Shown here: positions 1 through 64,000 of the stretch, in pieces
Position numbering within the stretch: the stretch's first letter is position 1
How the letters are laid out: each line of letters opens with the position of its first letter
NCBI RefSeq assembly: GCF_041468085.1
Contig: NZ_CP121017.1
Coordinates: 1,839,501 to 1,903,500 of the forward strand
DNA: 64,000 nt
Direction of reading: 5' to 3'
Source: Tistrella mobilis
GTDB lineage: Bacteria; Pseudomonadota; Alphaproteobacteria; Tistrellales; Tistrellaceae
Notes under the pieces: generated by a model
Database searches by the model: none
What the model was told of the DNA's origin: nothing
The model's input: the letters and a program-made list of their open reading frames with translations, nothing else
Program-made: the position numbers and the translations under genes

Positions 1-352
1 TGCCCGGCTGGCGGATGGTCCGGCCATCGCTGGTGGTCGTGGTGCGGCCGTTCTGGCTGCGGGGGTCGGGCAACGGTGCTTCCCCGGGGCGGCGGGGAAG
101 CTGGCCGGGCTGCTGATCGCCGGCGGCCGGGTTGCGGCCGCCGCTTGCATCGCTCTGCACGGCGCCATCCTGCCGGCCACCCGGCCGGCCCGCGACGCCT
201 GCCGTGTTGGCGGGCGGCTGGCCCTGATCCGCTGCACGCCGCTGGCCTGCGCCGTCTCGTCCTCCCGCGCCCTCTCGTCCGCCGGCCGGGCGGCCGTCGA
301 CGGAGGTGCGGATCAGGGCGGCAGGGATGGCAGGCGGGATGATCTCGACCAT
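1..352 (-). CDS. Partial Gly/Pro/Gln-rich protein next to flhG (C-terminus beyond window)
   Basis: An open frame starts at an ATG at 352 and runs off the left edge with no stop in 117 codons. It begins MVEIIPPAIPAALIRT and then becomes a disordered, Gly/Arg/Gln/Pro-rich stretch with no recognisable domain. It lies 98 bp after the flhG stop on the same strand. Two palindromes and a sigma-54-like element stand directly before its start, so it probably belongs to the flagellar regulon and may have its own promoter. Low-complexity Gln/Pro-rich regions are typical of the N-terminal part of hook-length-control (FliK-like) proteins, and a second FliK-like protein is one possibility. The diagnostic C-terminal domain is outside the window, so the function is not assigned. 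Confidence 0.5.
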   Translation of the reverse strand, partial: MVEIIPPAIPAALIRTSVDGRPAGGREGAGGRDGAGQRRAADQGQPPANTAGVAGRPGGRQDGAVQSDASGGRNPAAGDQQPGQLPRRPGEAPLPDPRSQNGRTTTTSDGRTIRQPG

Positions 353-377
353 GGCGTCCCGGGCAGATGCGAGGATG

Positions 378-418
378 ACCCGGCAGATTTTGCCGGGTCA
401 GGGCAGATCTTGCCGGGT
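378..418. promoter_or_regulatory. Paired palindromic sites, GGCA-N5-TGCC core
   Basis: ACCCGGCA (378-385) and TGCCGGGT (391-398) form a perfect 8-bp inverted repeat around GATTT. A second copy, GGCA-GATCT-TGCC, occupies 402-414, with its centre 20 bp (about two helical turns) away. The same core recurs upstream of fliF at 11499-11535. The arrangement resembles enhancer-type sites such as the ftr elements bound by FlbD in Caulobacter. That assignment is inference. Confidence 0.55.
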
Positions 419-423
419 GCCAC

Positions 424-438
424 GCAAGTTTCGTGCAG
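424..438 (-). promoter_or_regulatory. Sigma-54-like promoter element
   Basis: Read on the minus strand the sequence is CTGCACGAAACTTGC. It matches the TGGCACG-N4-TTGC consensus except for the first two positions, one of which is a normally invariant -24 G. Spacing is correct. It lies 72 bp before the start of the partial left-edge gene and 6 bp from the paired palindromes, which would then overlap the transcription start. Confidence 0.35.
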
Positions 439-450
439 GAAACGCCCCCG

Positions 451-1236
451 TCAGATGGCGAGATCGCCGGCGATCTTGTCGACGTCCATCGCCGCCGGGG
501 CGTTGGGGTGGCGGATGGTCAGCGGCGTCTGGCGGCGGATGGCCTCGCGCACCAGCTTGTCCCGCCGCACGATGCCGGCCAGTTTGGGCGCAACGCCCAG
601 GAAGTTCTGGGCGGCGTTGCGCAACGTCTCGTAGGTGCGGAAGCCGCCGGCCTGGCTGTCGGCCATGTTGACCACGATCCGCTGATCGGCTTCGGGATTG
701 TCGCGCAGCATCGCCTTCACGAAGGCATAGGCATCGGTGATCGAGGTCGGCTCGTCGGTGGTGACAACCAGCGCGGTGCCGGCGGTGGCGGCCAGCGCAC
801 GCACGGACTGGTCGAGCCCGGCGGCAAGATCGATCAGTACGGTATCATACTGGCGTGCGGCCTGCACGATGCCGAGGCGCAGCATGGCCACCCGTTCCGC
901 CGGCAGCCGGCCGAGAGAGCCGGAGCCGGATCGGCCGGGCAGGATGTCGAAGCCGCCGGCCTCGTAGCTGCTGATCGCCTCGGCGAAGCCGATCCGGCCG
1001 GTGACGACACCCGCCAGATCCGAGGGCGGCGTCAGCCCCAGCTGGACGTCGACATTGGCAAGGCCCAGATCGCCGTCGAACAGCAGCACCCGCCGCCCGC
1101 GGCGGGCAAGCGCGCCGGCGAGCGTGATCGAAAACCACGTCTTGCCGACGCCCCCCTTGCCGGAGGCGATGGCGACGACGTTGCGGGCGCGCAGCTTCGC
1201 GGCGGGATGTATGTGAACCGAACGGTCGACGTTCAT
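451..1236 (-). CDS. flhG: FlhG, MinD-like ATPase controlling flagellar number
   Basis: This 261-residue protein is a MinD/ParA-type ATPase with a deviant Walker A (SGKGGVGKT, residues 25-33), followed by the LFDGDLGLANVDVQLGL switch region. FlhG acts with FlhF to set the number and position of flagella. Its ATG overlaps the stop codon of flhF by four bases (ATGA), so the two are translationally coupled, which is the standard flhF-flhG order. It is the last gene of the flhA-flhF-flhG run. I call it FlhG rather than MinD because of the neighbours and because no MinC or MinE genes are present. Confidence 0.9.
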   Translation of the reverse strand: MNVDRSVHIHPAAKLRARNVVAIASGKGGVGKTWFSITLAGALARRGRRVLLFDGDLGLANVDVQLGLTPPSDLAGVVTGRIGFAEAISSYEAGGFDILPGRSGSGSLGRLPAERVAMLRLGIVQAARQYDTVLIDLAAGLDQSVRALAATAGTALVVTTDEPTSITDAYAFVKAMLRDNPEADQRIVVNMADSQAGGFRTYETLRNAAQNFLGVAPKLAGIVRRDKLVREAIRRQTPLTIRHPNAPAAMDVDKIAGDLAI

Positions 1237-2543
1237 GGGCGGATCTCGGCGTCTCGGTCGAGCTTGGCGGGGCGGAGGTTCAGCGGATCTCTAAGCAAGA
1301 GTTGCGCCAACCCGGTCGCGCTCAACGGGTTCAGTCCTTCGGAAACATGAGCGGTCACGCTGGCCTCCGACAGCCGGACGCGTGCCGCGGCGGCGGCGCA
1401 GATCACTGCGCCCAACCGCCGGGCACCGTCGAGCCGGGTGCAGATCGCCCGTCTGGGATGCAGCACCGAGAAGGCCGCCCCCTGGTCTGCTGCCTCGAAC
1501 GGGTCGATCCCGGCCGGCAGCACCAGCACGGGTTCCAGTTCGGCCGCATCGATCAGGGTGGCGAGTTCCTCGGTTTCTTCGGTAAAGAAAGGATTCACAC
1601 CGGCGGTATCGACCAGCAGGGTCATCGGCTCGCCCGCCGCCTCGGCCCGGGCACGGGCGGCGACGCGGGCCAGTTCCCGCGACGAACCGGCGACCAGCAG
1701 GTCGATGCCGAGCAGGCCGGTATAGGCCGCCAGCTGTTCCACCCCGCCGGCCCGGATGGTGTCGGCCGTCACCACCGTCAGCCGCCGGCCTTGCGTCAGG
1801 GCGCGGGCGGCGAGCTTGGCGACGGTCACGGTCTTGCCGGCGCCGGCAAGACCGATCAGCGCCAGCGCCTGCGGCCGGCCGGCCGTACGGCCCAGCGGGT
1901 CGAAGCCCACAACCCGGTCCAGCGCCTGGGCCAGCGCCCGGTCCGGGGCTTCCCCCGCCCGCAGCCGTTCGCGGACCATGGCCAGCAGCCGCCGGCCGGT
2001 CTGGCCGCCGATGCCATGGAAGGCCAGTGCCCGTTCGATCTGGGCGAGTTCGGGCGAGACCGCCTTTGCCGCCGCCTCAGGATCCTCTTCGGCCGCTGCC
2101 GCTTCCCGCCGGGCGGTGGCGGCGGCGGCCGGCGTGATCGAGGCGGTTTCCTCACGCTCGAATTCCAGCTCGATCTCGTCGTCCACATCGTCGCGGGGCG
2201 TGCGAAGCTGCGGCCGCGCCGGTGCCGTAACGGGCGGGAGAGCGGGGGCGGGCACCACGGGCGGAACGGGTCTGGGCCCGCTGCGCAGCGGCATTTCGGC
2301 GGCGCCCGGGCGACGGCGGCCCGCGGCGGCGCGGCGTTCGGCCAGCACCGCTTCTGCGGCCGGCACCGCTGCCGGGGCGGCAACCGATGTCCGCGCGGCG
2401 CCGTCCACGGCGGCGGTGACCACGACGCCGCGACCGTCTTCGGCGGGCACGCTGGCAACGATGATCGCATCCTCGCCCAGAACCTTGCGGACCTCGGCGA
2501 GCGCCTGCGCCATGTTGCGGGCCTGGAAGGTCTTCAGCCGCAT
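1233..2543 (-). CDS. flhF: FlhF, SRP-type GTPase for flagellar placement
   Basis: FlhF is a signal-recognition-particle family GTPase that recruits early flagellar components to the cell pole. The 436-residue product begins MRLKTFQARNMAQALAEVR, the usual FlhF N-terminus, and has a charged Ala/Pro-rich linker. The NG domain follows, with P-loop GLAGAGKT near residue 230, DTAGVNPF and TRLDGARR. I use the ATG at 2543 rather than an in-frame GTG at 2549 because GGGAGG sits 7 bases before the ATG but would abut the GTG. The DTAG motif continues as VNPF where many family members have RSPRD, a small local divergence. Confidence 0.92.
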   Translation of the reverse strand: MRLKTFQARNMAQALAEVRKVLGEDAIIVASVPAEDGRGVVVTAAVDGAARTSVAAPAAVPAAEAVLAERRAAAGRRRPGAAEMPLRSGPRPVPPVVPAPALPPVTAPARPQLRTPRDDVDDEIELEFEREETASITPAAAATARREAAAAEEDPEAAAKAVSPELAQIERALAFHGIGGQTGRRLLAMVRERLRAGEAPDRALAQALDRVVGFDPLGRTAGRPQALALIGLAGAGKTVTVAKLAARALTQGRRLTVVTADTIRAGGVEQLAAYTGLLGIDLLVAGSSRELARVAARARAEAAGEPMTLLVDTAGVNPFFTEETEELATLIDAAELEPVLVLPAGIDPFEAADQGAAFSVLHPRRAICTRLDGARRLGAVICAAAAARVRLSEASVTAHVSEGLNPLSATGLAQLLLRDPLNLRPAKLDRDAEIRP

Positions 2544-2679
2544 GGCCACACCTCCCGGCGCCGGTCAACTTCCGCCCCGCGCCCACCAGCCCGGTCACCG
2601 GCCGGGGCACCGGCCCGGGTGATCCCTGCGGTGATCGCTGCCCGAAGGCGTCGGGGCTGAGGCGTCGACAGCAAACTCA

Positions 2680-4833
2680 TCAGATCTGGGCCACCGTTCG
2701 GATGCGGGCGCGGGAGTCGATTTCGTTCTGGGACATGACCACGGTCATCGGCCGGAAGCGCTCGATGATTGAACGGACATAGGGTCTGATCATAGGGCTG
2801 GTCAACAGCACCGGTGTCTCACCCAGCATGGCCTGGCGCTCGAAGCTCTGGCGGACCCGCGAAATGAACTCCTGAAGCTTCGTCGGCGCCATGGCCAGCT
2901 GTTTCTCGTCGCCCTGGCCGACCAGGCTTTCGGCGAAGGCGTGCTCCCAGTCGGGCGAGAGCGTCACGATCGGCACATAGCCCTGTTCCGAGATGACCGA
3001 CGCGCAGATCTGGCGGGCCAGGCGGGCGCGGACATGTTCCGTGATCAGCATGGCCGACTGGGTATAGCTGCAGGCTTCCGACACGCCTTCCAGAATGGTC
3101 GGCAGGTCGCGGATCGAGATGCGTTCGCGCAGCAGGTTCTGCAGCACCCGTTGCAGCCCGCCCACCGTGATCTGGCTGGGCACGATTTCGGCCACCGTCT
3201 TCTGGTGATCGGGGCCCAGATCGTCGAGCAGCTTCTGGGTCTCCAGGCGCGACAGCAGTTCGGGCATGTACTCTTTCACCATCTCGGTCAGATGGGTGGT
3301 GAGCACGGTTGCCGGATCGACCACGGTCAGGCCGCGGAAATGCGCCTCCTCGCGCCGGGTCTCGTCGACCCATTTCGCGGGCAGGCCGAAAGTGGGCTCG
3401 GTGGTCTCTTCGCCGGGCAGCGAGATCGGCTCGCCGCGCGGATCCATCACCAGAAGCATGGCGGGCCGCAGCTCGCCGCGCCCGGCCTCGATCTCCTTCA
3501 CCCGAAGGACATAGGTGTTGGCAGGCAGCTGCATGTTGTCCTGGATGCGCACCGCCGGCATCACGAAGCCCAGATCACCGGCGATCTGGCGGCGCAGCGC
3601 CTTGATCTGTTCGGTCAGCCGGTGCCCGCGCTCTTCCGAGATCAGCGGCAGCAGGCCATAGCCCAGCTCGATGCGCACCAGGTCGATGTGCAGCGCCGAG
3701 GAAATCGGCTCGTCCATCGGCACCGCCGGCGGCGGCAGTTCTGCCTCGGCGGCTTCAACCGCCAGGCGCTGGCCGCGCTTCATCAGCCGCCAGGTCATGA
3801 AACCCAGCACGATCGCGAAGCCCCAGAAGGGCACGGTCGGGATGCCGGGCAGCAGCCCCATGAACAGCAGCAGGCCGGCGGCGACGCCCAGCGCCTTGGG
3901 ATAGCGGCCCAGCTGGCCGATGATCGCCTGGTCGGCGGTGCCGATGACGCCGGATTTGGTGACCAGCAGGCCGGCGCCGGTGGAAATCAGCAGGGCCGGG
4001 ATCTGCGAAACCAGACCGTCGCCGACGGTCAGCAGGGTGTAGCTGCGCAGCGCTTCGTCGAAGCTGATGCCCTGCTGCACCGTGCCGATGATGATGCCGC
4101 CGACCACGTTGATCACGGTGATCAGCAGGCCGGCGATGGCGTCACCGCGCACGAACTTCGCGGCACCGTCCATGGCACCGAAGAAGGTGCTTTCGTCTTC
4201 CAGTTCCTTGCGCCGGGTGCGGGCGGTCGCCTCGTCGATCAGCCCGGCGGAGAGGTCGGCGTCGATGGCCATCTGCTTGCCGGGCATGGCGTCCAGGCTG
4301 AAGCGGGCCGACACTTCGGCGATGCGGCCCGAGCCCTTGGTGATGACCACGAAATTGATCAGCACCAGGATGATGAAGACCACCACGCCGATCAGGAAGT
4401 TGCCGCCCATCACGAACTGGCCGAAGGCCTCGATCACCTGGCCGGCCGCCGCCGTGCCTTCATGGCCATGGCTCAGGATCAGGCGGGTCGAGGCGATGTT
4501 CAACGCCAGGCGGAACATCGTCGAGACCAGAAGGATTGTCGGGAACGAACTGAAATCCAGGGGTTTCTGGATGAACAGCGTGATCAGCAGGATCACCACC
4601 GACAGGCTGATCGACATCGACAGCAGCAGGTCGAGCGTCCAGGTCGGCACCGGAAAGATCATGACGATCAGGATGCCGAGCATGCCCAGCGCGACGACCA
4701 GATCGGCGCTGCCGAGCATGGCGCCCAGCCGGCCGAGCAGACCGCCGCCACCGCCGCCCGGGCCGCCGCCCTGCGGCATGCCGCCGGGGCCGCGTCCGGT
4801 TACGGGTGTCGGAAGACCGCCTCGTTCAGCCAT
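2680..4833 (-). CDS. flhA: FlhA, flagellar type III export gate protein
   Basis: FlhA is the large inner-membrane component of the flagellar export gate. The 717-residue protein has about eight hydrophobic segments in its first half and a cytoplasmic FHIPEP region (RGDAIAGLLITVINVVGG). Its C-terminal half is a soluble domain that docks export chaperones. A short Gly-rich N-terminal extension (GGGPGGGGGG) precedes the first membrane helix. It follows flbD with a 54-bp gap, as in the Caulobacter fliF operon. Length is normal for the family, and the identification is secure. Confidence 0.96.
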   Translation of the reverse strand: MAERGGLPTPVTGRGPGGMPQGGGPGGGGGGLLGRLGAMLGSADLVVALGMLGILIVMIFPVPTWTLDLLLSMSISLSVVILLITLFIQKPLDFSSFPTILLVSTMFRLALNIASTRLILSHGHEGTAAAGQVIEAFGQFVMGGNFLIGVVVFIILVLINFVVITKGSGRIAEVSARFSLDAMPGKQMAIDADLSAGLIDEATARTRRKELEDESTFFGAMDGAAKFVRGDAIAGLLITVINVVGGIIIGTVQQGISFDEALRSYTLLTVGDGLVSQIPALLISTGAGLLVTKSGVIGTADQAIIGQLGRYPKALGVAAGLLLFMGLLPGIPTVPFWGFAIVLGFMTWRLMKRGQRLAVEAAEAELPPPAVPMDEPISSALHIDLVRIELGYGLLPLISEERGHRLTEQIKALRRQIAGDLGFVMPAVRIQDNMQLPANTYVLRVKEIEAGRGELRPAMLLVMDPRGEPISLPGEETTEPTFGLPAKWVDETRREEAHFRGLTVVDPATVLTTHLTEMVKEYMPELLSRLETQKLLDDLGPDHQKTVAEIVPSQITVGGLQRVLQNLLRERISIRDLPTILEGVSEACSYTQSAMLITEHVRARLARQICASVISEQGYVPIVTLSPDWEHAFAESLVGQGDEKQLAMAPTKLQEFISRVRQSFERQAMLGETPVLLTSPMIRPYVRSIIERFRPMTVVMSQNEIDSRARIRTVAQI

Positions 4834-4887
4834 CGGTAGCAGTCCTGGTCATGCGTCCATCCCCCGCCACGGTGTGATCGGCCTTGA

Positions 4888-6399
4888 TCAGCGATCATAG
4901 GCGCCGGAGCGTTCGAAGTCGCCGCCTGCCGGCGGCGGCACCGCCACGCCTTCCTCGGCATAGAGCTTCAGCTTGTTGCGCAGCGTACGGATCGAGATGC
5001 CGAGGATCGTGGCGGCATGGGTGCGGTTGCCCAGGCAGTGCTGGATGGTGTTGATGATCAGGTCGCGTTCCACCTCGGCCACGGTCCGGCCGACCAGGGC
5101 ACGGGTGGCGTCCTCGTCGTCGGCGGTGACCGGTGCGGCCGGGGCCGCCGGGGCGAAGCCCGCCGGCTGGCCATAGGCCACCGGCGGCACGCCATAGGGA
5201 TTGGCATAGGGGTTGTGCGAGGGCACGCTCGCCTGCGGCATGGCAGGGACGCGCTGGGGCTGGAATTCCTGACGACGGGCGGCTGCCGTCGCCAGGTTGG
5301 TGCCGTCGGCCAGCATGATCGCCTCGGCCCCGATCTCGGTGCCGCGCGCCAGCAGCACCGCCCGGTGCATGGTGTTTTCAAGCTCGCGGACATTGCCCGG
5401 CCAGTCATAGGTCAGCAGCAGGCTGCGCGCATCGGGCGACAGCGGCCGGTCGGGCAGGGCGTTGGCGGCCGCATAGCGCTGCACGAAATGATCGGCCAGC
5501 GCCGCCACATCCGAGGGCCGCTCGCGCAGTGACGGCAGGCGCAGATTGACCACGTTCAGGCGGAAATAGAGGTCTTCGCGGAAATTGCCGCGGCGGACCT
5601 CGTCTTCCAGATTGCGGTTGGAGGTGGCGATCAGGCGGATGTCGACCTTGACCGGCCGGGTGCCACCCACCCGGTCGACCTCGCGCTCCTGGATCACACG
5701 CAGCAGCTTGGCCTGCAGGCGCGGGTCCATCTCGCTGATCTCGTCCAGCAGCAGCGTGCCGCCATCGGCCTCTTCGAACTTGCCGACCCGGCGGGCCACG
5801 GCGCCGGTAAAGGCGCCCTTCTCGTGGCCGAACAGCTCGCTTTCCAGCAGGTTTTCGGGAATCGCGGCGCAGTTGACCGACACGAAGCGCTGATCGGCAC
5901 GGCGGCTCTTGCGGTGCAGGAAGCGGGCCATGACCTCCTTACCCGTGCCGCTTTCACCGGTGATCAGCACGGTTGCATCGGCGGGGGCGATCTGTTCGGC
6001 CAGCGACACCACCCGTTCCATGGCCGGGTCGCGGAAGATCAGCGCATGATCTTCGGATGCCACCGCCTCCAGCACCGCCGCGATCAGCTCCGGATCCGGC
6101 GGCAGCGGGATATATTCGCGGGCCCCCGCCTTGATGGCGCGCACTGCCGCCTGGGCATCCGCCCCCACCCCGCAGGCGACGACCGAGACATGAATGCGTT
6201 CCTGTTCAAGGCTGCGGACCAGGCGACCGATGTCGAGACCGACATCGACCATCACCAGCTCTGCCCCATGGCCGGCGCGCAGATGGTCCAATGCCGCTTC
6301 CACGTCGGGAACCTGCGACACCTTGGCGCCGCGCGACACGGCAATGCGCGTCGCCGCGCCGATCTGGCCGCCCAGGGAACCGATGATCAGAAGTCGCAT
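4888..6399 (-). CDS. flbD: FlbD-like sigma-54-dependent flagellar activator
   Basis: The order is a degenerate receiver domain (about residues 1-120), an AAA+ sigma-54 activation domain (Walker A GESGTGKE near 147, and GAFTGA near 207 for contact with sigma-54), a Pro/Ala-rich linker and a Fis-type helix-turn-helix (ATILGISIRTLRNKLK near the C-terminus). Its place between motA/fliN and flhA matches flbD of Caulobacter, which activates late flagellar genes and represses early ones through palindromic sites. The receiver keeps an Asp in MVDVGLD but looks atypical. It is the obvious candidate to bind the GGCA-N5-TGCC palindromes here and to fire the sigma-54 promoter before fliK. The start is supported by AGGAG ten bases upstream. 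Confidence 0.9.
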   Translation of the reverse strand: MRLLIIGSLGGQIGAATRIAVSRGAKVSQVPDVEAALDHLRAGHGAELVMVDVGLDIGRLVRSLEQERIHVSVVACGVGADAQAAVRAIKAGAREYIPLPPDPELIAAVLEAVASEDHALIFRDPAMERVVSLAEQIAPADATVLITGESGTGKEVMARFLHRKSRRADQRFVSVNCAAIPENLLESELFGHEKGAFTGAVARRVGKFEEADGGTLLLDEISEMDPRLQAKLLRVIQEREVDRVGGTRPVKVDIRLIATSNRNLEDEVRRGNFREDLYFRLNVVNLRLPSLRERPSDVAALADHFVQRYAAANALPDRPLSPDARSLLLTYDWPGNVRELENTMHRAVLLARGTEIGAEAIMLADGTNLATAAARRQEFQPQRVPAMPQASVPSHNPYANPYGVPPVAYGQPAGFAPAAPAAPVTADDEDATRALVGRTVAEVERDLIINTIQHCLGNRTHAATILGISIRTLRNKLKLYAEEGVAVPPPAGGDFERSGAYDR

Positions 6400-6513
6400 C
6401 TCGGGGTTACTCCTGCCGCCGTTACGCCCCGGGGGGCATCACCGGCATTCTTGAACCGGAACTCGTCGTCTTGGGGGGCCGTCCCGCATGGGCGGCGGCC
6501 CCTGGCGTCTTGG

Positions 6514-7281
6514 TCAGTCGTAGAACTGGATCCGCTTTGCCGGGGGCAGCATCGCGTTCAAGGTCAGCTCCAGCCGGCGGGGGTTTTCCTGCCGGCCGAT
6601 CGAGGTCGCCCCCGCCAGAAAGATCTGCTTGAACATCTGCTCCTCCATGGAGTTGCGTTCCAGCTTGCCCGCCAGCGGGTTGAATACCATGTTCGCCAGC
6701 ACCGCGCCGTAGAAGGTGGTGAGCAGCGCCACCGCCATTGCCGGGCCGATGGTGCTGGGATCTTCCAGATTGCCCAGCATCTGCACCAGACCCACCAGCG
6801 TGCCGATCAGCCCCATCGCCGGGGCCACCTCGGCCGACCGCTTCAGGATCTGTGCCGACTGCATATGACGGTAGGCCATCTGCGAGATGTCGCGCTTCAG
6901 GATCCGCTCCACGTCCTCCACCGGGATGCCGTCCACCACCATGCTCAACGCCCTGTGCAGGAAGGGTTCGCCTTCCAGCTGGTTCAGTGTCTGCTGCAGG
7001 CCCAGCACGCCCTTGCGCCGGGCCTGATCCGCCAGTTCCACCACCTGCATCGCTGCCTTCGACGGATCGACCGGCTTCGACACCATGGTCTTCACCAGCA
7101 GCTTCTGGGCCCGGATCACCTCGGCCAGAGAGAAGTTGACCATGGTGATGAAGAAGGTGCCGCCGATGACGATCAGGATCGACGGAACGTCGATGAAGGC
7201 GCCGACCGAGCCGCCGAGGATGATGGCCGCCGCCACCAGAAGGAAGCCGACGATAAGGCCGATGACGGTTGCGAGATCCAT
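6514..7281 (-). CDS. motA: MotA/PomA-type flagellar stator subunit
   Basis: This 255-residue membrane protein begins MDLATVIGLIVGFLLVAAA, close to the PomA/MotP style of N-terminus. It has the paired C-terminal helices with EVAPAMGLIGTLVGLVQML and VALLTTFYGAVLANMVFNPLAGKL. MotA-type proteins form the ion channel of the stator with MotB. No motB is present in the window, so the partner must be encoded elsewhere. The gene sits between fliN and flbD, an insertion relative to the Caulobacter operon. Whether it uses protons or sodium cannot be told from this alone. Confidence 0.9.
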   Translation of the reverse strand: MDLATVIGLIVGFLLVAAAIILGGSVGAFIDVPSILIVIGGTFFITMVNFSLAEVIRAQKLLVKTMVSKPVDPSKAAMQVVELADQARRKGVLGLQQTLNQLEGEPFLHRALSMVVDGIPVEDVERILKRDISQMAYRHMQSAQILKRSAEVAPAMGLIGTLVGLVQMLGNLEDPSTIGPAMAVALLTTFYGAVLANMVFNPLAGKLERNSMEEQMFKQIFLAGATSIGRQENPRRLELTLNAMLPPAKRIQFYD

Positions 7282-7381
7282 GAGGTCCTGGGTTCCGGTC
7301 CGGTCCGACGTGGAAGGCGGTGGGGGCGAGGGCAGGCGCTGGAGGTTGACGTCAGAAAAGAACGGTGTGCGGACCGGAAGG

Positions 7382-7735
7382 TCAGCCGCGGTCGGTCTTG
7401 ATGATTTCGGTCATGGTCACGCCCAGCCGGTCTTCCACGACGACCACCTCGCCGCGGGCCACCAGCCGGTCGTTCACGTAGATGTCCACCGCCTCGCCGA
7501 CCTTGCGGTCCAGCTCCACCACCGCGCCGCGGCCCAGCTTCAGCAGCTGGTTCACCTGCATGGTGGCCTTGCCCAGCACCGCCGAAACCTGCACCGGCAC
7601 CTGATAGACGGCTTCGAGGTCGGCGGCACTGCGCGGCACGTCGGGGACCTGCTGGTCCATTTCGTCGCGCGAGCTGTCCCGGCGGCGTTCGCCGTCGAAT
7701 TCTTCGAGGCTCAGATTGTCCTTGTCGTCGGCCAT
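7382..7735 (-). CDS. fliN: FliN, flagellar switch C-ring protein
   Basis: FliN builds the lower C-ring of the motor and takes part in switching and export docking. The 117-residue protein has an acidic N-terminus (MADDKDNLSLEEFDGERR) and a C-terminal SpoA domain: VPVQVSAVLGKATMQVNQLL, then LGRGAVVELDRKVGEAVDIY and the basic VNDRLVARGEVVVVEDRLGV. Length and motif order are typical. It lies between fliH and motA on the same strand. Confidence 0.94.
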   Translation of the reverse strand: MADDKDNLSLEEFDGERRRDSSRDEMDQQVPDVPRSAADLEAVYQVPVQVSAVLGKATMQVNQLLKLGRGAVVELDRKVGEAVDIYVNDRLVARGEVVVVEDRLGVTMTEIIKTDRG

Positions 7736-7809
7736 CGATGATCTCCGCGCCGCGGCGCCGGTTGAGGGGGAAAGAGGGACGGGGTGGGTGAAAGGAGAAG
7801 GTCAGGTGA

Positions 7810-8517
7810 TCATTCGGACGGAGCATGCCCCGGCGTCAAGTGCTGCATGCCGGAACCGTGCCCTGGCGCCGTTGCCTCCGCCAGGGCTTCGTCGATCCTC
7901 TGCAGAATGTCCTCACGCGAGAGCACGGCCATGCCGCCCGGCCAGACCAGCCGGGCGTCGCCCGGCGCGATGCCCGGATCCGCGATCACCCGACACTGGC
8001 CCAGAACGCCTTCCTCGGCCAGCACCGGCGCCACGCGCGCACTCATCACCGCCTCGGCGGCAGGGTGGACATGCAGCACCGCCTCGCCGGTTTCGGCAAT
8101 GCCGGCAATGCAATCACGCAACATGGTCTCGATCCGGTCCAGACGCTGTTCCTCGGTGCAGCCCAGCTTGACCGCGATCATGCGGGCCAGCCGGACCAGA
8201 TCGGCGGTGGTCGCATCCAGCCGGTCGTGCCAGCCATGGATCGCCTCGGCCGACTGGCGTTCCAGCCGCTGGATGGCCTGCAGGGTCTGCTGTTCGATCG
8301 CAGCCATCGCCTGGGCGGCACCTGCCCGCCGGCCTTCCTCGAAGGCGGCGGCCTGTGCCGCGGCGAGCTGGGCTTCCGAGAAGGTCGGCGGCGGCGGCGG
8401 CGGCGGGGGCACGGGCGCGGCTTCGACCACCGGCTCGGGCTTCTTCTTGCGCGGCCGCCCGAAATCGATGTCGTCGTCGAAGCTGACGTCGAAGGTGAAC
8501 TTCTTGTAGCCCGCCAT
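7810..8517 (-). CDS. fliH: FliH-like flagellar export ATPase regulator
   Basis: The 235-residue protein lies exactly where fliH (flbE in Caulobacter) is expected, between fliG and fliN. It begins MAGYKKFTFDVSFDDDIDFG and has a basic PRKKK patch and a proline run (PPPPPPPPTFSEAQLAAAQ). A long Ala/Glu-rich helix with GRRAGAAQAMAAIEQQTLQ follows, then a C-terminal globular part. FliH dimers hold the FliI ATPase at the export gate. FliI itself is not in the window. Sequence conservation of FliH is low, so the call rests on architecture and position. Confidence 0.85.
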   Translation of the reverse strand: MAGYKKFTFDVSFDDDIDFGRPRKKKPEPVVEAAPVPPPPPPPPTFSEAQLAAAQAAAFEEGRRAGAAQAMAAIEQQTLQAIQRLERQSAEAIHGWHDRLDATTADLVRLARMIAVKLGCTEEQRLDRIETMLRDCIAGIAETGEAVLHVHPAAEAVMSARVAPVLAEEGVLGQCRVIADPGIAPGDARLVWPGGMAVLSREDILQRIDEALAEATAPGHGSGMQHLTPGHAPSE

Positions 8518-8561
8518 GTCTCTGCCGTTCCTCCAGGGCCGGATGCCGTGACTGCGGATTC

Positions 8562-9584
8562 TCAGTAGACCAGGACGTCGTCGCCCTTGCCGTCGGCAAT
8601 GACGATTTCGCCCTTGTCGGCCAGGTCCTTGGCGACCATCACCATATAGGCCTGTGCCTCGTCGACGTCGCGGAGCCTGACCGGGCCCATCGCGGCCATG
8701 TCTTCGCGCAGCATCTTGCCGGCACGTTCCGACATGTTCTGGACGAACAGCTCGCGGATCTTTTCCGAGGCGCCCTTCAGCGCCAGCGCCAGCTTGTCCT
8801 TGTCGACGACGCGCAGCACCGTCTGCACGCCGGTGGGGGCCAGATTGCCCAGATCCTCAAACGTGAACATGAGCGAGCGGATCTTCTCGGCCGAATCCTT
8901 GTTGCGACCTTCCAGCGCATCCAGGAAGCGGGACTCGGCCTGACGGTCGAGATTGTTGAAGATCTCGGCCATCATCTCGTGGGCGTCGCGGCGGCTGGTC
9001 CGGGCCAGGTTGCTCATGAACTCGGCCCTGAGCGTGCGCTCGACGCCGTCGAGCACCTCTTTCTGAACCGGCTCCATGCGCAGCATGCGCATCACCACTT
9101 CCATGGCGAAATCATCGGGCAGGGCGGCCAGGATCCGGGCGCTGTGTTCGGGCCGGACCTTGGAGAGCACCACCGCCACGGTCTGCGGATATTCGTTCTT
9201 CAGGTAATTGGCCAGGATCTGCTCGTTCACATTGCCGAGCTTGTCCCACATGGTGCGACCCGCGGGACCGCGGATCTCTTCCATGATCGCCTCGATCCGC
9301 TCCTTCTCAAGCCCTGAGGCCAGAAGCAGGCGCTCGGTGGTCTCGAACGTGCCGACCAGGGTGGAGGTGGACGAGATCTGCTCGGCGAAATCGACCAGCA
9401 GCCCCTCGACCATCTCGGACGAGACCTTGCCGAGCGAGGCCATCACCTGCGAGATCTCGCGGATCTCGTCGTCCTCCATCATGCGGAAGAGCTTGGCGGC
9501 ATATTCATCGCCCAGCGCCAGCAGCAGGATGGCGGCTTTTTCGGGGCCGCCCAGCCCCCGGAGTTCACTCTTGCCACGTGCCAT
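8562..9584 (-). CDS. fliG: FliG, flagellar rotor/switch protein
   Basis: FliG couples stator ion flow to rotation and anchors the C-ring to the FliF MS-ring. The 340-residue protein has the usual three armadillo-like parts: an N-terminal FliF-binding domain starting after [16 protein letters not shown], the middle domain with [19 protein letters not shown], and the C-terminal torque domain with MFTFEDL and the charged helix after [12 protein letters not shown]. Its start is 6 bp after the fliF stop, implying coupling. Identification is secure. Confidence 0.96.
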
Positions 9585-9590
9585 GGAGGC

Positions 9591-11297
9591 TCAATCCTCT
9601 TCCCGGATCCACGAGCGGATCACGGCCAGTGCTTCTTCGGGATGGCGGTCGACGATTTCGGCGATCTTGCGGATCGAGGACTGCCGCACCCGGCCCTCGA
9701 CCTGGCTGATGTCGATCATCGCCTCGCTGCTTTCGATCGCGGCGGCCAGCGCCCGTTCGGCGGTGGGGCCGGCCAGAGCCGGAACCGGGCTGCCGTCGGG
9801 GCCGGGCAGGGCGGCCATGGGCGTGCCGTCGGGGCCGGTGATCATGGTCACGCCGCCCACGCCCGCCATGCCGCCGGCACCGGCGCCCGCACCGGCGGGC
9901 TGCGGGCCCAGCCGGCCGACCAGCGGCCGCAGCACCAGCAGGATGACCAGCAGCGCCACGATCGCCAGCACCACCATTTCGGCGATGCGCATATAGTCGC
10001 TGGTCCCAAGGCCCAGCAGCCCCGTATCGGTCACGGCTTCCTGGCTGCGGGCAAAGGGCAGGTTCACCACCTCGATCCGGTCGCCGCGCTCGTCGTCGGC
10101 ACCGACGGCCGAGCGCACCAGCTGGGTCAGGCGTTCCATCTCGTCGGCGGCGCGGGGCTGATAGGTCTGGGTGCCGTCGTCGGCAGTCACATAGGTACCG
10201 TCCACCAGCACCGCGACCGACAGGCGCTTGATCGCCCCGCCCTCGCGGATCTCGTTGCGCACGGTGCGCGAGATCTCGTAATTGACCGTCTGGCCGTCGC
10301 GGTTGGACTGCGTGCGGTTGCCGCCGGCTCCCTGGCCCTGCTGGGCGTCGGGGATGTTGTTGGCGGCAGTGACCGCGTCGTCGCCGGCTTCGGTCGACAG
10401 TTCGTTTTCGCGATTCACCTGGCGCGAGCGGATGACCTGGCCGTCGGGGTCGAAGGTCTCCTGCGAGATGGTGACCCGGTTGTGGTCGATTTCGGCATGG
10501 ACTTCGACCTGCACCCGGCCGGGGCCGACCGATTCCTCGATCAGACGGGTGACCTGGGCACGCAGCTGGCTTTCGACGTTCTGGCGGGTCTCTTCGGCGG
10601 CGGTGAGGGCAGCGCCCGGCGCGCCTTCGGTGCCGCCGTCGCCGCGGGCGAGCAGGGTGCCGCGATCATCCGCGATCGCCACCCGTTCCGGCCGCAGCCC
10701 CGGCACCGCGGCCGCGACCAGCTGCTGGATGGCCCGCACCTGGCCCTGGGTCAGGCTGCGGCCACCCTTGGGGCTGACCACGATCGAGGCGGTGGGTTCG
10801 GCCTGATTGCGGGAGAACAGCTCCCGCCGCGGCAGCACGATGTGGACCCGTGCGGCCGACACCGCATCGATGGTCATGATCGTGCGCTGCAGTTCGCCTT
10901 CCAGCGCGCGGACCAGGTTGACGTTCTGGGCAAAATCGGTGGTGCCGAGGCCTTCGGAGCGGTCGAAGATTTCGTAGCCGATCGACCCGCCCTTGGGCAG
11001 GCCACCTTCGGCCAGGGTGAGGCGCAGACGGGGAATCTGGTCCTGCGGCACCATGATCCGGCGGCCGTCGGGGCTGAGCGTATAGGGCACGCCCGCCTGT
11101 TCCAGCTCGGCCACGACCGAGGCCGCATCTGCGGTGTCGAGGTCGCCATAGAGCAGGCCCATGGTCGGGCTGCCCAGCCGGGTGGCCAGGAAGACCGCGA
11201 AGATCAGCAGACCGCCCGCCACGGCACCCAGTGCCGCAAGCCGTGCCGGCCCCAATCCTTTCAGTGCCTGCATCCAGGCCTTCAGCGTATCCGCCAT
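9591..11297 (-). CDS. fliF: FliF, flagellar MS-ring protein
   Basis: FliF forms the membrane MS-ring that seeds flagellum assembly. With the ATG at 11297 the product is 568 residues, the family norm. An in-frame start further upstream at 11453 would add an unconserved Arg/Cys-rich leader. The N-terminal helix (LAALGAVAGGLLIFAVFLAT) is followed by the YscJ/FliF ring-building domains with GLLYGDLD and SAARVHIVLPRRELFSRNQ. A large periplasmic region and a second helix (EMVVLAIVALLVILLVL) precede the cytoplasmic tail that binds FliG. It is the first gene of its operon. Confidence 0.96.
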   Translation of the reverse strand: MADTLKAWMQALKGLGPARLAALGAVAGGLLIFAVFLATRLGSPTMGLLYGDLDTADAASVVAELEQAGVPYTLSPDGRRIMVPQDQIPRLRLTLAEGGLPKGGSIGYEIFDRSEGLGTTDFAQNVNLVRALEGELQRTIMTIDAVSAARVHIVLPRRELFSRNQAEPTASIVVSPKGGRSLTQGQVRAIQQLVAAAVPGLRPERVAIADDRGTLLARGDGGTEGAPGAALTAAEETRQNVESQLRAQVTRLIEESVGPGRVQVEVHAEIDHNRVTISQETFDPDGQVIRSRQVNRENELSTEAGDDAVTAANNIPDAQQGQGAGGNRTQSNRDGQTVNYEISRTVRNEIREGGAIKRLSVAVLVDGTYVTADDGTQTYQPRAADEMERLTQLVRSAVGADDERGDRIEVVNLPFARSQEAVTDTGLLGLGTSDYMRIAEMVVLAIVALLVILLVLRPLVGRLGPQPAGAGAGAGGMAGVGGVTMITGPDGTPMAALPGPDGSPVPALAGPTAERALAAAIESSEAMIDISQVEGRVRQSSIRKIAEIVDRHPEEALAVIRSWIREED

Positions 11298-11481
11298 GAG
11301 ACCCGTTCCACTCCGTCTCGCAATGCCCCGACCGGGGCGCCCGACGATTCTTCCGGCCCGACGATCCGTCTTCGCCCGACACCTCTCTTCGCACGACGCC
11401 CGATCCCCGTCCAGGGATCGGCACGCACGAAAAAGCCGGGCGATGCATGGCACCGCCCACCCCTGTTTACGCGATCTTTGG

Positions 11482-11497
11482 TGAACAGAAGGTTAAC
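11482..11497. promoter_or_regulatory. CtrA-like site upstream of fliF
   Basis: TGAA-CAGAAGG-TTAA-C differs from the CtrA consensus TTAA-N7-TTAA by one base and abuts the palindrome pair. CtrA control of early flagellar operons is established in Caulobacter; its use here is inferred. Confidence 0.4.
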
Positions 11498-11498
11498 G

Positions 11499-11535
11499 CC
11501 CGGCAGATTTTGCCGGGTGGGCGGCAAAAATTTCC
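11499..11535. promoter_or_regulatory. Paired palindromic sites upstream of fliF
   Basis: CCCGGCA (11499-11505) and TGCCGGG (11511-11517) form a perfect inverted repeat around GATTT. The same 5-bp centre and arms occur at 378-398. A weaker copy, GGCA-AAAAT-TTCC, occupies 11523-11535, centred 21 bp further on. This looks like a pair of dimer-binding sites for one regulator, with FlbD the best candidate. Confidence 0.55.
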
Positions 11536-11590
11536 GCCCGGATCATACTGTGGTTCAACGCATTGGCAATGTCTTGTTTTTGGAAAAAAT

Positions 11591-11605
11591 GCAAGGAATG
11601 CGCCG
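11591..11605 (-). promoter_or_regulatory. Possible sigma-54 promoter for the fliF operon
   Basis: On the minus strand the sequence has GG-N10-GC with a perfect TTGCA -12 element, but the -24 element (CGGCGCA) is imperfect. The leader to fliF would be about 280 bases, with the palindromes lying downstream of the start point. This is only a candidate. Confidence 0.25.
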
Positions 11606-11709
11606 ATAATCTGTACCGGAGCGGCGCTCTCTCCCGACGGTGTCGTGGGGCTCGCCGGGGATCAATATCTTAACGAAAGGTAAGCAGTCGCCGCGGCGGC
11701 CGGGGCGGA

Positions 11710-12039
11710 TCAACCCTTGCGTCCGCGACGGGAACGGCTGGCGATCAGCCGGCTGGCATCGGCACCATGGGCCTGGCGCCAGCTTTCGAACTCTTCGAGG
11801 CTGAGGGCATAGCGGCGGCAGACATCGTCGAGGGCCGCGGCACCGGCCATGACCGCCGCCACGACCTCGATCTTCCGTCGGGCGACCCACCGCACCCCGT
11901 TGCCGGGCGGCAGATCGAAGCGCAGCGCTGCCGATCGCTTCGGCCGGGTCGGCTTCTCCGGCAGGGCAACGACGTTACCGTCGGCGGTGTCGGGAATATC
12001 GGGCGCTGGCGATACCAGCTTCAGCCTGGGCGTGGTCAT
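11710..12039 (-). CDS. sciP: SciP-like CtrA inhibitor (DUF1153)
   Basis: The core LPPGNGVRWVARRKIEVVAA, with VCRRYALSLEEFESWRQA, is the DUF1153 helix-turn-helix signature of SciP. In Caulobacter SciP binds DNA and CtrA to block CtrA-activated genes, including flagellar ones. The start at 12039 (MTTPRLKLVSPAP, 109 residues) is preferred to an upstream start at 12162 because the extra residues are basic and look untranslated, though no clear Shine-Dalgarno sequence is seen. It has a longer N-terminal tail than typical 90-residue family members. It lies alone between the fliF and fliK-flgD-flgE units. Confidence 0.85.
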   Translation of the reverse strand: MTTPRLKLVSPAPDIPDTADGNVVALPEKPTRPKRSAALRFDLPPGNGVRWVARRKIEVVAAVMAGAAALDDVCRRYALSLEEFESWRQAHGADASRLIASRSRRGRKG

Positions 12040-12124
12040 CGGAAGGACGGTCTCGCAACGGTTGCGGGGCAAGGGGCGACGTCGCCCGAACGCCCGACAC
12101 GGATCCGATGCTAGTCCGATGTGT

Positions 12125-12139
12125 TTAACAAAATCTGAA
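12125..12139. promoter_or_regulatory. CtrA-like site upstream of sciP
   Basis: TTAA-CAAAATC-TGAA is one base away from TTAA-N7-TTAA and lies about 90 bp before the sciP start. CtrA activates sciP in Caulobacter, so the placement is meaningful, but one short degenerate match is weak evidence. Confidence 0.35.
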
Positions 12140-12154
12140 GGCCGCGGAACAACG

Positions 12155-12204
12155 CCGGGCACCGCCTCCCGTCCCCCTTGCGGGGTGAGGACGGCGGTGC
12201 CCGG
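12155..12204 (-). terminator. Hairpin after flgE
   Basis: CCGGGCACCGCC (12155-12166) pairs perfectly with GGCGGTGCCCGG (12193-12204), and a smaller CCCC/GGGG hairpin sits in the loop. It is 26 bp beyond the flgE stop. No clear U-run follows, so it may be a weak terminator or a 3' protective structure. Confidence 0.5.
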
Positions 12205-12230
12205 TACCGAGAGCGTCTGCGTCCGCGGGA

Positions 12231-13928
12231 TCAGCGCTTGGTGTTGATGATTTCCTGCAGCATTTCGTCGGCCGTGGTGATGATCTTCGAACTGGCCGAG
12301 TAGGCGCGCTGGGTGATGATCATGTCGGTGAATTCCGACGCCAGGTCGACGTTCGATGCTTCAAGCGACGACGGCGAGATCAGCCCGGCACCGCTCTGCC
12401 CCGATTCTCGCAGGTTGAAATTGCCCGATTTGTCGGTCTGGGCAAAGACATTGCCGGTGCGCTCCTGCAGGTTCTGCGGGCTGGCAAAGGTCGCGATCGG
12501 CAGTTTGTAGAGCTGCTTCTGTTCGCCATTGCTGAACGAGGCGACCACGAAGCCGTCGGCATCGATCTTAACCTCGGTCAACTCGCCCGAAGAGGCGCCG
12601 TTCTGGCTGAGATCACGGACCTCGTAGTCACCGGCATACTGGCGCAGGCCATCTGCCTGGCCGGTGCCAAGCGGGCCGGCGGTGCCCCAGTCGGGGGTGA
12701 TATCCGACGAGCCTGCGCCGGCCGCCCAGTCGATATGCAGTGCATTGGTCAGCGAGGGCGAGACCGTGTTCAGTGTGCCGTCGGAATTGAAGGTGACGAC
12801 ACCGGCGGCGATCTGACCCGCGGGCGTCGGCGCGGTGGTGATGATGTCGTTCTTGTCGACGGCGTTGATTTCCACCGCCCACTCGTTGTTGCCGACCTTC
12901 AGGAAGTTGACCATCAGATCATGGCCGCGCCCCTGTCCGTCATAGACGCGCACAGAGCGGCTGAAATCCGAAGCAACGGCGCCGGAGCTCATGTTGAGCG
13001 CGCTGTTGGCGGCATCATAGGTCGCCGGAGAGGCAGTCACGTCGAGGCTGAGGGCGCCGGTCGCCGCCGCGCCCGAAACCGTCAGCGGACGGCGCGGATC
13101 ATAGGCCGAGATCGAGATCGTGCCGGCAGTGGCGGTGCCGCCCAGCTCGGCGACGAAATTGCCGGTACCTTCCACCAGATCGGCCAGCTCGGCCAGGGTG
13201 GAGAACTGGCCCGCACCCGTGCCGGCCGTGAAGGTGACCGTGTTCACCCCGTCCGACAGGGTGATCGTATCGCCGGCGGTGACGACACCGGCGGCGATCA
13301 GATCGTCGGAGGTGGAAACGCCCGAGGTCGGGGCGCTGGTCGAGGTGGCACCGGTATAGGTGGTCTCGTTGGTGTTGAGGTTCACCGCGACGGTCATCTC
13401 GGTGGTCGCGACAGCCGTGCCGCTGATCTGCCCGACATTCACCGTCTCCAGGCTTGAAATATCGGCCGAGGAGGTGGTGTTGGTCACGTTGCCCGCTTCG
13501 CCCGGCAGGCGACCGGCCGAATCGAGCGGCCAGCCCTGCAGGTAGAAGCCGGCGGCATTGCGCAGATAGCCCTGCTCGTCGGGCACGAAAGATCCGGCGC
13601 GGGTATAGAGCACCTCGTTGGTGCCCGTGGCCTTGCCTTCGACGACAAAGAAGCCGTCACCGGAAATCGCCACGTCCAGGCCGGAGGTCGTTCCCTGAAC
13701 CAGACCCTGCTGGTCGATCAGCTGCTGGACACTGGCGCGGACACCACCCGGCGCGTAAAACGACTTCGAGCCACTATCGGTCACGAGCGTCTGGAAATTG
13801 GTGTTCTTCGCCTTGTAGCCGACGGTGTTGACGTTGGCGATGTTGTCCGAGATGACGCCCATCGCCGTGCTCTGGGCACCCAGGCCCGAGACACCGGAAT
13901 AGAGCGAGCCGTAGAGACCGAAGCTCAT
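12231..13928 (-). CDS. flgE: FlgE, flagellar hook protein
   Basis: FlgE polymerises into the hook. The ATG at 13928 (MSFGLYGSLYSGVSGLGAQS) is used rather than an in-frame GTG at 13937 because GAGGAG lies nine bases before the ATG and would abut the GTG. The 565-residue product has the rod/hook N-terminal signature (ISDNIANVNTVGYKAKNTNF), GDGFFVV, a large Thr/Ala/Ser-rich middle domain that is the variable exposed part of the hook, and the conserved end (SNVDLASEFTDMIITQRAYS). It is longer than the roughly 400 residues of enteric FlgE, which is common in alphaproteobacteria. Confidence 0.95.
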   Translation of the reverse strand: MSFGLYGSLYSGVSGLGAQSTAMGVISDNIANVNTVGYKAKNTNFQTLVTDSGSKSFYAPGGVRASVQQLIDQQGLVQGTTSGLDVAISGDGFFVVEGKATGTNEVLYTRAGSFVPDEQGYLRNAAGFYLQGWPLDSAGRLPGEAGNVTNTTSSADISSLETVNVGQISGTAVATTEMTVAVNLNTNETTYTGATSTSAPTSGVSTSDDLIAAGVVTAGDTITLSDGVNTVTFTAGTGAGQFSTLAELADLVEGTGNFVAELGGTATAGTISISAYDPRRPLTVSGAAATGALSLDVTASPATYDAANSALNMSSGAVASDFSRSVRVYDGQGRGHDLMVNFLKVGNNEWAVEINAVDKNDIITTAPTPAGQIAAGVVTFNSDGTLNTVSPSLTNALHIDWAAGAGSSDITPDWGTAGPLGTGQADGLRQYAGDYEVRDLSQNGASSGELTEVKIDADGFVVASFSNGEQKQLYKLPIATFASPQNLQERTGNVFAQTDKSGNFNLRESGQSGAGLISPSSLEASNVDLASEFTDMIITQRAYSASSKIITTADEMLQEIINTKR

Positions 13929-14096
13929 CAGGGGCACTCCTCAATCATGGGGGCGGGGCACGTCCGCCCGCCTGATTCTGACTTTCAGGCCGGGACCTCT
14001 GGTCCGCCGGCCGATGGTTCTGGCAGATTGCCGTCCTGGCCATCCGCCCAAGCTCTGAAGATCGGCGCGGGGTGGCGCCGCCTCTTCCCGGGATCT

Positions 14097-14876
14097 TTAA
14101 GCCGCGGCCGCTTCCTGAGCCGCGAGAAGTGTCGACTGGTCGATGAGACCGGAATTGTAGAGCTGCTGGAGGGTCTTCAGCGTGGCCTCGGTCTCGCTGG
14201 TCGCGGTCGAGGCGTCGCGAATGCCGGTCACCTCCGAAAGCGGGATCTCGACCCCGTTCACGTCCAGAACGATCTTGCCGTCGGTGATGCCCACGCCCTG
14301 CACGGTGCCGGTGATGGAGGTCGTGACCGCGATCGTCTTGCCGGTGGAGTCGAGCGCGGTGACGCTCATCCGGTACTGGCCGTCTTCCAGCAGGTTGCCC
14401 TCGCTGTCCTTGCCGTCCCATTCGTAGTTGTGCACGCCTGCCGTGGTCTCGCCCGATTCGGACCGGACCACCTTGCCGCTTTCGTCGATGATGTTGACCG
14501 TCACCTTCTCGGCGTTCTGGGGCAGGCGGTAATGGTAACTGGCGCTGCCGTCGGTCATCTGGATCGTGTCGCCATTGGCGTCGACGACCTTGCCGATATA
14601 CGAGGCGGCGTTCGCCACCTGCTGGCCTTCCGACAGCGAGATCAGGCTCTCCAGATTGCTGTTCGACTGGACGAGCTGCTCGGTCTGCGTGAACAGAACC
14701 AGCTGGTTGGTGAATTCATTGGTGTCGAGCGGGTTGGTCGGATCCTGGTTCTTGAGCTGCGTGGTGAGCAGCGTCAGGAACTGATCGAAATCGTCGGCGA
14801 GTTTGTTGCCGGCGAGGGTCGACTTCGCCGTCGTTGCGGTGGTTGTTGCCGTATTCGTGACGGAGCTGGTCGCCAT
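14097..14876 (-). CDS. flgD: FlgD, hook assembly scaffold
   Basis: FlgD caps the growing hook. The 259-residue protein starts with a Thr/Ala-rich tail, then carries the family signature DQFLTLLTTQLKNQDPTNPL and FTNQLVLFTQTEQLVQ near residues 28-70. A tudor-like/FnIII region with YEWDGKDSEGNLLEDGQY follows. It sits between fliK and flgE with a 22-bp gap to fliK, the normal gene set for hook formation. Confidence 0.95.
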   Translation of the reverse strand: MATSSVTNTATTTATTAKSTLAGNKLADDFDQFLTLLTTQLKNQDPTNPLDTNEFTNQLVLFTQTEQLVQSNSNLESLISLSEGQQVANAASYIGKVVDANGDTIQMTDGSASYHYRLPQNAEKVTVNIIDESGKVVRSESGETTAGVHNYEWDGKDSEGNLLEDGQYRMSVTALDSTGKTIAVTTSITGTVQGVGITDGKIVLDVNGVEIPLSEVTGIRDASTATSETEATLKTLQQLYNSGLIDQSTLLAAQEAAAA

Positions 14877-14898
14877 GATGTCCTCTGCTCCCCTCGCC

Positions 14899-17800
14899 TC
14901 AGATCCGCATGTCGACGCGGCGGCCGTCGATCATGGCCACCTGGTCCGCCGCCAGGCCGTTCAGACTTCCGATCCCGGCCAGCGGGTCGCGATCGGTATT
15001 CGTGTCGCGGTCGCGGCGCGGGGCCCCGTTGCCGCGGCGGTCGCCGTCACCGGCCATTCCACCGGACCCCTGGCCTGCAAAGCCCTGGCCGCCAAAGCCC
15101 TGGCCCTGCTGTCCCTGCTGCCCCGCCATCTGCTGCCCCCCCGCCTGGCCGGCCAGGGAACGATCGACGTCGTAGCGCAGCGAACCCGGCTCGATACGGA
15201 ACCCGGCCTGGGTAAGGCTGCGTTCCAGATCGCGTGCGTCGGCGGCGAGGGCATCGACGGCTTCCGGCTTTTCGGCCGAGAAACGGGCACTGATCCGGCC
15301 CTGGGCGTCGATCTTCATTTCGACCCGGACCCGGCCGAGATCGGCCGGCATCAGGGTCATCACGAAGTGGCTCTCACCACCTGTCAGAGGGGTGCCGCTC
15401 GTCAGAGCCGTATGCATGTGTTGTGCCACCTGCATCGCCGGCTTGCCCGGCAGGGCATCCTGCATCGGCAGTGACGGGGCCGATGCGGACGCAGCCGTCG
15501 CCTGGGGCGACCAGCCGCTACGGGTGGTGCCGGTTTCGGACAGCCCCATCACAGCGGCAGGGTCGCCGCCGGTCACTGCGGTCTGGCCGGCCTCGTCGAA
15601 CCAGGTCATCGCCGAAATGGCGGCGGCTCCGGCCGGAAGGGCCTGAATCTGCGCCTGCGCCCGGGACGTCGTGGCCTCGCGGGCAGGTTCTGCGGCGGCG
15701 GCGCGCGGTGCAGATGCCATGTCCGCCGCCGTCTGCCGGGCGCCGGCCTCGCCTGTCTGGCGGATGTTTGACGGCTGGACGGCGTCATCCGTCAGGGGCG
15801 CTGCATCGGGGGAACCGACTGCCGCCACCGCCGGCATGTCCGTGCGCGCGGCGGACAAATCCTGCCGGGGCGGAAGGTTCTGTCCCTCTGTGCGGGCATT
15901 TCCTGCCGGGGCGGCAGTTTCTGCCGCCGGGCCGGTTGCCGTGGCGGCAGCCATTGCCGTCTGCCGGACAGGAGCTGCCGGGGCATCGGTGCCGGACCGT
16001 CCTTCGGCCGCCTGTCCCGCCGTTCCGGCGGTGGGGGCAGCCTGAACGGTGTCGGCGCCCATGATCGCCCTTTCGGGCGCAGGGCCTGCAGGCGCGACCT
16101 GTCCGGCCGGGCCGGCTTCCGCCGCAGAAGCCGCCTGCGGGGCCGGGGCTGTCTGCGGTGCGGGGGTCGCTTCTGCTGCCGCTCCGGTGCGGCCGGCAGG
16201 GAAAACCTCGGTCGTGGCAGGTGTGGCGGCAGAAGGTCGGGCATCGCTCGTCTTCACCGTCTGCACGACCGCAGCCGGCTGAGCCGGCATGTCGACCTGA
16301 GGCCGTGCGCCCGGGCGTGCATCTGCAAGACCGCGCTGTTCAAAGGCCGCCCCGCCGCGGGGCGAAGCGCCGTCGGCCACCGGGGCGTCCTTTGTCGATG
16401 CAGCCGTCTTCGGCGCCCCCGTCATCGGGACATCGGCCGCGGGTGCATCGACCGTCGGCGCATCGACCATCGACCGACCGGTGGTCGGGCGGTCGACGGC
16501 CGGACGATCGGCCACCGGCGTCGCATCGGCACCAATCACGGGGGGGCTGGCGGTGGACGCCGTCGGCCGGAGGTTCCCGGTGTCGCGGGTTATCTCCACC
16601 TGGCGTGTGCCATCGGCTGCCGTGGTCGTCACCATAGCCGCTTCGGTCACCGCCGCCGTGGCCGGCCGGCGGGGGGCGCCGGTCTCTCCGGTATCAGCTG
16701 CTCGGGCGGGCGTGGCCGGCGCCGCTTCGATTGCGCCGTTGTGGCCTGCCGGCACTGCGGCCGTGTCGGTGTAGCCGGTGAAGGCTACGGTGCGGCCGGC
16801 AGGGCGCGCCAGCCCGACAGGCAGGTCCATCCGCCCCGTCGGGTCGCCGCCCGCAGTCTCCACCGCCCGGCCAGAGGTGGCGTGCTGCCGGGTGCGGGTG
16901 TTGGCCACGCCCTCACGGCCGGCCGGCATGGTGACCGCCAGAACGGTGTCGTCGCCCACAGGGGGATTGTCGAGTGCGGCCGAAACCGCCTCTTCGAAAC
17001 TGATCGCTCCCGGCACCGTGACGGTGACGGTCTGGTCCGCCCCCGGAATGTCGGGCATCGCAGGCGCCGCCGTGGAGGGCTGTGCCACACCTGCAACCAC
17101 GACCTCATCGGGTGTCAGCGTCATGGGGGCGGCTGCCGTGGCTGGCGCCGTCACCGGGCCGGAGGGAGGGGTAAACGCACCCGCCAGGGTGGTGGTCGGC
17201 TGAGAGCCGGCAAAGAGGGCTGCCGTCGTCGCCTCGGCATCGCCATCGGTCGCCGTGTCGCGCGGCGCCGGCGCGGTATCCACCCGTGCCGACCCGCCGG
17301 CTGCGTGAGGCACCGCCGGCGCGCTGTCCATACGAATGCGGGCGGTATCGATCACCGCTGCGGCCGCGGTGACGGCGCGGGCGGCAAGATCCCGGCCAAG
17401 GATCGGGGGCGCCGCCTCGGGGGCGGTATCGGCCGTTATACCCGTCGCCGTCTCTCCGCCGGCCTCCGTCTCTTCAGCCGTTTCGGCATTTACGGCCGTG
17501 CCCGTGTCCGTCACGGCGTCGGTCTCGGCAACGGCCCTCGTCTTCGCAGTCGTTTCCGTTTCAGCAGCCGTCTCTGTCCAGGCGCCGGCACCGATTGCCG
17601 ACAGCTTCCCTGCCACGGCAGCAATTGCCGGCATCGGCAAATCCTGCCGGGGGGAAACTGCCGGATTGGTGCTGTGACGCGGGGGCTCTGTCGTGGTCCC
17701 GGCACTCTCGGGCGCCTGCGGCGCGGTGCGGGTCCGCTCGGCTGCCGTGTCCTGCGCGAGCGGTGCCTGGCTTGCGGCCGGCTGACGGCTGGCGACGGTT

Positions 17801-18210
17801 CGGTCGGCCGCAAGAAGGCTGGCCGGCGCCTCGGTCGCAGCCGGGGCTGCGGGGACCGGGACGGCCTGCGCCGCTCCGGCGGAAGGGCGTGTATCGGGGG
17901 CGTCGTCGATCGCCACGCCGGCTGTGCGGCCGGCCGGGGCGGGAATGGCTGTTGCCGAAGTGGTCGTCGCGGTGCTGCCGCCGGCCGGCCGGTCCGTGGA
18001 TCCGGGCTGGCCCGGCTCTCGCATGCCTGCCGCCGCCTCGGGGGTACCGGCAACACGTGCGGCCAGCAGGGCCTGGAAGACGGCGGCACTGTCGTCCGAC
18101 AGCTGCGCGGTCGCAGATGCCGCCGTCCCGCCGGCGGATCCGGTGGAACGGCCGATCAGGCCCGACAGAAGTTCAGTCAGCGATGCGGGGGCAACAGCGG
18201 ACATCGGCAA
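14899..18210 (-). CDS. fliK: FliK, unusually long hook-length control protein
   Basis: This 1,103-residue protein is mostly a disordered Ala/Thr/Pro-rich region, with short recurring pieces such as PRQDLPMPA and PPRQDLSAA. The compact C-terminal Flg_hook domain (about residues 950-1040) contains SHFVMTLMPADLGRVRVEMK and LTQAGFRIEPGSLRYDV. A Gln/Gly-rich tail (GQQMAGQQGQQGQGFGGQ) follows. FliK acts as the molecular ruler and export switch for the hook. It is much longer than typical FliK proteins (about 400-700 residues), which would matter if ruler length scales with hook length. It is first in a fliK-flgD-flgE unit behind a consensus sigma-54 promoter. Confidence 0.88.
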   Translation of the reverse strand: MPMSAVAPASLTELLSGLIGRSTGSAGGTAASATAQLSDDSAAVFQALLAARVAGTPEAAAGMREPGQPGSTDRPAGGSTATTTSATAIPAPAGRTAGVAIDDAPDTRPSAGAAQAVPVPAAPAATEAPASLLAADRTVASRQPAASQAPLAQDTAAERTRTAPQAPESAGTTTEPPRHSTNPAVSPRQDLPMPAIAAVAGKLSAIGAGAWTETAAETETTAKTRAVAETDAVTDTGTAVNAETAEETEAGGETATGITADTAPEAAPPILGRDLAARAVTAAAAVIDTARIRMDSAPAVPHAAGGSARVDTAPAPRDTATDGDAEATTAALFAGSQPTTTLAGAFTPPSGPVTAPATAAAPMTLTPDEVVVAGVAQPSTAAPAMPDIPGADQTVTVTVPGAISFEEAVSAALDNPPVGDDTVLAVTMPAGREGVANTRTRQHATSGRAVETAGGDPTGRMDLPVGLARPAGRTVAFTGYTDTAAVPAGHNGAIEAAPATPARAADTGETGAPRRPATAAVTEAAMVTTTAADGTRQVEITRDTGNLRPTASTASPPVIGADATPVADRPAVDRPTTGRSMVDAPTVDAPAADVPMTGAPKTAASTKDAPVADGASPRGGAAFEQRGLADARPGARPQVDMPAQPAAVVQTVKTSDARPSAATPATTEVFPAGRTGAAAEATPAPQTAPAPQAASAAEAGPAGQVAPAGPAPERAIMGADTVQAAPTAGTAGQAAEGRSGTDAPAAPVRQTAMAAATATGPAAETAAPAGNARTEGQNLPPRQDLSAARTDMPAVAAVGSPDAAPLTDDAVQPSNIRQTGEAGARQTAADMASAPRAAAAEPAREATTSRAQAQIQALPAGAAAISAMTWFDEAGQTAVTGGDPAAVMGLSETGTTRSGWSPQATAASASAPSLPMQDALPGKPAMQVAQHMHTALTSGTPLTGGESHFVMTLMPADLGRVRVEMKIDAQGRISARFSAEKPEAVDALAADARDLERSLTQAGFRIEPGSLRYDVDRSLAGQAGGQQMAGQQGQQGQGFGGQGFAGQGSGGMAGDGDRRGNGAPRRDRDTNTDRDPLAGIGSLNGLAADQVAMIDGRRVDMRI

Positions 18211-18267
18211 CGGCTTTCGACCGGGGGCCGCACCCCGACGGTCGGGGATGCGTGCGCCCCCGGGATC

Positions 18268-18283
18268 AGCAAGTACCGTGCCA
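18268..18283 (-). promoter_or_regulatory. Consensus sigma-54 promoter of fliK-flgD-flgE
   Basis: On the minus strand the sequence is TGGCACGGTACTTGCT, a complete match to TGGCACG-N4-TTGCW with correct GG-N10-GC spacing. The predicted start point is about 45 bp before the fliK ATG. Two 16-bp direct repeats lie immediately upstream. Confidence 0.85.
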
Positions 18284-18318
18284 GTCCCGGGTTGACTATC
18301 GGGTCCCGGGTTGACTAT
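18284..18318. repeat. Two 16-bp direct repeats abutting the sigma-54 promoter
   Basis: GTCCCGGGTTGACTAT occurs at 18284-18299 and again, identical, at 18303-18318 (19-bp period). The first copy touches the -24 element. This could be an activator or IHF-like site, or a small local duplication. Confidence 0.7.
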
Positions 18319-18336
18319 GTCGATGTGCGGGAGATG

Positions 18337-19614
18337 TCAGTCCGCCCGTCGGGCGTCGGGTGTGGCCAGCGGCAGGTCGAAGCACGAGGTGGTGCCCCGG
18401 CCCTCGGTGCTTTCAAGCGTCAGCGTGCCGCCCTGCAGTTCCACCAGCATGCGGCTGATCGTCAGGCCGAGCCCGGTGCCCTTGACCTGGGTTTCGGCGC
18501 CGCCATTGCGGGCCTGTTCATAGGGACGCATCAGCCGGGCCAGATCATCCGGGGCGATGCCGGGGCCTTCATCGGCGACGGCGACGATGAACCGGCCATT
18601 TTCCGTCCGGTTGTGGACCGTAATCGCGCCGCCGGGTGGGCTGTATTTGATGGCGTTGGACAACAGGTTGAGCATCACCTGCTTCAGCGCCCGATCATCG
18701 GCGACGATCTCCGGCGAAGGGCGCAGCGGTATCCAGATGATCCGCACCCGCTTTTCGATCGCAAGCCCGCCGACCACGCGGATGGTCTGCGACAGCACCG
18801 GATTGGCGGCCATGGCGGTGGGCGTGACGTCGTATTTGCCGGCCTCGATCTTGGCCATGTCGAGCAGATCGTTGATGATCGACAGCAGATGCCGGCCGCT
18901 GCCGTGGATCGAGTTCAGATAGCCCAGATAGGTCTCGTTGCCCACCGGCCCCAGAACCTGCTGTTCCATCAGCTCGGCAAAGCCGATGATCGCGGTCAAC
19001 GGCGTGCGCAGCTCGTGGGTGAGCGTGGCCAGAAACAACGATTTCTGCTGGAAGGCGCCTTCGGCCGAGAGCCGCTGGGCGTAGTTTTCCTCGGCCAGCC
19101 GGACCAGCTCTTCCGCCTGCTGCTCCAGAAGGCTGCTCTGATGGGTCAGTTCGGCCTCGTGTGCGGCCAGACGGTCGGCCTGATCGAGGGCGGTCGCCAC
19201 GGTCACGCCCAGATCCATCACCGCGCGCAAGGCTTCGGTCTGCCGTTGCAGGATGGTGGTCGCCCGGGCATCCAGCGGCGGGCAGCCCTCCAGCGCCAGA
19301 ACGGCAATCGGGGTGCCATCCGTGGCCCGGACCTCCGCCAGATGCAGATCCGTATCGCCGTCGCTGCTCAGGTGCCGCCTGACCCGCTCGAAGAGATCTT
19401 GAGAGCCGGGGATGCTGCGCCCGTCGGCCAGAGTGCCCGCCAGGACACGGAAGCCGCGGTCGTCCAGGCCCACCAACATGCCGGCGGTCGCATCCAGTGC
19501 CGAGACCGTCGCTGTCACGAGCTGGCCCAGCGCCGGTGCAGACTCCGATCCGAGAACCCGATAGCGGCGCTGCGTCTCGATTTTCCGCCGGTCGGTGGTC
19601 AGGTCGAGCGTCAT
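18337..19614 (-). CDS. GAF-domain sensor histidine kinase
   Basis: This is a soluble 425-residue histidine kinase. A GAF-like sensor region (residues about 15-140, with RRYRVLGSESAPALGQLV) leads into a coiled coil (LLEQQAEELVRLAEE). The phosphoacceptor box THELRTPLTAIIGFAELM and a HATPase domain with NLLSNAIKYSPPGG, DEGPGIAP and GTGLGLTISRML follow. The ATG at 19614 is chosen over 19752 because GGAG stands just before it and the extra N-terminus is His/Arg-rich and non-domain. No response regulator is adjacent. It precedes the fliK unit on the same strand, so a flagellar link is possible but unproven. Confidence 0.88.
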   Translation of the reverse strand: MTLDLTTDRRKIETQRRYRVLGSESAPALGQLVTATVSALDATAGMLVGLDDRGFRVLAGTLADGRSIPGSQDLFERVRRHLSSDGDTDLHLAEVRATDGTPIAVLALEGCPPLDARATTILQRQTEALRAVMDLGVTVATALDQADRLAAHEAELTHQSSLLEQQAEELVRLAEENYAQRLSAEGAFQQKSLFLATLTHELRTPLTAIIGFAELMEQQVLGPVGNETYLGYLNSIHGSGRHLLSIINDLLDMAKIEAGKYDVTPTAMAANPVLSQTIRVVGGLAIEKRVRIIWIPLRPSPEIVADDRALKQVMLNLLSNAIKYSPPGGAITVHNRTENGRFIVAVADEGPGIAPDDLARLMRPYEQARNGGAETQVKGTGLGLTISRMLVELQGGTLTLESTEGRGTTSCFDLPLATPDARRAD

Positions 19615-19741
19615 CTCTCCTGCGCGGCCCGATGGCCGCTCGCGGTGGCGCGCCCGTTCCACAGTGCAGGGCGCATGATGTGTCCTGGTTAACCCGTGGT
19701 GACGGTCCTGTCCACAGCATTCCGCGTGACGAATATGGGAC

Positions 19742-20563
19742 TCAGCGACCACTGATGTCTTGGGGCATATCCGTGTACGCCTGCTGGTGGTATTCCACCC
19801 GTGATAGCAGGGCTGTCATGCGCCGGTCATGAATGCCGGCGGCGTCGAGCGCCCCCACACAGGCCCGCAGATAGTCCGCCGATGAACCGAGTTCGCCGGT
19901 GGCACGGGCGATGATCCGGGCGGTCTGGTCTTCCGTCAGCCGGCCGGCATAGCGCTCATGAGTGGGGTTGATCACGAAAGTGAGGGCCGGCACGGGGCCA
20001 TCGGGCGTCTGTGCCGACACCCAGCGCGGCAGGTAAGAGGCGGTCAGCATCTCGCGCCGCCAGATGAGGGCGAGTTCGGCGCGCCAGTCGGCCGGATCCG
20101 GCATCAGCGTCATGGCGGTGCACGACCCGCCGCGATCCAGGGCCAGCATAAGCCCGGGCCGGTCGGGCGTGCCGCGGCCAAAGGGCATCCACAGGCAGAA
20201 GCTGCGGTGGAGGCCGACCACCCGCGCATGTCGCCGTTCGGTGATCGCCACGCAGGGATTCCACATCAGTGATCCGTAGCCGAACAGCCGTGGCGCGCCG
20301 CCGTCGAAGGCGCCGGGCGGGGCGGTGTCGAGCATCTCTTCCAGCGACCGGGCCAGCTCGGCATCGTCCAGGATATGGATGTGCGGATAAAGCCGGGCGA
20401 AGCGGCGGCGGATCTCGTCTGCCTGCAGCATTTCGCGGGTGACGCCGTGCGGCCCGCCGCCGGCGAGCGGCCCGTCCGCCGTCCCGGAGGCGGTGGTGGC
20501 TTCTGAAGCCGCGGCGGTGGTGTCGGAAAGGGCGGCCGCACGCCCGTTGTCGGGTGAGGTCAT
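19742..20563 (-). CDS. ChaC-like gamma-glutamylcyclotransferase
   Basis: ChaC-family enzymes cleave glutathione to 5-oxoproline and Cys-Gly. The 273-residue protein has the signature FGYGSLMWNP near residue 96, followed by HARVVGLHRSFCLWMPFGRG and LDRGGSCTAMTLMPD. A C-terminal part with TFVINPTHERYAGRL completes it. The first 45 residues are Ala/Thr/Gly-rich and probably disordered, and no Shine-Dalgarno sequence is seen at this start, so translation may begin further in. It stands alone, divergent from the acetoacetyl-CoA synthetase gene. Confidence 0.85.
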   Translation of the reverse strand: MTSPDNGRAAALSDTTAAASEATTASGTADGPLAGGGPHGVTREMLQADEIRRRFARLYPHIHILDDAELARSLEEMLDTAPPGAFDGGAPRLFGYGSLMWNPCVAITERRHARVVGLHRSFCLWMPFGRGTPDRPGLMLALDRGGSCTAMTLMPDPADWRAELALIWRREMLTASYLPRWVSAQTPDGPVPALTFVINPTHERYAGRLTEDQTARIIARATGELGSSADYLRACVGALDAAGIHDRRMTALLSRVEYHQQAYTDMPQDISGR

Positions 20564-20723
20564 GCCGTGGCGTCACCGATGATGGCCGGCAGCCTGCGGA
20601 AGTGTGGCGCAGGCCCCGTGGAGAATGACAGTATAGCGACGCAGCGACCTTTTGTCTCGGCGCGGCGCAGCGACGAGCGCAATTGATCGGCATGCGAAAT
20701 AATACAACAGTCTTGCGTATCTT

Positions 20724-20736
20724 GCCTCTCAGAGGC
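20724..20736. promoter_or_regulatory. Short palindrome between chaC-like gene and aacS
   Basis: GCCTCT-C-AGAGGC is a perfect 13-bp inverted repeat about 90 bp before the acetoacetyl-CoA synthetase start. It may be an operator. No regulator is adjacent. Confidence 0.3.
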
Positions 20737-20824
20737 TAACACTTGGACGACACGAACGGCCCCGGGCAGGGAAACGGCCGGTAAAGACCGGCACAGCCGA
20801 GGGCCGCGCCCCAGGAGGAAGCAC

Positions 20825-22852
20825 ATGCCCATGCGTATCGAAGAGGGCGCCGAACTCTGGCGCCCCTCGGCCGAGACCGTCGAGGCCGCGCGCATCACTG
20901 ATTTCATGCGCTGGCTTGCGGCCGAGCGCGGTGTCGAGACCGGCGATTACGAGGCGCTGCGCCGCTGGTCGGTCACCGAACCCGCTGCCTTCTGGCAGGC
21001 GCTGATCGACCGCTTCGGCATCCGCTTTTCCAGCCCGGCTGAAACCCCGATCGCCTCGGAAGCGATGCCGGGGGCGGTGTGGTTTCCGGGGGCGACGATC
21101 AATTATGCGCGGGTCGCCTTCGATCAGGCCCGGCCGGGCGAGGTCGCGATCTTCCACCAGTCCGAGATCCGACCGCTCAGCGCGCTGACCTGGGACGAGT
21201 TCGAGGTGAAGGTCCGGGCGCTGATGGGCCGGCTGCGCGCCATGGGCGTGAAGCCCGGCGACCGGGTCGCGGCCTATCTGCCCAACACGCCCGAAGCCGC
21301 CATCGCCTGCCTGGCGGCGACCGGTGTGGGGGCCATCTGGTCCAGCTGCTCGCCCGATTTCGGCACCCGATCGGTGCTCGACCGTTTCGGTCAGATCCGG
21401 CCGAAGGTGGTGTTCGCGGTCGACGGCTATGCCTATGGCGGCCGGCAGTTCGACCGCCGCGGAGTGGCGAAGCAGATCTTCGAACATCTGCCCGATGCCG
21501 AGCATCTGGTCTTCCTGCCCTATCTGAACCCGGCCGATCGCAGCCTGCCGGTCGAGAGCGCCATCCTCTGGGACGATCTGGTCGAGGGGCCCGAGGCGAT
21601 GGCGCTGGCCGCGACCCAGGAATTCGAGGAAGTGCCCTTTGAGCACCCGCTCTGGATCCAGTATTCCAGCGGCACCACCGGTCTGCCCAAGGGCATCGTC
21701 CACAGCCATGGCGGCATCGTGCTGGAGCATGTGAAGAGCCACGGCCTTGCGGGTGATCTGAAGCCCGGCGACCGCTTCATGTGGTTCACCACCACCGGCT
21801 GGACGATGTGGAACAGCCAGCTGTCGGGGCTGCTGGTCGGCGCGACGCTGGTGATCTATGACGGCAACCCGGCCTGGCCCGACCCTTATCCGCTCTGGCG
21901 GCTGATCGAGAAGACGAAGCTCAACGTCTTCGGCACCTCGGCCGCCTGGCTGACCGCCCAGGCCGCCGCCGGTACCGAGCCCGGCGCCATGTTCGACCTG
22001 TCGGCCCTGCGCTCGATCGGCTCCACCGGCTCGCCGCTGCCGCCCGAGGGCTATGCCTTCGTCTACGAGAAGGTGAAGCGGGATCTGTGGCTGAATGCGA
22101 TCAGCGGCGGCACCGATACCTGTGCCGCCTTCGTCGGCGGATCGGTTATCCTGCCGGTCAATGCCGGCGAGATGCAGGCCCGTGCGCTGGGCGTCGATGT
22201 CGCGGCGCTGGACGACGAGGGCCGGGAGCTGATCGGCGAAGTGGGTGAACTGGTGATCCGCCGGCCGATGCCCTCCATGCCGGTCATGTTCTGGAACGAC
22301 GAGGACGGCAGCCGCTACCGCGAAAGCTATTTCGAGATGTATCCGGGCTGGTGGCGCCATGGCGACTTCCTGAAGATCACCGAACGCGGTACGGCGGTGA
22401 TCTACGGCCGGTCGGACAGCACGCTAAACCGTCACGGCATCCGCATCGGCACGGCGGAGGTCTATCGCGTGGTCGACAATCTGCCCGGTGTGCGCGACAG
22501 CCTGATCGTGAATCTGGACCTGCCCCATGGCCGGTTCTTCATGCCGCTCTTCGTGTCACTGGAAGAGGGTGCCAGCCTGGATGCAGCCCTGCAGGACCGG
22601 ATCCGGCGCGAGATCCGCGAGGCCTGCTCTCCCCGCCATGTGCCCGACGTGATCGTCGAGATCCCGGACGTGCCCTATACGCTGACGGGCAAGAAAATCG
22701 AGGTGCCGGTCCGCCGCATCCTGATGGGCGCGGCGATCGAGAAGGCGGCAAATCCGGGCGCGATGCGCAACCCGGAAAGCCTCGACGTCTTCGTCGCCTA
22801 TGCCGACGAGGTCCGCCGCCGCATCCGCGAGGCGGAAGAGACTGCGGCCTGA
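20825..22852 (+). CDS. Acetoacetyl-CoA synthetase
   Basis: This 675-residue ANL-superfamily ligase activates acetoacetate with ATP and CoA. It lets the cell use ketone bodies or recycle acetoacetate from polyhydroxybutyrate breakdown. The adenylation motif is YSSGTTGLPKGIVHSHGG (near residue 280), then TTTGWTMWNSQLSG, a feature of acetoacetyl-CoA rather than acetyl-CoA synthetases. GRSDSTLNRHGIRIGTAEVY and the C-terminal catalytic lysine in YTLTGKKIEVPV follow. AGGAGG lies six bases before the ATG. It is a single-gene unit with a hairpin terminator. Confidence 0.93.
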   Translation: MPMRIEEGAELWRPSAETVEAARITDFMRWLAAERGVETGDYEALRRWSVTEPAAFWQALIDRFGIRFSSPAETPIASEAMPGAVWFPGATINYARVAFDQARPGEVAIFHQSEIRPLSALTWDEFEVKVRALMGRLRAMGVKPGDRVAAYLPNTPEAAIACLAATGVGAIWSSCSPDFGTRSVLDRFGQIRPKVVFAVDGYAYGGRQFDRRGVAKQIFEHLPDAEHLVFLPYLNPADRSLPVESAILWDDLVEGPEAMALAATQEFEEVPFEHPLWIQYSSGTTGLPKGIVHSHGGIVLEHVKSHGLAGDLKPGDRFMWFTTTGWTMWNSQLSGLLVGATLVIYDGNPAWPDPYPLWRLIEKTKLNVFGTSAAWLTAQAAAGTEPGAMFDLSALRSIGSTGSPLPPEGYAFVYEKVKRDLWLNAISGGTDTCAAFVGGSVILPVNAGEMQARALGVDVAALDDEGRELIGEVGELVIRRPMPSMPVMFWNDEDGSRYRESYFEMYPGWWRHGDFLKITERGTAVIYGRSDSTLNRHGIRIGTAEVYRVVDNLPGVRDSLIVNLDLPHGRFFMPLFVSLEEGASLDAALQDRIRREIREACSPRHVPDVIVEIPDVPYTLTGKKIEVPVRRILMGAAIEKAANPGAMRNPESLDVFVAYADEVRRRIREAEETAA

Positions 22853-22862
22853 GCCGGGCTTT

Positions 22863-22890
22863 GCCCCGCCGCCCGCGCGGCGGGGCGTTT
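22863..22890 (+). terminator. Terminator after acetoacetyl-CoA synthetase gene
   Basis: GCCCCGCCGC (22863-22872) pairs with GCGGCGGGGC (22877-22886) around a four-base loop. It is followed by a short GTTT tract. Confidence 0.75.
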
Positions 22891-22975
22891 CCTCTGAACT
22901 CTTCATGGTTTGTTATCTGAGACGGTCCATATTCTAACCTCATGACGGCCGGACGAACTGGCTGCGGAGGGGGGG

Positions 22976-23899
22976 ATGGCCAATATCCTGACCGGTGAGA
23001 CCGCGATCTCGCTGCCGGCGCTGTTCGCAGCGCTGCCGGTCGCGGTGGTGCTGATCGGTCGCGACGGCCGCATTCTCGCCGCCAATCCCGCGACCGCGGT
23101 TCTGGAGAAGGGCCCGCCCGAGGCGATGCTGGGCCAGCAGGTCGCGCTTATCCATCCCGACGCGACGCGCAGTATGGCCCGTGACCTCTGGTTGGCTGAA
23201 GCAGGTCTGGAGGTTCCGGATCATGAGGTGACATTCGGCGACCGGCAGTATCAGGTCTCGGTCCGTGCCGTCCGCAACGACACGGGCGAGGTGGCGGCCT
23301 TCGTGGTCGCCTTCACCGATATCAGCCGGTTGAAGCGGGTTGAGCGGCGCCTGTCTGAAACCAACCGCCGTCTGAAGGCACGGGTCTGGGAAGATCACCT
23401 GACCGGCATTCCGTCCCGCCGCTATCTGGATGCCGCCCTGGCGCGCGAGGTGCGCCGTGCCCGACGTGGCGGGCAGGCGCTGTCGATCGTGATGGCCGAT
23501 ATCGACCGGTTCAAATTCTATAACGACCGCTACGGCCACCTGGCCGGCGACGACTGTCTGCGCATGGTGGCGCGGGCCGCGACGAGTGCGCTGGGGCGGG
23601 GCGGGGACGAGCTGTGCCGCTATGGCGGCGAAGAATTCATCGCCATCCTGCCCGGAACCGGTGCCGACGGTGCCGTGATGGTGGCGGAACGGATGCGTCA
23701 GGCCGTGGCCGATCAGGCCGCCCCGCATGACGGTGTTCCCTGGGGCCATGTGACCATCAGCCTGGGGGTCGCCAGCCTGCCGCCCGCCGATCACGGCAGC
23801 CATCGCGACCGCGACACGCTGATCGCGGCGGCAGATGCCGCCCTCTACGCCGCCAAGGCGGCCGGCCGCGACCGGGTGGCGCGGGCGAGGGACGGCTGA
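22976..23899 (+). CDS. PAS-GGDEF diguanylate cyclase
   Basis: This 307-residue soluble protein makes the second messenger c-di-GMP. A PAS domain (LPVAVVLIGRDGRILAANPA, about residues 15-120) is followed by a GGDEF domain with DHLTGIPSRRYLD, MADIDRFKFYNDRYGHLAGD and the active site YGGEEF. An RGGD sequence five residues before GGEEF is the product-inhibition I-site. There is no membrane segment. It stands alone between the acetoacetyl-CoA synthetase terminator and a LysR gene, with GGAGGGGG just before the start. Confidence 0.93.
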   Translation: MANILTGETAISLPALFAALPVAVVLIGRDGRILAANPATAVLEKGPPEAMLGQQVALIHPDATRSMARDLWLAEAGLEVPDHEVTFGDRQYQVSVRAVRNDTGEVAAFVVAFTDISRLKRVERRLSETNRRLKARVWEDHLTGIPSRRYLDAALAREVRRARRGGQALSIVMADIDRFKFYNDRYGHLAGDDCLRMVARAATSALGRGGDELCRYGGEEFIAILPGTGADGAVMVAERMRQAVADQAAPHDGVPWGHVTISLGVASLPPADHGSHRDRDTLIAAADAALYAAKAAGRDRVARARDG

Positions 23900-23939
23900 A
23901 GCCGCTTGCGCGCCGGCAAGAGCGGCCTAGACTGCCGCC

Positions 23940-24842
23940 ATGGTCGATTTCCGCAGCCTGGAGAGCTTCGTCTGGATCGCCCGCCTCGGCAGTTTCCGGG
24001 CGGCGGCGGACAAGCTGAATGCCGCACAACCCTCGGTTTCGGCACGTATCGCCAAGCTGGAGCAGGAGCTGGGCGTCCAGCTTTTCGATCGCAGCGCCCG
24101 CAATGTGACGCTGACCTCTAAGGGGCGGGTGCTGCTGGATTATGCCGAACGGCTGCTGGGGCTCAGGGCCTCGATGCTGTCGGCGGTGGCCGATATCTCG
24201 GGACTGGGCGGTACGATCCGCATGGGGGCGGCCGAGACCATCGTCCACACCTGGCTGCCGCGGCTGATCGAGCGGATCCACAAGCATTACCCGGGCGTGA
24301 CGCTGGAGCTGGAGGTCGATACCTCGCTCAACCTGCGTGACGGGCTGGTCAATCGGGGGCTGGACATCGCCTTCCTGCTGGGTCCGGTCAGCCAGCCGAC
24401 GGTGCAGAACCGGCCGCTCTGCCACTATCCCCTGGCCTGGGTGGCGAGCCCCCGGCTGGGGCTGCCGCGCGACGGCGCGGTCACGCTCGACACCCTCGCC
24501 AACTGGCCGATCATCACCTATCCGCGGCTCAGCCGGCCCTATATCGCCATTCAGGACATGATGCACGGCCTGCCCGGGCGCCGGCCGCGGATCTATGGGT
24601 CCAGCTCGCTCGCCACCATCGTGCGGATGACCCTGGACGGGATCGGGATCAGCGCCATCCCGCCCCGGATCGTGCGCGAGGAACTGGCCTCGGGCGCCCT
24701 GCATCTGGTGGAAACCGATGCCGTGGCCATGCTGCCGGGGCTGGACTTCACCGTCTCCTGGCAGGCCCAGGCCGACACGCCGCTGGCCCGCGCCATTGCC
24801 GAAGCCGCGATCGAGACGGCGGCAGGCGATACCGAGGCGTGA
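23940..24842 (+). CDS. LysR-family transcriptional regulator
   Basis: The protein has 300 residues. The N-terminal winged helix (LESFVWIARLGSFRAAADKL, then QPSVSARIAKLEQELGVQLF) is canonical, and the remainder is a LysR substrate-binding domain. LysR regulators usually act on a neighbouring or divergent gene, but the nearest genes (diguanylate cyclase before, cytochrome c peroxidase after) lie on the same strand. The target and ligand cannot be inferred. Confidence 0.92.
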   Translation: MVDFRSLESFVWIARLGSFRAAADKLNAAQPSVSARIAKLEQELGVQLFDRSARNVTLTSKGRVLLDYAERLLGLRASMLSAVADISGLGGTIRMGAAETIVHTWLPRLIERIHKHYPGVTLELEVDTSLNLRDGLVNRGLDIAFLLGPVSQPTVQNRPLCHYPLAWVASPRLGLPRDGAVTLDTLANWPIITYPRLSRPYIAIQDMMHGLPGRRPRIYGSSSLATIVRMTLDGIGISAIPPRIVREELASGALHLVETDAVAMLPGLDFTVSWQAQADTPLARAIAEAAIETAAGDTEA

Positions 24843-24879
24843 CATCCGGCCCCGACGGCCAGGATGCCGCAGGCAGGGT

Positions 24880-24893
24880 TTGATCCAGATCAA
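24880..24893. promoter_or_regulatory. FNR/FixK-type anaerobox before cytochrome c peroxidase gene
   Basis: TTGAT-CCAG-ATCAA is a perfect match to the FNR-family consensus TTGAT-N4-ATCAA. It is centred 88 bp before the ccp ATG, a suitable position for activation of a promoter in between. It implies induction under low oxygen. Confidence 0.85.
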
Positions 24894-24974
24894 AGTCGGC
24901 GGCAGCCGGCTGTCGTTTCCTTCCTTGTAACGGTTCCAAAGAAGCCGGTTCCGGAAGCAAGTGAGGAGAGGACG

Positions 24975-26009
24975 ATGCGTCGGTTGATATCGGCCGCCGT
25001 GATGGCGGCGCTCGCCCTGCCGGCGGTGCCGGCCATGGCGGATGAATTGCGGGACACGGCCCTGGGGCTGTTCGGAACGGTGCCTGCCCGGGTGGAGCAG
25101 GTGCGCGGTGCCCCCGTCACCGCTGAACGGGTGGAACTGGGGCGGAAGCTCTTTTTCGAACCCCGGCTGTCGCGCAGCCATGTGATCAGTTGCAACACCT
25201 GCCACAATCTCGGCACCGGCGGGGCGGATAATGTGCCGACCTCGATCGGCCATGGCTGGCAGAAGGGGCCGCGCAACTCGCCCACCGTGTACAACGCCGT
25301 GTTCAATATCGCCCAGTTCTGGGATGGGCGTGCCGCGGATCTTCGCGAGCAGGCCAAGGGCCCGGTTCAGGCGGGCGTGGAGATGAACAGCACCCCTGAG
25401 CGGGTGGTGGCCACCCTGAAAAGCATCCCAGACTATGTCGCAGAATTTGCCGGTGCCTTTCCGGGGGTGGCCGATCCGGTGACGTTCGACAACATGGCAC
25501 TCGCGATCGAGGCCTTCGAGACCACGCTGATCACCCCGGATGCCCGCTTCGACCGCTTCCTGGCCGGTGATGACGCCGCCTTGAACCCCACCGAACGCCG
25601 CGGCCTGCAGGTGTTCATCGATGCGGGCTGTGCCGCCTGTCATAACGGCCCCAATATCGGCGGCCAGGACTATTTCCCGTTCGGCGTGGTGGAGCGGCCG
25701 GGTGCCGAGGTGCTGCCCCAGGGCGACAAGGGCCGGTTCGCGGTCACCAACACCGCCGACGACGAATACGTCTTCCGGGCGGCGCCGCTGCGCAACGTCG
25801 CGCTGACCGCGCCCTATTTCCACAGCGGCCAGGCCTGGGAGCTGGAGCAGGCCGTGGCGATCATGAGCACCGCCCAGCTCGGCACCGAAATGACGGAAGA
25901 CGACATCCGCGCCGTCACCGCCTTCCTGCACACCCTGACCGGAACACCGCCGGTGGTGGCCTATCCGATCCTGCCGGCCAGCACCGCATCGACACCGCGG
26001 CCGGAATAG
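24975..26009 (+). CDS. Di-heme cytochrome c peroxidase
   Basis: This periplasmic enzyme reduces hydrogen peroxide with electrons from cytochromes. The 344-residue precursor has a signal peptide (MRRLISAAVMAALALPAVPA, cleavage after MADE or thereabouts). It has two CxxCH heme sites, CNTCH at residues 73-77 and CAACH near residue 219. Conserved elements include LGRKLFFEPRLSRSHVISC, FWDGRAADLREQAKGP and APLRNVALTAPYFHSG. GAGGAGAGG precedes the ATG at 24975. A longer in-frame reading from 24864 would include the FNR box and is rejected. It is a single-gene unit. Confidence 0.92.
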   Translation: MRRLISAAVMAALALPAVPAMADELRDTALGLFGTVPARVEQVRGAPVTAERVELGRKLFFEPRLSRSHVISCNTCHNLGTGGADNVPTSIGHGWQKGPRNSPTVYNAVFNIAQFWDGRAADLREQAKGPVQAGVEMNSTPERVVATLKSIPDYVAEFAGAFPGVADPVTFDNMALAIEAFETTLITPDARFDRFLAGDDAALNPTERRGLQVFIDAGCAACHNGPNIGGQDYFPFGVVERPGAEVLPQGDKGRFAVTNTADDEYVFRAAPLRNVALTAPYFHSGQAWELEQAVAIMSTAQLGTEMTEDDIRAVTAFLHTLTGTPPVVAYPILPASTASTPRPE

Positions 26010-26041
26010 GGCGGCCCCCGGGTCGACAGGGCCCCTGCCGG

Positions 26042-27118
26042 TCAGCCGGCTTCGCGGATCAGGTCGTGAACGAAGCGCAGCTTGTCGATCACGGCGGGGG
26101 CCAGCACGAAGGGATAGAGATCCTGCTGGCCCATGCTGCGGTTCAGGCTGTTCACGGCATAGGTCAGCGGCAGCCAGGCGTCGATCAGCGCGGTGAAATC
26201 GCGCTGGCGATAGGCGTCGAAATCATAGGCGACATCGTTGGGCGCCGCCGGGTCCAGGATGTTCTGCGGCTTCAGCCGCACCCCGAAGGCATGGGCCGTT
26301 TCCAGCGTGTCGACGATGTGCAGGTAGTGCGCCCAGGTCTCGGCGAAATCTTCCCAGGGGTGCGATGCGGCATAGGTCGACACGAAACGTTCCTGCCAGT
26401 CGGCGGGCGGGCCTTCGGCGTAATTGCGGGCCAGGGCCTCGGCATAGTCATGGCTCTCGTCGCCGAACATCGCCCGGAAGCGGTTCAGGCGGTCGAAAGA
26501 CGGGTCGGCATCGCGGATCAGCCGGTTCCAGTAGTAGTGGCCGATCTCGTGCCGGAAATGGCCGAGCAGGGTACGATAGGGTTCGCCCATGTCGCGGCGA
26601 AGACGCTCGCGCTCGGCATCGTCGGCCTCGGCCACATTGATGGTGATCAGGCCCTCGGCATGGCCGGTCATGATCCGCGGCGCCTCGGGGTCGATATCGG
26701 CCAGGAAGTTGAAGGCGAGCCCGCCGGCCGGATCCTCCCATTTGGCGGCCACCGGCAGGCCCAGGCGCAGCAGGGCGTAGATCAGCCGGTGCTTGGCGAC
26801 CTCAAGCCTCTGCCAGGCCGCAAGATTGGCCGGCACGGTCAGGTCCGGCACGGTGCGGTTCAGCCGGCAGGCCTTGCACCAGGCATGCGGGCTGCTGGTC
26901 GGGATCAGCCAGTTGCAGGCATCGTGCGTGGCGTTGGCGCAGAAGCGGAACATCTGATCGGGCATCGCCAGCGGCCGCCAGCGCCCGCCGGTTTCCGGCT
27001 CCAGCGCGCTCAACGTCGTGGCATCCGGCAGATAGCCCAGCCGGTGCCCGCAGCGCAGGCAGGTTGTGTTCTCGAAGAACAGGGTCTGGCTGCAATTCTG
27101 GCAGGAAAAAAGCTTCAT
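26042..27118 (-). CDS. Putative zinc-binding metallopeptidase (PF10005-type)
   Basis: The 358-residue protein starts with a zinc ribbon (CQNCSQ and CLRCGH) and has two further Cys pairs (FCANATHDACNW, WCKACRL). The catalytic-looking motif HFRHEIGHYYW contains HExxH, and HPWEDFAETWAHYLHIVDTL downstream may supply the third ligand. This matches the family of uncharacterised zinc-binding peptidases with an N-terminal ribbon. The substrate is unknown. It lies on the minus strand, convergent with the peroxidase gene and 138 bp after trpE(G). Confidence 0.85.
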   Translation of the reverse strand: MKLFSCQNCSQTLFFENTTCLRCGHRLGYLPDATTLSALEPETGGRWRPLAMPDQMFRFCANATHDACNWLIPTSSPHAWCKACRLNRTVPDLTVPANLAAWQRLEVAKHRLIYALLRLGLPVAAKWEDPAGGLAFNFLADIDPEAPRIMTGHAEGLITINVAEADDAERERLRRDMGEPYRTLLGHFRHEIGHYYWNRLIRDADPSFDRLNRFRAMFGDESHDYAEALARNYAEGPPADWQERFVSTYAASHPWEDFAETWAHYLHIVDTLETAHAFGVRLKPQNILDPAAPNDVAYDFDAYRQRDFTALIDAWLPLTYAVNSLNRSMGQQDLYPFVLAPAVIDKLRFVHDLIREAG

Positions 27119-27256
27119 CCGGTCGGGGCATCCGATCTTGTCTCGTGGCCGGCGGGGGGCTCGGCGATTGCCTGCACCCCACCGGCCTTTCCGAACGATA
27201 TGAGAGATGCGCGAAGTGTGTCCAAGTCTTTATCTGGTCAGAAGGGCTGCAAGGCC

Positions 27257-29419
27257 TCATCCCAGCCCGCGGCAGAGATTGGCGATCATGCGCGGACCCG
27301 CCTCGTCCTGAAGGCTGAGCAGGCTTTCGGGGTGGAACTGCACGGCGCGGATCGGCTGCTCGCGGTGGCGCAGCGCCATCACGATGCCGGCCTCGTCGAC
27401 GGCGGTCGCCTCCAGGCAGTCGGGCAGTTCGGCGGCGAACAGGGAATGGTAGCGGCCGATGGTGATCTGCTCGGGCAGGCCCTCGAACAGCAGATCGGGG
27501 ACGAGGATGCGGATGCGCGACGGTTTGCCGTGCATCGGCACCGGCAGACGGCCCAACCGGCCGCCGAAATATTCCACGATCCCCTGCAGGCCCAGGCAGA
27601 CGCCGAAGACCGGGATGCCGGCCCCGGTCAGCAGGTCGAGCGTGGCGTTCATGCCGAAATCCGCAGGCGATCGCGGCCCGGGGGAGAGCACGGCCAGATC
27701 GGGGGTAAGACGGCCAGGCAGGTCGGCTGCCAGCGGCGCGCGCCAGGTGACGGTTTCCGCCCCCGTCGCCTTCAGATAGGCCGAGAGCGTGTGGACGAAA
27801 CTGTCCTCGTGGTCGACCAGCAGGATCCGGCGGCCCTTGCCGGGACGGGGCGGTACGGCCTCGCGGCGCTCCTGATCCGGGCGCTCCAGCACGTCGATCA
27901 TCGCCGAGGCCTTGAGCACGGTTTCCGCCTCTTCGGCGGCGGGTTCGCTGTCGAAGAGCAGGGTGGCGCCGGCACGGACCTCGGCCACGCCCGCCTTCAC
28001 CCGGATGGTGCGGAGGGTGAGCCCGGTGTTCATGTCGCCATCGAAGCCGATCCGGCCGATCGCGCCGCCATACCAGGCGCGCGGGCTCTTCTCCATCTGC
28101 TCGATCCAGCTCATCGCCGCCCGCTTGGGGGCACCGGTCACCGTCACCGCCCAGCAATGGCTGAGGAAGGCGTCGAGCGCGTCATAGCCGTCGGCCAGCA
28201 TGCCCTCGACATGGTCGACCGTGTGGATCAGGCGGGAATACATTTCGATCTGCCGCCGGCCGACGATGCGCACGCTGCCCGGCACCGAGACCCGCGACTT
28301 GTCGTTGCGGTCGACATCGGTGCACATGGTCAGCTCGGCCTCTTCCTTGGCCGAGGCGAGCAGGGTGCGGATGCGCTCGGCATCCTCGATCGCATCGCGC
28401 CCGCGGGCGATCGTGCCTGAAATCGGGCAGGTCTCGATCCGCCGCCCGGTGACCCGGACATACATTTCGGGGCTGGCGCCGATCAGATGTTCCGATCGGC
28501 CGAGATTGATCAGAAAGCCATAGGGGGCGGGGTTGCGGCGGCAGAGGCGCCGGAACAGCTCCGACGGCGGTGTGGTGGCCGGGCGGCGGAAGACGCGGCC
28601 GGGCACCACTTCGAACAGATTGCCGGCGGCGAATTCGGGCAGGGCCGCCTCGACCACCGCCGCATATTCGCCCGGGCCCATGTCGTCTGCGGCCGCATTC
28701 GCCGCCGGGGGCGCCGTAACCTCCATCTCCAGCGCGCGCGGCAGATCGTCGGTGGAGACGCCGTCGACGGTGAAGTCGTAAGCGATGGACCAGGCCCGTC
28801 GGGCGGCATGATCGACCGAGATCACCCGGTCGGGCAGGTAGAGCACGATGTCGCGGTGATCCGACATCCGCTTACGCATCAGGGGGATGCGCTCGAATGC
28901 CAGCGCGATGTCATAGCCGAAGGCGCCGTAGAGGCCCAGATGCGGGTCCTCGGGGCTTGCGAACAGATCGATGATCGCCCGGATCGCCGAGAAGGCCGAG
29001 GGCTGGCGGCTGCGCTCCTCTTCCGGGAAGTCGGCCGGCCCGTCGAGGATGCGGGCGGTGATCTGGTTCTCGTCGACCATCAGCCCGGTGACATGGGGGT
29101 GATCGCCGAGCGCCCGGGTGATCGCCGGCAGCAGCACCCGACCACGGGCATTCAGCGCCCGGATCTCGACCTCGGCGCCGGCGAGCCCGGTCATGCGGGC
29201 GGTGAAGACCAGCGGCGGGTCGGTGAAGCCCAGATCGAAGCGGACATAACGCCCCGGATAATCATAGGACGAGGCAAGCAGCACGCCGGGCCGGCTGTCG
29301 AGCGCATCGATCAGCGGCAGGGTGGCGCCGTCATGGGGCAGGGCCTCGACATGGCGGCGCACGATCACGCCGCCGGCGGTGCGCCAGCTGGACGGGGCGG
29401 GGATGGTTTCGGCGGTCAT
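27257..29419 (-). CDS. trpE(G): Fused anthranilate synthase TrpE(G)
   Basis: Anthranilate synthase converts chorismate and glutamine to anthranilate, the first step of tryptophan synthesis. This 720-residue protein fuses both subunits, as in rhizobia and related alphaproteobacteria. The N-terminal synthase part has CTDVDRNDKSRVSVPGS and the stretch from QIEMYSRLIHTVDHVEG. The C-terminal glutamine amidotransferase has LLVDHEDSFVHTLS, the catalytic Cys in FGVCLGLQGIVEYFG and His in AVQFHPES. The ATG at 29419 (MTAETIPAPSSWRT) with GGAGA upstream is preferred to one at 29620, which adds an Arg-rich leader. No other trp gene is nearby. Confidence 0.93.
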   Translation of the reverse strand: MTAETIPAPSSWRTAGGVIVRRHVEALPHDGATLPLIDALDSRPGVLLASSYDYPGRYVRFDLGFTDPPLVFTARMTGLAGAEVEIRALNARGRVLLPAITRALGDHPHVTGLMVDENQITARILDGPADFPEEERSRQPSAFSAIRAIIDLFASPEDPHLGLYGAFGYDIALAFERIPLMRKRMSDHRDIVLYLPDRVISVDHAARRAWSIAYDFTVDGVSTDDLPRALEMEVTAPPAANAAADDMGPGEYAAVVEAALPEFAAGNLFEVVPGRVFRRPATTPPSELFRRLCRRNPAPYGFLINLGRSEHLIGASPEMYVRVTGRRIETCPISGTIARGRDAIEDAERIRTLLASAKEEAELTMCTDVDRNDKSRVSVPGSVRIVGRRQIEMYSRLIHTVDHVEGMLADGYDALDAFLSHCWAVTVTGAPKRAAMSWIEQMEKSPRAWYGGAIGRIGFDGDMNTGLTLRTIRVKAGVAEVRAGATLLFDSEPAAEEAETVLKASAMIDVLERPDQERREAVPPRPGKGRRILLVDHEDSFVHTLSAYLKATGAETVTWRAPLAADLPGRLTPDLAVLSPGPRSPADFGMNATLDLLTGAGIPVFGVCLGLQGIVEYFGGRLGRLPVPMHGKPSRIRILVPDLLFEGLPEQITIGRYHSLFAAELPDCLEATAVDEAGIVMALRHREQPIRAVQFHPESLLSLQDEAGPRMIANLCRGLG

Positions 29420-29521
29420 GCGACATGCTCTCCTTTGCCGTGGAACCGGGGTCAGATGGCCGGATGGGCGGGAGAGCGGGCAGGGGATGCCGCAGGCCCG
29501 GTCGCGGGCATGGGCGGCAGT

Positions 29522-29559
29522 CGCACGGCCGGACCCCCGTCTTCCGGGGCGGCCGTGCG
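29522..29559 (-). promoter_or_regulatory. Strong hairpin in trpE(G) leader
   Basis: CGCACGGCC (29522-29530) pairs with GGCCGTGCG (29551-29559), and an inner CCCCG/CGGGG stem extends it. In the transcript it would directly follow a possible 28-codon leader frame. There is no U-run and only one Trp codon in that frame, so classical tryptophan attenuation is not shown. Confidence 0.35.
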
Positions 29560-29760
29560 GTCTGTCAGACGCGCGTGATCGGCGACCCCGGTCGAACGGG
29601 GCCCCGCCACTGGCGGCCATGGATGGCCGGATATGCGCGCATCGTGATCATGACCTGAAGCATTGCCGCAATCGGGGCGCGCCGTCAACGCCCGGCATGC
29701 GGCAACCCGTCGCGGGCAGGGACGGGGGATCTTTCCGATTCGGGCTTGTGGAATCTGCGT

Positions 29761-29780
29761 ACCTTCATATATTCGAAGGT
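29761..29780. promoter_or_regulatory. BigR/SqrR operator overlapping its promoter
   Basis: ACCTTC-N8-GAAGGT is a perfect inverted repeat ending directly before the bigR ATG. The TTC-N8-GAA shape resembles sites described for SqrR/BigR repressors. A plausible -10 (TATATT) lies inside it, with TTGTGG about 16 bp upstream as -35. Autorepression is therefore likely. Confidence 0.65.
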
Positions 29781-30122
29781 ATGAAGATCAAAGCCATGAC
29801 AGAGACCGCCGAGCGGGTCGCCGAGTTGATGAAGACGCTGTCGCATCCGAAGCGTCTGCTGATCCTGTGCAACCTGGTCGAGGGTGAACGGTCGGTGGGG
29901 GACCTCGCCCGGCTGACCGATATGCGCGAGACCGCGGTGTCGCAGCAGCTGGCTCTGTTGCGCAAGGACGGGATCGTCGCTCCCCGGCGGGAAGCCCAGA
30001 GCATTCTCTACCGGCTGGCCCGGCCGGATGTCGCGAAACTGCTTGGCTTCCTCTATGCAACCTATTGCGCTCCTTCGGAAACTGCCGAAAGCGTGGCGCC
30101 GATCACGGAGACCGTGGCATGA
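29781..30122 (+). CDS. bigR: BigR/SqrR-type persulfide-sensing ArsR repressor
   Basis: The 113-residue winged-helix protein belongs to the ArsR family (LMKTLSHPKRLLILCNLVEG, then DMRETAVSQQLALLRKDGIV). It keeps the two cysteines that form a tetrasulfide link in SqrR/BigR, one in LILCNL and one in YATYCAPSE. These proteins release DNA when reactive sulfur species accumulate. The start at 29781 is uncertain: MTETAERVAEL at 29796 is equally possible. It heads the sulfur operon, and its stop overlaps the next ATG by four bases. Confidence 0.88.
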   Translation: MKIKAMTETAERVAELMKTLSHPKRLLILCNLVEGERSVGDLARLTDMRETAVSQQLALLRKDGIVAPRREAQSILYRLARPDVAKLLGFLYATYCAPSETAESVAPITETVA

Positions 30123-30556
30123 CGGCCGAGATGATCCAGAGCTGGAGCATTGCCCTGGTCGGCGGCGTGCTGATCGGGGCTGCCGCGGTCTGGCTGATGG
30201 CAGCCCAGGGGCGGATCATGGGGGTGAGCGGCATCCTGGCCGGGCTGCTGCCGCCGAAACCTGCCGGTGGCGGCGATCGCGGCTGGCGAATCGCATTCGC
30301 GCTGGGGCTGATCGGCGGACCGCTGATCGTCCAGGCGGTGACCGGTGCATCTGCGATCGGCGCTCCGGTGGTGTCGCTGCCGCTGCTGGTGGTGGCGGGG
30401 CTGCTGGTCGGCTTCGGCACGGTGATCGGCTCGGGCTGCACCAGTGGTCACGGCGTCTGCGGCCTGTCGCGGCTGTCGCCCCGATCACTGGTCGCGACCG
30501 CGACCTTCATGGTCACCGGCGCGCTGACCGTTCTGGTCGTGCGCCACCTGATCTGA
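30119..30556 (+). CDS. YeeE/YedE-type sulfur transport half-protein
   Basis: This 145-residue membrane protein has about four hydrophobic segments and the family signature [20 protein letters not shown]. YeeE/YedE proteins take up thiosulfate or related sulfur compounds through conserved cysteines. Here, as in many bacteria with BigR, the transporter is split into two half-length genes, of which this is the first. The ATG overlaps the bigR stop (ATGA), showing coupling. Confidence 0.88.
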
Positions 30557-30564
30557 CCAGATCA
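30549..30564. repeat. Inverted repeat between the two YeeE-type genes
   Basis: TGATCTG-AC-CAGATCA overlaps the stop codon of the first half-transporter gene. It may form a small intercistronic hairpin. Its function is unknown. Confidence 0.3.
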
Positions 30565-30616
30565 AGCATCTGATACGACTGATCTTCCGCATTCTTTGCG
30601 GACCAGGGAGACGCCT

Positions 30617-31078
30617 ATGCTCAAGCTCGCCTCAGGGTTGATAACCGGTCTGGTCTTCGGTGCCGGTCTGGCGCTTGCCGGGATGACCGATCCGGCGGTG
30701 GTGCTGGGCTTCCTGGATGTGGCCGGTGCCTGGAACCCGGCGCTTGCCTTCGTAATGGGCGGCGCGGTGATCGTGACCTTCATCGGCTTCCGCGTCCTGC
30801 GCGGCCGCCGCCACCCGCTGCTCGGCACCGGTTTTTCCTGGCCGACCGCAAGCGCGATCGACCTGCGCCTGGTCGGCGGTGCCGCGATCTTCGGTATCGG
30901 CTGGGGGCTTGCCGGCTATTGCCCGGGCCCGGCGATCGCCTCCCTCGCCGGCGGTCGGATCGAGGTGGCGATCTTCGTGGCGGCCATGGTCGCCGGCATG
31001 ATTGCCGCCCGCTTCATCTCCGCCGCGCCGGCTTCGGCGTCTCCGACCTCCGCTTCCCCCGCTGCCCTGAAGAGGTGA
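30617..31078 (+). CDS. Second YeeE-type half-transporter (DUF6691-like)
   Basis: This 153-residue membrane protein contains SGLITGLVFGAGLALAGMTD and the cysteine motif GIGWGLAGYCPGPAIASL typical of the second half of YeeE/YedE transporters. It presumably pairs with the preceding protein in one sulfur-compound channel. The ATG at 30617 follows AGGGAG. Only four bases separate its stop from the persulfide dioxygenase ATG. Confidence 0.88.
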   Translation: MLKLASGLITGLVFGAGLALAGMTDPAVVLGFLDVAGAWNPALAFVMGGAVIVTFIGFRVLRGRRHPLLGTGFSWPTASAIDLRLVGGAAIFGIGWGLAGYCPGPAIASLAGGRIEVAIFVAAMVAGMIAARFISAAPASASPTSASPAALKR

Positions 31079-31082
31079 TCCG

Positions 31083-31991
31083 ATGTCCGCGACCGCGTTC
31101 CAGCCCGATTTCGCCGTGCCTGCCGCCGTGGCGCCCGAGGTCGAGAGCTTTTTCGACCCCGCGACCTTCACGGTCACCCATGTGGTCGCCGATCCGGCGA
31201 CGAAGCGGGCGGCGATCGTCGATCCGGTGCTCGACTACGACCCGGCCTCGGGCCGGACCTCGACGCAGTCGGCGGATGCGGTGATCGCGCATGTCCGCGC
31301 CCGGGGTCTGACCGTCGAGTGGATCCTTGAGACGCATGTCCATGCCGACCACCTCTCGTCAGCGCCGCATATCCGCGCGGCGCTGGGCGGCCGGGTCGGG
31401 ATCGGCGCCAATATCCGCACCGTGCAGAAGACCTTCGGCGACGCCTTCAACGCCGAACCCGGCTTTGCCCGCGACGGCAGCCAGTTCGACCATCTGTTCG
31501 CGGATGGGGAGCGCTTCGCCATCGGCTCGATCGATGCGGTGGCCCTGCACACGCCTGGCCATACGCCGGCCTGCATGACCTATGTCATCGGCGATGCGGG
31601 CTTCGTGGGCGACACGCTGTTCATGCCCGATTACGGCACCGCACGCTGCGACTTCCCCGGCGGCGATGCCCGGGTGCTCTACCGCTCGATCCGGCGCCTG
31701 TTCGCGCTACCGGACGAAACCCGGCTGTTCATGTGCCACGACTATCTGCCCGAGGGCCGCAGCGATTATCGCTGGGTCACGACCGTGGCCGAAGAGCGGG
31801 CGCGCAACATCCATGTCCACGAGGGTATCTCGGAAGACGACTTCGTGGCCATGCGCCAGGGGCGTGACGCGACCCTCTCCATGCCCCGGCTGATCCTGCC
31901 ATCGGTGCAGGTGAACATGCGGGCCGGCGAGATGCCGCCCGCCGAGGCGAATGGCGTCGCCTATCTCAAGATCCCGGTGAACCTCTTCTGA
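31083..31991 (+). CDS. blh: Persulfide dioxygenase (Blh/ETHE1-like)
   Basis: The protein is a 302-residue metallo-beta-lactamase-fold enzyme with the metal motif ETHVHADHLSSAP, later ligands in HTPGHTPACM and GDTLFMPDYGTARCDFPGG, and MCHDYLPEGR. Persulfide dioxygenases oxidise glutathione persulfide to sulfite. Together with BigR and the YeeE-type transporters it forms the standard BigR regulon that detoxifies hydrogen sulfide. Rhodanese and sulfide:quinone reductase genes, often part of such operons, are absent here. Confidence 0.9.
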   Translation: MSATAFQPDFAVPAAVAPEVESFFDPATFTVTHVVADPATKRAAIVDPVLDYDPASGRTSTQSADAVIAHVRARGLTVEWILETHVHADHLSSAPHIRAALGGRVGIGANIRTVQKTFGDAFNAEPGFARDGSQFDHLFADGERFAIGSIDAVALHTPGHTPACMTYVIGDAGFVGDTLFMPDYGTARCDFPGGDARVLYRSIRRLFALPDETRLFMCHDYLPEGRSDYRWVTTVAEERARNIHVHEGISEDDFVAMRQGRDATLSMPRLILPSVQVNMRAGEMPPAEANGVAYLKIPVNLF

Positions 31992-32057
31992 GGATGCAGG
32001 ACCTCACCGGAAACCAAGGGGTTCGGACCGGCCCCGCAGATGACGGAAGATGAAGAC

Positions 32058-32258
32058 ATGATGGCGAATGTCGGCGGTCTCGACCGCGTGCTGCGCATCG
32101 TCGTGGGCCTGGCCCTGCTGTCGATGCTGCTCTGGGGCGACGAGGGCTGGAAGTGGTACGGGCTGATCGGCCTGCTGCCGCTCGCTACCGGCCTGCTGCG
32201 CTGGTGCCCGGCCTATACCCTGTTCGGCATCCGCACCTGCCCGCTGGCGCGTCGGTGA
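32058..32258 (+). CDS. DUF2892 (YgaP-like) small membrane protein
   Basis: The 66-residue protein (MMANVGGLDRVLRIVVGLAL) has two hydrophobic helices and ends WCPAYTLFGIRTCPLARR. This is the DUF2892 pattern found fused to rhodaneses or encoded in sulfur operons. A start at 32040 (MTEDEDMM) is possible, but GGAAG lies before 32058. Its role is unknown; the context says reactive-sulfur handling. Confidence 0.8.
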   Translation: MMANVGGLDRVLRIVVGLALLSMLLWGDEGWKWYGLIGLLPLATGLLRWCPAYTLFGIRTCPLARR

Positions 32259-32295
32259 CCGCGACAGCTGCCCCCGCTTGAAGGTCGACCCCGCC

Positions 32296-34050
32296 ATGGC
32301 CCGTTTTCGTCCGGCCGCGCTCGACTGGCTTCGGCGCTATGACGGCCGGACGGCCGGCGCCGATGGCCTCGCCGCGGTCATCGTGACCATCATGCTGGTA
32401 CCGCAGAGCCTGGCCTATGCCATGCTCGCGGGCCTGCCGCCGGCCGCCGGGCTCTATGCCTCGATCCTGCCGCTGATCGCCTATGCCGCTTTCGGCAGCA
32501 GCCGGACGCTGGCGGTGGGGCCGGTTGCGGTCATCTCGCTGATGACCGCTGCCGCCACCGCCGAAGCGGCGGCGGCGACGGGCATCGATCCTGCGGCCGC
32601 TGCCCTGCTGCTCGCCGGGCTTTCGGGCGTGATGCTGCTGGCCATGGCGGCACTGCGCCTGGGCTTCGTCGCCAATTTCCTCAGCCACCCGGTCGTCGGC
32701 GGCTTCATCACCGCATCGGGCCTGCTGATCGCGCTGGGCCAGGCCGGGCATCTGCTGGGTGTCTCTGCCCGCGGCGACACGCTGCCGGCCATTCTGACAG
32801 CGCTTTACGAGGGGCTGTTCACCCGCGGCATCAATCTGCCGACCCTGGTGGTGGGCGGGCTGTCGCTCATCTTCCTGTTCTGGTGCCGCAAGCGCCTGAA
32901 GCCGCTGCTGGTCAAGTGCGGGTTCGGGCCGCGCGCGGCCGATGCCGTCGCCAAGGCGGCGCCGGCCGTGGCGGTGCTGGCCTCGATTCTGGCGGTGGGG
33001 CAGCTGGATCTTGCCGCCGCCGGCGTGAAGGTGGTGGGTGCGCTGCCCTCGGGTCTGCCGCCGTTGACCCTGCCGCCGCTTGAAGCCGATGCCGTGCTGG
33101 CCCTGCTTGGCCCCGCGGCGCTGATCTCGCTGATCGGCTTTGTCGAAAGCATCTCCGTTGCCCAGACCCTGGCAGCCAAGCGCCGGCAGCGGATTTCGGC
33201 CGATGCCGAACTGGTCGGTCTGGGGGCGGCCAATATTGCCGCTGCGGTCACCGGTGGCTACCCGGTCACCGGCGGTTTCGCGCGTTCGGTGGTGAATTTC
33301 GATGCCGGTGCGGAAACCCCGATGGCCGGTGTGTTCACCGCGCTGGGCATCGCGCTTGCCGCCCTGGTCCTGACCCCGGCCTTCCGCGACCTGCCGCAGG
33401 CGGTCCTGGCCGCCACCATCATCGTCGCGGTGCTGTCGCTGGTCGACCTCAGGGCGCCGCTCAGGGCCTGGGCCTATTCCAGGGCCGACGGCATCGCCAT
33501 GGCGGTGACCATTCTGGGCGTGCTTGTGGCGGGGGTGGAGGTCGGCATCCTGGCGGGTGTGGTCGCCTCGCTCGCCCTGTTCCTGCGCCACAGCGCCCGG
33601 CCGCATATGGCGGTGGTGGGACAGGTGCCGGGCAGCGAACATTTTCGCAATGTCGACCGCCATCGCGTCGCCGTCTCCGACACCGTGCTGACGGTGCGGA
33701 TCGACGAAAGCCTCTATTTCGCCAATGCCCGGGCGCTTGAAGACCGCATCTCGTCGCTGGTCGCCTGCCGGCCGGCGCTCCGCCATGTGGTCCTTATGTG
33801 TCCGGCGGTGAATCTCATCGATCTTTCCGCGCTGGAAAGCCTGGAAGCGATCAACCGCCGTCTCGCCGAGGCGGGCATCAGCTTCCATCTGTCGGAAGTG
33901 AAGGGCCCGGTGATGGACCGGCTGGCACGCAGCCACTTCCTGGACGAGCTGACCGGCCGTGTCTTCCTCAGCCAGCATGCGGCGATGCAGGCGCTGGATC
34001 CGGACCTGACCCGGGCGGCCGACGGCACCGTGCAGGCCGCCGCCTCCTGA
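32296..34050 (+). CDS. SulP-family anion transporter with STAS domain
   Basis: The 584-residue protein has about eleven membrane segments starting after the SulP signature VIVTIMLVPQSLAYAMLAGL. A C-terminal cytoplasmic STAS domain (RIDESLYFANARALEDRISS, CPAVNLIDLSALESLEAIN) follows. SulP proteins carry sulfate, bicarbonate or similar anions. Located at the end of the BigR operon, it may move sulfate, sulfite or thiosulfate, but this is inferred from context alone. The ATG at 32296 is used because the upstream frame begins with TTG and lacks a Shine-Dalgarno sequence. Confidence 0.9.
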   Translation: MARFRPAALDWLRRYDGRTAGADGLAAVIVTIMLVPQSLAYAMLAGLPPAAGLYASILPLIAYAAFGSSRTLAVGPVAVISLMTAAATAEAAAATGIDPAAAALLLAGLSGVMLLAMAALRLGFVANFLSHPVVGGFITASGLLIALGQAGHLLGVSARGDTLPAILTALYEGLFTRGINLPTLVVGGLSLIFLFWCRKRLKPLLVKCGFGPRAADAVAKAAPAVAVLASILAVGQLDLAAAGVKVVGALPSGLPPLTLPPLEADAVLALLGPAALISLIGFVESISVAQTLAAKRRQRISADAELVGLGAANIAAAVTGGYPVTGGFARSVVNFDAGAETPMAGVFTALGIALAALVLTPAFRDLPQAVLAATIIVAVLSLVDLRAPLRAWAYSRADGIAMAVTILGVLVAGVEVGILAGVVASLALFLRHSARPHMAVVGQVPGSEHFRNVDRHRVAVSDTVLTVRIDESLYFANARALEDRISSLVACRPALRHVVLMCPAVNLIDLSALESLEAINRRLAEAGISFHLSEVKGPVMDRLARSHFLDELTGRVFLSQHAAMQALDPDLTRAADGTVQAAAS

Positions 34051-34120
34051 TTTTGCTGCCGCAAATTGCAGCATATCACGTGTCGAGGGGGTTTTTGGAA
34101 AAGAATAATCTCGCCCTTGT

Positions 34121-34138
34121 GGCAGTGATCATACTGCC
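34121..34138. promoter_or_regulatory. Palindrome before the beta-helix protein gene
   Basis: GGCAGT-GATCAT-ACTGCC has perfect 6-bp arms and lies 70 bp before the GTG start. A second repeat, TGCTGC-N8-GCAGCA (34054-34073), lies just after sulP. Either may be an operator. No regulator is adjacent. Confidence 0.35.
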
Positions 34139-34207
34139 CGGGGCGGGGCGCCGGTGATCGAGTATAGGGCCTCGTCTTTTTATCTTCAGATGATGAGGAG
34201 CTCGATC

Positions 34208-35854
34208 GTGGCGAATACCATTTCAGACCTCAAGGCCCTGGCCGTCACGTCTTCCGGCATGGAAGTCGAGGTGCTGGGCTATCATGCCGTTGCCGATGGC
34301 GGCGGCGGCCTGTTTGCCTGGCGTGCGGGTGCCACCGCCACCGATGACGGTGGGCTGTGGATCGAAAGCACGGTGGCGACCGGCGGCCTCTGGCAGCGGA
34401 TCGTGGACAGCGCTGCCCCGGTCAGCGTGCGCTGGTGGGGTGCCCGCGGCGACGGCAGCACCGACGACACTGCCGCCATCCAGGCGGCGCTGGATGCGGG
34501 CTTCTCCGCCGTGCATCTGCCGACCGGCACCTATCCCGTGTCTGCGACCCTGACCGTGCCCGCCGGCACGATCGTGACCGGTGACGGTTCGGGCGCCTTC
34601 CGTCCGGCCAATGCCCGCACCACCATCGTCAAGACCAATGGCGACACCGCCGGCGACGCGGTGATGGAGACCGGGCAGTCCTGCACGATCCGTGACCTGA
34701 AGCTGCAGCCGCATAACGAAGCGGCGGTGACTTACGAGCGCGCGGTCTATCCCACCGGCACGGGCAACACCTCGATCGGTCTGCGGACCGGCTCGGCCAA
34801 CACGGTCGAGGACGTGGTCTCCCAGGGGTTCGCCGATTCGGCGCTGGTTCTGGGCACCACGACCAAGGTGATGCGCTGCCACATTTTCCGCTCGCGCCGG
34901 GGCATCACCACCAGCGGCTCGGACGGCATGATCACCAACAGCGTGACCATGTTCTGCCACGAGGCGGGCATCCTGCTGACGACCAATTACTGGATCGTCA
35001 CCGGCTGCCGCATCGAATGGAATGCCACCTACGGCATCCAGTCGAACAGCGGCGAGCACACTTTCACCGCCAACCTGTTCGACCGCAACGGCTGGGCCGG
35101 CCTGTACCTGAACGGCGGCTGGGGCAATGTGGTCAGCGGCAACTACTTCTCGCGCAACGGTGCCGGCGGCGACGGCAGCATGGGGCGCTGGAACTGGGCG
35201 GTGCCGGGCCACAACGCCTATCTGGCACCGCCGACCGTCGCCGACAGCTGCCACATCAAGATCTACTATCAGCGCGACTGCACCATCATCGGCAACCGCT
35301 ATCGCGCCGGCGTCGATGACGGCGGCAGCGGGGCGATGGCACCGGCCTATGTCTACAACATGGACGGTACCGCGGGTGTCACCTCGAACATCACCATCTT
35401 CGCCAATGCTGGCGAAGCCGGCTCGGGCAGTGGCTTCGGCGGTTATGCCGCCAGCTATCCGGGCGGGTCGGGCGTGTTCGGGGGCACCGACACCTCGGCG
35501 CAGCAGCTGGTCTATGGCCGGCCGGTGCGTCTGGGCTCGGTGACCATCCCCGGCATGTCGACGCCGCGTCAGCCCTATGGCCTGCCGCAGGCGGCCTCGG
35601 TCGACGTGCCGATCGGCGGTGCGATCGGCGGACGGATCAAGGTCTGGACCAATTCCTGGAACAGCACCCCGTCCTATGCGGAAGTCACCTTCGCCCGCGC
35701 TTCGGGCAGCGCCACCACGGCCACGGTGGCGATCGACAACGTCATCGGCACCAATGTCAGCACCGCGGCCATTTCGACCGATCCGGCGGTCATGACGGTG
35801 ACCTTCCCCGGCACCCGCTTCTACAACGTCTCCTACGACCTGCACACGATGTGA
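34208..35854 (+). CDS. Tailspike-like right-handed beta-helix protein (pectate-lyase-3 type)
   Basis: The 548-residue protein contains the motif WWGARGDGSTDDTAAIQAAL (about residues 77-96), typical of the pectate-lyase superfamily N-terminal turn in phage tailspikes and polysaccharide-degrading enzymes. Asn/Thr/Gly-rich beta-helix coils follow (GCRIEWNATYGIQSNSGEHT, GNYFSRNGAGGDGS), and the C-terminus is beta-rich. GAGGAG seven bases before a GTG at 34208 fixes the start as MANTISDLKAL. There is no signal peptide, no phage genes are adjacent, and a strong terminator follows. It may be a phage or exopolysaccharide relic, or a host-made depolymerase exported by another route. Confidence 0.75.
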   Translation: MANTISDLKALAVTSSGMEVEVLGYHAVADGGGGLFAWRAGATATDDGGLWIESTVATGGLWQRIVDSAAPVSVRWWGARGDGSTDDTAAIQAALDAGFSAVHLPTGTYPVSATLTVPAGTIVTGDGSGAFRPANARTTIVKTNGDTAGDAVMETGQSCTIRDLKLQPHNEAAVTYERAVYPTGTGNTSIGLRTGSANTVEDVVSQGFADSALVLGTTTKVMRCHIFRSRRGITTSGSDGMITNSVTMFCHEAGILLTTNYWIVTGCRIEWNATYGIQSNSGEHTFTANLFDRNGWAGLYLNGGWGNVVSGNYFSRNGAGGDGSMGRWNWAVPGHNAYLAPPTVADSCHIKIYYQRDCTIIGNRYRAGVDDGGSGAMAPAYVYNMDGTAGVTSNITIFANAGEAGSGSGFGGYAASYPGGSGVFGGTDTSAQQLVYGRPVRLGSVTIPGMSTPRQPYGLPQAASVDVPIGGAIGGRIKVWTNSWNSTPSYAEVTFARASGSATTATVAIDNVIGTNVSTAAISTDPAVMTVTFPGTRFYNVSYDLHTM

Positions 35855-35860
35855 GGTCAG

Positions 35861-35891
35861 ACCCGCCGGCCCGGTGCCGGCGGGTTTTTTT
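35861..35891 (+). terminator. Strong intrinsic terminator after beta-helix gene
   Basis: ACCCGCCGGC (35861-35870) pairs with GCCGGCGGGT (35876-35885) around CCGGT, and a run of seven T follows. It separates the gene from the convergent chemoreceptor gene, whose stop is five bases away. Confidence 0.93.
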
Positions 35892-35895
35892 CGGC

Positions 35896-37380
35896 TTACC
35901 GCGCCAGCACCGTCGCGGCCTGTTTGGTGGTCTGAACCGCGCCGGCGACGCGGCCGACCGCGTCCGAGATGCCGTCCAGGCTGCGGGTGACGGTGTCGAC
36001 CGCAGCGGCGGTGGTGTGCATATTGGCCGAAAGATCGCGGGTGACGACGCTCTGTTCCTCCACCGCGGCGGCCGTGGTGGTGACATGGTCGCGGACGGTG
36101 AGGATCGAGCCGCGGATGGTGCGCAGCGCTTCCGCCACCTCGCCCGACAGCCCCTGCATGCCCTCGATTTCGGCCGAGATGCGGGTGGTGGCGTCGGCCG
36201 ACTGGTTGGCGAGGGTCTTCACCTCGGTCGCGACCACCGCGAAGCCGCGGCCGGCCTCGCCCGCGCGTGCCGCTTCGATCGTGGCGTTGAGCGCGAGCAG
36301 GTTGATCTGGCCGGCAATGCCGCGGATCACCTCGACCACGCCTTCCATGGAGCGGGCGACGCCGTCCAGCCGCTGGGCGGCCTCGTCGGCGCGCGTGGCC
36401 CGGTCGACCGCGCCATCGGTCGCTTCCCGCGACTTCACCATGCTCTGCGAAATCTCGGCGATCGAGGCCGCCAGTTCCTCGGTGCCGGCGACCATCATCT
36501 GAACCGCGGCGCTGGTCTGGCCGGCGGCGGTGGCTGCGGCACCCGCTTCGCTGGTGGAGCGCGCGACCGCCCGGTCGATTTCGGCGAAATTCCGGTCGAT
36601 CAGGGTTTTGAGATCGGCCAGCATGTCGATCTGCCGGGTGATGTCGGTGGCATATTTCACCACCTTCACCGGCCGGCCCTCGGCATCCAGGATCGGGTTG
36701 TACGAGGCCTCGATCCAGACCGTGCGGCCGCCCTTGGCGATGCGCTTGAACTGCCGGGCCTGATACTCGCCGCGCCGCAAAGCGGTCCAGAATGCCCTGT
36801 AGTCGGCCGACTCGCGCTCGGCCGGCTCCACGAACATGGAATGCTGGCGGCCCTGAATCTCGTCCAGGCGATAGCCGATCACGTTCAGGAAATTGTCGTT
36901 CGCCCACAAGACCTTGCCGTCCAGATCGAACTCGATCACGGCCAGCGCCTTGCGGATTGCCCGCATCTGCCCGTCGAGGTCGGCGGCGGCGGCCTTTTCG
37001 GCGGTGATGTCGGTGGCGTATTTGACCACTTTCACCGGTCGGCCCGCGCCATCGAGCACCGGGTTGTACGAGGCCTCGATCCAGACGACTTTCCCGCCCT
37101 TGCCGATGCGCCGGAACTGCCGGGCCTGATACTCGCCGCGGCGCAACGCATCCCAGAAGGCGGTATAGGCCGGGGTCTCTCGCTCCGCTGCGTCGACCAG
37201 CATGCGGTGGTTCTGGCCCTTGATCTCGTCGAGTGAATAACCGACGAGGGCCAGAAAATTGGCATTGGCATCGAGTATCCGGCCATCCATGTCAAACGTG
37301 ATGATGGCCTGGGAGCGGTTGATGGCGGCAATCACTGCCTCGGCATCGGTCCGTCGACGCGGCGACAGGAAGTCGAACAT
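35896..37380 (-). CDS. Soluble methyl-accepting chemotaxis protein with duplicated PAS domains
   Basis: The 494-residue protein has no membrane segment. Two PAS-PAC units (about residues 10-130 and 135-250) are near copies: both contain [16 protein letters not shown] and [14 protein letters not shown], a clear tandem duplication. The C-terminal MCP signalling hairpin carries [20 protein letters not shown] and [21 protein letters not shown]-bearing cytoplasmic receptors often sense redox or oxygen through flavin or heme, but no ligand can be assigned. No che genes are in the window. A 14-bp palindrome precedes it. Confidence 0.93.
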
Positions 37381-37404
37381 GTATCGTCCCTCATGATCTG
37401 ATCT

Positions 37405-37418
37405 GTTCTGGCCAGAAC
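37405..37418. promoter_or_regulatory. 14-bp palindrome upstream of chemoreceptor gene
   Basis: GTTCTGGCCAGAAC is a perfect palindrome with no gap, 25 bp before the start codon. It is probably an operator for an unidentified regulator. Confidence 0.4.
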
Positions 37419-37720
37419 GACATCGATGACGAGCCTTGCCTCTCAGGTAGAAAGGCTGCAGAGCGGCATGATCTTAGCGGCGCACCCAAAATCAGGTGTG
37501 TATGCGGCGTGCAGGCATATTGATGTTCGGTGCCTTAAATTTTCATTAGCGGACACAAGTAAATTCTCTGGTCTGTAGAACCAGATGCAGAAGGCATTAT
37601 CTTATCAACCCTATGGAAATGAATCTGGCGACTTCATGCACGACATTCAGGGGGGCGCTCGCAGACCCAGCGTCGACATCCCGAAAACGGCGGTTTGCCC
37701 AGCCGGCATGCAACCAACAT

Positions 37721-37745
37721 GACTGATCGAAAATTCCGATCAGTC
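37721..37745. promoter_or_regulatory. 9-bp inverted repeat upstream of hydro-lyase/TRAP operon
   Basis: GACTGATCG and CGATCAGTC flank AAAATTC, 116 bp before the hydro-lyase ATG. No T-run follows, so an operator for the TRAP island is more likely than a terminator. Confidence 0.4.
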
Positions 37746-37860
37746 ACCATCCAAACGAATCATTGGACCCGCTCAGTCAGGACGGCGTAGCCTCAGTGAC
37801 ACGGAGATGCCATGGGAGGGTATCTCCGGCCCCCAATGACGACAGGACGGACGGGACGAG

Positions 37861-38688
37861 ATGGCGGCAGGCATCAGGCATGCGGCGACGGGAGAGCTGT
37901 GTTCGGATCGGGCCGACCCGGCGATGTGCCGGGCAGAGATCCGCAGTGGCGCCTTCACCGGGCAGACCGCAGGGCTCGCCCCCGGCTTCGTGCAGGGCAA
38001 TGTGATCATCCTGCCCGCATCCCATGCCGCGGATTTCCTGCGTTTCGCCCAGGCCAACCCCAAGCCCTGCCCGCTGCTGGCGGTGGGCGAGCCGGGCGAT
38101 CCGATGCTGCCCGGGCTTGGCGCCGATATCGACATCCGCAGCGACGTGCCGCGCTATCGCGTGTTTCGCGATGGCGTCGCCGCGGCGGAGGAACCCACCG
38201 ATATCGGCGATCTCTGGCAGGATGATTTCGTCACCTTCGTGATCGGCTGCTCCTTCTCGTTCGAAGAGGCGCTGATCCAGGACGGGCTGGAGGTGCGCCA
38301 TGTCGCCCTCGGCCGCAATGTGCCGATGTATCGCAGCTCCATTCCGCTCAACCCCGCCGGCCGTTTCGGCGGCGGCATGGTGGTGTCGATGCGGCCGTTC
38401 CGGGCGGCGGATGCCATCCGGGCGATCCAGGTCACCAGCCGCTTTCCGGCGGTGCACGGCGCGCCGGTGCATCTGGGTGATCCGGCGGAGATCGGTATCG
38501 CCAACCCGGCCCGCGCCGATTTCGGCGACGATCCGGTGATGGAAGAGGGGGAGATTCCGGTCTTCTGGGCCTGCGGCGTCACGCCCCAGGTGGCGGTGGA
38601 AGCGGCGAAGCCGCCGATCGCCATTGCCCATGCCCCCGGACATATGCTGATCACCGATCTGCGCAATGCGCGGCTGGCGGTGATCTGA
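37861..38688 (+). CDS. Putative hydro-lyase, DUF1445/YcsI family
   Basis: The 275-residue protein begins with [20 protein letters not shown], the hallmark of the DUF1445 family, followed by [34 protein letters not shown] and [20 protein letters not shown]. Relatives include YcsI proteins and the domain of mitochondrial D-glutamate cyclase, which interconverts D-glutamate and 5-oxoproline. The substrate here is unknown. Being first in an operon with a TRAP transporter, a DUF2848 protein and an amidase, it probably handles a small imported acid, amide or lactam. Confidence 0.87.
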
Positions 38689-38764
38689 CGAGCCGACAGG
38701 ACCAATCGACGGGATCGGGCGGCAACGCAACCGCCCGACGACTGACACAGGAGTTCAGGATCAG

Positions 38765-39841
38765 ATGACCAGCATCAGCAAGGCCCTTCTCGCCGGCGTG
38801 GCACTTCCGGCGGCAACCCTCGCCCTTCTGGCGGTGCCGGCGTCGGCTGCCGACATCCCGCCCGCCAAGCTCAGCTTCGTTGGCAGCTGGAGCGGGCTCA
38901 GCCTGCACAAGAATTTCGAGAAGCCGTTCTGGTCCGAGACCCTGCCTGCCGACAGCAAGGGCGCCGTCGAGGTTCAGGTCACCACCTTCGACCAGATGGG
39001 CCTGGCGGGGGCCGAGGTCTACCGCCTGCTGTCGCGCGGCGTGTTCACCATCGGTGCCACCGTCGCCGACTACTCGATCGAGGATGCGCCCGAGATCGAA
39101 GGCCTGGACATGCCGATGATCGCGCCGGGTGTCGCCGATGCGAAGAAGGTGGTGGAGGCCTATCGCCCGACCCTGAACGAGGCCTTCGGCAAGCGCTTCA
39201 ACGCCGAAATCCTGGCGGTCGTGCCCTATCCCAGCCAGATCGTGTTCTGCAACGCGCCGATCGCAAGCCTGGCCGATCTGAAGGGCAAGAAGGTCCGCGC
39301 CAGCGGCCGCACCACCGCCGAATTCCTGAACGCCGTCGGTGCCGAGGGCATCACGCTCGCCTTCTCGGAAGTGCCGGCCGCCCTTCAGCGCAAGGTGGTC
39401 GACTGCGCCGTCACCGGCTCGCTGTCGGGCTACAGCTCGGGCTGGCACGAGGTCTCGACCCATCTTCTGCCCATGCCGCTCGGCGGCTGGGACTATGTCG
39501 TGACCGCGGTCAACAAGGACAAATGGGCCGAGGTCGACCCGGCGACGCAGAAGTTCATCCAGCACGAGATCGCGACCAAGTTCGAGACCCCGGTCTGGAA
39601 CGCCGCCGTGGGCGAGACCGTCGAAGGCATCGCCTGCCTCACCGGCAAGGGCAACTGCACCCGCGGCGCAACCGGCAAGATGACCCTGGTTCAGGTGACC
39701 GACGGCGACCGCGATCTGGCCCGCAAGGTGCTGACCGAGACCATCCTGCCCGGCTGGGCCGGCCGCGTCGATCCGGCGGTGGTCACGGCCTGGAACGGCA
39801 GCGTGGGGGCGGTCACCGGCCTGACGGCGGCGAAGAAGTGA
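38765..39841 (+). CDS. TRAP transporter substrate-binding protein (DctP type)
   Basis: This is a 358-residue periplasmic binding protein with a signal peptide (MTSISKALLAGVALPAATLA, cleavage after ASA near residue 28). The TRAP/DctP fold is shown by KVRASGRTTAEFLNAVGAEG, then AFSEVPAALQRKVVDCAVTG and the helper motif GWDYVVTAVNKDKW. The Arg in VRASGR is the usual carboxylate-binding residue, pointing to an organic acid ligand. It is followed by the small and large permease genes on the same strand. Confidence 0.92.
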   Translation: MTSISKALLAGVALPAATLALLAVPASAADIPPAKLSFVGSWSGLSLHKNFEKPFWSETLPADSKGAVEVQVTTFDQMGLAGAEVYRLLSRGVFTIGATVADYSIEDAPEIEGLDMPMIAPGVADAKKVVEAYRPTLNEAFGKRFNAEILAVVPYPSQIVFCNAPIASLADLKGKKVRASGRTTAEFLNAVGAEGITLAFSEVPAALQRKVVDCAVTGSLSGYSSGWHEVSTHLLPMPLGGWDYVVTAVNKDKWAEVDPATQKFIQHEIATKFETPVWNAAVGETVEGIACLTGKGNCTRGATGKMTLVQVTDGDRDLARKVLTETILPGWAGRVDPAVVTAWNGSVGAVTGLTAAKK

Positions 39842-39904
39842 TCGCAGCCTTCACGTAAGATCAGTCTCCGTCTCCAGCCACCAGCCGCCGCAGGAACCGA
39901 CCCC

Positions 39905-40513
39905 ATGACCAGAACCGCCCCTACCGGTCCGCTCGTCCGAACCCTCGATTGCCTTCTGGGCATATCGACCAGGATCAGCCGGGCAGGGGTCTGGGCCTGC
40001 GGCGCGCTGCTGTTTGCCGCCGTGGCGATGATCGTGATCGAGATCGTGCTCCGGGCCTTCGGCTCGTCGCTGCACGGCGCACATGAACTCTCGGGCTATG
40101 TGCTGGCCATCGTCACCTCCTGGGGGCTGGCCTGGGCGCTGATTGAAAAGGCGCATATCCGGATCGATGTGATTTACATGCGGGTCGGGCCACGGCTGCG
40201 GACCGTGCTCGACCTGATCGCGATCCTGATGATGGCGCTGTTCGTGGTGGTGCTGCTCTCCCAGGTCTGGGAACTGGTCGCCGGCACGCTGAAGCGCGGT
40301 TCCACCGCCAACACGCCGCTGCAGACCCCGCTCTGGATCCCGCAGATGCTGTGGATGGCGGGCCTGGTCTGGTTCGCCTTCACGGTCTTCGTGCTGGCCG
40401 CCCGCACCGTGCTCGGCGCATTGACCGGCGACCGCGATGCCGTGGCCCGCGTCTGGGGCAATCGCAGCATCGAGGAAGAGATCGCGGAGAACGACCACTC
40501 GACGCGCGGCTGA
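39905..40513 (+). CDS. TRAP transporter small permease (DctQ type)
   Basis: The 202-residue protein has four predicted membrane helices, beginning WACGALLFAAVAMIVIEIVL, and the typical loop LSGYVLAIVTSWGLAWALIE with KAHIRIDV. DctQ-type subunits tie the binding protein to the large permease and have no known separate function. It lies between dctP and dctM genes. Confidence 0.9.
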   Translation: MTRTAPTGPLVRTLDCLLGISTRISRAGVWACGALLFAAVAMIVIEIVLRAFGSSLHGAHELSGYVLAIVTSWGLAWALIEKAHIRIDVIYMRVGPRLRTVLDLIAILMMALFVVVLLSQVWELVAGTLKRGSTANTPLQTPLWIPQMLWMAGLVWFAFTVFVLAARTVLGALTGDRDAVARVWGNRSIEEEIAENDHSTRG

Positions 40514-40586
40514 CCTGCCGCCGCCAGCATCTCCGTATCCCTCCGCCTCGCTCCGCCCGTCAGCCTCCTCAGGGGAATCTCGTCCC

Positions 40587-41873
40587 GTGCTCGGCATCGC
40601 CCTTGTCGTCCTGCTCGTCCTGCTTCTGCTCAGCGTGCCCATCGCGGCCACACTGGTCGGCCTCGGCCTGTTTCTCGACCAGACCTTCTCGTTCTTCCCG
40701 CTCTACAAGGCGATGGGCGAGGTGTTCTGGAGCGCGAGCAACAGCTTCCTGCTGATCGCGGTGCCGCTTTTCGTGCTGCTGGGAGAGATCCTGGTCCGGG
40801 CCGGCATCGCCGGGCGCACCTATGCGGCGCTCGACAAATGGCTGTCCTGGATGCCGGGGGGGCTGCTCCACGCCAATATCGGCACGGCGACGCTGTTCTC
40901 GGCCACGTCGGGCTCGTCGGTCGCCACCGCGGCGACCGTGGGTTCGGTCGCCATGCCGCAGGCCAGGGCGCTCGGCTATGACGACCGGCTGTTCGCAGGC
41001 TCGATCGCGGCCGGCGGCACGCTCGGCATCATGATCCCGCCCTCGATCAACCTGATCGTCTACGGCTTCCTGACCGAGACCTCCATCCCGCGCCTGTTCC
41101 TGGCCGGCCTCGTCCCCGGCCTGCTGCTCGCTGCCCTGTTCATGGCGACTGCTGCCATCACCTGCACGCTCCGCCCCGAGCTTGGCGGCCCCCGCCGGCC
41201 GGCGCGCTGGTCGGAACGGCTCCGGGCGCTGCCCGACCTGCTGCCCGTGCTGGGCCTGTTCGCGGTGATCGTGGGCTCGATCTATGCCGGCTGGGCGACG
41301 CCGACCGAGGCGGCGGCGCTGGGTGTGGTTGCGGCACTTGCGCTCTCGATCGCCAACCGCACCTTCAATCTGCGCATGCTGAAAGAGGCGGTTGAAAGCG
41401 CGGTCAAGACCACCGCGATGATCATGCTGATCATCATATCGGCCTATTTCCTCAACTTCGTGCTGGCCGGCGCCGGCGTCACCCGCCAGCTGGCCGCCCT
41501 GATCGACGGGCTGGGCTTCGGCGCCTATGGCATGCTCGCCTGCATCATCCTGCTCTACATCATCCTCGGCTTCTTCATCGAGACCCTGTCGCTGATGGTG
41601 ATCACCATCCCGATCGTCGCCCCGGTGGTGATCGCCCTCGGCTTCGACCCGATCTGGTTCGGCGTGCTGCTGATTCTGATGATCGAAATGGCGCTGATCA
41701 CGCCGCCGGTCGGGCTCAACCTCTATGTCGTCCAGGGTGTGGGCGGGGGAATCTCGCTCAACCGGGTGATGACCGGCGCCTTGCCCTTCGTCGCCGCCAT
41801 GCTGGTGATGGCGTTGCTGCTGGTGCTCTTCCCCGACATCGCCCTCTATCTGCCGGGGGCCATGGCGGGCTGA
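40587..41873 (+). CDS. TRAP transporter large permease (DctM type)
   Basis: The 428-residue membrane protein has about twelve helices and DctM motifs: NSFLLIAVPLFVLLGEILVR, then TLGIMIPPSINLIVYGFLTE and ALITPPVGLNLYVVQGVGG. This subunit carries sodium-coupled solute flow. The start is a GTG at 40587 behind AGGGGA. Earlier in-frame starts overlap the dctQ-type gene and lack a Shine-Dalgarno sequence. With the preceding two genes it makes a complete TRAP system. Confidence 0.92.
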   Translation: MLGIALVVLLVLLLLSVPIAATLVGLGLFLDQTFSFFPLYKAMGEVFWSASNSFLLIAVPLFVLLGEILVRAGIAGRTYAALDKWLSWMPGGLLHANIGTATLFSATSGSSVATAATVGSVAMPQARALGYDDRLFAGSIAAGGTLGIMIPPSINLIVYGFLTETSIPRLFLAGLVPGLLLAALFMATAAITCTLRPELGGPRRPARWSERLRALPDLLPVLGLFAVIVGSIYAGWATPTEAAALGVVAALALSIANRTFNLRMLKEAVESAVKTTAMIMLIIISAYFLNFVLAGAGVTRQLAALIDGLGFGAYGMLACIILLYIILGFFIETLSLMVITIPIVAPVVIALGFDPIWFGVLLILMIEMALITPPVGLNLYVVQGVGGGISLNRVMTGALPFVAAMLVMALLLVLFPDIALYLPGAMAG

Positions 41874-41971
41874 TCCCGCCGCCCCCCGCGCCAGTCCGCT
41901 TCCGCAGTCCAGATCGCAGATCACTGCCAACCTCCGGGCCCGACCGCCCGTTCAGAGGAGACGCCCCCCTC

Positions 41972-42652
41972 ATGTCCGTCATCAGCCTCGACACCACCGA
42001 AGGCACCCGCCGGATCGACGTTACCGAGCTGGTCATCGCCGGCTGGGCCGGCCGCGACCGCCATCATGTGGAAGAACATATCCGCGAGCTGGAGGCGATC
42101 GGCGTGCCGCGCCCGTCCAGGGTGCCGCTGTTCTACCGGCTCTCGGCCCAGATGCTGACCCAGGACGAGACCATCGAGGTTCTGGGCCCCGACAGCTCGG
42201 GCGAGGCCGAGGCGGTGCTGGTCGGCGATGCCGACGGCACGATCTGGGTGACGGTCGGCTCCGATCATACCGACCGGCGGGTGGAGGCCTATTCGGTCGC
42301 CGTGTCCAAGCAGATGTGCCCCAAGCCGGTCGCCCGCGACGCCTGGCGCTTTGACGAGGTCGCCCCGCATTGGGACCGGCTGATCCTGCGCTCCCGCGCT
42401 GTCTTCGGCACCGAGGCGGTGCTTTATCAGGAAGGTCCGGTGAACGGATTGCTTGACCCGCGGGAGCTGGTTCGGGACTACAATGCCGGCCGGGAGGGTC
42501 TGGCCCCCGGCCAGGCGATGCTCTGCGGCACGCTCGCGGTCATCGGCGGCATCCGCCCGGCCGACGCTTTCGAGGTCCAGTTGGAGGACCCCGTGCTTGG
42601 CCGGCGGATCACGCACCGCTATACCCCGAAGATCCTGCCCGTGGTCGCCTGA
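41972..42652 (+). CDS. DUF2848 protein of unknown function
   Basis: The 226-residue protein is recognised by family pattern only: VTELVIAGWAGRDRHHVEEH, then SRVPLFYRLSAQMLTQ, VTVGSDHTDRRVEAYSVAVS and VARDAWRFDEVAPHWDRL. The GSDHTDR segment suggests a metal or acid binding pocket, and distant similarity to the fumarylacetoacetate hydrolase fold has been suggested for this family; neither is proved here. It is encoded between the TRAP permease and an amidase, with GAGGAGA before the ATG, so it likely takes part in breaking down the imported compound. Confidence 0.8.
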   Translation: MSVISLDTTEGTRRIDVTELVIAGWAGRDRHHVEEHIRELEAIGVPRPSRVPLFYRLSAQMLTQDETIEVLGPDSSGEAEAVLVGDADGTIWVTVGSDHTDRRVEAYSVAVSKQMCPKPVARDAWRFDEVAPHWDRLILRSRAVFGTEAVLYQEGPVNGLLDPRELVRDYNAGREGLAPGQAMLCGTLAVIGGIRPADAFEVQLEDPVLGRRITHRYTPKILPVVA

Positions 42653-42718
42653 TCCCGCGGCGCCGGGGCTTCGTAACAGGCTTCGCCTTCATAACAGTCC
42701 GACGAGGAAGCGCGCGAG

Positions 42719-44077
42719 ATGACCTATCCGACCCCTCTCTCCCGGATCGCGGCCGGGTTCAACGACGGCAGCGTCTCGGCCCTGAAGCTGGCCGAGACCG
42801 CGCTCGCCCGCATTCATGACGAGGGGTTCGCGCCGGGCGCGCAGATCTTCACCCGCGTCTATGATGCGGGGGCGCGCGCCGAGGCGATGGCCGCCGACCG
42901 CCGTCGTGCGGCCGGGCTGGCCCAGGGGCCGCTGGCCGGCCTGCCGATCTCGATCAAGGATCTGTTCGACGTGGCGGGCGAGACCACCATGGCGGGCTCG
43001 GTGGTGATGAAGGATGCCGCCCCGGCCATGGCCGATGCCCCGATCGTGGCCCGGCTGCGCGCGGCCGGCGCGGTGATCACCGGCAAGACCAACATGACCG
43101 AATTCGCCTTCTCGGGCGTGGGGCTCAACCCGCATTACGGCACGCCCGGCAATGTCTTCGATCCCGAACGCATCCCCGGCGGTTCGTCGGCGGGTGCCGG
43201 CATTTCGGTGGTGAAGGGCATGGCGGCGGCGGCCATCGGCACCGACACCGGCGGCTCGATCCGCATCCCGGCCAATTTCGCCGGCATCGTCGGCTTCAAG
43301 CCCTCGCAGGCGCGGGTGCCGCTGGAAGGCGCGCTGCCGCTGTCGTCCACCCAGGATTCGATCGGCCCGCTGGCCCCCACCGTCGCCTGCTGCGCGCTGG
43401 TCGATGCCGTGCTGGCGGGCGAGGCGCCGCGCATCCTGCGGCCCCGTGCGCCCGAAACGCTCACCTTCGCCGTGGCCCGTGGCCTGCCGATGGAGGGTGT
43501 CGACGAGCAGGTCGCCAATGCCTATGACGCGGCCTTGAAGCGGCTGCGCGATGCCGGCGTCCGGCTGATCGAGCTGGAACTGCCCGAGATCGCCGAGGTG
43601 CCGCAGCTGAACGCGGCCGGCGGTTTCTCGGCAGCCGAAAGCTGGGCCTGGCACCGCGCGATCATCCAGACCGGCGCCGGGCGCTATGATCCGCGGGTGC
43701 TGTCGCGCATCCGCCGGGGCGAGGCGATGGGGGCGGCCGATTACATCGACCTGATCAAGCGCCGCCGCCGGATGGTCGCCGCCGCCGATCTGGCGCTCCG
43801 CCCCTTCGACGCGCTGCTGATGCCGACCGTGCCGATCGTGCCGCCGCGGATTGCGGATCTGGCCGATGATGCCGATTACACCCGGCTGAACCTGCTGGTG
43901 CTGCGCAACCCGACCTTCGGCAATGTGCTCGACCTCTGCGGCGTCACCCTGCCGATCGCAGAGCCGGGCGCGCTGCCGGCCGGGCTGATGCTGCTGGGCC
44001 GCAACGGCGCCGATCACGACCTGCTCGACGTGGCGGCCGGTGTGGAGGCGCTGGTCGTCCGCACCCGCGCCGCCTGA
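42719..44077 (+). CDS. Amidase-signature hydrolase
   Basis: The 452-residue protein carries the full Ser-cisSer-Lys triad: Lys in LPISIKDLFDVAGETTMAGS (near residue 80), the cis-Ser region in IPGGSSAGAGISV and the nucleophile in IGTDTGGSIRIPANFAGIVG. Amidase-signature enzymes hydrolyse amides, ureides or carbamates. The substrate cannot be read from the sequence. GatA is unlikely because no gatB or gatC is near and the context is catabolic. It ends the TRAP island. Confidence 0.9.
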   Translation: MTYPTPLSRIAAGFNDGSVSALKLAETALARIHDEGFAPGAQIFTRVYDAGARAEAMAADRRRAAGLAQGPLAGLPISIKDLFDVAGETTMAGSVVMKDAAPAMADAPIVARLRAAGAVITGKTNMTEFAFSGVGLNPHYGTPGNVFDPERIPGGSSAGAGISVVKGMAAAAIGTDTGGSIRIPANFAGIVGFKPSQARVPLEGALPLSSTQDSIGPLAPTVACCALVDAVLAGEAPRILRPRAPETLTFAVARGLPMEGVDEQVANAYDAALKRLRDAGVRLIELELPEIAEVPQLNAAGGFSAAESWAWHRAIIQTGAGRYDPRVLSRIRRGEAMGAADYIDLIKRRRRMVAAADLALRPFDALLMPTVPIVPPRIADLADDADYTRLNLLVLRNPTFGNVLDLCGVTLPIAEPGALPAGLMLLGRNGADHDLLDVAAGVEALVVRTRAA

Positions 44078-44100
44078 GCGCCCCTGGCTCCCCCCGCGCC

Positions 44101-44919
44101 ATGGAAACGCTGCTCGCCGACTTGTCCGTCCAGCTGTTGCCGATCGCGGCCCGCGTGGTTGCGACCGCGATCGTCGTCATGGGTGTCTCTCTGCTGGTCC
44201 AGCATGCGGGCCCGGCGCTCGGCGGCATCGCCGCCGGGCTGCCCATCGTCATGGGGCCCGGCTTCTTCTTCCTGATCGGCCACCACCCGCCGGATTTCCT
44301 GCACGATGCGGCGGTGGCGACCCTGATGGCGCTGGTGGCGACCCTGATCTTCGTCGCCTGCTTCATCGTGGTCGCGAAACGGGCGGGGCCTTTCGCCTCG
44401 GTCGGCGCCGCCATCCTTGCCTGGTGCGTGGTGGCCGCGGTGACCGCGGCCCTGCCGGTGGAACTGGTGGTGGCGCTGCCGCTCTATGTCGTGGTCGCCA
44501 TTCTGGCGCTGCGCTTCTGCCGCCACGCGGCCGGTGACGGCCCGGCCCCGCGCGGGGCGCGGCGCATCGCCGACCTCATCCTGCGCGGCATCCTGGCCGG
44601 CACGCTGGTCGCCAGCGTCTCGGTGGTGGCGGCCCTGGCGGGGCCGGTCTGGGCCGGGCTGCTGATGGGCTTCCCGATCGGCATGATCACCATCTCGCTG
44701 ACCGTCCACCAGCGCTATGGCGGCGAAACCGCCCGCCAGACCATGCTCGCGGCGCTGGGCGGCATGAGCAGCCTTGCCGTCTTCACCACCGTCATGGCCC
44801 TTGCCGTCACCTCCACCCCGCCGATGACCGCCTGGGTGCTGTCGCTGGCGGCCTCGCTGCTGCCGCCGATGGGCCTGGCGGCCCGGCAGATCCGACGGGG
44901 CCGGTCGAGCGGGGTTTGA
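44101..44919 (+). CDS. Uncharacterised integral membrane protein with internal repeat
   Basis: The 272-residue protein has about eight hydrophobic helices in two halves that appear homologous: GPALGGIAAGLPIVMGPGFF in the first and AGPVWAGLLMGFPIGMITIS in the second. Such duplicated topology is typical of small transporters or exporters. I do not recognise the family. It starts 23 bp after the amidase stop, and might export or import a related compound. Its last codons and stop lie inside a 17-bp tandem repeat. Confidence 0.75.
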   Translation: METLLADLSVQLLPIAARVVATAIVVMGVSLLVQHAGPALGGIAAGLPIVMGPGFFFLIGHHPPDFLHDAAVATLMALVATLIFVACFIVVAKRAGPFASVGAAILAWCVVAAVTAALPVELVVALPLYVVVAILALRFCRHAAGDGPAPRGARRIADLILRGILAGTLVASVSVVAALAGPVWAGLLMGFPIGMITISLTVHQRYGGETARQTMLAALGGMSSLAVFTTVMALAVTSTPPMTAWVLSLAASLLPPMGLAARQIRRGRSSGV

Positions 44920-44954
44920 AGTCGAACGGGGTTTGAAGTCGAACGGGGTTTGAA
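44904..44954. repeat. Three 17-bp tandem repeats
   Basis: GTCGAACGGGGTTTGAA occurs at 44921-44937 and 44938-44954, with a one-base variant at 44904-44920. The first unit encodes the end of the membrane protein (RSSGV) and its stop codon. The units are not multiples of three, so copy-number change would alter the protein end. Confidence 0.9.
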
Positions 44955-45043
44955 TACGTCGTGATGTGGACACCGGGCTTGGCACCACCGCCCGGTCGTT
45001 CCATCCTCTCCGCGATCCCGTTCGATGCCTCGCGGAGAGACCG

Positions 45044-46201
45044 ATGTCCGACAAGCCTGCCGCCGCCACCCCCGCTTCTGCGCCTGCATCCACGCCTGTG
45101 CCGAGTGCCATTCCGGCGCCCGGGCGGGATCCGCAGCTGTTCAAGCCGATCAGCTTCCGCAGCGTCACCGCGCGCAACCGGATCATGATTGCGCCGATGT
45201 GCCAGTACAGCGTGCCGGACGGGCTGGTGGGGGACTGGCATCTGGCGCATCTGGGCGGCTTCGCCAAGGGCGGGGCCGGGATCGTCTTTGCCGAGGCGAC
45301 CGGTGTGCTGCCCGAGGGGCGGATCACGCCCTGGTGCCCGGGGCTGTGGTCGGATGCGCAGGAAGCGGCCTTCGCCCGCGTGGTCGATTTCGTGGCCGGG
45401 CAGGGCGCGGTGCCGGCGATCCAGCTGGCCCATGCCGGCCGCAAGGCGTCAACCGATGCGCCCTGGCGGGGCGGCGGGCTGCTCGGCCCCGATCAGGGCG
45501 GCTGGCAGCCGGTGGGGCCGACCGATGCCACCTTCTCGCCCGCCCATGCGGTGCCCGCGGCGTTGACCGAAGACGGCATCCGCCGCATCGCCGATGCCTT
45601 CGCGGCTTCCACCGCGCGGGCCCGCCGGGCCGGATTCCGGATCATCGAGGTCCATGGCGCCCATGGCTATCTGCTGCATTCCTTCCTGAGCCCCTTGTCC
45701 AACACCCGCGACGATGCCTTCGGGGGTGATGCCGACCGGCGGATGGCGGCGCTGATGCTGGTGCTGGATGCCGTGCGGTCCGAATGGCCGGCGGAGCTGC
45801 CGCTGTTCCTGCGGCTCTCCTGTTCCGACTGGGTCGAGGGCGGGCTCGATATCGCGGCTTCGGTCGAGATCGCGAAGCGGGTCAAGGCGCGCGGCGACGT
45901 CGATCTTATCGATTGTTCCTCGGGGGGCGGCGATCCGCGCCAGAAGCTGCGCGCCTATCCCGGCTATCAGGTGCCCTTCGCCGAGGCGATCCGGCGCGAG
46001 GCGGGCATCGCCACCGCTGCCGTCGGGCTGATCACCCAGCCCGAACATGCCGAGGAGATCATCGCCAATGGCCGTGCCGATCTGGTCGCGCTGGCCCGCG
46101 TGACCCTGGGCGACCCGCATTGGCCGCTCCGCGCCGCCAAGGCGCTGGGGGCGGAGCTGCCCTGGCCCGACCAGTACGCCCGCGGCATCCTTCAGCTCTG
46201 A
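45044..46201 (+). CDS. Old-yellow-enzyme family NADH:flavin oxidoreductase (YqjM-like)
   Basis: The 385-residue FMN enzyme is of the YqjM class: NRIMIAPMCQYSVPDGLVGD near residue 45 with the redox-sensing Cys, IQLAHAGRKAST, then VHGAHGYLLHSFLSPLSNTR and ADLVALARVTLGDPHWPL. These enzymes reduce activated C=C bonds of enones. The ATG at 45044 with GGAGAG upstream is preferred to 44966. The first 25 residues are Pro/Ala-rich. It stands alone between the membrane protein gene and the zinc operon. Confidence 0.92.
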   Translation: MSDKPAAATPASAPASTPVPSAIPAPGRDPQLFKPISFRSVTARNRIMIAPMCQYSVPDGLVGDWHLAHLGGFAKGGAGIVFAEATGVLPEGRITPWCPGLWSDAQEAAFARVVDFVAGQGAVPAIQLAHAGRKASTDAPWRGGGLLGPDQGGWQPVGPTDATFSPAHAVPAALTEDGIRRIADAFAASTARARRAGFRIIEVHGAHGYLLHSFLSPLSNTRDDAFGGDADRRMAALMLVLDAVRSEWPAELPLFLRLSCSDWVEGGLDIAASVEIAKRVKARGDVDLIDCSSGGGDPRQKLRAYPGYQVPFAEAIRREAGIATAAVGLITQPEHAEEIIANGRADLVALARVTLGDPHWPLRAAKALGAELPWPDQYARGILQL

Positions 46202-46256
46202 CCCGGGCTTGCGACCCGACCGCCCCGGCGGTCGGGGATCGGGCTTGGTAAGAGTT

Positions 46257-46273
46257 ATGTTATACTATTGCAT
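46257..46273. promoter_or_regulatory. Zur-like box of the zinc operon
   Basis: ATGTTATA-C-TATTGCAT is an imperfect AT-rich palindrome (6 of 8 arm positions match) in an otherwise GC-rich region, 57 bp before the small membrane protein gene. It resembles alphaproteobacterial Zur sites, fitting repression when zinc is plentiful. Confidence 0.55.
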
Positions 46274-46330
46274 TAATGCGGCGGCGGGCGTAAGCAGGAA
46301 GGGTTCCGTCTCCTTCCGGACCTTGAGGCC

Positions 46331-46492
46331 ATGGACATGCATCGCCCCGTCGCCACGCCGCCTCTTCCCCATCCGCCGCCGGGGGAGGCGCTGACGCGAA
46401 GCGCGTTGGGCGTCGGCGTGCTGCGCCGGCTGCTGGTGGCGGCAGTGCCGGTCGCCCTGCTGTGGCTGGCGGTGATGGGGGCGATCCGGTGA
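46331..46492 (+). CDS. Small membrane protein (53 aa) coupled to znuC
   Basis: A 53-codon frame starts MDMHRPVATPPLPHPPPGEA and contains one hydrophobic helix, LLVAAVPVALLWLAVMGAIR, at its C-terminus. Its stop overlaps the znuC start as ATGA, and it lies directly behind the Zur-like box, so it is probably translated as the first gene of the operon. TGAGG precedes the ATG weakly. I recognise no family. It might be a small regulator or accessory of zinc uptake, or a leader whose main role is coupling. Confidence 0.55.
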   Translation: MDMHRPVATPPLPHPPPGEALTRSALGVGVLRRLLVAAVPVALLWLAVMGAIR

Positions 46493-47235
46493 TGATGTCG
46501 CCTGCCGCCGCCGGGCGGCTCTCTCCCATATCTGTGCCGGGGCCGCAGGTCGTGTGCACCGGGCTGACCCTCGGCTACGGAACCGGCCGGCCGGCCGTGG
46601 AGGGGCTGAGCCTGACGCTCGCCCCCGGCAGCCTGACCGCCATCGCGGGGCCGAACGGGGCCGGCAAATCCACCCTGCTCAAGGCCCTGACCGGGCAGCT
46701 TTCCCCGCAGGCGGGGCGCATCGACCTCGGCGGGGTCGGCCGGCGCGCCCTCGGCTACCTGCCCCAGCAGACCGAGATCGACCGCAGCTTTCCGATCCGT
46801 GTGGCCGAGATGGCGGCGATGGGGCTCTGGCAGCGGCTGGGACCATTCCGGGCGATCGGCCGGCGGCAGGGGGCGGCGGTGCTGCAGGCGCTTGAGACCG
46901 TGGGCATCGCCGATCTGGCGGGCCGGCCGATCGCCGCACTGTCGGGCGGGCAGATGCAGCGCCTGCTCTTCGCCCGGCTGCTGCTTCAGGACGCCCGGCT
47001 GATCCTGCTCGACGAGCCCTTTGCCGCGATCGACGAGGCGACGGCGGCCGAGCTGATCCAGGTGATCCGCGGCTGGCATGAAGAGGGCCGCACCGTGCTG
47101 GCGGTGCTCCACGATCTGGATGTGATCCGCGCGCATTTCCCCGACTGCCTGCTGATCGCAGGACGGATCATCGCCGCCGGCCCCACCCATCGCGTGCTGA
47201 CGGCCGGGAATCTCTCCCGGGCGCGGCAGAGCTGA
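46492..47235 (+). CDS. znuC: Zinc ABC transporter ATP-binding protein
   Basis: The 247-residue ABC ATPase has Walker A GPNGAGKST (near residue 56), the signature ALSGGQMQRLLFARLLLQ, Walker B LILLDEPFAAID and an H-loop in VLAVLHDLD. The Q-loop LGYLPQQTEIDRSFPIRV, including the PQ-x-DR-x-FP pattern, is typical of zinc/manganese importers of this class. The start at 46492 overlaps the preceding small gene. It is followed by the permease and binding-protein genes. Confidence 0.9.
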   Translation: MMSPAAAGRLSPISVPGPQVVCTGLTLGYGTGRPAVEGLSLTLAPGSLTAIAGPNGAGKSTLLKALTGQLSPQAGRIDLGGVGRRALGYLPQQTEIDRSFPIRVAEMAAMGLWQRLGPFRAIGRRQGAAVLQALETVGIADLAGRPIAALSGGQMQRLLFARLLLQDARLILLDEPFAAIDEATAAELIQVIRGWHEEGRTVLAVLHDLDVIRAHFPDCLLIAGRIIAAGPTHRVLTAGNLSRARQS

Positions 47236-47249
47236 ACGACGGGGTCCGG

Positions 47250-48134
47250 ATGATCCACGACCTGCTGATCGGCCCCTTTGCCGACTATGCCTTCATGCGC
47301 CGTGCGCTGGCCGGCTGTCTGGCGCTGGCCTTCGGGGCGACGCCGATCGGCGTGTTCCTGACCCAGCGGCGGATGAGCCTGACCGGCGACGCCATGTCCC
47401 ATGCCATCCTGCCCGGGGCGGCGATCGGCTATCTGGCCGCCGGGCTGTCGCTCGCCTGGATGACCCTGGGCGGTCTGATCGCCGGGCTGGTGGTGGCGGT
47501 GCTGTCGGGGCTGGTCGCCCGCCGCACCGGCGGGCGCGAGGATGAAAGCCTGGCCGCCTTCTACCTGCTGTCGCTGGCGGTGGGCGTGCTGATCGTGTCG
47601 CTGCGCGGCAGCAATGTCGATCTGCTGCATGTGCTGTTCGGATCGGTGCTGGCGCTGGACGATGCGGCGCTGTACCTGCTCTCAGGGATCGCCTCGGTGT
47701 CGATGCTGACCCTGGCGGTGATCTGGCGGCCGCTGGTGCTGGAATGCGTCGACCCCGGTTTCCTGCGCGCGGTGGGCCGCTCCAGCCCCATGGCCCATTA
47801 CGGGCTGCTGGTGCTGTCGGTGCTGAATCTGGTGGGCGGCTTCCATGCCCTGGGGACGCTGATGTCGGTGGGGATCATGATCCTGCCGGCTGCCGCGGCA
47901 CGCTTCCTGGCCCCCCATGGCCTGCTGCCCCGGATCCTGGTCGCGGTGGCGATCGCCTTCCTCTCTGGGGTGGTCGGGCTGCTGCTCTCCTATCATCTGG
48001 GCCTGCCTTCCGGCCCTGCGATCATTCTGGCGGCCGGCGTCTGCTATCTGGCGGCGCTGCTGGCCGCCCCTGCCGGCGCGCGCCGCCGGCTCTTCCCGGA
48101 CCCTTCCCCCCGGACAGAAAGGACCGTCTCATGA
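47250..48134 (+). CDS. znuB: Zinc ABC transporter permease
   Basis: This 294-residue integral membrane protein has eight or more helices and belongs to the ABC-3 permease family (RMSLTGDAMSHAILPGAAIG, then GTLMSVGIMILPAAAARFLA). It forms the channel for zinc delivered by the binding protein. The start at 47250 lies 14 bp after the znuC stop, and its stop overlaps the binding-protein ATG by four bases. Confidence 0.9.
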   Translation: MIHDLLIGPFADYAFMRRALAGCLALAFGATPIGVFLTQRRMSLTGDAMSHAILPGAAIGYLAAGLSLAWMTLGGLIAGLVVAVLSGLVARRTGGREDESLAAFYLLSLAVGVLIVSLRGSNVDLLHVLFGSVLALDDAALYLLSGIASVSMLTLAVIWRPLVLECVDPGFLRAVGRSSPMAHYGLLVLSVLNLVGGFHALGTLMSVGIMILPAAAARFLAPHGLLPRILVAVAIAFLSGVVGLLLSYHLGLPSGPAIILAAGVCYLAALLAAPAGARRRLFPDPSPRTERTVS

Positions 48135-49084
48135 TCAACCGCCGCCATCTGCTGGCCGCGGGCGCGCTGGTTGCGCTTGCCCTCCGGCTGCCGGTTCCCG
48201 CCCTTGCGGCGGACGAGCCGATCAGGGTCGTCGCCAGCTTCAGCATTCTGGGCGACATGGTGCAGCAGGTGGGCGGCGACCGGGTGCGCGTCACCACCCT
48301 GGTCGGCCCCGATGGCGATGCCCATGTCTGGCAGCCGGCACCCGCCGATGCCCGCACCGTCGCCGATGCCGATCTGGTGGTGATGAACGGTCTGGGCTTC
48401 GAGGGCTGGATGGACCGTCTGGTCCAGGCGTCGGGCTATGACGGCCCGGTCGCGGTCGCGACCACCGGCATCGTGCCCCGCCAGATGGCCGAGGCGGAGG
48501 AGGGCGAGGAGGATCATGATCACGCCGGCGGTGAAGGCCATGACCACCATCATGGCGGCACCGATCCCCATGCCTGGCAGAGCCTGAGCAATGCCCGGAT
48601 CTATGTCCACAATGTGCTGGAGGCGCTGGTTGCGGCCGACAGCGACGACAGGCCGGTCTTCGAGGCCAATGCGGCCGCCTATCTGAAGAAGATCGATGCG
48701 CTCGACGCCCGGATCCGAGCTGAGATCGCGAGCGTGCCGGCCGAGCGGCGCAAGGTCGTGACCTCCCATGATGCCTTCGGCTATTTCGAGGCCGCCTATG
48801 GCGTCGAATTCCTGGCACCGGTGGGGGTGAGCACCGAGGCAGAGGCCTTGGCGGGCGATGTCGCGAAGCTGATCGATCAGATCCGGGCGGAGAAGATCCC
48901 GGCGGTGTTCATGGAGAACATCTCCGATCCGCGGCTGCTGGAGCGGATCGCGTCCGAAACCGATGCCAGGATCGGCGGCACGCTCTATTCCGACGCACTC
49001 TCGCCCGTGGGCGGGCCGGCTGCGAGTTATCTGGAGATGATGGACTACAATGTCAGGACGCTGGTGGCTGCGCTTCGCACCTGA
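48131..49084 (+). CDS. znuA: Zinc-binding periplasmic protein ZnuA
   Basis: The 317-residue precursor has a signal peptide (MINRRHLLAAGALVALALRL, cleavage near ALAAD). It is a cluster A-I metal-binding protein: metal ligands in GDAHVWQPAP and GTDPHAWQSLSNA, VVTSHDAFGYFEAAYG, and a final Asp in LYSDALSP. The His/Asp/Glu-rich loop DHDHAGGEGHDHHHGG (about residues 130-146) favours zinc over manganese. Its 3' end overlaps the convergent WYL-regulator gene by 32 bp. Confidence 0.92.
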   Translation: MINRRHLLAAGALVALALRLPVPALAADEPIRVVASFSILGDMVQQVGGDRVRVTTLVGPDGDAHVWQPAPADARTVADADLVVMNGLGFEGWMDRLVQASGYDGPVAVATTGIVPRQMAEAEEGEEDHDHAGGEGHDHHHGGTDPHAWQSLSNARIYVHNVLEALVAADSDDRPVFEANAAAYLKKIDALDARIRAEIASVPAERRKVVTSHDAFGYFEAAYGVEFLAPVGVSTEAEALAGDVAKLIDQIRAEKIPAVFMENISDPRLLERIASETDARIGGTLYSDALSPVGGPAASYLEMMDYNVRTLVAALRT

Positions 49085-49745
49085 CCAGCGCCATGTAATC
49101 TTCGATCCGCTTGCCGGGCTCGGGGCGGAAATGTGCGCCGGTGCGAGTGAGCTGGCGGATCCGGTCGATGCGGAAGGCCCGGAAATCGCCGCGCAGCTCG
49201 CACCAGCCGGTCAGCGTCCAGACCGCGCCCCAATGCTGCAATTCCAGCGGCCGGACCACCCGTTCGGATGTGGCGCCGGCCGCATCGGCATAATCGAGCA
49301 TCAGCTTCTCGCGGGTTGCAATCGCCTCGCGCGCGGCCTTCAGCCGCTGGCGGTCGGCGGCGGTCAGGCGGAAGCCATAGGCGGCGGCCGTGGTGGGGAT
49401 GGTCATGCCGCGGGTGGGGGTGGCTGCGCGGAGCTTGATCTCCAGCTCTTCCGCCGCCCGGGCCAGGCTTTCATCGGCATGGGCGCGGACCATGGCGACA
49501 CCCCAGGTCAGGGCTTCAAGCTCTATGGCCGACAATGCCAGCGGCGGCAGGAAGAAACCGTCGCGGAGCAGATAGCCCATGCCGCGCTCGCCATCCACCG
49601 GCACGCCCTGGGCCTGAAGATCGGCCAGATCGCGATAGACCGTGCGGACCGAGACTTCCAGCTCGTCGGCCAGCTGCTGTGCCGTGCGCAGCCGACCGCC
49701 CCGAAGCGACTGAAGAATGGCGAAGAGGCGGTCGGCGCGGCGCAT
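49053..49745 (-). CDS. YafY-type HTH/WYL regulator
   Basis: The 230-residue protein has an N-terminal HTH_11 domain (MRRADRLFAILQSLRGGRLR, then ADELEVSVRTVYRDLADLQ) and a C-terminal WYL-type sensing domain (ERVVRPLELQHWGAVWTLTG, then RAFRIDRIRQLTRTG). Such regulators usually control an adjacent gene. Here it follows the monooxygenase-fold gene by five bases on the same strand. A 14-bp inverted repeat upstream of that pair is its likely operator. The gene end overlaps znuA antisense. Confidence 0.9.
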   Translation of the reverse strand: MRRADRLFAILQSLRGGRLRTAQQLADELEVSVRTVYRDLADLQAQGVPVDGERGMGYLLRDGFFLPPLALSAIELEALTWGVAMVRAHADESLARAAEELEIKLRAATPTRGMTIPTTAAAYGFRLTAADRQRLKAAREAIATREKLMLDYADAAGATSERVVRPLELQHWGAVWTLTGWCELRGDFRAFRIDRIRQLTRTGAHFRPEPGKRIEDYMALVRCEAQPPAS

Positions 49746-49750
49746 CGGCG

Positions 49751-50068
49751 TCAGCTCGCATGGGCGATGTCGAGATGGGTCATCACCACGCTACCCCCGT
49801 CGATCGCGGCAAGAAAGGGGCGGGCCGTGGGTTCCCGCATCAGCGCATCGGCCGCGGCGCGGGCTGTCGCCAGATCCTGCCATTCGATGCAGTCGATCCA
49901 GACCCCCATATCGGCGAGGCCCAGGCGCCGGCGCACGAAGCCGGGGCGGGTGGCCAGCCAGCCGTCCATGCGGGCGGCATCGGCGGTGAAGGCCTGCGGG
50001 TCGATGCCGGGCCTGAGGCGGAAGCGGACGATTTCGAGAACCGGGGAAGGCTGACTGATCTGGTCCAT
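49751..50068 (-). CDS. Small dimeric alpha/beta-barrel protein (ABM-like)
   Basis: The 105-residue form (MDQISQPSPVLEIVRFRLRP) has the ferredoxin-like alternation of antibiotic-biosynthesis-monooxygenase or stress-responsive dimeric barrels, with MDGWLATRPGFVRRRLGLA and IDCIEWQDLATARAAADAL. Members can be heme-free oxygenases or have no known activity. The start is not certain: longer in-frame starts up to 50158 would run through the inverted repeat. It precedes a YafY-type regulator gene, a pairing often seen in bacteria. Confidence 0.75.
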   Translation of the reverse strand: MDQISQPSPVLEIVRFRLRPGIDPQAFTADAARMDGWLATRPGFVRRRLGLADMGVWIDCIEWQDLATARAAADALMREPTARPFLAAIDGGSVVMTHLDIAHAS

Positions 50069-50117
50069 GGGGCTGAGGCCTTGTCTGGGTTGTCCCATCT
50101 GCGCCCCATCCATAGCG

Positions 50118-50151
50118 CACGTCTCCTGACAGCATCTTGTCAGGAGACGTG
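50118..50151. promoter_or_regulatory. 14-bp-arm inverted repeat, likely WYL-regulator operator
   Basis: CACGTCTCCTGACA (50118-50131) and TGTCAGGAGACGTG (50138-50151) match perfectly around GCATCT. It lies 50 bp before the ABM-like gene and just after the MarR/ECH gene. No T-run follows on the minus strand, so an operator fits better than a terminator. Confidence 0.65.
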
Positions 50152-50163
50152 AACGCATCGTGA

Positions 50164-51405
50164 TCAGCCGGGTTTGGTGAAGTCGGGCTTCCGCCGCTCG
50201 GCAAAGGCGGTGAAGGCCTCGCGGGCCTCGGGGCTTTGCAGACGCTCGAAGAACAGCCGGCTTTCCGTGTCCATCACCGTGGCGATGGCGGCCGCGTCGC
50301 GCATCAGCCCCTTGGTCGCCTTAAGCGCGCCGATCGGCTGCAGCGCAAGCCGGCCGGCGGCGGTGCGTGCGGCGCCGAGCACATCGTCGGCGGGCAGGGC
50401 CGCATTGACCAGGCCGATCTCGGCCGCGTCGAAACCGCTCAGCACCTCGCCCAGGGCAAACATCGCGAAGGCGCGGCGATGGCCGATCGCGGCCGGCAGC
50501 AGCAGGCTGGATGCCGCTTCCGGCACCAGGGCCAGGCCGACGAAGGGGGTGGAGAGTTTGGCATCCCGGGCGACATAGACCAGGTCGCAATGCAGCAGCA
50601 TGGTGGTGCCGATGCCGACCGCCTGGCCCAGCACGGCCGCCACCACCGGCTTCTGCATCCGGGCAAGCTGTTTCAGCACCCGCTGGACATGGCGCACCGC
50701 CGGGCCCTGGCCGGCGGCGATCTTCGCGAAATCGCTGAGGTCGTTGCCGGCGGTGAAATCGCCGCCCTCGCCGCGGATCAGCACCACGCGGATCGCATCA
50801 TCGGCCTCGGCCGCTTCCAGCGCGTCGGCGACGGCGCCGTACATCTCGTTGGTGATCGCGTTCTTCTTGGCCGGGCGGGCGAAGACGATCTCCATGATCC
50901 CGTCGGCGGTGGTCGTGCGGATATCGTCGGTCACGATCGGTGACGTCATGATGGGGGTGCTTTCCTGATCCTCGGGCGGAAGATCGGCATCGCGGTTCGT
51001 GCCGACCGTCTTCAGCCAATGCGCGATCACCGCGCGCTCCTCAGGCGACAGCCCGTGGGCCATGCGGCGGGTGAGGTCGTTGGCGCGGCGCGCGGCGATC
51101 CGGCGGATCGCCTCGCCACGCTCGGTGAGCCGGAGAGTGACCGCCCGCCGGTCGGCCGGATCATCGGTGCGGGCGACGAGCCCGGCCGCTTCCAGCTTAT
51201 GGACGAGGGTCGAAGTGGCGGACTGGCCAAGATCCAGCGCCGCCCCCAGCGCCGTCACCGACGACGGCCCGCGCTCCCCCAGCACGAACAGCGCCGCCGA
51301 TTGCGAGGTGGTGATGCCCAGATCCTCGATCCCCGCCTCGGCGATCGCCATCACCCGCCGGTTGGCGGCGGCCAGAAGGTGGATCAGGCGGGGTGGTTTC
51401 GACAT
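50164..51405 (-). CDS. MarR regulator fused to enoyl-CoA hydratase/isomerase
   Basis: One uninterrupted 413-codon frame encodes two complete proteins. Residues 1-150 are a MarR winged helix (LGITTSQSAALFVLGERGPS, then LGQSATSTLVHKLEAAGLVA, DDPADRRAVTLRLTERG). After a linker (DLPPEDQESTPIMTSPI) residues about 160-413 are a crotonase-fold enzyme with oxyanion hole FTAGNDLSDFAKIA and a GLALVPEAASSLLLP segment like delta3-delta2-enoyl-CoA isomerases. The ATG at 51405 has GGGAG upstream. MarR proteins such as CouR bind aromatic acyl-CoA, so a CoA-thioester-sensing fusion is plausible. Internal translation from the Met in PIMTSP could also give a separate enzyme. Confidence 0.85.
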   Translation of the reverse strand: MSKPPRLIHLLAAANRRVMAIAEAGIEDLGITTSQSAALFVLGERGPSSVTALGAALDLGQSATSTLVHKLEAAGLVARTDDPADRRAVTLRLTERGEAIRRIAARRANDLTRRMAHGLSPEERAVIAHWLKTVGTNRDADLPPEDQESTPIMTSPIVTDDIRTTTADGIMEIVFARPAKKNAITNEMYGAVADALEAAEADDAIRVVLIRGEGGDFTAGNDLSDFAKIAAGQGPAVRHVQRVLKQLARMQKPVVAAVLGQAVGIGTTMLLHCDLVYVARDAKLSTPFVGLALVPEAASSLLLPAAIGHRRAFAMFALGEVLSGFDAAEIGLVNAALPADDVLGAARTAAGRLALQPIGALKATKGLMRDAAAIATVMDTESRLFFERLQSPEAREAFTAFAERRKPDFTKPG

Positions 51406-51423
51406 GCGCTCCCGTCTCCGAAC

Positions 51424-51487
51424 TGCATCGACGTCGAAGTATATGCATCGACGTCGATGCATTTCAATATCCATCGACGTCGATGTA
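51424..51487. promoter_or_regulatory. Three MarR-type operators with core ATCGACGTCGA
   Basis: Site A is TGCATCGACGTCGAAGTA (51424-51441), site B the perfect palindrome TGCATCGACGTCGATGCA (51444-51461) and site C CATCGACGTCGATG (51472-51485). Centres are 20 and 26 bp apart. They fill the gap between the ligase stop and the MarR/ECH start, so autoregulation is very likely. Confidence 0.85.
51438..51467 (-). promoter_or_regulatory. Sigma-70-type promoter of the MarR/ECH gene
   Basis: On the minus strand, -35 TTGAAA (51467-51462) and -10 TATACT (51443-51438) are separated by 18 bp. That spacer is exactly operator B, so a bound repressor would occlude polymerase. Confidence 0.75.
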
Positions 51488-51489
51488 TC

Positions 51490-53424
51490 TCAGCCGAAGA
51501 CGACCCGATGCGGCACCGGGAAACGCCCCAGGATCTGCTCCACTCGATCGACCAGCGCCGGCCGCTCCTCCTCGGGCAAGGGGGTGCCGTCGGCAGCGGT
51601 CAGCGTAACCACCGCGCAGGTGCCGAGCCGATCGTCGGGACCGGTCGCAACAGTGGCGGCCACACCATCCAGCGCGGCCAGTTCGGCCGCATAGACCCGG
51701 TCGGTGGCGATCTGGCGCAGCGTCGGCTTGAAGATCTTGCCGATCGCGGTCACCGGCATCTCGGCCAGGATGATCACCTCATGCGGGGCGGCCGGCCGCT
51801 CGGGCACCCGCTCGCGCGCCCAGGCGACCAGCTCGTCGGAGGTGGCGGTGGTGCCGGGCTTCAGCGTGACGAAGGCGACCGGGATCTCGCCCGCATAGGC
51901 ATCGGGGCGGCCGACGGCGCCCGCCAGCGCCACGGCGGGGTGGGCGTGCAGCACCTCTTCGATCGATTGCGGGTCGATGTTGTGGCCGCCGCGGATGATC
52001 AGATCCTTGGCGCGGCCGACCAGGAAGATCCGGCCCCGGGCATCGATACGGGCCAGATCGCCGGTCGAAATCCAGCCGTCGCCGACGAACAGCCCGGCAT
52101 CGAACCGGCTCTGTTTGTAGCCCGAGATGGCATTGGGGCCCTTGAGGCACAGCACGCCGATTTCGTCGATGGCGGCATCACGCGCCACCTTGCCGTCGGC
52201 ATCCAGGATCACGGTCTTCATCGGCTGGTACGGAAAGCGGATGCCGACCGAACCCGCCAGCGCCTCGCCATAGGGCGGGTTCACGGCCGAGGCGCAGGTG
52301 CCCTCGGTCAGGCCGTAGCCTTCCAGCAGCTTGATGCCGGTCAGCTCCTCGAAGCCGCGGATCACCTCCAGCGGCAGGGGGGCGGCACCGACCACGGCGA
52401 AACGCAGGCTGGAAAGATCGGCGCCGGCCACCGGCACCTGCATCAACGCGGTCAACACCGTCGGGACCGAGGAGAAGGTCGTGACCCGATAGCGCTCGAC
52501 GATCTTCCAGAAATTGCGGATCAGATCGGGGTTGCGATAGCCGGCCGGGGTGGCGAGCAGCACCCGGGCACCGGCCATGAACGGTGCCAGGCCGGTGACA
52601 TGGACGGCATTGACATGGAACAGCGGCAGGCCCGACAGCGTGCAATCGGCCGGCGACATGTCGATCACCCGCGACAGGATCCAGCCCATATAAAGCTCGT
52701 TGCGGTGCAGATGGCGGGCGAGTTTGGGCGTGCCGGTGGTGCCGCCGGTGTGGAAATAGGCGCAGACGTCGTCCGGGCCGGGTTCCGACCAGCCGACCGG
52801 CCGGTCGGCGGGGGCGGCGGTGAGCAGGGCCCCCCAGTCCTTCACCTTCGGATGCGCCGCCATGTCCACCGGCCCGCCGCCGACCTTGATGATCGCGGTG
52901 ATGCCCGGCAGGTGCTCGGCCGCGGCCAGCGCCTTCTCCCAGAGGTCGAGCCCGGGGATGGGGCCGGGGGCCAGGATCAGCTTCGCATCCGCCGCCTCGG
53001 CGATTTCGACGATCTGGTCGATGCCGAGCAGCGGGTTGATCGGCGCCGCGATGCCGGCCGCCTCTGCCCCCCAGAGCGCGATATGGGTTTCGGGCAGGTT
53101 GGGCATCAGCATGGCGACGGCATCGCTGCGCCCGAGACCGAGAGCCGCGAAAGCGTTGGCGGCCCGGGTCACCATCTCGAAGAAGACGGTGTAGCCAAGC
53201 TCGCGCGGGGTCTCGTCGGCGGTGCCGGCCGACAGATGGGTGATCGCAGGGGCATCGCCATAGGCCATCGCCGACCAGCGCAGCGCGTCATAGGTGCTGG
53301 TGAAGGCCAGACGCTGATCCAGCGGCATCTCGGTCTCGACCCGCTCGACATCGGCGATCGAGGCGATGCGGAACCGGGGCCCCATCGGGTGACGGGTGGC
53401 GGCGGGACTGGTCGTCATGGGCAT
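51490..53424 (-). CDS. Acyl-CoA synthetase (AMP-dependent ligase)
   Basis: The 644-residue ANL-superfamily enzyme has the P-loop YFHTGGTTGTPKLARHLHRN (near residue 255), LLEGYGLTEGTCASAVNPPY, the hinge GWISTGDLARIDARGRIFLV and the catalytic lysine in VTAIGKIFKP. It activates a carboxylic acid to its CoA thioester; chain length or aromatic preference is not evident. The gene precedes the MarR/hydratase fusion on the same strand, suggesting a shared pathway. Starts at 53424 (MPMTTSP) and 53418 are both possible, with GGGAG upstream. A palindrome separates it from the divergent SDR. Confidence 0.9.
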   Translation of the reverse strand: MPMTTSPAATRHPMGPRFRIASIADVERVETEMPLDQRLAFTSTYDALRWSAMAYGDAPAITHLSAGTADETPRELGYTVFFEMVTRAANAFAALGLGRSDAVAMLMPNLPETHIALWGAEAAGIAAPINPLLGIDQIVEIAEAADAKLILAPGPIPGLDLWEKALAAAEHLPGITAIIKVGGGPVDMAAHPKVKDWGALLTAAPADRPVGWSEPGPDDVCAYFHTGGTTGTPKLARHLHRNELYMGWILSRVIDMSPADCTLSGLPLFHVNAVHVTGLAPFMAGARVLLATPAGYRNPDLIRNFWKIVERYRVTTFSSVPTVLTALMQVPVAGADLSSLRFAVVGAAPLPLEVIRGFEELTGIKLLEGYGLTEGTCASAVNPPYGEALAGSVGIRFPYQPMKTVILDADGKVARDAAIDEIGVLCLKGPNAISGYKQSRFDAGLFVGDGWISTGDLARIDARGRIFLVGRAKDLIIRGGHNIDPQSIEEVLHAHPAVALAGAVGRPDAYAGEIPVAFVTLKPGTTATSDELVAWARERVPERPAAPHEVIILAEMPVTAIGKIFKPTLRQIATDRVYAAELAALDGVAATVATGPDDRLGTCAVVTLTAADGTPLPEEERPALVDRVEQILGRFPVPHRVVFG

Positions 53425-53543
53425 GCGGGGCGGTCTCCCTTGGTTCTGTTTTTTCAGGCCTGGTGTTGCCGGATGATGCCCGTTCCGGGGCGCCCGGTCG
53501 AGACGCGAGAGCGGTATGTCCCGACCTGTGACCGGTGTCGCAG

Positions 53544-53568
53544 AATAAATGACCAATGGTCATTTATT
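53544..53568. promoter_or_regulatory. TetR-type palindrome between ligase and SDR genes
   Basis: AATAAATGACC (53544-53554) and GGTCATTTATT (53558-53568) match perfectly around AAT. The inner TGACC-N3-GGTCA is typical of TetR-family operators. It lies in the divergent promoter region, and a TetR gene is encoded 1.4 kb away. Confidence 0.7.
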
Positions 53569-53605
53569 GTCTCTCACGGTTCACGACATTCAGGGGGATC
53601 CGTCG

Positions 53606-54364
53606 ATGTCCACACCCGTCTCCAGCAGCCGGCTCTTTGCGGGCCGCACCGTTCTCGTCACCGGCGCCAGCAGCGGTATCGGCGCCGCCATCGGCCGCCG
53701 CCTTGCCGCCGACGGCGCTGCCGTGATGCTCGCCGCCCGCCGCACCGACCGCCTTGAGGCGCTTGCCGCCCAGATCAGCGCCGCCGGCGGCACGGCCGCC
53801 ATCGCCACCGTCGATATCGCCGACCGGGCGGCGGTCCAGCGTCTGGCCGACGAGACCGAAGCCCGTTTCGGCGCGATCGACGTGCTGGTCAACAATGCCG
53901 GCCTCATGCCGCTTTCACCGCTTGCCGCCGGCAAGGTCGAGGAGTGGGAACGGATGGTCGACGTCAACCTGAAGGGCGTGCTCTACGGCATCGCCGCCGT
54001 GCTGCCGAAGATGCAGGCCCAGGGTCGCGGCCATGTGATCAATGTGGCCTCGGTGGCCGCCCACAAGGTCTTCCCGGGCGCCGCGGTCTATTGCGCCACC
54101 AAATTTGCGGTCCGGGCCCTGTCGGAAGGGCTGCGGATGGAGGCGGGGCCGAAGATCCGCACCACGGTGATCTCGCCCGGCACGGTGGCGACCGAGCTTG
54201 CCGACACGATCACCGTGCCCGAGGTGGCGGAAATGGTCCGCCGCTTCCAGGAAATCGCCATCGGCCCCGAGGCGATCGCCGATGCCGTGGCCTATGCCAT
54301 GGCCCAGCCGGCAACGGTCGACGTGAACGAAATCGTCATCCGCCCGACGGCGCAGGACCTCTGA
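53606..54364 (+). CDS. Short-chain dehydrogenase/reductase
   Basis: The 252-residue classical SDR has the cofactor motif [15 protein letters not shown] (residues about 17-31), [20 protein letters not shown], the catalytic Ser in [16 protein letters not shown] and [16 protein letters not shown]. The Asp/Arg content after the second strand ([12 protein letters not shown]) suggests NADP. It is an uncharacterised alcohol/ketone oxidoreductase. AGGGGGA precedes the ATG at 53606. It diverges from the acyl-CoA ligase across a TetR-like operator and ends in a strong hairpin. Confidence 0.92.
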
Positions 54365-54378
54365 GCTTCGTGACAGCC

Positions 54379-54410
54379 GGAGGGGCGCCGCGGCGGCGCC
54401 CCTCCGCTTT
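54379..54410 (+). terminator. Terminator after SDR gene
   Basis: GGAGGGGCGCCG (54379-54390) pairs with CGGCGCCCCTCC (54394-54405) around CGG. It is followed by GCTTT, 14 bp after the stop codon. Confidence 0.8.
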
Positions 54411-54448
54411 GCGTGTGCGCGCAGGCCGACATGCCGATCTGTGCATTT

Positions 54449-54461
54449 TGTTGATCCAACA
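54449..54461. promoter_or_regulatory. Small palindrome upstream of the HTH gene
   Basis: TGTTG-ATC-CAACA lies 84 bp before the HTH protein start in an AT-rich patch. It is a plausible autoregulatory site. Confidence 0.4.
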
Positions 54462-54544
54462 TGAAAATGGAGCAACTGAAGCGCTATTCTCTTTTGGGCA
54501 GAAAATGGCGGTAAGCTGGTGAACAGCCGGACGCGGAGAGCGCA

Positions 54545-54841
54545 ATGAGCACTATGGCAGACAGCATCCGGCGTGGTCTGGAGCAGGCGGTGGCCTATGC
54601 GGACGGTATGGCGGACAAGCAGTTTTATCGCGTGCATGTGCCGCCGAAAATCGACGTCAAGGCCATTCGGACGGGCCTGGGGTTGACGCAGGAAGAGTTT
54701 GCCGGCCGGTTCGGCTTCAGCGTCAACACTCTGCGCCATTGGGAGCAGGGGATTCGCCAGCCCGAAGGGCCCACGCGCGCCTATCTTCTTGTGATCGAGC
54801 GGGCGCCCGACGCGGTGATCAAGGCTCTCCGCGCCGTCTGA
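54545..54841 (+). CDS. Antitoxin-like Xre-family HTH protein (NadS/HigA type)
   Basis: The 98-residue protein has a variable N-terminus (DSIRRGLEQAVAYADGMADK), then VHVPPKIDVKAIRTGLGLTQ and EEFAGRFGFSVNTLRHWEQG, which is the HTH pattern of NadS/HigA antitoxins paired with RelE-type toxins. GGAGAG precedes the ATG. No toxin gene is found on either side, so it is an orphan antitoxin-like regulator or the remnant of a type II system. It is followed by a TetR gene on the same strand. Confidence 0.85.
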   Translation: MSTMADSIRRGLEQAVAYADGMADKQFYRVHVPPKIDVKAIRTGLGLTQEEFAGRFGFSVNTLRHWEQGIRQPEGPTRAYLLVIERAPDAVIKALRAV

Positions 54842-54957
54842 TTTCGGGATGCCGGCCCCTGTCCCGGCCTTGCCCCGCTGCGACTTCCCGGCCATTCTGG
54901 CACCCAGATGGGACGATCCGTGCGGACGTCCCGCCCACCGGCCAGGATGGAGCCCCC

Positions 54958-55659
54958 TTGACCATTGCCCCCGGACGGCGCGCACGCAGTACCGAAGCCA
55001 AGGCGGCCCGGCGCGAGGCGATCCTCGATGCCGCCCGGCGGCTTTACGAGGCGGCGCCGACGATCGAGGCGGTGGGCATCGAAGAGGTCGCGCGCGCGGC
55101 CGGTGTGGCCAAGGGCACGGTCTATCTTTATGCGCCATCCAAGGAAGCGCTGTTCCTGGCGCTTTATGAGCGCACCACCCTGGCCTGGCTCGACCGGCTG
55201 GAGGCGCGGCTTGCCGCCAAACCGGCGGCCGATCCGGCGCGGGCGGGCTATGCCGCCGATGCGGCCCGGGCTGCGGCGGCCGCCGTGGTGGGGGCCTGTA
55301 TGGACGTGCCGCTGATGGCCCGGCTGAATGCCGCGCTGCATGGCTCGCTGGAACCGCGGCTGGATCCGGACGCGCTTTATGCGGTGAAGATCGGCATGAT
55401 CGAGCGGTTGAACGACATTGCCCGCGATCTCGGCCGGGTGCTCGGCCTGTCGCTGCGGGACGCGGTCGACATCATGCCGGGCCTGTTCGTGTGCCTGATC
55501 GGTTGCCATCACGTCACGATGCCGCCGCCCAATCTGGCCGGGCTGTACGAGCGGCCCGAGATGGCGCCCTATCGGATTGATTTCAGCCGGTTGATGGGAA
55601 ATTCCCTGCGGGACATGTTCCTGGGGCGGCTGGCCGCCCGTCCGGAAGAACCCGCCTGA
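54958..55659 (+). CDS. TetR-family regulator
   Basis: With a TTG start at 54958 (AGGATGGAG six bases upstream) the product is 233 residues. The N-terminal HTH reads REAILDAARRLYEAAPTIEA and VARAAGVAKGTVYLYAPSKE. The C-terminal ligand domain has no assigned effector. No in-frame ATG lies near, and earlier starts pass through non-HTH sequence. It is the nearest candidate for the palindrome at 53544-53568 controlling the ligase and SDR genes. A terminator follows. Confidence 0.87.
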   Translation: MTIAPGRRARSTEAKAARREAILDAARRLYEAAPTIEAVGIEEVARAAGVAKGTVYLYAPSKEALFLALYERTTLAWLDRLEARLAAKPAADPARAGYAADAARAAAAAVVGACMDVPLMARLNAALHGSLEPRLDPDALYAVKIGMIERLNDIARDLGRVLGLSLRDAVDIMPGLFVCLIGCHHVTMPPPNLAGLYERPEMAPYRIDFSRLMGNSLRDMFLGRLAARPEEPA

Positions 55660-55710
55660 CATAAATCCGAATCATCCCTCTTTTATTCCCTGATCCGACC
55701 GGTCGTGATG

Positions 55711-55752
55711 GCCGGTGCCTGCGCGCGAGAGGCGAGCGGCACCGGCTTTTTT
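55711..55752 (+). terminator. Intrinsic terminator after TetR gene
   Basis: GCCGGTGCC (55711-55719) pairs with GGCACCGGC (55738-55746), and six T follow. The loop is long at 18 bases. Confidence 0.85.
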
Positions 55753-55804
55753 GCGTGTTCCGGTCCCCTTGACTCGGCCCGTCACGTCACCGTAACGTCG
55801 GAGC

Positions 55805-55839
55805 GTGAAAGAAATTCTGATATATGAAAAAACTTTCAC
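55805..55839. promoter_or_regulatory. Inverted repeat, likely SorC operator
   Basis: GTGAAAG and CTTTCAC flank a 21-bp AT-rich centre, 143 bp before the binding-protein gene. Long-spaced dyads like this suit tetrameric SorC/LsrR-type regulators, one of which is encoded in the operon. Confidence 0.45.
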
Positions 55840-55981
55840 AACCACCATCGGGCCGCGGGATGCGGCCGCAGTGAAGCACCGACGCAGGCCGGGAGGGCCG
55901 GGCGGAGGGTATGGGCCAGAACGGGCGCCGAGGGATCCGAAGCCAAGCGATCCCGGTCCGAGACGTTGGGGAAACGCCGAG

Positions 55982-57019
55982 ATGAAGACTTTCACCGCCG
56001 CCCTGCTCGCGGGGGCGATCGCCGTGGCCGGGATGGGCATGACCACCGCCGCGGCCAAGGCCGAAGAGACGTCTCCCTTCCGCTGCAAGGAAGGCGAGAC
56101 CTATGCCATGAACGTCATGGTGTCGGGCGTCGAGTACTGGTTCCCGGTCTATGAGATGTTCAAGCAGGCCGCCCATCAGATGGGCTGCAAGACCGTCTAT
56201 ACCGGCACGCCGGATTATGACGTCACCAAGCAGCTGGCGACCTTCGAACAGGTGCTGGCCAAGCAGCCGGCGGGCGTGCTGCTGCACCCGATGAACCCCG
56301 ATCCGTTCATCGAGCCGATCGATCGCGCCGCAGAGATGGGCATCCCGGTCGTGACCTTCGCGGCCGATTCGCCCAACAGCAAGCGCGTCGCCTATGTCAC
56401 CTCGGACAATTTCCGCGAGGGTGCCACCGCGGCCGACACGCTCGCCAGGGCCATGGGCGGCAAGGGCGCCTATGCCGTCCTTGAGAATCCGGGCCAGGAC
56501 AATCACGACCGCCGGGTGTCGTCGTTCATCAGGCAGATGGAGGAAAAGTATCCGGAGATGAAGCTGGTGGCGCGCACCGCCACCAATCAGGACCCGACCC
56601 GCGCCTATAACGCGGTGCTGACCATGGCCCAGGCCCATCCCGGGCTCGGCGCCGTGTTCATGCCCGAGGCCAGCTCCGCACTGGGTGCCGCTCAGGCAGC
56701 CAACGAACTTGGCGGCAAGATCAAGGTCATGAGCGTCGATGTGAACGCCAAGGTGCTCGACATGATCAAGGCCGGCCAGATGTTCGGCGCGATCAATCCG
56801 AACCAGGGCGTGCAGGGCTATATGGGCTTCATGATGCTGTTCCTGGCCGCCCATCCCGACCTGATCGACCCGATGAACGATTACAAGCGCAGCGGCTTCA
56901 ACCCGTTCACCCTGCCGGTGATCGACAACGGCTTCTCGGTCGTGACCCCTGAGAATGCCCAGGACTTCTATTGGGACGCTTACCTGAAGCGCCGCGGCAC
57001 CAAGGGGATCGACGAGTGA
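55982..57019 (+). CDS. Sugar ABC transporter substrate-binding protein (RbsB type)
   Basis: The 345-residue periplasmic protein has a signal peptide (MKTFTAALLAGAIAVAGMGM, cleavage after AKA near residue 27). Its Peripla_BP_4 fold carries YAMNVMVSGVEYWFPVYEMF, PAGVLLHPMNPDPFIEPIDR and NPGQDNHDRRVSSFIRQMEE. Such proteins bind sugars or polyols for importers of the ribose class. A longer reading from 55805 would cross the inverted repeat and is rejected. A strong hairpin follows before the ATPase gene. Confidence 0.9.
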   Translation: MKTFTAALLAGAIAVAGMGMTTAAAKAEETSPFRCKEGETYAMNVMVSGVEYWFPVYEMFKQAAHQMGCKTVYTGTPDYDVTKQLATFEQVLAKQPAGVLLHPMNPDPFIEPIDRAAEMGIPVVTFAADSPNSKRVAYVTSDNFREGATAADTLARAMGGKGAYAVLENPGQDNHDRRVSSFIRQMEEKYPEMKLVARTATNQDPTRAYNAVLTMAQAHPGLGAVFMPEASSALGAAQAANELGGKIKVMSVDVNAKVLDMIKAGQMFGAINPNQGVQGYMGFMMLFLAAHPDLIDPMNDYKRSGFNPFTLPVIDNGFSVVTPENAQDFYWDAYLKRRGTKGIDE

Positions 57020-57043
57020 GGTGAGGGGGCGTCTGCCCCTGCG

Positions 57044-57066
57044 GCCGGGCGGGGCGCCCGCCCGGC
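57044..57066 (+). repeat. Intercistronic hairpin after binding-protein gene
   Basis: GCCGGGCGGG-GCG-CCCGCCCGGC is a perfect 10-bp stem without a T-run. Such hairpins stabilise upstream mRNA so that the binding protein is made in excess over the ATPase and permease. Confidence 0.7.
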
Positions 57067-57123
57067 ATGCGCCTGCCTTCTCTTCCTTGCCTCAGCACCA
57101 CCCGAGAACGGTCCGGCTGATCC

Positions 57124-58689
57124 ATGACCCATCCTGAACCGGTGGCCGGCGCGCAGGGCGAAACTGTCCTGAAGCTGAGCGGTATCACCAAATCCTTCGG
57201 CCCGGTCAGGGTGCTGACCGGGGTGGATTTCGACCTGAAGGCGGGCGAGGTCCATGCGCTTGCCGGCGAGAACGGTGCCGGCAAGTCGACGCTGATGAAC
57301 ATCATCGACGGCATCCACCGCCCCGATGGCGGCCGGGTGGAGCTGTTCGGCGAAGCGGTGCATCTGTCGGGGCCGGCCGAGGCCCAGGCGCGGGGCATCG
57401 GCTTCGTGCATCAGGAAATCGCCCTCTGCCCCGATATCTCGATCGCCGAGAACATCTTCATGGCGGCACCCCATGCCCGCGGCCGCTGGTTCCTGAACCG
57501 GCGAGAGCTGCGGCGCAAGGCCGCGGCGGTGCTGGGGCTGCTGCATCCGATGCCGGTGGATACGCTGGTCGGCCAGATCGGCATTTCGGCCCAGCAGCTG
57601 GTCGAGATCGCCAAGGCGCTGACGCTCGACTGCCGGATCCTGATCCTGGACGAGCCGACGGCCGCCCTGACCGAGGCCGAAACCCGGCGGCTGTTCGACG
57701 TGATCCGCACGCTGAAGGCGCGGGGGATCGCGATCATCTATATCAGCCACCGCATGGCCGAGATCTTCGAGATCTGCGACCGGATCACGGTGCTGCGCGA
57801 CGGCCGCAAGGTGGTGACGAAGGCGATCGCCGACACGACGCCCGAAGAGGTGGCCGAACGCATGGTCGGCCGCGAGCTGGGCGACCTCTACCCGGAAAAG
57901 CCGGGCGTGCCCGCAGGCGCGCCGGTGCTGCTGCAGGTGGAGGGGCTGGCCGATGCCGACGACCACATCGCCGATATCGCCTTCGACCTGAAGGCCGGTG
58001 AGATCCTGGGTCTGGCCGGGCTGATGGGTGCCGGGCGAAGCGAGATCGCCCAGACCGTCTGCGGGCTGCGCCACCGCGCGGCCGGGCGGGTGGTGGTCGA
58101 GGGGCACGAGGCGCGGATCCCCGACTATCGCGGCGCCACGAAACAGGGCCTCGCCTATCTTTCCGAAGACCGCAAGGGGGCGGGCGTATTCCTCGACATG
58201 TCGATCGCGGCCAATGTCTCGGCCCAGGATCCGGGCCGGGTGGCCGGCCGGCTGGGCATGATCGACGGCCGTGCCGAGGCGGCCCAGGCGGCCGAATTCG
58301 GCCGGCGGATGTCGCTGCGCATGGCGGGCCCCGGCCAGAAGGTGTCGGAGCTGTCGGGCGGCAATCAGCAGAAGGTGGCGATCGCCAAGCTGCTGCTGAC
58401 CGGCCCGCGCATCGTCTTCCTGGACGAGCCGACCCGCGGCGTCGATGTCGGCGCCAAATCCGAGATCTATCAGATCCTCCGCGGCCTGGCGGCCGAGGGC
58501 AGGGGGGTCGTGGTCATCTCGTCGGAACTGCCCGAGCTGATCGGCCTGGCCGATCGCATCCTGGTGATCCGCGAAGGCCGGATCGCCGGTGAGGTGGCGG
58601 GGCCTGGGATGACCGAGGAACACATCATCCGACTTGCATCCGGCGTGGGCGCCCCCGGCGCCGCCGGCGAAGGGAGCCTGCGGCCATGA
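57124..58689 (+). CDS. Sugar ABC transporter ATPase with two ABC domains (RbsA type)
   Basis: The 521-residue protein has tandem ABC domains. The first has Walker A AGENGAGKST (near residue 47), IGISAQQLVEIAKAL and ILILDEPTAALTEAE. The second has the diverged P-loop GLMGAGRSE, a complete signature LSGGNQQKVAIAKLLL and IVFLDEPTRGVDVGAKSEIY. This asymmetry is standard for RbsA/MglA-like carbohydrate importers. Its stop overlaps the permease ATG by four bases. Confidence 0.94.
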   Translation: MTHPEPVAGAQGETVLKLSGITKSFGPVRVLTGVDFDLKAGEVHALAGENGAGKSTLMNIIDGIHRPDGGRVELFGEAVHLSGPAEAQARGIGFVHQEIALCPDISIAENIFMAAPHARGRWFLNRRELRRKAAAVLGLLHPMPVDTLVGQIGISAQQLVEIAKALTLDCRILILDEPTAALTEAETRRLFDVIRTLKARGIAIIYISHRMAEIFEICDRITVLRDGRKVVTKAIADTTPEEVAERMVGRELGDLYPEKPGVPAGAPVLLQVEGLADADDHIADIAFDLKAGEILGLAGLMGAGRSEIAQTVCGLRHRAAGRVVVEGHEARIPDYRGATKQGLAYLSEDRKGAGVFLDMSIAANVSAQDPGRVAGRLGMIDGRAEAAQAAEFGRRMSLRMAGPGQKVSELSGGNQQKVAIAKLLLTGPRIVFLDEPTRGVDVGAKSEIYQILRGLAAEGRGVVVISSELPELIGLADRILVIREGRIAGEVAGPGMTEEHIIRLASGVGAPGAAGEGSLRP

Positions 58690-59723
58690 GCACGGCAGAA
58701 ACCAACCGCGCAGAGACTGACGGGCGGGAGACCGGAGACATCAGGGCCGGGGCGCAGCCGGCCGAACCGCGGCTGTCCCTGCTTGCCCGGTTCAACAAGA
58801 TGCGCGAGGCCGGGCTGATCGTGATCATCGCGGCGCTGTTCGTGATCATGAGCTTCGCCTCGCCCTATTTCCTGACCGTCGCCAACATGAAGGCGCTGAT
58901 GCTCTCGTTCTCGATCGAGGGCATCGTGGTGGTCGGCATGACCATCCTGCTGATCGTGGGCGGCATCGACCTGTCGGTGGGGGCGGTGGTCTGTTTCGCC
59001 ATGGTGGTGGCGGGCAAGCTGTTCCTGCTGGGCGTCGACCCCTGGACGGCATCGCTGGGCGGCATCGCCGCGGCGGCGATGTGCGGCGTGATCATGGGCG
59101 CCTGTGTCACGCGGATCGGTCTCAACCATTTCATCGCCTCGCTCGCGATGATGGTGATCGTCCGCGGCGCCTGCCTGGTGATCACCGAGGGCACGCCGCT
59201 GTCGCTGTTCTCGCTGCCGAAAGAGTTCAAATTCGTCGGCCAGGGCTCGCTCGGTCAGGTGCCGGTGGTGATCCTGATCTTCCTGGCGATCGTGGTGGTC
59301 TTCGACCTGCTGATGCGCCGGGCCGTGGCCTTCCGCCGGGTGTTCTATACCGGCAGCAATCCCAAGGCGGCCGACTATTCCGGCATCCGCACCTCGCGCG
59401 TCATCTTCTGGGTGACGGTGCTGAGTTCGGCCCTGGCCGGGCTTGCCGGGGTGATCTTCATGGCCCGCTTCGGCGCCGCCACCCCCACCTTCGGCGTCGG
59501 CATGGAGCTGAACGTGATCGCGGCCGCGGTCATCGGCGGCGCCAGCCTGAAGGGCGGGTCCGGTTCGGTGCTGGGCGCGGTGCTGGGGGTCGCCCTGCTG
59601 TCGCTGGTGACCAATTCGCTCATCCTGCTCGACGTCTCGGTCTACTGGCAGGATATGGTGAAAGGTCTGATCCTGCTTGTCGCGGTCTCGGTCGACCATA
59701 TGCTGAACCGCAGACGCGCCTGA
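58686..59723 (+). CDS. Sugar ABC transporter permease (RbsC type)
   Basis: The 345-residue membrane protein has about eight to ten helices after a hydrophilic 40-residue start. It carries the family segments GMTILLIVGGIDLSVGAVVC, YTGSNPKAADYSGI and ELNVIAAAVIGGASLKGGSG. Only one permease gene is present, so it probably works as a homodimer. It belongs to the same operon as the binding protein and ATPase. Confidence 0.93.
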   Translation: MSTAETNRAETDGRETGDIRAGAQPAEPRLSLLARFNKMREAGLIVIIAALFVIMSFASPYFLTVANMKALMLSFSIEGIVVVGMTILLIVGGIDLSVGAVVCFAMVVAGKLFLLGVDPWTASLGGIAAAAMCGVIMGACVTRIGLNHFIASLAMMVIVRGACLVITEGTPLSLFSLPKEFKFVGQGSLGQVPVVILIFLAIVVVFDLLMRRAVAFRRVFYTGSNPKAADYSGIRTSRVIFWVTVLSSALAGLAGVIFMARFGAATPTFGVGMELNVIAAAVIGGASLKGGSGSVLGAVLGVALLSLVTNSLILLDVSVYWQDMVKGLILLVAVSVDHMLNRRRA

Positions 59724-59783
59724 CCTGCCACCCGACCCATGACCGAACCGCTCAAACGTCGGGTGCCCATGCGGAGAGTGACC

Positions 59784-60791
59784 ATGCGGCATGACGACCG
59801 GACGCCCACCGGGGATGTCAGACAATACGACCTGACCCGTCGGATCTACCGGGCGCTGGTGATGCATTATGTCGAGGGCCTGAAACAGGCCGAGATCGCC
59901 CGTCTGACCGGCCAGTCGATCGCGACGGTCAGCCGGCTGATCAAGCAGGGCCATGATCTGGGCATGGTGGAGATCACCGTCCGTGCGCCCTTCCAGCCCT
60001 CGCTGGAGCTGGAGCGGCGGCTGGCCCGCGCGGCCGGGCTGATGGAGGCGCTGGTGGTGCCCAACCTGTCGGCCAATGACGAGGTGGCGCTGGCGAGCGT
60101 GGGCGAGGCGGCGGCCGGGCTGCTGCTCTCGCGCCTCAAGGATGGCGACACGATCTGCATTTCGGGCGGCAAGGGCGTCAGCGCCCTGGTCGCCGGGCTG
60201 AACCCGGCCAGGCGCTACGACGTGTCGGTGGTGCCCGCAACCGGCCTGGTCGAAGGGCCGCTTTATACCGACGTCAACTATGTGGCGGCGCAGATGGCCG
60301 AGAAGCTGGGCGGGCGCGCCCATCGCATCCATGCGCCGATGTTCGCCGACACGGTGGACCAGCGCGAGATGCTGATCGATATGCGCTCCACCCGCGACAT
60401 CCTGGACCGGGCGCGCCATGCCGATATCGCGGTGGTGGGTGTGGGCTCGGTCACGCCGGCCGGCAGCTCATACTACGACCTCCATCCGGAACTCGCCGAC
60501 GACCGGACGGAGATCGAGCGCTCGGGCGCCGAGGCCGAACTGCTCGCCCATCTTCTGGATGGGGCCGGGCGGGTCTGCCGCTATCAGATGAACGACCGGC
60601 TGGTGGCGGTCACCCCGGAGGAACTCTCTCGCGTGCCGTTCTCGATGGGCGTCGCGGTCGGGCCGGCCAAGATCGGCCCGATCCGCGCCGTACTGCGCGG
60701 CCGGCATCTGAAGGGGCTGGTGACCGACGAGACCACGGCCGATGCCGTGCTGCCCGGCCTTGAGGCGGAGGCACCTGCCGCCCGGAGCTGA
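59784..60791 (+). CDS. SorC/DeoR-family sugar-binding transcriptional regulator
   Basis: The 335-residue protein has an N-terminal HTH (GLKQAEIARLTGQSIATVSR) and a C-terminal sugar-phosphate-binding domain (DTICISGGKGVSALVAGLNP, VVPATGLVEGPLYTDVNYVA, ADIAVVGVGSVTPAGSSYYD). SorC proteins include EryD (erythritol), LsrR (AI-2) and SorC. The ATG at 59784 is preferred to 59739 because GGAGAG lies directly before it. It most likely represses this operon until a phosphorylated intermediate binds. Confidence 0.9.
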   Translation: MRHDDRTPTGDVRQYDLTRRIYRALVMHYVEGLKQAEIARLTGQSIATVSRLIKQGHDLGMVEITVRAPFQPSLELERRLARAAGLMEALVVPNLSANDEVALASVGEAAAGLLLSRLKDGDTICISGGKGVSALVAGLNPARRYDVSVVPATGLVEGPLYTDVNYVAAQMAEKLGGRAHRIHAPMFADTVDQREMLIDMRSTRDILDRARHADIAVVGVGSVTPAGSSYYDLHPELADDRTEIERSGAEAELLAHLLDGAGRVCRYQMNDRLVAVTPEELSRVPFSMGVAVGPAKIGPIRAVLRGRHLKGLVTDETTADAVLPGLEAEAPAARS

Positions 60792-60959
60792 GCCCGACCC
60801 CCCACCCCCCGCCCTCAGGATCTTTCCGCCGACGACGCCCGCCGCATCGCAGCCTTGCGATGCGCGAGGGGAGGCTTTGTCTCCGCGCCGCCGGCCCACC
60901 CCCCTCGCTTTCCCGTCCCTTGTTTCGCGTCACCGCAGTTTTCCGGAGGCCTGCCCGTC

Positions 60960-62762
60960 ATGACCACCCGCACACGCGGATACCGGCTGGATGTTCTGGC
61001 CAAGGCGCCCGATCCTGACGTCGTCGTGATCGGCGGCGGCATCAACGGGATCAGCGTCTATCGTGAACTGGCCCTGCAGGGGCTGCGGGTGGTGCTGGCA
61101 GAGGCGCAGGATTACTGCGCCGGTGCCAGCGGTGCCCTGTCGCGCATGATCCATGGCGGCCTGCGCTACATGGAGAACGGCGAGTTCGATCTGGTGCGCG
61201 AGGCATTGCGCGAGCGGGACCTCCTGCTGCGCAACGCGCCGCATTTCGTGGCGCCGCTCGCCACCACCGTGCCAGTCTTCGAATATCTCTCAGGCATCGG
61301 CAATGCGCCGCTGCGGTTCCTGGGGCTGAGCCGCAAACCTGGCCGGCGCGGGGCTGCGGTGCTGAAGCTGGGGCTCACCTTCTACGACATCTTCACCCGC
61401 AAGAGCCGGATGGTGCCGACCCATCGCTTCGCCGGCAAGGCCCGGACCGCGCGGGACTGGCCCGACCTCAATCCGAAGGTCAAGTGCAGCGCAACCTATT
61501 ACGATGCCTGGATCACCCATCCCGAACGGCTGGGGCTGGAGATGATCCGCGATCTGGAAGCGACCTGCCCCGATGCGGTGGCGGTGAACTATCTGGCCGC
61601 CGAGGGCACCGACGGCGATGCCCTGCTGCTGCGCGACCGCATCGGCGGCCGGGAATTCCGCCTGCGGCCGAAGCTGGTGGTGAACGCCACCGGCGCCTGG
61701 ATCGACCTGACCAACCGGCGGGTGGCCAACCTGGTGGATGCCCCCGGTGCCGGTGCGCTGCCGCGGATGATCGGCGGCACCAAGGGCTCGCATCTGATCG
61801 TGCGCAACCCGCGGCTGCTGAAGGCGCTGGGCGACCAGATGATCTATTACGAGAACCAGGAAGGCCGGGTCTGCATCCTGTTCCCCTATTTCGGCAATGT
61901 CCTGATCGGGTCCACCGACATCAAGGTCGACACGCCGGAGGGTGTGCATTGCGAGACCGACGAGCGGGCCTACATGCTGCAATCGCTGCGCTTCGTCTTC
62001 CCGGATATCGAGATCACGCCCGACCAGATCCTCTATACCTTCTCGGGCGTGCGGCCGCTGACCAATGCCGCGGCGGCGACCACCGGGCAGATCCCGCGCG
62101 ATCACCATTGCCGCTTCGTGCCTGAAGAAGCGGGGCTGCCTTTCCCGGTGATGTGCATGATCGGCGGCAAATGGACCACCTTCCGCGGCTTCGGCGAGAT
62201 CGCCGCCGATCAGGCGCTGGGCCGGCTGGGCGGGCGACGGCGGGTGTCGACCGACACGCTCGCGATCGGCGGCGGCCGCGATTTCCCGCCGGCCGGGCCG
62301 GCGCGGGAGCGCTGGATCGCCGATCTGGCGGCCGCGACGGGGATCGGTGCCCACCGGGCACGGGCGCTGGCCGAACGTTACGGCTCTGCCGCGCGCCGGC
62401 TGGCGGATGATTTCGTGGCCGCGGGCGACCGGCCGCTGGCAACCCATCCGGGCTATGGCACCGCCGAGATCCGCCATCTGATCCGGGGCGAGCATGTCGA
62501 GGCGCTGGAAGACCTGATCTGCCGTCGCACCTCGCTCGCCATCTCGGGCGAGCTGTCGGCCGATCTGCTGGATGAACTGCTGGCGCTGCTGGCCGGGGAG
62601 CGCGGCTGGACGGCGGACCGGGCCGCCGATGAACGCGCCCGGACGCTGGACCGGCTGGCCGCGCTGCACGACGTGACCGAAGACATGCTCCGCGCGCGCA
62701 ACGACACAACCCGGGCCGCAAGCCGGGCCCGGACCGAACCTGCCTCTGAACACCTGGCTTGA
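60960..62762 (+). CDS. FAD-dependent GlpD/EryB-like phosphopolyol dehydrogenase
   Basis: The 600-residue flavoenzyme has the dinucleotide motif VVVIGGGINGISVYRELALQ (residues about 22-41), ASGALSRMIHGGLRYME, and later FSGVRPLTN and MIGGKWTTFRGFGEIAADQ, all typical of glycerol-3-phosphate dehydrogenase relatives. Within a SorC operon with a kinase, EryB (erythritol-4-phosphate dehydrogenase) is the closest known precedent, but glycerol-3-phosphate or another polyol phosphate is possible. GGAGG precedes the ATG at 60960. It is followed directly by the aldolase gene. Confidence 0.88.
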   Translation: MTTRTRGYRLDVLAKAPDPDVVVIGGGINGISVYRELALQGLRVVLAEAQDYCAGASGALSRMIHGGLRYMENGEFDLVREALRERDLLLRNAPHFVAPLATTVPVFEYLSGIGNAPLRFLGLSRKPGRRGAAVLKLGLTFYDIFTRKSRMVPTHRFAGKARTARDWPDLNPKVKCSATYYDAWITHPERLGLEMIRDLEATCPDAVAVNYLAAEGTDGDALLLRDRIGGREFRLRPKLVVNATGAWIDLTNRRVANLVDAPGAGALPRMIGGTKGSHLIVRNPRLLKALGDQMIYYENQEGRVCILFPYFGNVLIGSTDIKVDTPEGVHCETDERAYMLQSLRFVFPDIEITPDQILYTFSGVRPLTNAAAATTGQIPRDHHCRFVPEEAGLPFPVMCMIGGKWTTFRGFGEIAADQALGRLGGRRRVSTDTLAIGGGRDFPPAGPARERWIADLAAATGIGAHRARALAERYGSAARRLADDFVAAGDRPLATHPGYGTAEIRHLIRGEHVEALEDLICRRTSLAISGELSADLLDELLALLAGERGWTADRAADERARTLDRLAALHDVTEDMLRARNDTTRAASRARTEPASEHLA

Positions 62763-62780
62763 AGAAAGGGCCCATCGTCG

Positions 62781-63623
62781 ATGTCCGACAAATTCCGCCT
62801 CAACCGCCTGTTCCGCAATGGCCGCTGCCTCGACGTCGCGATCGACCACGGCATCTTCAACGAGCCGACCATGCTGTCGGGGCTGGAGGATGCGAAGGCC
62901 GTGTTCGATAAGCTGATCGCGGCCGCACCCGATGCGATCCAGACCAATTTCGGCCAGGCCGACCTGCTGCAATCGGTGCCGACCCCGGTGAAGCCGGCCC
63001 TGGTGATGCGGGTCGATGCGGCGAATGTCTACAACCGCCACAAGCACACTCATATGTGGTCGACCCTGCAGCAGGCCGATGATCCGGTGCTGCCGGCGGT
63101 GCAGCTGGATGCGGCCTGCGTGGTGATCAACCTGCTGATGCTGCCGGGCGAACACGACCTGTTCCGCCAGTGCGTGGAGAACATCGCGAAGGTCCGTGCC
63201 GCCTGCGATCGCTATCGCATGCCGCTGATGATCGAGCCGCTGGTGATGGCGCCCCATTCCGAGGCCGGCGGCTATATGGTGGACGGCGATGCCGAAAAGA
63301 TCGTCGCCCTGGTCCGCTTCGCCCGAGAGCTGGGCGCCGATGTGATCAAGGCCGACCCGACCACCAATCCCGAAGACTTCCATCGCGTGGTCGAAACCGC
63401 CCGGTGCCCGGTGCTGGTCCGCGGCGGCGGCAAGGAGGATCTGCTGACGGTGCTGAAGAAGTCGGAAGCGCTGCTGAAGCAGGGGGCGAAGGGGCTGGTT
63501 TATGGCCGCAACGTCTATCAGCACGACAACCCGACGGGCGTGACCCGGGCGCTGATGACGCTGATCCATGATGACGCCACCGCGGAAGAGGCCTTCGCGG
63601 CGTATAAGGCCGTTGCCGCCTGA
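62781..63623 (+). CDS. DhnA/LsrF-type class I aldolase
   Basis: The 280-residue TIM-barrel protein begins MSDKFRLNRLFRNGRCLDVA with IDHGIFNEPT and has the Schiff-base lysine region GADVIKADPTTNPEDFH, then PVLVRGGGKEDLLTVLKKSE and GAKGLVYGRNVYQHDNP. It belongs to the DeoC/LacD/FbaB superfamily, near DhnA fructose-bisphosphate aldolase and the AI-2 thiolase LsrF. It probably cleaves the ketose phosphate formed by the preceding dehydrogenase. The exact substrate is unknown. Confidence 0.87.
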   Translation: MSDKFRLNRLFRNGRCLDVAIDHGIFNEPTMLSGLEDAKAVFDKLIAAAPDAIQTNFGQADLLQSVPTPVKPALVMRVDAANVYNRHKHTHMWSTLQQADDPVLPAVQLDAACVVINLLMLPGEHDLFRQCVENIAKVRAACDRYRMPLMIEPLVMAPHSEAGGYMVDGDAEKIVALVRFARELGADVIKADPTTNPEDFHRVVETARCPVLVRGGGKEDLLTVLKKSEALLKQGAKGLVYGRNVYQHDNPTGVTRALMTLIHDDATAEEAFAAYKAVAA

Positions 63624-63687
63624 AGGCAGGGGTGACCGCCGCCCGAGGGCGGCGCGACCCGCAAGAAGACGTCAGGGAGGAAAAGAC

Positions 63688-64000
63688 ATGGCCTATCTTC
63701 TGGGCCTCGATGCCGGAAACACCATGGTGAAGGCGGTGCTGTTCTCGATCGACGGCGTCGAGCTTGCCGTCGCCGAGAAGGGCGGGTCGACCCGTCATCC
63801 GCGGCCGGGCCATGTCGAACGCGACCTGGACGAACTCTGGGCCTGTGCAGCCGCGGCGATCCGCGGCTGCATCGCCCGGGCCGGCATCGACCCGGCCGAG
63901 ATTGCGGCGATCGGCTGCGCCGGTCATGGCAACGGGCTCTATGCGCTGGACCACGACCGGCAGCCGCTGATGGGTATCCAGTCGATCGATGTCCGCGCGG
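63688..64000 (+). CDS. FGGY-family carbohydrate kinase (partial, cut by window end)
   Basis: The first 104 codons show the FGGY kinase N-terminus: MAYLLGLDAGNTMVKAVLFS with the ATP-binding DAGNT turn, HVERDLDELWACAAAAIRG and IGCAGHGNGLYALDHDRQPL. AGGGAGG precedes the ATG. The family includes xylulose, L-xylulose (LyxK), erythritol (EryA) and AI-2 (LsrK) kinases, and the fragment cannot separate them. As the last visible gene of the operon it should phosphorylate the imported sugar or polyol before oxidation. Confidence 0.9.
   Translation, partial: MAYLLGLDAGNTMVKAVLFSIDGVELAVAEKGGSTRHPRPGHVERDLDELWACAAAAIRGCIARAGIDPAEIAAIGCAGHGNGLYALDHDRQPLMGIQSIDVRA

Follow-up and report, generated by a model that had tools for sequence, protein, structure and literature searches.

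The closest described systems are the FlbD-dependent flagellar promoters of Caulobacter crescentus, the tandem enhancers of the NtrC type, and the class II flagellar promoters activated by CtrA. FlbD is an activator of sigma54 promoters, while CtrA promoters are of the sigma70 type, and NtrC recognizes a palindrome of the form GCAC-N5-GTGC. In Caulobacter, as described in the review literature (PMC3930126, PMC3096577), FlbD binds the ftr sites, represses fliF via ftr4 and activates later genes, and FliX controls FlbD. The window discussed below, i.e., the whole 64-kb stretch of Tistrella mobilis DNA that was analyzed, contains paired palindromes that, judged by sequence comparison, are probably FlbD operators of this ftr type, acting as enhancers at sigma54 promoters and in a CtrA-linked feedback at fliF.

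The two pairs are built around a 19-mer (CCCGGCAGATTTTGCCGGG) that is present in identical copies at 379-397 and 11499-11517, confirming the duplication on which the sequence-only reading of this DNA had been built. With up to three mismatches, the 19-mer has five matches in the window (both strands counted; places 379, 399 and 11499), against 0.05 expected in shuffles. Each copy has a partner at 20 or 21 bp, as had been claimed, but the description of these partners as weaker does not hold for the left one, whose core (GGCAGATCTTGCC) is an exact GGCA-N5-TGCC; the core of the distal palindrome at fliF is GGCAAAAATTTCC. Both pairs are intergenic and precede genes of the flagellar region: the left pair lies between the flhG stop and the ATG (position 352) of a minus-strand ORF for a protein of 1332 aa, the left-edge gene, and the right pair between a sciP-like gene and fliF. 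The FlbD-like activator that had been noticed between the two pairs is indeed encoded there (Table 1). The bare four-base half-site is not specific, because GGCA-N5-TGCC has 14 matches in the window, against 3.2 expected, with coding DNA among the places where it turns up; the A/T-rich center and the G/C flanks of the palindrome matter for specificity.

Table 1. Operators, promoter elements and genes discussed in the text. Coordinates are those of the window unless a contig (C4) is named; negative positions are counted from the start codon.
Feature	Position	Strand	Sequence	Remarks
Left-edge gene, 5' end	1..352	-		1332-aa Pro/Ala-rich protein; whole gene C4:1835854-1839852
Left operator, palindrome 1	379..397	.	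CCCGGCAGATTTTGCCGGG	Center 388; kept in 3/3 Tistrella genomes
Left operator, palindrome 2	399..417	.	CAGGGCAGATCTTGCCGGG	Center 408, 20 bp from palindrome 1
Weak sigma54-like element	423..438	-	CTGCACGAAACTTGCG	T in place of the first G in the -24 GG; score 11.3 of 14.9
flhG (MinD/ParA-like)	451..1236	-		Named by similarity and synteny; no equivalog cut-off passed
flbD	4888..6399	-		NF050807.1 equivalog, 779.9 bits (cut-off 750)
fliF (MS ring)	9591..11297	-		TIGR00206, 296.3 bits (cut-off 129.75)
CtrA-type box	11482..11496	-	TTAACCTTCTGTTCA	TTAA-N7-TTAA with one mismatch; center 19 bp downstream of proximal palindrome
fliF palindrome, proximal	11499..11517	.		Center 11508; identical to 379-397
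fliF palindrome, distal	11520..11538	.	GGCGGCAAAAATTTCCGCC	Center 11529, 21 bp from proximal
sciP-like gene (DUF1153)	11710..12039	-		Upstream of the fliF promoter; PF06627, 65.3 bits (cut-off 23.5)
FlbD-like palindrome pair	17614..17651	.		Within the fliK ORF; center spacing 19 bp
Sigma54 element, near-consensus	18268..18283	-	TGGCACGGTACTTGCT	Before the fliK-flgD-flgE run
19-mer places outside the window	C4:1666101, C4:1666134			33 bp apart, before a flagellin gene
19-mer place outside the window	C4:1685049			flgI/fliX intergenic region
flagellin1 promoter	Sigma54 -123; palindromes -185, -218		TGGCACCGCCATTGCA
flagellin2 promoter	Sigma54 -132; palindromes -217, -239		TGGCACACCCCGTGCA	Palindrome -217 with one mismatch
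flgI promoter	Sigma54 -62; palindromes -122, -167		TGGCACGGTTCTCGCA	Palindrome -122 with one mismatch
flgF promoter	Sigma54 -39; palindromes -122, -155		TGGCATGGTGTCTGCA	Palindromes with one mismatch each

Throughout the 6.30-Mb genome, which has four contigs and contains the window at C4:1839501-1903500, the 19-mer with up to two mismatches occurs in five places, each of them intergenic and flagellar. A degenerate core drawn up from these places (GGCARWNWYTGCC) has 16 genome matches against 6 for the reversed control. Eight of the 16 lie in flagellar clusters, one inside fliK, one inside an ORF taken for flgA from its position beside flgG and flgH, and six between genes; the last are all flagellar promoters, namely, the five places of the 19-mer plus one that precedes a second flagellin gene. 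The eight matches outside the clusters are all within ORFs. When the five sites that define the pattern are left out, 3 of 11 matches remain within flagellar clusters (binomial p 6e-4, with the clusters taken as about 100 kb, an estimated extent). The flagellar sites were found again in all three Tistrella genomes. Thus, the genome scan that the sequence-only reading had proposed does find the motif at flagellar operons, with six of six intergenic matches at flagellar promoters, and the full motif is not scattered at random through coding DNA, an outcome that the same reading had considered; the loose GGCA-N5-TGCC does occur there. Broader patterns were tried as well: the loose CGGCARNNNYTGCCG with one mismatch was useless as a genome scan (646 places vs 590 for the control), a further pattern gave 356 vs 133, and a repeat with exact patterns gave 21 vs 6.

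At four promoters of late genes (flagellin1, flagellin2, flgI and flgF), palindromes lie 60-116 bp upstream of a sigma54 element, the layout expected of an NtrC-type enhancer. The fliK-flgD-flgE run, which has its own near-consensus element, has palindromes only inside fliK, where the pair at 17614-17651 is a possible downstream enhancer, its coding location making it weaker evidence. FlbD-like palindromes form clusters in the fliK ORF at 15851-15982 and 17614-17665 of the window, downstream of the strong sigma54 element at 18268, and in this they recall the 3' enhancers that have reportedly been found in Caulobacter. The promoter of this hook operon is adjoined by a histidine kinase gene (18337-19614, minus strand), whose best NCBIfam match is DivJ with 202.6 bits, far under the cut-off of 1000. 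Elsewhere in the genome (L058:1306-1368, that is, C4:1661305-1661367), a fliS-like gene is followed by four imperfect palindromes, overlapping at intervals of 13-17 bp, which precede a gene without an evident flagellar role.

The fliF promoter is organized differently from this layout. A sigma54 promoter was sought and rejected, the best element (CGGCGCATTCCTTGCA) being at -308, upstream of the palindromes, with nothing convincing between the palindromes and the ATG. The palindromes stand next to a CtrA-type box instead, and the geometry recurs in relatives; in most of them, the box is also one mismatch off TTAA-N7-TTAA, its right half usually being TTCA or TTTA. A separate feature of the region is a 10-bp hairpin followed by GCTTTTT (11437-11459, minus strand), at and just past the fliF start predicted near 11458, of a kind found once where shuffles give 0.8; it is perhaps the end of the sciP transcript, a leader attenuator before fliF, or chance.

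The same arrangement was sought across Alphaproteobacteria. A search with FlbD gave 80 named loci, 59 of which include the start of fliF with 150 bp or more ahead of it. In 49 of these 59, an exact GGCA-N5-TGCC with an A/T-rich center is found at most 450 bp upstream of fliF; none of eight control palindromes, the reversed and NtrC-like forms among them, is found in any of the 59. With a scoring matrix trained on sites of this Tistrella genome, the fliF site included, the top score in the fliF upstream region stands out from the remainder of the same locus (p <= 0.05) in 44 of the 59. Paired palindromes are 21 bp apart in 17 of 24 pairs, and the distance from palindrome to CtrA box peaks at 19-20 bp (31 cases), 40-41 bp (8 cases, fitting the distal palindromes) and -23/-24 bp (6 cases). 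With at most one mismatch, the box lies 17-22 bp downstream of the palindrome in 41 loci (the "up" order, as in Tistrella) and 22-26 bp upstream of it in 7 (the "down" order); eight of the remaining loci have neither order and three have no core.

A second sample comprised 241 genomes of the class, of which 148 have a FliF match and 128 of these were tested; the other 20 are the Tistrella genome itself and weak, partial, contig-end or otherwise unfetched matches. FlbD was called with a model covering the first 140 residues of the protein, which places 118 genomes at 134 bits or more, followed by a gap down to 79. An exact palindrome precedes fliF in 59 of 107 FlbD-positive genomes, in 0 of 17 FlbD-negative ones and in 1 of 4 with a doubtful FlbD (Fisher p 6e-6 for positive vs negative, relatedness ignored), while dinucleotide shuffles of the FlbD-positive set give a mean of 1.1 and at most 4. 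The strict geometry with a CtrA box, at most one mismatch allowed, is present in 60 of the 107 (42 up, 18 down), in 0 of 17 and in 0 of 4, respectively, and never in ten base-shuffled copies of the FlbD-positive set. Over both samples, the box stands 18-21 bp downstream of the palindrome or, in Hyphomicrobiales and Caulobacterales-like genomes, 23-25 bp upstream of it. Counts of loci and genomes are not independent in either sample, because the genomes compared are related. No exact palindrome precedes fliF in 48 of the 107 FlbD-positive genomes, and among those with a G+C content below 0.45 the exact site is missing in 20 of 24, which may mean that the motif has changed, that the regulation was lost or that sensitivity was poor.

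The presumed ligand of the palindromes is FlbD, a sigma54 activator that combines a sigma54-interaction domain with a Fis-type HTH (HTH_8, residues 440-479). Its helix region, GNRTHAA.ILGISIRTLRNK, is invariant in all 79 relatives (of 80) that align without gaps. The genome also encodes a CtrA-like regulator and FliX (PF10768, 142.7 bits, cut-off 25, although no NCBIfam model for FliX is passed at its cut-off), and fliX adjoins one of the palindrome sites, that of the flgI/fliX intergenic region. The equivalog match of FlbD, the exclusively flagellar intergenic matches, the pairing with sigma54 elements, the contrast between FlbD-positive and FlbD-negative genomes at fliF and the invariant helix together support the earlier proposal of an operator for two FlbD dimers.

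From the computed sites, their positions, specificity, co-occurrence with FlbD and geometry, we infer binding, dimers, start sites and the direction of the effect as follows. One FlbD dimer would bind each GGCA-N5-TGCC palindrome through its Fis-type HTH, and two neighboring dimers would be separated by about two helical turns (20-21 bp). At the late genes (flagellins, flgI, flgF), the pair would serve as an enhancer 60-116 bp upstream of the sigma54 promoter, while at fliF the presumed -35 region would hold the CtrA box, with the pair some two turns upstream of it. The location of the pair upstream of this box suggests that FlbD acts on a CtrA-driven promoter, and since fliF and, after it, flbD belong to one gene run, flbD is presumably autoregulated and a feedback loop between fliF and FlbD would result. 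The feedback would most likely be repression, with the early genes turned off when the MS ring and the export gate have been completed, as has been reported for Caulobacter.

The direction of the effect at fliF is where the most serious alternative arises. In the down order, repression has a simple explanation. In R. sphaeroides, according to one report, transcription starts 23-24 nt past the end of the CtrA box (PMC6180460); with this spacing, the palindromes would fall at about -50 and -71 in the up order, as in Tistrella, and at about -6 in the down order, which is a plain repressor position. The same operator might then have FlbD help CtrA from about -50 and -71, repression being confined to the down order, over the -10 region. 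This co-activation is the less likely of the two, but it is a serious possibility: besides the predicted positions, the exact spacing is what would be seen with touching proteins. On the other hand, the effect on fliF in Caulobacter is reported as repression, FlbD activates sigma54 promoters rather than the sigma70-type promoters of CtrA, and an edge-to-edge gap of 2-3 bp equally suits steric blocking of CtrA. The up order is therefore compatible with both blocking of CtrA and contact and help.

Repression at fliF was given better odds because of the analogy with Caulobacter, and this analogy is unsafe because the up position differs from that of Caulobacterales-like genomes. Six of these were picked, indirectly, by best similarity to the Caulobacter DivJ model, none above its cut-off, and all four with a tested fliF region (G003, G052, G120 and G232) have the down order, with the palindrome 24 bp downstream of the CtrA box, whereas in Tistrella it is upstream. 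Among the named loci, the down order belongs to Roseibium (two), Methylorubrum (three), one Hyphomicrobiales MAG and one Rhodospirillaceae MAG (L079). When the 59 loci are placed on a tree of FlbD, a single clade (100/98) contains all six Hyphomicrobiales rows, and the order label needs two changes, fewer than in any of 500 shuffles, although the tree is not firmly rooted at depth and L079 has a long branch. A bolder and tentative proposal, which we would not favor on present grounds, is that an ancient, rigidly phased FlbD-FlbD-CtrA operator (centers about 21 and about 20 bp apart) starts flagellum building in Alphaproteobacteria, and that its order was switched in the Hyphomicrobiales/Caulobacterales line, FlbD changing from an upstream partner of CtrA to a blocker of the -10 region. 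If true, the Caulobacter-type feedback would be a derived form and not the general one.

Whether FlbD is the protein that binds could also be questioned, as the palindrome might be the site of a different regulator co-occurring with the FlbD/CtrA flagellar system, such as SciP, FliX or an unrecognized protein. SciP-like genes often lie directly before fliF (the Tistrella product scores 68.3 bits against the SciP model NF051866, under its cut-off of 100), linked genes are inseparable by co-occurrence, and an exact palindrome precedes fliF in one of the four genomes with only a doubtful FlbD. This is improbable nonetheless: an activator of the NtrC type requires just such a two-site spacing and sigma54 elements as partners, the palindrome loci L070, L076, L080 and L110 show no SciP match, and the FlbD helix is invariant. 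Furthermore, the motif given for SciP of Caulobacter in a further paper is GCGNC (PMC4287350).

An RNA hairpin or intrinsic terminator between genes, to which the GC-rich 7-bp arms and the 5-nt loop of the palindromes would be suited, is very improbable, as the GC stem with a T run that defines a terminator is found at neither palindrome. No terminator-like site is present at 300-520, the sole one in 11290-11720 is the hairpin at 11437-11459, and the palindromes keep a constant distance from the CtrA box downstream of them and are found in a divergent intergenic region as well. Chance repeats in a GC-rich genome, for which only the abundance of bare GGCA-N5-TGCC in coding DNA speaks, can hardly be credited and are refuted for the full motif by the shuffle expectation, the exclusively flagellar intergenic matches and the class-wide conservation.

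If the palindromes are FlbD operators, the left pair would bring a poorly described gene under FlbD control. In 46 of 58 loci, a relative of the left-edge gene follows flhG, often with a four-base overlap of flhG, and the C-terminal region of the protein is conserved (alignment A2, 15 rows). The full protein matches no Pfam or NCBIfam family, none of the 15 aligned members matches PF02120 (Flg_hook), which the other FliK of the window does (47.5 bits), a PDB sequence search with the protein returned nothing, and a profile comparison of it with this FliK was not significant (probability 0.3). In fold comparisons of its AlphaFold2 model, of modest confidence (pLDDT 63.9), the top row is in both cases the substrate-switch domain of PscP (5cuk; Foldseek E 0.063; VIA Z 5.8, rmsd 3.8, 82 residues aligned), and the C-terminal domain of FliK (2rrl) is in a lower row (Z 4.4, rmsd 3.4, 67 aligned); a Z below 8 counts as weak by the tool's own note. 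The model thus possibly depicts a second FliK/YscP-like ruler beside the FliK of the window.

The gene is flagellar by synteny in any case, but the operator before it was seen in Tistrella alone. The left pair is present in all three Tistrella genomes, the center of palindrome 2 differing in the two others with the GGCA/TGCC arms kept; searched for after flhG in 58 loci, it was found only in Tistrella mobilis (L063), and any exact core within 900 bp after flhG was found in 3 of 58. With this distribution, the left operator would mark a lineage-specific addition to the regulon, Tistrella having presumably gained this further pair between flhG and the FliK-like gene. The weak element CTGCACGAAACTTGCG, oddly placed just upstream of the pair, is identical in the three Tistrella genomes, and its score level is often reached by chance. 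A start from it would fall near 412 and place the palindromes at about +4 and +24; if the element is used, the pair would thus cover the start, which would suggest repression rather than enhancement. In the record of Tistrella mobilis KA081020-065 (L063:15929-19900), the frame with the FliK-like C-terminus opens only 2262 nt past the flhG stop; the N-terminal start is kept shortly after the palindromes. This is a frameshift, either real or in the record.

From the comparison come a sharp FlbD operator pattern and, with CtrA, a composite signature by which any genome of the Alphaproteobacteria can be scored by computation alone; the likely FlbD targets of Tistrella are named, and a poorly described FliK-like gene would join the regulon of this one genus. 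Entry into the flagellar program is through the fliF promoter, which exists in two alternative FlbD-CtrA orders, and this allows a direct test of whether FlbD acts alike at fliF in each. A literature search, with older papers thinly covered, found no paper on the FlbD operator sequence or on its spacing to CtrA.

Compared with Caulobacter crescentus, Tistrella shares the FlbD equivalog, FliX, a CtrA-like regulator and the split into early and late genes, and, likened by description and not by the letters of ftr, the sites at fliF, flagellin and ring promoters and their sigma54 partners; unlike Caulobacter, it has an extra operator at the FliK-like gene after flhG. Like an NtrC-type tandem enhancer, the operators consist of two palindromes, some of them 60-116 bp upstream of a -24/-12 promoter, but the half-site is GGCA/TGCC, and an NtrC operator was rejected, as the GCAC-N5-GTGC form is absent from the upstream regions of fliF in all 59 named loci. 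Like a class II flagellar promoter activated by CtrA, fliF has a box of the TTAA-N7-TTAA type upstream; unlike a plain promoter of this class, the box is coupled to FlbD palindromes at a fixed spacing. FlbD operators were already known from Caulobacter, and the phased FlbD-CtrA array and the switch in its order look new.

Follow-up and report, generated by a model that had tools for sequence, protein, structure and literature searches.

The analysed window is a 64,000-nucleotide stretch of the Tistrella mobilis genome (NCBI RefSeq assembly GCF_041468085.1, contig NZ_CP121017.1, positions 1,839,501 to 1,903,500 of the forward strand). On its minus strand, at 50164..51405, lies one open reading frame of 413 codons, which starts with the ATG at 51405, ends with a stop codon at 50166-50164, contains no internal stops and encodes a MarR-crotonase fusion of 413 AA residues. 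Pfam analysis gave a MarR_2 match at residues 29-88 (E = 3e-14, profile positions 1-61 of 61) and an ECH_1 match at residues 167-411 (E = 8e-47, profile positions 3-250 of 251), and the MarR and HTH_27 profiles also scored over their cut-offs on the N-terminal part. These near-full-length matches bear out the original prediction, made from the DNA letters, that one stop-free frame holds both a MarR winged helix and a crotonase, each complete. It had also been envisaged that resequencing might reveal a stop codon; the frame is unbroken and stop-free in all three Tistrella genomes, which share 96-97% identity, ruling out sequencing or assembly error as the source of the fusion. Among named genomes, the closest to this one is T. 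mobilis KA081020-065 (96%). An alternative in-frame ATG further upstream, which would yield 436 AA residues, was rejected because it sits upstream of the predicted -10 element, leaving the Met at 51405 as the likely start.

The MarR winged-helix domain (residues 1-136; 50998..51405, minus strand), supported by Pfam, AlphaFold and Foldseek, is followed by a linker (residues 137-158; 50932..50997, minus strand) and the crotonase domain (residues 159-413; 50167..50931, minus strand). Modelled alone in AlphaFold, the MarR part reached a pLDDT of 91 and showed the wing (residues 77-93) and each of the six helices. In the model of the whole protein, most of the crotonase part scores >90, with some blocks at 79-85, and residues 134-152 fall below 50, corresponding to a predicted disordered linker. 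The linker, which holds M153 (ATG) and V158 (GTG), is thus modelled with low confidence and is probably flexible.

The MarR domain

The wing motif of the MarR family, DxRxxxxxLT, is present as DRRAVTLRLT, and D85, R87, T94 and G97 are invariant across 27 MarR sequences, with the wing strands found in the model. Helices 1, 5 and 6, which form the dimer interface in this family, occupy residues 7-29, 95-115 and 121-136 of the AlphaFold model; the dimer itself is predicted. By both sequence and fold, the closest solved relatives are the BpsR structures 6pcp and 6pco (Foldseek TM 0.85 to 6pcp), BpsR being a regulator that responds to 6-hydroxynicotinic acid.

It had been suggested that this MarR may be of the CouR type. 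CouR and other acyl-CoA-responsive MarR repressors (PMC4737184) resemble the fusion in the MarR fold and in repression within CoA-thioester catabolism, but CouR is a stand-alone protein of low similarity, and its structures (5cyv/3fm5) gave a far weaker match than BpsR. In CouR, Arg36 and Arg38 contact both the CoA phosphates and DNA (PMC4737184). By-eye comparison with the text of that study revealed no equivalents of these residues in ITTSQ, the segment with which helix 2 begins, with the caveat that some acyl-CoA-responsive homologues also lack them. On this comparison, CouR-type acyl-CoA sensing by the fusion MarR appears unsupported.

A crotonase domain with an isomerase-type active site

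The active-site region of the fusion (TPFVGLALVPEAASS) was compared with those of human ECI2 (TPFSHLGQSPEGCSS) and rat enoyl-CoA hydratase (QPEILLGTIPGAGGT). E296 (50520-50518), located in the motif PEAASS, aligns with the catalytic Glu of ECI2 (PEGCSS) and is invariant in 44/44 ECH sequences. The two catalytic Glu residues of crotonase proper are not present in the fusion; in the by-eye alignment, their positions (rat E144 and E164) hold F288, likewise invariant in 44/44, and the variable A314, respectively. At the oxyanion-hole positions, G264 and G266 are invariant and A219 occurs in 34 of the 44 sequences. A Foldseek match to 5ve2 (E = 8e-23) supports the crotonase fold, and the closest solved structures include the Bosea isomerase BoECI (6lvo) and OdaA of P. 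aeruginosa (7bor), with ECI2 slightly further away; identity to solved structures in the comparison with human ECI2 and BoECI (6lvo) is 30-44%. The match of E296 to the ECI2 Glu, the replacement of both hydratase Glu residues and the presence of isomerases among the closest folds indicate that the domain is probably a delta3,delta2-enoyl-CoA isomerase-like enzyme, making the earlier label of hydratase probably wrong in detail. As the catalytic Glu is retained, loss of catalysis seems unlikely. Human ECI2 and BoECI (6lvo) share the crotonase fold and the PEnnSS catalytic Glu with the fusion but, unlike it, are monofunctional, with no attached DNA-binding domain.

Promoter and putative operators

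A sigma-70-type promoter, TTGAAA-18-TATACT (51438..51467, minus strand; 10/12 matches, with 0.1 expected in shuffles), reads towards the fusion gene and is accompanied by three 18-bp palindromes. The perfect palindrome TGCATCGACGTCGATGCA (putative operator 2, 51444..51461) fills the promoter spacer exactly, TACTTCGACGTCGATGCA (minus strand; putative operator 3, 51424..51441) lies over the -10 element and the predicted transcription start, and TACATCGACGTCGATGGA (minus strand; putative operator 1, 51470..51487) lies upstream of the -35 element. All three Tistrella species have kept the predicted operators and promoter intact. The palindrome cores differ in other lineages, where TTCGCATGCGAA, ATCGCATGCGAT, TTCACATGTGAA and TTCATATATGAA are found. 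The consensus TAnnTCRnnnnYGAnnTA occurs near the MarR start in 26/27 loci bearing a MarR-ECH pair against about 0.008 expected per locus, an expectation computed from the remaining sequence of these loci; as the same loci supplied the consensus and served to test it, the figures are an illustration. This motif test replaced a test for any 18-bp dyad in front of MarR, which had too little power in several loci. Separately from the motif count, the spacing of the operator pair agrees between Tistrella (-56/-36) and Hyphomonadaceae (-57/-37). From the recurrence of this motif at the MarR start, we infer that the fusion gene is under negative autoregulation via the palindromes at its own promoter, a reading that appears well supported.

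The same palindrome is present elsewhere in the Tistrella genome, partly within coding sequence, which complicates the reading of a dedicated operator, and these other copies are explained only in part. Matches from a genome scan were mixed, several of them within coding frames, and were not read as a regulon. In one Tistrella locus (L098:5022-5096; G000 C1:422021-422095), three copies form a 75-nt block that is read in frame (CIDIDA..YIDVDA..YIDVDA) inside the coding frame of an NRPS condensation domain and looks like an in-frame palindromic insert; T. mobilis also carries three spaced copies. In another (L097:5043-5102; G000 C4:3558942-3559001), two copies 42 bp apart lie between the genes for the two permeases of an ABC transporter of the branched-chain amino-acid type, and both other Tistrella genomes have a pair spaced by the same 42 bp. 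This pair may be either an operator or a dispersed repeat.

Genes flanking the fusion

The neighbour upstream of the fusion gene is an acyl-CoA synthetase gene of the PRK07529 family (51490..53556, minus strand; 753 bits against a cut-off of 632). The family assignment agrees with the earlier suggestion that a neighbouring gene product makes acyl-CoA. A closer tie to the fusion found no backing, given that the predicted operator and promoter serve only the fusion gene, downstream of the synthetase gene, and that no acyl-CoA synthetase gene was found beside the separate-gene pairs of other genera, many of these loci being covered with flanks of 1.5 kb. Just downstream of the fusion gene, a perfect 14-nt inverted repeat with a 6-nt loop (CACGTCTCCTGACA...TGTCAGGAGACGTG; window positions 50118-50151) precedes a small ORF and a gene for a WYL-domain regulator; as it has no T-run, it is perhaps a candidate operator of that regulator.

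Separate-gene relatives and origin of the fusion

Outside Tistrella, in Hyphomonadaceae, Caulobacter and further families of Alphaproteobacteria, separate adjacent genes encode the orthologous MarR and ECH, with the gene order unchanged and gaps ranging from -4 to +18 nt. Many of these gaps are -4 nt, where the MarR end and the ECH start share a 4-bp ATGA overlap, as in Hyphomonadaceae, many members of the large-genome family f171, f42, f63 and others. In other f171 members, f10 and one Caulobacter MAG, MarR and ECH lie in one frame and are separated by one stop codon and 12-18 nt. In one genome (G1100, loci L125/L135), MarR ends with TAA and the ATG of the enzyme follows in the same frame 3 nt later, one stop codon away from a fusion. 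Paraburkholderia, Brevibacterium and one further genome display an alternative arrangement, in which a similar MarR gene is located near the enzyme gene on the opposite strand.

The search of other genomes that had been proposed with the original prediction found the fusion in the three Tistrella only: no second stop-free frame spanning both domains was detected among the ~1,420 genomes searched, although the searches were samples that applied E-value cut-offs and scored few candidates in each genome and could therefore miss unrelated MarR-crotonase fusions. Borderline long frames in eight other genomes and some more were rejected as independent fusions, each proving to be a separate pair or to have no MarR match. 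The Tistrella MarR shares 44% identity with the MarR of a Hyphomonadaceae pair (E = 8e-30 in a single comparison; tblastn E = 6e-25), a stronger match than the best one within its own genome (E about 3e-10). In gene trees, the Tistrella MarR groups with Hyphomonadaceae (88/95 support) on a long branch and the position of ECH is unresolved, so the trees do not prove that MarR and ECH were inherited together. The ECH start of the relatives (ATG ACC GAC) aligns with V158 in Tistrella (GTG ACC GAC; GTG at 50934-50932), which suggests that the MarR reading frame moved into the frame of the enzyme upstream of the old ECH start. Given that no other fusion appeared in the genomes searched, the Tistrella gene is, as far as these sequences indicate, a lineage-specific joining of a conserved, translationally coupled MarR-isomerase pair. 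Our literature search found no paper on the separate MarR/crotonase (PRK06023-like) pairs of Alphaproteobacteria.

Translation of the fused frame

The Shine-Dalgarno sequence at the MarR start is normal (-6.6 kcal/mol). The internal ATG, anticipated near 50947 and located at 50949-50947 (M153), has a value of -4.3 kcal/mol with a long spacing of about 12 nt, near the average background value of -3.4, and the GTG of V158 has no match to speak of (-0.2 kcal/mol); the enzyme starts of most separate-gene relatives fall at roughly -5.5 to -9.3 kcal/mol. These values favour one main product, which would be used as an uncleaved polypeptide and beside which a minor internal product is possible. The DNA of codons 143-174 is identical in the three Tistrella species. 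Synonymous conservation at the junction is borderline (P about 0.05 from three close genomes), an equally long invariant run occurs elsewhere, and because the three genomes are so close, the persistence of the fused frame is a weak sign of selection.

Discussion

Taken together, we propose, with a probability of about 0.62, that this gene encodes an autorepressed MarR-isomerase fusion that derives from, and replaces, a coupled two-gene operon. In the ancestral operon, a MarR repressor gene would have been followed by a translationally coupled enoyl-CoA isomerase gene, until the ATGA overlap between the two frames was lost through an indel, or the single stop between them through a substitution; with the frames joined, the 1:1 supply of MarR and enzyme would have become covalent. 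The MarR part would dimerise, bind the three palindromes overlapping its own promoter and repress the gene. The signal would be a small molecule that binds the MarR pocket, most likely an acyl-CoA or its parent acid; the ligand-bound MarR would leave the DNA and more of the same fusion protein would be made. The tethered crotonase domain would supply beta-oxidation by isomerising 3-enoyl-CoA to 2-enoyl-CoA. With the repressor and the enzyme that it most likely controls now in one gene, a single protein probably keeps its own synthesis in check and also acts on a metabolite from the same pathway. In other lineages, MarR most likely controls the fatty-acid enzyme whose gene lies beside its own.

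Several alternatives bear on the join itself. The fusion may be functionally neutral, a lost stop having been tolerated without mechanistic consequence because the linker is flexible; its occurrence in one genus, the short distance of the relatives from a fusion (a single stop codon or frameshift), and a linker slightly less conserved than the domains all fit this possibility, which we regard as doubtful though worth serious consideration. The complete domains, invariant residues and intact operators and promoter in three species argue against decay, yet not against neutrality of the join. It is unlikely that the locus yields the full-length fusion together with a free enzyme started at the ATG at 50949 or the GTG at 50934, in the manner of the free isomerase of the relatives: Tistrella has preserved an internal ATGA and an AGGA motif, the junction DNA is identical in the three species, and the relatives begin their enzyme at the aligned position, most of them with good Shine-Dalgarno sites, but in Tistrella the match of the internal ATG is near background and the GTG has none.

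Other alternatives concern how the protein would sense and what it would bind. The crotonase domain could itself be the sensor, with acyl-CoA in the active site altering DNA binding by MarR and turnover resetting the repressor. The intact catalytic Glu is compatible with such a role, and there is precedent in kind in BzdR, whose C-terminal shikimate-kinase-like domain senses benzoyl-CoA, and in the synthetic Q1 chimera of BzdR, which regulated its promoter and kept kinase activity (PMC3602430). Against it stand the MarR proteins of the relatives, which have no attached enzyme yet the same kind of operator, the predicted disorder of the linker, and the observation that enzyme activity prevented induction by Q1 in vivo (PMC3602430), making this explanation quite improbable. 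We consider it very unlikely that the palindromes are a dispersed Tistrella repeat rather than operators of the fusion MarR: the copies at several other sites, including the NRPS frame and the gap between the permease genes, would suit a repeat, but in other families the same half-sites recur at matching distances from the MarR start, and one palindrome exactly fills the spacer of a good promoter. A regulator that senses and consumes its own ligand, as had been suggested from the sequence, is possible. Crotonase relatives form trimers or hexamers. A full feedback loop has a very low probability in our estimate: the acyl-CoA that releases MarR would be destroyed by the enzyme domain at the promoter, so that repression would reset with catalysis, and a crotonase multimer would keep several MarR dimers joined, letting them grip all three operators simultaneously.

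Among known systems, the alphaproteobacterial MarR/crotonase pairs come closest to the autorepressed fusion, with orthologous domains in one and the same order, a tight translational coupling and a putative operator of the same class at the MarR start; they make two proteins, whereas Tistrella has no stop or frame break and has a third putative operator. BzdR and Q1 (PMC3602430) likewise combine a DNA-binding domain, a linker and a domain with an enzyme fold in a repressor of an acyl-CoA pathway, with three operator regions at the promoter, but BzdR pairs an XRE-type HTH with a shikimate-kinase fold and its natural C-terminal domain no longer has enzyme activity, whereas the fusion keeps its catalytic Glu. 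CDY/CDYL (PMC6408431) also carry an N-terminal gene-repression domain, a chromodomain, and a C-terminal crotonase fold in one polypeptide, and CDYL has been reported as a crotonyl-CoA hydratase (PMC6408431); these proteins are eukaryotic, their chromodomain reads histones and they contain no MarR, so the analogy is one of architecture only. As anticipated, no described MarR-crotonase protein was found in the open literature, in a search missing most subscription journals, and the architecture is very rare.

The Tistrella gene is a real, rare fusion of a known kind of operon, and its interest lies chiefly in its being a natural experiment that captures the transition of a coupled regulator-enzyme operon into a single regulator-enzyme protein. 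As the unfused state is preserved in many relatives, some of them one stop codon away, the effect of fusing on regulation is directly testable, and the operator consensus gives a testable prediction for a widespread, apparently unstudied MarR-isomerase operon.
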